The notes below the pieces were generated by a model, which was not told where the DNA came from, did no database searches, and saw only the letters and a program-made list of their open reading frames with translations. This document shows, piece by piece, positions 1 through 10,457 of a stretch of 10,457 bases of DNA (position 1 is the stretch's first letter; each line of letters starts with the position of its first letter). A program made the translations under genes and the position numbers. This DNA comes from Mycobacterium sp. (lineage in GTDB: Bacteria > Actinomycetota > Actinomycetes > Mycobacteriales > Mycobacteriaceae), in assembly GCA_025965815.1 (NCBI GenBank), contig JAOPWF010000556.1:1-10457 (forward strand), in the 5' to 3' direction.

Positions 1-732
1 CCCGACCTCCGGTGTCGGCCCCGCGGGCGTCCACGGTGGACCGAGGTCGCCCGGTACGTCGAACCCGGCGCCGGCCTCGGCGGCCAGCCCGTCCGCCGCG
101 GCGTTGTACGACGCGTCGACCGAGGCCATCGTCGTACGCATCGCGGTGAGCCAGTCCGAGCGAATGTCGTTGTCGACGAAGGGTTTCACTTCCTGGTCGA
201 TCAGCTCACTGGCCGCCACCCGGTCCCCCACGCCGGTGGACACCGTCTGTGCGGCGGACAGCCAGGTCGACCGCTCGACGTGGCGACGGTCGTCGATCGC
301 CAGCACGGCGGCGACCTTGCCGTCGACCATCTGCCACAGGTTGTCCCGCAGCGCCGCGAGGGTGTCGGCGGCGTTGCGCACCGCCGCGGCCGCGCCCTCC
401 GACGAGTCGCGATGGCGCCGGATGAACTCCCGTGACGCGTCGGCGGCGGCGCCCAACCACGCCGCGTCGAGCCCGACAAGCTGCTGGTCCTGGAGGCGCA
501 GCGCGTCGTCGGTCGCGGTGACTACCGCGTCAAGGGCTGCGATGTCGGCGTCCAGGGCGCGCAGGTCGAGCCCGTCCTCGCTGCCGTACCAGTCGCGGAT
601 CTGTGCCGCGTGCGACGTCAGGTCCGGATTCTTATAGCCGAGCAGGTGGCAGGCCCAGACGTAGCTCTGGGTGTTGTCCACGGCCGGACGCCCCTCCGCC
701 AGCCGCGCCGCGACATCGAACTTCTCGGCCAC
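1..732 (-). CDS. Rv3439c-like WxG-domain protein, N-terminal part (runs off window)
   Basis: The frame is open from a GTG at 732 to the window edge, giving 244 codons; the C-terminus is missing. An in-frame TGA at 738-736 (the stop of the upstream gene) makes GTG732 the earliest start, four bases after that gene. The N-terminus (EKFDVAARLAEGRPAVDNTQ) resembles M. tuberculosis Rv3439c, an Ala/Pro-rich protein of unknown function. Residues ~60-145 are Ala-rich helices around a W-x-G turn (W92-L-G94), as in WXG100, PPE and Esp secretion substrates. From ~228 the sequence becomes Pro/Gly-rich (DLGPPWTPAGPTPEVG), so a low-complexity C-terminal region probably follows. No signal peptide or membrane helix is visible. 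Coupling to the EspC-like gene suggests a co-secreted pair like EspC/EspA; that role is inference. The coding frame is secure and the function is not. Confidence 0.8.
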   Translation of the reverse strand, partial: MAEKFDVAARLAEGRPAVDNTQSYVWACHLLGYKNPDLTSHAAQIRDWYGSEDGLDLRALDADIAALDAVVTATDDALRLQDQQLVGLDAAWLGAAADASREFIRRHRDSSEGAAAAVRNAADTLAALRDNLWQMVDGKVAAVLAIDDRRHVERSTWLSAAQTVSTGVGDRVAASELIDQEVKPFVDNDIRSDWLTAMRTTMASVDASYNAAADGLAAEAGAGFDVPGDLGPPWTPAGPTPEVG

Positions 733-735
733 CGG

Positions 736-1041
736 TCATCCGATCCGGTGAGCGGCGCGTGCGTCGGCGTCGGAGAACCGGTCGGCTCCCGCGCGCAGTT
801 CGGCGGCGATCTCCGTGGCCGCTCTTGACCACTGCGACAGTCGGCCGACCACGACGTCGACGGCATTGCGAACCGCGTCACCGCCAGCCGTGTGCATGCG
901 TCCGCCTGATGCACCGTCGAATGCGAGCCGCGCCAGGTGGTTTCGCACGGCGTTGTCGATGATTGCGGCAGCGGTGTCGAATTGGCGCGCAGCGGCGAGC
1001 ACCGCCGCCACATCGACACGGGCGACGTCTGGTTCTCCCAT
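736..1041 (-). CDS. EspC/DUF2580-like small helical protein (Rv3440c-like)
   Basis: This 101-residue, almost wholly helical protein starts at ATG1041 (MGEPDVARVDVAAVLAAARQ). It resembles M. tuberculosis Rv3440c and the EspC-type 'T7SS target' family, which are helical-hairpin proteins of about 100 residues. Helix 1 spans ~8-38, a Gly-rich turn follows (FDGASGGR, 41-48), and helix 2 spans ~53-85. Where EspC-family proteins carry the C-terminal YxxxD/E secretion signal, this one has F89-S-D-A-D93, a Phe-for-Tyr variant. There is no signal peptide or transmembrane segment. No Shine-Dalgarno sequence precedes the ATG; instead a SigM-like promoter ends 10 nt upstream, so the mRNA is probably leaderless. 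The stop lies four bases before the next gene, forming a two-gene unit. Secretion by ESX-4 is inferred, not shown. Confidence 0.82.
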   Translation of the reverse strand: MGEPDVARVDVAAVLAAARQFDTAAAIIDNAVRNHLARLAFDGASGGRMHTAGGDAVRNAVDVVVGRLSQWSRAATEIAAELRAGADRFSDADARAAHRIG

Positions 1042-1050
1042 ACTGGCTAC

Positions 1051-1076
1051 GACGCGACGAAACCCGATCGGGTTCC
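1051..1076 (-). promoter_or_regulatory. SigM-like ECF promoter for the Rv3440c-like gene
   Basis: On the minus strand, GGAAC (1076-1072), 17 bases, then CGTCG (1054-1050) match the mycobacterial SigM consensus as I recall it (GGAAC-N16-18-CGTCR). A start site about 7-8 nt after CGTC would fall at 1044-1043, two or three bases before the ATG at 1041. This agrees with the lack of a ribosome-binding site. A 14-bp perfect palindrome (1061-1074) occupies the spacer and runs into the -35 element. Confidence 0.6.
1061..1074. repeat. 14-bp perfect palindrome inside the SigM-like promoter
   Basis: AACCCGATCGGGTT reads identically on both strands. It covers most of the -35/-10 spacer and the last three bases of the GGAAC element of the promoter for the Rv3440c-like gene. 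Its position would suit a repressor operator. It also lies 24 bases past the glmM stop and could form a short hairpin there. Neither role is demonstrated. Confidence 0.45.
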
Positions 1077-1097
1077 AGTGGTTTCAGGCTGGTGTTT

Positions 1098-2471
1098 TCA
1101 GCGCTGGTTGCTGACCGATTCGGCAACCCGCACGGCGAGCTGCCGAGCGGTGTCCTCGTCGGCGGCCTCCACCATGACACGGACCATCTGCTCGGTCCCG
1201 GAGGGCCGCAACAGGATTCGTCCGGTGTCGCCGAGTTCGGCTTCGGCCTCCCGCACAGCGGTACGCACCGACGGTGCTTCGGCGACGGTGGCCTTGTCGG
1301 TGACTTCGACGTTGATGAGTACCTGCGGCAGGGTGTGCATGGCCGACGCCAAGGTCGCGAGCGGCGTCTGGGTCTGCGCCATCCTCGACATCAGCCGCAG
1401 GCCGGTCACGATGCCGTCGCCGGTGGTGCCCAGTGCTGGCATCACGATGTGGCCGGACTGCTCGCCGCCGAGCGTGTACTCACCGGCCCGCAGTTCGTCC
1501 AGCACGTACCGGTCGCCGACGCCGGTAGTGCGCACTTCGATGCCCGCCGACCGCATGGCCAGGTGCAGGCCGAGGTTGCTCATCACGGTCGCCACCAGGG
1601 TGTTCGAGGCGAGCTCGTCAGCCTCCTGCATCGCCAGCGCGAGCACCACCATGATGGCGTCACCGTCGACCACCTCGCCGTCGGCGCCGATGGCCAGGCA
1701 CCGGTCCGCATCGCCGTCGTGAGCGAGTCCGAGGTCGGCGCTGTGGCGGAGCACCGCAGCCCGTAGCGGCTCCAGGTGGGTCGAGCCGCAGCCATCGTTG
1801 ATGTTCAGCCCGTTGGGTTCGGCGTTGATGGCGATGACGTTCGCGCCGGCGGCCCGGTAGGCGCGCGGCCCAGCGGTCGACGCTGCGCCGTGCGCGCAGT
1901 CGACGACGACCGTCAGGCCGTCGAGCCGGGTGGTGAGCGCCTTGCCGACATGTCGCAGGTAGCGGTCCGGCGCGTCTTCGGCGTCGACGACGCGGCCGAT
2001 CCCGGCGCCGACCGGGCGGTTACCCGGCCCGGAGGTGACGAGTTCCTCGATGCGGTCTTCGGTGGGGTCGTCGAGCTTGTGGCCGCCGGGTCCGAAGATC
2101 TTGATGCCGTTATCGGGCATCGGGTTGTGCGACGCCGAGATCATCACGCCGAAGTCGGCGTCGTATGCGCTGGTCAGATAGGCCACGGCCGGGGTCGGCA
2201 AGATCCCGACCCGCAGCGCGTCGACGCCTTCGCTGGTCAGCCCGGCGATCACCGCGGCTTCGAGCATCTCGCCGCTGGCCCGCGGATCACGGCCCACCAC
2301 GGCGACACGGCGGCGGGCGTGACCGAAGTCAATTCCCCGGTCGCCTCGCTCCAGCCCGCCGGATCCACCGAGCCGCCGGGCTGCCGCCGATCCCAGCGCT
2401 AACGCCAGCTCAGCGGTCAGGTCCCGGTTGGCGATCCCACGGACGCCGTCGGTGCCGAACAGTCGACCCAT
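1098..2471 (-). CDS. glmM: Phosphoglucosamine mutase GlmM
   Basis: GlmM converts glucosamine-6-phosphate to glucosamine-1-phosphate in the cytoplasm, a step toward UDP-N-acetylglucosamine for peptidoglycan and the arabinogalactan linker. The 457-residue protein starts [12 protein letters not shown]. All four signatures are present: the active-site phosphoserine loop ISASHNP (111-117, catalytic S114), the metal-binding loop DGDADR (252-257), the sugar-binding loop GEQSGH (336-341) and the phosphate-binding loop RPSGTE (422-427). Two oddities stand out. A linker of about 13 extra residues (around 40-53) lies in domain 1 compared with the M. tuberculosis protein as I recall it. Gln428 follows PSGTE where Pro is usual. 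ATG2471 is chosen because it begins the conserved N-terminus and has GAGAGG 9 nt upstream; an extension to 2564 has neither. It lies 140 bp downstream of rpsI, in the same direction. Confidence 0.96.
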
Positions 2472-2611
2472 GCGCACAAACCTCTCACAGTTGGCGTCCG
2501 ATGACCCAGGCGACGAGGTAATCGTCCGTTCCGCCACCGAACCGGTACCGGAACGAGACCGCAAGCACCCCGCCTGATCAGCGCGTGTAGTACGCCCTGA
2601 CCAGTCGCAGA
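2472..2611 (-). other. rpsI-glmM intergenic region with a 7-bp stem-loop
   Basis: This 140-bp gap has no supportable ORF. An inverted repeat CGTTCCG (2527-2533) / CGGAACG (2549-2555) encloses a 15-nt loop and could form a modest hairpin in the rplM-rpsI-glmM transcript. It has no T-tract, so it may be a processing or attenuation site. A 9-bp direct repeat GATCAGCGC occurs at 2576-2584 and 2610-2618, the second copy overlapping the rpsI stop. I see no convincing separate glmM promoter. Confidence 0.4.
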
Positions 2612-3079
2612 TCAGCGCTTCGAGTACTGCGGAGCCTTGCGCGCCTTCTTCAGGCCGTACTTCTTGCGCTCCACGGCCCGCGGATCGCGGGTGAGGAAGC
2701 CGGCCTTCTTCAGGACCGGACGGTCATCGGGCGACACCAGGATCAGGGCACGCGCGATGGCCAGGCGCAACGCGCCTGCCTGCCCGGACGGACCCCCGCC
2801 ATCGAGGTGGGCGAAGATGTCGAAGCTGTCCACGCGGTCCACGAGCACCAGCGGGGCCTTGATGATCTGCTGGTGCACCTTGTTCGGGAAATAAGCTTCC
2901 AGGCTGCGGCCGTCCAGCTCGAACTTGCCGGTGCCGGGCACCAGGCGCACCCGCACCACGGCCTCCTTGCGGCGGCCGACGGTCTGGATGGGGCGGTCGA
3001 GGACGACGGGCTCGCGCGGCGCGGCGGCCTCGCCGGCCGGGGCGCTGTCGACGGCCACGGCTTCGGTGGTCTCGGTCAC
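2612..3079 (-). CDS. rpsI: 30S ribosomal protein S9 (uS9)
   Basis: Ribosomal protein S9 belongs to the small-subunit head, and its basic C-terminal tail reaches the P-site tRNA. The 155-residue protein has the usual actinobacterial acidic/Ala-rich N-terminal extension (1-28). The conserved core follows: [14 protein letters not shown] (33-46), the Gly-rich [19 protein letters not shown] (94-112) and the basic tail [16 protein letters not shown] ending in the universal SKR. It starts with GTG at 3079 in a GTGA overlap with the rplM stop (3078-3076), and AGGTGA lies about 5 nt upstream, so translation is probably coupled to rplM. It is a housekeeping gene with nothing unusual. Confidence 0.97.
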
Positions 3080-3519
3080 TGGGTCACCTGCTTGATCTCG
3101 AACGGAATCGGCTGCTGGGCGGTGTGCGGATGCTCCGGCCCGACGTAGACCCGCAGCTTCTTCTGCATCTGCCTGCTGAGCTTGTTGTGCGGCAACATGC
3201 CGACGATCGCCTTCTCGACCACCCGGTCGGCGTGCTTCTGCAGTTCGTCACCGAGTGAACGCGCCCGCAGACCGCCGGGGAAACCCGAGTGGCGGTAAGC
3301 GAACTTGTTCTGCAGCTTGTCGCCGCTGATGGCGACCTTGTCTGCATTGATGACGATGACGAAGTCGCCACCGTCGACGTTGGGCGTGAATGTCGGCTTG
3401 TGCTTGCCGCGAAGCAGCTTGGCTGCTTCCACGGCGAGCCGGCCGAGCACCACGTCGGTGGCGTCGATGACGTACCACGAATGTGTGGTGTCACCCGCCT
3501 TCGGCGTGTACGTAGGCAC
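3076..3519 (-). CDS. rplM: 50S ribosomal protein L13 (uL13)
   Basis: L13 is an early-assembling large-subunit protein that binds 23S rRNA. At 147 residues it has the normal mycobacterial length. The family landmarks are [15 protein letters not shown] (15-29), [20 protein letters not shown] (35-54), [11 protein letters not shown] (58-68), [10 protein letters not shown] (75-84) and [11 protein letters not shown] (107-117). The start is GTG3519 ([11 protein letters not shown] follows), with GAGAAGG about 8 nt upstream. The frame stays open to 3660 but has no good start or conserved residues there. The gene leads the rplM-rpsI-glmM unit behind a SigA-like promoter and a ~140-nt leader that can fold. 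Confidence 0.97.
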
Positions 3520-3659
3520 AGCGCTTACCTTCTCTTCTCTCGGGTTTGTTCCCGGTGTGACCCGGGTGCCGGTCCAGCGTGGGCGGTGCGGTGTCCTCGG
3601 CGACCAACAGTGACCCGAGACCCGGCTGACATCGGGCGAGCCCGACGTACCGTACGCCA
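3520..3659 (-). promoter_or_regulatory. Structured 5' leader of rplM
   Basis: About 140 nt separate the predicted transcription start from GTG3519. On the minus strand TCTCGGGT (3620-3613) can pair perfectly with ACCCGAGA (3545-3538), which lies just before the Shine-Dalgarno purines. Nested inside, CCCGG and CCGGG flank a short loop (about 3570-3555). Such a fold could occlude or expose the ribosome-binding site. L13 represses its own operon through leader RNA in E. coli. Whether this actinobacterial leader does the same is inference. Confidence 0.4.
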
Positions 3660-3666
3660 ACGAAGC

Positions 3667-3696
3667 AGCTTACCGGTGGGTGTCCTCGCAGGTCAA
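3667..3696 (-). promoter_or_regulatory. SigA-like promoter for rplM-rpsI-glmM
   Basis: On the minus strand TTGACC (3696-3691), an 18-bp spacer and TAAGCT (3672-3667) form a mycobacterial housekeeping promoter of the TTGACN / TANNNT type. The start site would be near 3660, about 140 nt before rplM. It sits downstream of the hairpin that closes the ESX-4 operon, so the ribosomal genes have their own promoter. Confidence 0.6.
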
Positions 3697-3821
3697 AACG
3701 CCTCAAGTGGTCGAGAGTGCGGTCCGGGCGGCGAGCGTGCGTCCGGGGCGGCAATTGCCTGAATCCAAGCCTCCATTCTGCGCCCTACCCGCACACTCAG
3801 CGCCGACGACCCGGGACATGA

Positions 3822-3861
3822 CTGTGCGGTCCCGCTAGCCTCCCCCGACGGGACCGCACAG
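3822..3861 (-). terminator. Perfect 13-bp hairpin after esxT, likely intrinsic terminator
   Basis: The arms CTGTGCGGTCCCG (3822-3834) and CGGGACCGCACAG (3849-3861) are perfect inverted repeats around a 14-nt loop. The hairpin begins 18 nt after the esxT stop codon. No T-tract follows, as in the I-shaped terminators proposed for mycobacteria. It divides the ESX-4 genes from rplM-rpsI-glmM. A third 9-bp copy of one arm lies at 3717-3725. Confidence 0.65.
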
Positions 3862-3879
3862 AGTCTGGTGATGCGCGGG

Positions 3880-4176
3880 CTAACGCCCCCACGCGCTCGC
3901 GGCGCTGCGATCGGTGGCGGCGACATCCTCCGCACCGTCGCGCACAGCGTTGCCGAGGCTGAAAAGAATCTCGTTGAGCGACGCCGCGGCCTGGTCCCAC
4001 TTGGTCTGCTCGCCGCGGTAGGCCTCGGCGGCCTCGCGCGTCCAGATCGCCTGCAGCGGGGTGATCTGGGCCTTCAGCTCGTCGAGCGCGGCATTGAGCC
4101 GGGCCGAAGTGGTGTGTATCTCCTGGCGGACGGTGTACTCGATCTCCTCGAAGTTGTACGACAGCACGTGATCCAT
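3880..4176 (-). CDS. esxT: ESX-4 WXG100-family protein EsxT
   Basis: EsxT is one half of the ESX-4 substrate heterodimer (with EsxU), exported across the inner membrane by the EccC4 machinery. The 98-residue protein forms a helical hairpin. Helix 1 covers ~9-42, the turn carries W45-T-R47 where most family members have W-x-G, and helix 2 covers ~48-80. The N-terminus (LSYNFEEIEYTVRQEIHTT) and the turn (PLQAIWTREAA) match M. tuberculosis EsxT as I recall it, so the WTR turn is probably an EsxT family trait. The C-terminus has no YxxxD/E signal. ATG4176 has GGAG 9 nt upstream. It lies 33 bp after esxU and is the last gene before the hairpin. Confidence 0.93.
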   Translation of the reverse strand: MDHVLSYNFEEIEYTVRQEIHTTSARLNAALDELKAQITPLQAIWTREAAEAYRGEQTKWDQAAASLNEILFSLGNAVRDGAEDVAATDRSAASAWGR

Positions 4177-4209
4177 CAGTGGAACTCCAATCGTTGTTTC
4201 GGACGGGGA

Positions 4210-4536
4210 TTACAGATGGGTTCCGACGGCACCGATGTGGTGCGAGTGGCTGTCACCGGCCTCCCGCAGCGACCGCTCGTTGACCCGGATGGTTTCGGCG
4301 ATCCCTTGCAGGGCCGTGTAGAGCTTCAGCGACTCGGCATTCCAGCGGTCCACGACGTCCTTGAACCTCGCCGCCGCGACACCGCCCCAGACCGACGGCG
4401 GGACGCTGCTCATTCGGCCGATGAACGACTGCAGCATCGCGCGGATCTCCTCATTGCGGCTGTCGGTCTTGGACGAGACGAGCGCCATCAGGCCGAAGTC
4501 GGTGTTCAGCGCGCCGCCCCCCGCGGGTGTGGTCAT
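4210..4536 (-). CDS. esxU: ESX-4 WXG100-family protein EsxU
   Basis: EsxU is the partner of EsxT; the EsxU-EsxT heterodimer is the pair encoded at ESX-4 loci. The 108-residue protein has a flexible Gly-rich N-terminus, helix 1 (~25-43), the turn SVPPSVWGG with the canonical motif W50-G-G52, and helix 2 (~54-92). The block [16 protein letters not shown] is typical of EsxU. There is no Tyr in the C-terminal tail, so a standard YxxxD/E export signal is absent, and the His-rich end ([13 protein letters not shown]) is not a known signal. ATG4536 has AAAGGA about 6 nt upstream. The 92-bp gap before it holds a SigM-like promoter, so esxU-esxT may be transcribed separately from eccC4. Confidence 0.93.
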
Positions 4537-4581
4537 GTCGGTCCTTTCGTTCGGTCATCGATCCGTGCATTCATCAGGTTG

Positions 4582-4607
4582 GACCATGTTGAGCCGCAAT
4601 CGGTTCC
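4582..4607 (-). promoter_or_regulatory. Weaker SigM-like promoter before esxU-esxT
   Basis: On the minus strand GGAAC (4607-4603), 17 bases and GGTC (4585-4582) copy the architecture of the other two sites, with one mismatch to CGTC. The extended -35 GGAACCG is identical to that of the eccC4 promoter. The start site would be near 4575, leaving a ~39-nt leader that contains the esxU ribosome-binding site. From memory, SigM of M. tuberculosis activates esxT and esxU. The -10 mismatch keeps confidence moderate. Confidence 0.45.
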
Positions 4608-4628
4608 ATCGAATTTCGGCTGTGCGGA

Positions 4629-5918
4629 TCAGGAGACGGCGTGCGCCGACTCGACCGCTCGGTCACAGACGTACGCCACCGCGTGCTCGCGGCCCGGTGG
4701 GCTCTGGCAACCGATGCTGATCCGCACGGAGCCGTCGACCAGCACCGCCCAGTAGATGCTGTGGCCCGCGCGAATCTCCCGGTAGGTCACCGCCGGCCGG
4801 TCAGCCCTGCGATCCATGGGATTGAAGTCGACGAATACGCCCTGCGGTTGTTCGTCGACCGCACGCTTGAGCGTGGCGGCGACCTGGTCTTGTGTCAGTT
4901 GGCCCGGTAGCCGGGACTGGGTGACGTGTAGGCCGAAGTCCGCCTCCGCTGGCGGCGTCACCTGCACTCGCGCCGAGCCTGGCCCGGAAGTGATGCGCTG
5001 CACCAGCCACTGAGCCGGGACCTTCACCGCAACGTGGCCTTCAACCAGCAGCGTCATCGGAAGATCGGAGACCGGCGGGCGGTGGTCGCCGGGTCGGACG
5101 ATAACGACAGCCCCGAGGGCAGCCGCCGATACCGACACCCCCGCCAGCACGGCAACCGAAGGACGCCAAAGCCGCGCGGCCCACGACTCTCGGCGATCGC
5201 TGAGTTCAGTCGGCACTGGCCGCGGTTTGGCCTGCAGCGCCACCGCTGACGTGAGCACGCTGTTGCCGTCCGGGATCGATACGGCAGTCACCCCATTCGC
5301 TCGCAGCCGGTCGGCAATCAACGCGCTCAACGTGTCCGCGCCGGCAATCCCTGGCGGCGCGTCCACCATGATCGCAGCGGTTTCGCCTCGCCGCACGAGA
5401 TCACGGCGCATGCGCCCAGCAGTGCGGGCAACCCCGTCCGCGACAGAATCGACTGCCGTGGAGCGCGGTTCGGCGTGGACGGGCGGGTAGTCCTGGACGG
5501 ATGCTGTCGACGGCACGCAAGTGACGGCCACCAGCTGCGCGGCAACCTCCGCAATGATCAGCGGCCGACGCGGCTCGTTGCTTTGCCCCTGCGCCAGTGC
5601 GAGCGACCGCCGCCGCACCACCACCTCGGCCGCGACTGAGCGCGCGGCATCCCGCACCAGGTCGATCCGCCGCGCCATCCACCACGATGGAAACACCAAC
5701 GTCACCGTCTCGGCGGTATCGCCGACCAGCGACCGCAGGATTACACACCACAGCTCCCTCACCCCGACGGGGACTTCGTCAATCAGCGCGGTCTCATCGT
5801 CGATGCAGTCGATTGCCGCAGCGGTCAATTGGGGGTCGCCGGTCACCGGTGCATCGCCGGCGCCAACCCGCACAGCGCGGACTTCGCCGGGGCCCACCTC
5901 GACAACCACTCCGTTCAT
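4629..5918 (-). CDS. Type VII secretion-associated protein, Rv3446c family
   Basis: This 429-residue protein is the conserved ESX-4 accessory with no established biochemical role. A soluble domain (1-245) precedes one membrane helix (~253-275, SVAVLAGVSVSAAALGAVVI) and a C-terminal domain (285-429) typical of Rv3446c-family proteins, with two Cys (404, 418) that could pair outside the membrane. The basic stretch RRESWAARLWRP before the helix suggests the N-terminal domain is cytoplasmic. That domain has an order of motifs reminiscent of Hsp70/actin-fold ATPases (VVVEVGPGEVRAVRVG near 4; VTLVFPSWWMARR near 72; a final VLTSAVALQA near 221), but the phosphate-binding glycines are missing. ATG5918 overlaps the eccC4 stop in ATGA, which indicates translational coupling to the motor. 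The family call is firm and the Hsp70-like reading is inference. Confidence 0.88.
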   Translation of the reverse strand: MNGVVVEVGPGEVRAVRVGAGDAPVTGDPQLTAAAIDCIDDETALIDEVPVGVRELWCVILRSLVGDTAETVTLVFPSWWMARRIDLVRDAARSVAAEVVVRRRSLALAQGQSNEPRRPLIIAEVAAQLVAVTCVPSTASVQDYPPVHAEPRSTAVDSVADGVARTAGRMRRDLVRRGETAAIMVDAPPGIAGADTLSALIADRLRANGVTAVSIPDGNSVLTSAVALQAKPRPVPTELSDRRESWAARLWRPSVAVLAGVSVSAAALGAVVIVRPGDHRPPVSDLPMTLLVEGHVAVKVPAQWLVQRITSGPGSARVQVTPPAEADFGLHVTQSRLPGQLTQDQVAATLKRAVDEQPQGVFVDFNPMDRRADRPAVTYREIRAGHSIYWAVLVDGSVRISIGCQSPPGREHAVAYVCDRAVESAHAVS

Positions 5919-8900
5919 TGGGGCGCGGTCCAGGCGACCTGTATCAACTGGTCCGGGTTCGAGCGGGTGATCAATGTCCCGCGTCCGGGTGGCAGCGCAG
6001 CGGACCGGACCGAGCCGAGCAGGATGCCCTCCTCCGGGTTGGCGCTCATGATCAGACCCATGGAACCGAGGTCGCGGAGCCGCGCCAACACCGGGTCGAA
6101 CATCGCCCGCGCGGCGCCTCCGGAACGCCGTGCCACGATCAGATGCAGCCCGAGATCCTTGGCGTGCGGAAGGAACTCGACCATCGCCGTCAACGGGTTG
6201 CCGGTGGCTGTGGCCACCAGGTCGTAATCATCGATGACGACGTAGATTTCGGGACCCGACCACCAGGACCGCGCACGCAACTGCTGCTGGGTGACGTCGT
6301 TGCCGGGCATTCGGTCCCGCAAACGATCAAGGAGCGCCGGCATCTGCGAGGCCAACGCGTCGGCGGATATCGCGTAGCCGGTGAGGTGACCTGACTCAAC
6401 CACACCGAGCAGCGTGCGCCGGCAGTCGACGACCATCAGCTGCGCCTCGTGGGCCGAGTTGGTCCGAATGATCTGCCGGCAGAGCATGCGCAACGCCGCC
6501 GTCTTCCCGCATTCGACATCCCCGAGAATCACGAGGTGCGCCTGCTCGGCGAAGTCCAAAGCAACTGGCCGCAAGTCGCGTTCGCCAAGGCCGAGCAGTA
6601 GCCGCGTTGCCGACTGAGGCTCGGCGGAGCGGCTCATCACATCACGGTCGTCGACATGTGACGGCAGCAGACGCACCGGTGGGGCGGTCTGCCCGTCGAA
6701 CCGAGCGCGCAAAAACTGTGCCTTCGCGGCGATCGCATCACCGATGCCCGTACTCGTTGACTTTCCGTCGAAGCGGGGCAATGCGATAACCATGTCGCGG
6801 CCGTCGCGGGTGATCCCCCGGCCCGGTGGAACATCGGCCAGTCGGCGTGCCCGCTTCCGGTCGATTTCCGAGTCCGACGGGTCGCCGAGTCGCAATTCGA
6901 TACGGGTACCGATCTGATCCTTCAGCCCCGGCCGTATCTCGGCCCAACGTGATGCGGCCACGACGACATGCAGTCCGAATGAGAGGCCCTGCGCGGCAAG
7001 GGCCGTGATCGGCGCCTCGAGGTTTTCGAACTCCTGTCGGACGCTTCCCCAGCCGTCGATAACCAGGAAGACGTCACCGAACGGGTCGTCGGTTGCGCTC
7101 GGGTCACCGGCCGCCCGTCGCTGCCGAAAGTCCGCAAGGGAGTCAATCCCGTGTCGGCGGAACCGCGCCTCGCGGGTCCGAACGACCGATTCCAGTTCGG
7201 CAATGGTTCGCCGTACCAAATCCGGGTCTGACCTGCCGGCCACCGCGCCCACATGGGGCAGCGAGCGCAGCGACGACAGCGAGCCGCCACCGAAGTCCAG
7301 ACAGTAGAACTGCACCTGTCCTGGACGATGGGTGGCCGCCAGTCCCAGCGTCAGGGTGCGCAGCGCCATCGACTTGCCCGATCCCGGAGCACCGACAATC
7401 GCCACGTTGCCGCCCGCCCCGGACAACTCGGCGAGCAGCACGTCGCGGCGCTGCTCGAATGGACGGTCCACCAGTCCAATCGGCACCGACAGCGTGCCGG
7501 CCACCTGGTACTCGAGTACGCGCCGCGGAATCAGCGCGTCCAGTGTCGGCGATTCGGCCAGCGGGGGAAGCCACACCGAGTGCGCCTTGCCACCGCGGCC
7601 CTGCAGGCGATCCAGCACCGTCTCCAGGACAGTGCGCGCGGTGCCCGTGGACGGGCCGATTCGGGACTCGTCGCCGGTGGGCCGGGTGAGGGGGCCCGCG
7701 GCCGCCGCGGTGAAAACCAGTGGCGTCGTGGAAGACGCCATCGGCGCACCGTCGTCGGAGCGCCGGCGGGTGACGCACGGTCCGGAGACGAACGAGGTCT
7801 GGAAGCGGGTCAAGTCGGCGGATCCGTTCCGCAGATACGCGGCACCCGGCGTGCTCGGCAGATGGTATGCGTCGGGTACACCGATGGCGGCTCGGGACTC
7901 GCTGGCCGCGAACGTCTTCAGACACACGCGATAAGACAGATGGGTCTCCAGACCGCGCAGCCTGCCCTCATCGAGTCGCTGACTGGCCAGCAACAGGTGT
8001 ATTCCGAGCGATCTGCCCAGTCGGCCGATCGCGACGAACAACTCGGCGAAGTCGGGATGCTGGCTCAGTAGCTCAGAGAACTCGTCGATCACTATCAGCA
8101 GGGCTGCTAGGGGAGCCAGCGCGGTGCCTGCCTGACGGGCACGCTCATAGTCAGCGACGTTGGCGTAATTGCCTGCCGCCCTGAGAAGTTCCTGGCGTCG
8201 GTGCATCTCACCCGCCAGCGCATCCTTCATCCGGGCCACCAGGTGGGCCTCGTCCGACAAGTTCGTGATGACCGCCGCGACGTGTGCTGCCCGCTCGAGA
8301 CCCAGAAAGGTTGCACCGCCTTTGAAGTCGACGAGGATAAGGTTCAAGACATCCGGCGCATGCCGGGTGATCATCCCCAACGTCAGGGTGCGCAGGAACT
8401 CGGACTTCCCGGAGCCCGTCGCGCCGACGCACAACCCGTGCGGGCCCATACCGCCGAGCGCGGCCTCCTTTATGTCCAACTCGACCGCTGTGCCATGCTC
8501 GGTGACGCCGATGGGAACCCGCAGCCGATTGCGGGCGCCGCGATCACGCCATGCGGCCGCCGGGTCGATGACCGCCGGATCCCCGAGGTTCAGCAGGTCC
8601 TGCCAACGGGCCGCTCCGCGGGACAGGTCCACGTCGTCACCCTCACCCGATGCGGGGCGGAAGGGTGCCATCCGCCGGGCGCAGACGAGTGCCTGCACTG
8701 GCGTCATCGTGTCCGGCCGAGCGAAGACTTCCTCAATCGCTCCCCTGGCGGCCAGCCGGTCAGCGGAGATCGTCATGCGCAGCCCGTGTCTTGCTGCCAG
8801 CTCATCACAGCCGATTCCGATCTCCAACACCGTCACTCCGGCGATCCCGTCGTGTGTGCAGCACCGTTCGGAGCCGGCGACCTGACCCCCGTCGACGATC

Positions 8901-9877
8901 ATCACGACATGTGGTGATTCGTCCACTTCGGGCGGCGGCGGCCACGTGAATGCCCCCCGATCGGCGATGAGGGGGTCCAGCGCGGCTTCGGCATCGGAGA
9001 CGCTGGAGTACAACATCCGGGCCGACCCCACGGCGTCGACAGCATCCGGATGTTGATTGTGCGGCAACCACTTCAGCCAGTCCCAATCCCGGTTTCGGCC
9101 CACCGCCGCGACGACCTTCAGCCGTTGCGGGCTGTGCAACACCGCTAACTGGCAGACCATTGCCCGCGCCAGTCCCCGAGCCGCGGCGGCATCGCCGTCG
9201 ATCGTGATAGCCGCAAAGCCGTGCACGGCGAGCGCGATCGGCAGATCCGGAACGAATGAGTGCGTGCGGATGAGGCGGCGCAACGCCATCGACGTCACCG
9301 GGTCCAACTCCTCCACCGGCCCCAAAGCGGGTGCGACCAGTTTGGTGGACAGCCGCTGACGCCCACAACCGACACGCACGTGACCGAAGTCGGAGTCGCC
9401 ACCGCGGCGTTCCCACATCCGCGTAGTGCCCACCAACGTCCACAGCGACCCCGGTTCCGGATGACTCCATCCCAACGAGACCGCCTGGGCGGCTGCGGTG
9501 TCGGCAACAGCGTGACTCAACGATTCCAGATAGCGCAGGTAATCTCGCCGGTGCTGGTTGATCTCAGTGGTCCGGCCGCCCGACCTACCGGCGGATGTCA
9601 TGGTGCCCAACACCGACGCGAGCATCATCAGCGGGAAGAGCATGAACATCGGGTTGCGTATCACCGCGGCGCCCGACGTGAAGACGACGACCATCATGCC
9701 CGCCATGGCAACCACCAACGCGATCGGAAGAAGCCTGCCGAGCAGGTTCGCCGGCACCGCCCGCGGGACCTCAGGTGGCGCTTCGACGACGATCTCCCCG
9801 TCGGGTACCCGATCCAGTGGCAGCCGCGGCGGCGAGGTGAAAGGCACTGTCGGCCCACTTCGGTCAGGCTGCGTCAC
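5915..9877 (-). CDS. eccC4: ESX-4 FtsK/SpoIIIE-type motor ATPase EccC4
   Basis: EccC4 recognises ESX-4 substrates and powers their export through the inner-membrane EccBCDE complex. The chain has 1320 residues. Two membrane helices (~49-67 and ~76-93) are followed by the stalk/DUF region and three tandem FtsK-like ATPase domains on one polypeptide. Domain 1 has Walker A GATGSGKS (485-492), Walker B LLIVIDEF (D598-E599) and SQR at 632-634. Domain 2 has GAPGSGKS (829-836), but its Walker B reads VIDGW, with Gly942 for the catalytic Glu. Domain 3 has GDVECGKT (1119-1126) and VIDDYD (D1216-D1217). Only domain 1 therefore looks fully catalytic, which fits EccC proteins generally. The start is GTG9877 with no Shine-Dalgarno sequence, but a SigM-like promoter ends 10 nt upstream, so the message is probably leaderless. 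GTG at codon 11 is a possible alternative. Confidence 0.95.
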   Translation of the reverse strand: MTQPDRSGPTVPFTSPPRLPLDRVPDGEIVVEAPPEVPRAVPANLLGRLLPIALVVAMAGMMVVVFTSGAAVIRNPMFMLFPLMMLASVLGTMTSAGRSGGRTTEINQHRRDYLRYLESLSHAVADTAAAQAVSLGWSHPEPGSLWTLVGTTRMWERRGGDSDFGHVRVGCGRQRLSTKLVAPALGPVEELDPVTSMALRRLIRTHSFVPDLPIALAVHGFAAITIDGDAAAARGLARAMVCQLAVLHSPQRLKVVAAVGRNRDWDWLKWLPHNQHPDAVDAVGSARMLYSSVSDAEAALDPLIADRGAFTWPPPPEVDESPHVVMIVDGGQVAGSERCCTHDGIAGVTVLEIGIGCDELAARHGLRMTISADRLAARGAIEEVFARPDTMTPVQALVCARRMAPFRPASGEGDDVDLSRGAARWQDLLNLGDPAVIDPAAAWRDRGARNRLRVPIGVTEHGTAVELDIKEAALGGMGPHGLCVGATGSGKSEFLRTLTLGMITRHAPDVLNLILVDFKGGATFLGLERAAHVAAVITNLSDEAHLVARMKDALAGEMHRRQELLRAAGNYANVADYERARQAGTALAPLAALLIVIDEFSELLSQHPDFAELFVAIGRLGRSLGIHLLLASQRLDEGRLRGLETHLSYRVCLKTFAASESRAAIGVPDAYHLPSTPGAAYLRNGSADLTRFQTSFVSGPCVTRRRSDDGAPMASSTTPLVFTAAAAGPLTRPTGDESRIGPSTGTARTVLETVLDRLQGRGGKAHSVWLPPLAESPTLDALIPRRVLEYQVAGTLSVPIGLVDRPFEQRRDVLLAELSGAGGNVAIVGAPGSGKSMALRTLTLGLAATHRPGQVQFYCLDFGGGSLSSLRSLPHVGAVAGRSDPDLVRRTIAELESVVRTREARFRRHGIDSLADFRQRRAAGDPSATDDPFGDVFLVIDGWGSVRQEFENLEAPITALAAQGLSFGLHVVVAASRWAEIRPGLKDQIGTRIELRLGDPSDSEIDRKRARRLADVPPGRGITRDGRDMVIALPRFDGKSTSTGIGDAIAAKAQFLRARFDGQTAPPVRLLPSHVDDRDVMSRSAEPQSATRLLLGLGERDLRPVALDFAEQAHLVILGDVECGKTAALRMLCRQIIRTNSAHEAQLMVVDCRRTLLGVVESGHLTGYAISADALASQMPALLDRLRDRMPGNDVTQQQLRARSWWSGPEIYVVIDDYDLVATATGNPLTAMVEFLPHAKDLGLHLIVARRSGGAARAMFDPVLARLRDLGSMGLIMSANPEEGILLGSVRSAALPPGRGTLITRSNPDQLIQVAWTAPQ

Positions 9878-9879
9878 AT

Positions 9880-10034
9880 CAGATAGGACGTGTCGGATCC
9901 GCGTCCGGTTCCCTCACCGCCGATGAAAATTGCTGCGCAACTGTGCCGCTGCCGCAGGCTACGGTGACAACGCGAGCGCAATGCCAATGGCTCGCGCGGC
10001 CTGGGAGGTCCGCTGTTACCGGGGGGTGGTGCGG
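9880..10034. other. Divergent eccC4/eccD4 intergenic region
   Basis: These ~155 bp separate the divergent genes. The left part holds the SigM-like eccC4 promoter. I find no GGAAC/CGTC pair or clear SigA promoter reading rightward into eccD4. The eccD4 frame is open back to 9927, just after a TGA at 9924-9926, so part of this stretch could code if the start is ATG9981 or ATG9987. GGGAGG (10003-10008) and GGGGGG (10021-10026) are purine runs that could serve as ribosome-binding sites. Confidence 0.5.
9887..9912 (-). promoter_or_regulatory. SigM-like ECF promoter for eccC4
   Basis: On the minus strand GGAAC (9912-9908), a 17-base spacer and CGTC (9890-9887) match the SigM-type consensus; the base after CGTC is C rather than a purine. 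The predicted start site (about 9880-9879) is 2-3 nt before GTG9877, the same geometry as at the Rv3440c-like gene. The spacer contains the palindrome CGGATCCG (9894-9901). This promoter would drive eccC4 and the coupled Rv3446c-type gene. Confidence 0.6.
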
Positions 10035-10457
10035 GTGTCGACGGCATTCGATGTTGGGGGTTTTTCACGGTCCGCTCCGCTGGGCGTGATGTGCCGGGTA
10101 TCGGTGCGGGCCGCGTCGACGGAGGTGGACCTCGCGTTGCCGACGGCGGTACCGCTGGACGTATTGATCACCTCCATCATCGACATCGTCAGCTCCCACA
10201 GCGAAGAACATGTGCTGCTAGGCACCGACGCGCGGGACTGGCAGCTGTGCCGACCCGGTGCGGAACCCTTGTCTTCGTCGACCACACTGGGGGACAGTCG
10301 TATCCGCGATGGTGATCTGCTGCTACTGACGAGCGCCGACGGCCACGCGGCCGCCCCGTTGTTCAAAGACGACTTCCAAATCGTGGCGTCCTCGACGGAC
10401 ACAACGCGACCATGGACGGGGCAAGCGGCACGTATCACAGCGGCGACAGCGTTTGTC
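10035..10457 (+). CDS. eccD4: ESX-4 membrane channel protein EccD4, N-terminal part (runs off window)
   Basis: EccD is the multi-spanning inner-membrane core of ESX systems, with an N-terminal cytoplasmic ubiquitin-like (YukD) domain that contacts EccC. This fragment of 141 codons from GTG10035 contains that domain: strand MCRVSVRAASTEVDLALP (19-36), helix VPLDVLITSIIDIVSSHSEE (39-58), the W-x-LCRPG segment (69-75), and the closing TLGDSRIRDGDLLLLTS (84-100), the usual 'l.d..i.dGd.L.L' ending. The membrane helices lie beyond the edge. The start is uncertain. GTG10035 has GGGGGGT about 8 nt upstream, while ATG9981, ATG9987, GTG10026, GTG10029, GTG10086 and ATG10089 share the frame. It is divergent from eccC4, as in M. 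tuberculosis Rv3447c/Rv3448. Confidence 0.85.
   Translation, partial: MSTAFDVGGFSRSAPLGVMCRVSVRAASTEVDLALPTAVPLDVLITSIIDIVSSHSEEHVLLGTDARDWQLCRPGAEPLSSSTTLGDSRIRDGDLLLLTSADGHAAAPLFKDDFQIVASSTDTTRPWTGQAARITAATAFV

Follow-up and report, generated by a model that had tools for sequence, protein, structure and literature searches.

The window analysed here, a stretch of 10,457 nucleotides from a Mycobacterium sp. assembly, carries glmM on its minus strand, followed by a gene for a 101-aa protein (736–1041) and then by a longer gene (1–732) that runs out of the window. The distance from this pair to the ESX-4 genes (1041 to 3880) is ∼2.8 kb and contains glmM, rpsI and rplM, names that were assigned from translations and with no family search; the preliminary description had put about 2.8 kb of housekeeping genes here, and its figure stands. 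The features to which the text refers are as follows.

1..732, minus strand, Rv3439c-like partner gene, first 244 aa within the window
736..1041, minus strand, Rv3440c-like gene, 101 aa, EspC family PF10824 (41.5 bits, curated cut-off 23.5)
1048..1076, minus strand, putative SigM-type promoter of the EspC-like pair, 29-bp element GGAACC-N16-CGTC-GTA, assigned from motif and conservation
3880..4176, minus strand, esxT-like WXG100 gene (Pfam WXG100, 46.3 bits)
4210..4536, minus strand, esxU-like WXG100 gene (Pfam WXG100, 46.4 bits)
4579..4607, minus strand, putative promoter of the same type before esxU, GGAACC-N16-GGTC-CAA, with a 45-nt leader
4629..5918, minus strand, Rv3446c-like type VII secretion-associated gene of the ESX-4 cluster
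5915..9877, minus strand, eccC4 with a GTG start at 9877, EccCa and EccCb models far above cut-off
9884..9912, minus strand, putative promoter of the same type before eccC4, GGAACC-N16-CGTC-CTA, with 9 nt between CGTC and GTG

The element before the pair consists of a −35 box GGAACC (1076–1071), a 16-nt spacer and a −10 box CGTC (1054–1051) followed by GTA. A GGAAC-N17-CGTC motif had been described directly before the Rv3440c-like gene, and a pattern scan places it at 1051–1076 on the minus strand. The first base of the ATG had been counted as the tenth after CGTC, which agrees with an ATG beginning at 1041 and 9 nt in between, and the same promoter type with the same spacer length, claimed for ESX-4, is found at eccC4 (9887–9912, minus strand), where the GTG is again the tenth base after CGTC. 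Throughout the genus the start codon lies 8, 9 or 10 nt past CGTC (6, 79 and 51 of 136 loci, respectively; 136/136 within ∼10 nt), and this spacing suggests that the transcript of the pair is leaderless in this genus.

Altogether 146 of the 148 genomes of the genus, among them that of the window, have a match for the 101-aa protein. The preliminary description had made its reading depend on conservation of the two boxes among related species, and both are kept, with their spacing, in 138 of 145 alignable loci of the genus, window included, and in 29 of 30 loci from other genera. The genus count derives from 147 loci examined, the two without an alignable gene being that of G107, whose genome measures 3.3 Mb, and a weak additional match in G131; 136 loci were positive for GGAACC-N16-CGTC in the first stretch scanned, and L080 and L166 in a wider stretch. 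These 136 profiled loci have identical spacing, an invariant sixth-base C in the −35 box and an invariant A in CGTCNNA, around a spacer that varies freely. The seven deviating loci read AGTC (L055, L064), CGAC (L101, L104), GGTC (L105) and CATC (L183), the last of them, L185, being a broken gene in a 3.3-Mb genome. No Rv3440c-like gene was detectable in G090 and G093, two genomes of the genus with an intact SigM. In a second, named collection, which overlaps the first in species, the element is present in 71 of 72 loci (70 CGTC and one AGTC, two of the CGTC sites having a spacer one base longer), and the stretch for the 72nd locus ends inside the element.

A profile search with the protein gave matches at E ≤ 1e-6 in 124 of 301 family genomes, representing 14 of 30 genera. 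Outside the genus there are 92 genomes with a match, and the sample from other genera consists of the 30 that scored best, which cover six genera; the motif occurs there within 300 bp upstream, and the gene is followed by a frame of 337–497 aa, which looks spurious at L330. The promoter lies ∼30–115 nt ahead of the aligned part of the protein in these genera. Leaderlessness thus seems to be particular to the genus Mycobacterium, and the promoter predates it.

Two explanations of the element that do not involve a sigma factor shared with ESX-4 have to be considered. The string may be a chance match in a GC-rich genome, and in its loose form the pattern is indeed frequent, with 320 matches across the assembly (234 with the pattern reversed) and three in the window against 0.68 expected, which is only a mild enrichment (three or more in 9 of 200 shuffles); the third of these sites lies inside eccC4 (8395–8420, plus strand) and is without the sixth-base C. 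The strict CGTC form, GGAACC-N16-CGTC-NWA (sixth base C, A third after CGTC), tells signal from chance because it returned 77 matches against 10 for the reversed control in 18 genomes (∼97 Mb), at 1–9 sites per genome. In the window's assembly (5.66 Mb, 81% complete) it is found at three sites, before the pair, before eccC4 and before an EspC-like gene on contig C146, against none in the control, and two of the three are inside the window. The NWA form is narrower than the conserved element, the pair promoter reading CGTCGGA in three of the 18 genomes and being uncounted there. With both boxes and their spacing near-invariant across a freely varying spacer, a chance match is a negligible prospect. 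Alternatively, the conservation could be accounted for by a palindrome, AACCCGATCGGGTT, acting as glmM terminator or as an operator. This repeat overlaps the −35 box and spacer of the pair promoter and is perfect over 14 bp in this window (1061–1074); however, inverted repeats in the spacers of 131 distinct promoters are at shuffle level (23.7% against 23.6%). A spacer hairpin as glmM terminator was rejected on this comparison, and the palindrome, which finds no support as a general trait of these promoters, is very improbable as the source of the conservation.

Within ESX-4, only 18 of the 41 loci that could be tested, window included, have the eccC4 promoter, a count that omits a 19th match 225 bp upstream. 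The pair promoter is better conserved than this promoter of the secretion ATPase itself. Before esxU, GGAACC and a −10-like box are found in 58 of 58 loci, window included, at a spacing of 16 bases (17 in two), and the −10 box reads CGTC in 37, GGTC in 15, AGTC in four, CGAC in one and AGAC in one; at L087 the motif is present when a wider stretch is scanned. An upstream CGTC motif of its own was found for esxT in none of 62 loci. The GGTC form has two sites in the window's assembly (esxU and the gene after sigM) against one in the control, and the strict GGTC form is not enriched as a class (across the 18 genomes, 14 matches compared with 23 in the reversed control), so that the GGTC sites at esxU and after sigM count by position only.

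Sorted by position and downstream gene, the 77 strict sites comprise 15 before the pair, 15 before ESX-4 genes (two of which are esxU-like, by eye), nine before a second EspC-like gene, four after sigM, seven before small or helix-rich genes of one genome, G085, and 27 others, several of which lie inside long reading frames and are probably due to chance. The second EspC-like gene starts 8 or 9 nt from the motif at its nine sites. In the single relative that was scanned its product scores 29.2 bits, above the Pfam cut-off, and the first 90 residues of the copy from the window's own genome score 16.2 bits, below cut-off. Downstream of this gene, eight of the nine genomes encode a protein of 355–372 aa with a shared C-terminal LDCSGLTQWAY region, and the one such protein scanned has an NlpC/P60 match (68.3 bits). 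The seven first genes of G085 offer weak type VII support, the best WXG100 score being 22.6 bits, below cut-off, and four of the seven giving no type VII profile match; their downstream partners include one clear NlpC/P60 protein (62.4 bits) and one weak WXG100 match.

In the window's own genome, sigM is directly followed by a gene that begins 9 nt past GGTC; its product has 299 aa and a single evident hydrophobic stretch, and from position and shape this is probably the anti-sigma factor. The CGTC motif follows sigM in four of the 18 genomes, where a thioredoxin-reductase-like frame, recognised by eye, comes after that gene, an arrangement that matches the sigM–anti-sigma–trxB order of M. tuberculosis. 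The one protein encoded after sigM that was scanned has no Pfam match. In 30 sigM loci chosen by SigM score, a both-strand scan for NGTC with A third found no spaced site right after sigM in 29, the exception being the window's own genome, and two further spacer-16 sites in L192 and L195. A search of 660 bp in the 30 loci for GGAAC-N16-18-SGTC also gave none, in a single orientation and hence as no clean negative. With only the window's own genome among the 30 loci and CGTC in four of 18, this feedback site is no general feature.

SigM is the best candidate reader of the element. Its orthologue in the window's own genome (G000, contig C814) scores 306.7 bits against a cut-off of 190, and SigM is above cut-off in 143 of 148 genus genomes and in 48 of 50 family genomes tested (30/30 with the pair, from other genera, and 18/20 without a detected pair). 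It is therefore nearly universal, and its presence or absence was set aside as uninformative for proof of the link. The best evidence is that promoter and SigM change together in G050 and G077, the genomes with the lowest-scoring intact SigM (222.9 and 201.2 bits, respectively). The pair promoters of both read CGAC, esxU of G077 has AGAC, and both genomes share a DxDG-repeat gene ∼8 kb from sigM that begins 8 nt past a CGAC motif. The CGAC class is only mildly above control in G050 and G077 (12 matches against 5 reversed) and, not being clearly enriched, its sites count by position only. Compared with 59 relatives, the SigM of G050 and G077 has 15 differences at sites that are at least 90% conserved, five of them within WLYRIVVNACLDRLRR, residues 76–86: position 76 is F in G050 and G077, H in the relatives and Y in the window's own protein, and the other changes are V80S, A82K, L84V/I and R86Q/L (own-fragment numbering). 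This stretch is presumably the helix of region 2.4, through which ECF sigma factors recognise the −10 box. The two genomes probably represent one evolutionary event.

The Rv3440c-like protein resembles the EspC family not only in its Pfam match but also in its length of ∼100 aa and its predicted helical hairpin (AlphaFold2 pLDDT 83.6, pTM 0.69). Most orthologues (130 of 136) have the secretion motif YxxxD/E close to the C-terminus; in the window copy the sequence is FSDAD, with F for Y. With the predicted hairpin as query, Foldseek gave no match at E 0.001 among the 50 listed; the first 35 of these are WXG100/Esx or PE-PPE-EspG proteins (best E 0.18, TM 0.79). The pair differs from the EspC family in sitting after glmM with a ∼450-aa partner, and not in an espACD-type locus, a type that is linked to ESX-1. 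The part of the Rv3439c-like partner held by the window has no Pfam match above cut-off and none to NlpC/P60. Of the 86 orthologous loci that were readable, 85 have a WxG motif within residues 60–130 and 76 have a conserved C-terminal TPCEIAADELPQ-type tail by a CxIA test; 14 of the 100 loci surveyed were unreadable to the stop and some loci come from the same genome. In L002–L030 and L390–L461 a long Pro/Ala-rich linker precedes the cysteine-containing TPCEIAADELPQ-type tail.

To our knowledge, few ESX-4 substrates are known. ESX-4 is placed first in the evolutionary order of mycobacterial type VII systems, and SigM and ESX-4 have been linked to cell contact and gene transfer (PMC9514802). 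SigM overexpression raises esxU, esxT, esxF and esxE (PMC8593097, citing Raman 2006), and a review reports that in M. smegmatis the ESX-4 apparatus is under direct SigM control, together with a cell wall hydrolase and a nuclease (PMC9514802, citing Clark 2018). A link between SigM and ESX-4 was thus already known, and the pair, which has the promoter type seen here at esxU and eccC4, would be a new member of the Mycobacterium SigM regulon (ESX-4, esxU–esxT, esxE–esxF), possibly already contained in published array data; a glmM-linked EspC-like pair is not named as a target in the portions of PMC10117145 and PMC8593097 available to us. No SigM link of Rv3439c/Rv3440c was found in the literature searched, a scope that lay outside the primary SigM studies (Raman 2006, Agarwal 2007, Clark 2018), and no mention of SigM was found in the available main text of PMC8022548 and PMC6448022. 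The SigM-controlled hydrolase and nuclease of M. smegmatis may be compared with the present finding that the same motif precedes EspC-like genes followed by NlpC/P60-type proteins; the part of the pair's partner inside the window gave no NlpC/P60 match.

Taken on sequence evidence, it is highly probable that the 29-bp element is a SigM-read promoter of an operon of the EspC-like gene and its partner, transcribed with the ESX-4 genes. We infer the following course of events. Once freed from its anti-sigma factor, SigM with RNA polymerase would read the element, and the pair operon would be transcribed along with eccC4, esxU–esxT and the second EspC-like gene; in the window's own genome they would be joined by the gene that follows sigM, whose product is probably the anti-sigma factor, closing a feedback. 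Within the genus, transcription would begin no more than a few bases from the ATG, and the transcript would be translated without a ribosome-binding site. The products probably form a heterodimeric type VII secretion pair working with ESX-4; we infer both heterodimer formation and export, and a secreted heterodimer is plausible.

The reader of the element could instead be a different ECF sigma factor whose −35 box is of the GGAAC type, such as SigE, SigH or SigL, with SigM secondary. GGAAC-like −35 boxes are common to ECF sigma factors, 23 places in the window's own genome match the SigM model at E ≤ 0.001, and G096, a fragmented assembly, retains the pair and its motif with SigM not detected. 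However, SigE and SigH command broad stress regulons, for which 1–9 strict sites per genome are few, and the motif varies with SigM in G050 and G077, lies directly after sigM in the four genomes with CGTC and, as GGTC, in the window's own, and is found on ESX-4, whose genes are 2–4-fold lower in a sigM mutant (PMC10117145). Another principal reader is therefore improbable, and co-regulation of the pair with ESX-4 by SigM, as the preliminary description had proposed, is well supported at the sequence level by conservation of the element, by esxU in 58 of 58 loci and by co-variation with SigM. Co-regulation does not by itself make the products substrates or helpers of ESX-4, as had further been proposed, because the SigM-regulated EsxE and EsxF serve CpnT, which is reported to be an ESX-5 substrate needing three systems (PMC8092274). 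By the same example, the pair could be SigM-regulated and yet act outside ESX-4, its products being exported by another ESX system or retained in the cell; against this, the pair and ESX-4 lie within 3 kb in the window, esxU is beside the pair in 58 loci, window included, and the pair is retained in other genera of the family, so we judge a role outside ESX-4 to be unlikely, if a good deal less so than a different sigma factor.

A broader and more tentative proposal, which we put forward as a possibility and would sooner doubt than assert, is that SigM is a single-purpose secretion sigma factor. Its ancestral regulon would be ESX-4 together with EspC-like/partner effector pairs and would be older than the divergence of the family's genera, the factor's own anti-sigma gene having joined it in some lineages. 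The glmM-linked pair, in which a hairpin carrier is accompanied by a partner with a nearly invariant cysteine-containing tail, would then be the most conserved target and the core ESX-4 effector pair. As the promoter has few copies per genome and its spacing is kept across genera, it provides a practical tool for naming candidate ESX-4 partners in the family, among which the EspC-like pair ranks first by promoter.

Some individual loci deserve mention. On contig C146 of the window's own assembly (L274), the second EspC-like gene has the strict motif 9 nt before its ATG, and the downstream frame, from ∼336, is like the relatives' NlpC/P60-type partner only in its first residues; this frame is disrupted or misassembled. 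In G069 (L087, L221) the match to SigM is split into two pieces that lie in separate frames, the pair promoter is intact and the first protein of the pair is without the YxxxD/E tyrosine. The DxDG-repeat gene of G050 and G077 (G050:C1:2487755 and G077:C1:1732224; L288 and L283, respectively) begins MDYC, and a similar gene in G103 (L275) carries the motif as CGTC, the gene downstream of it being Esx-like (WXG100, 33.2 bits).
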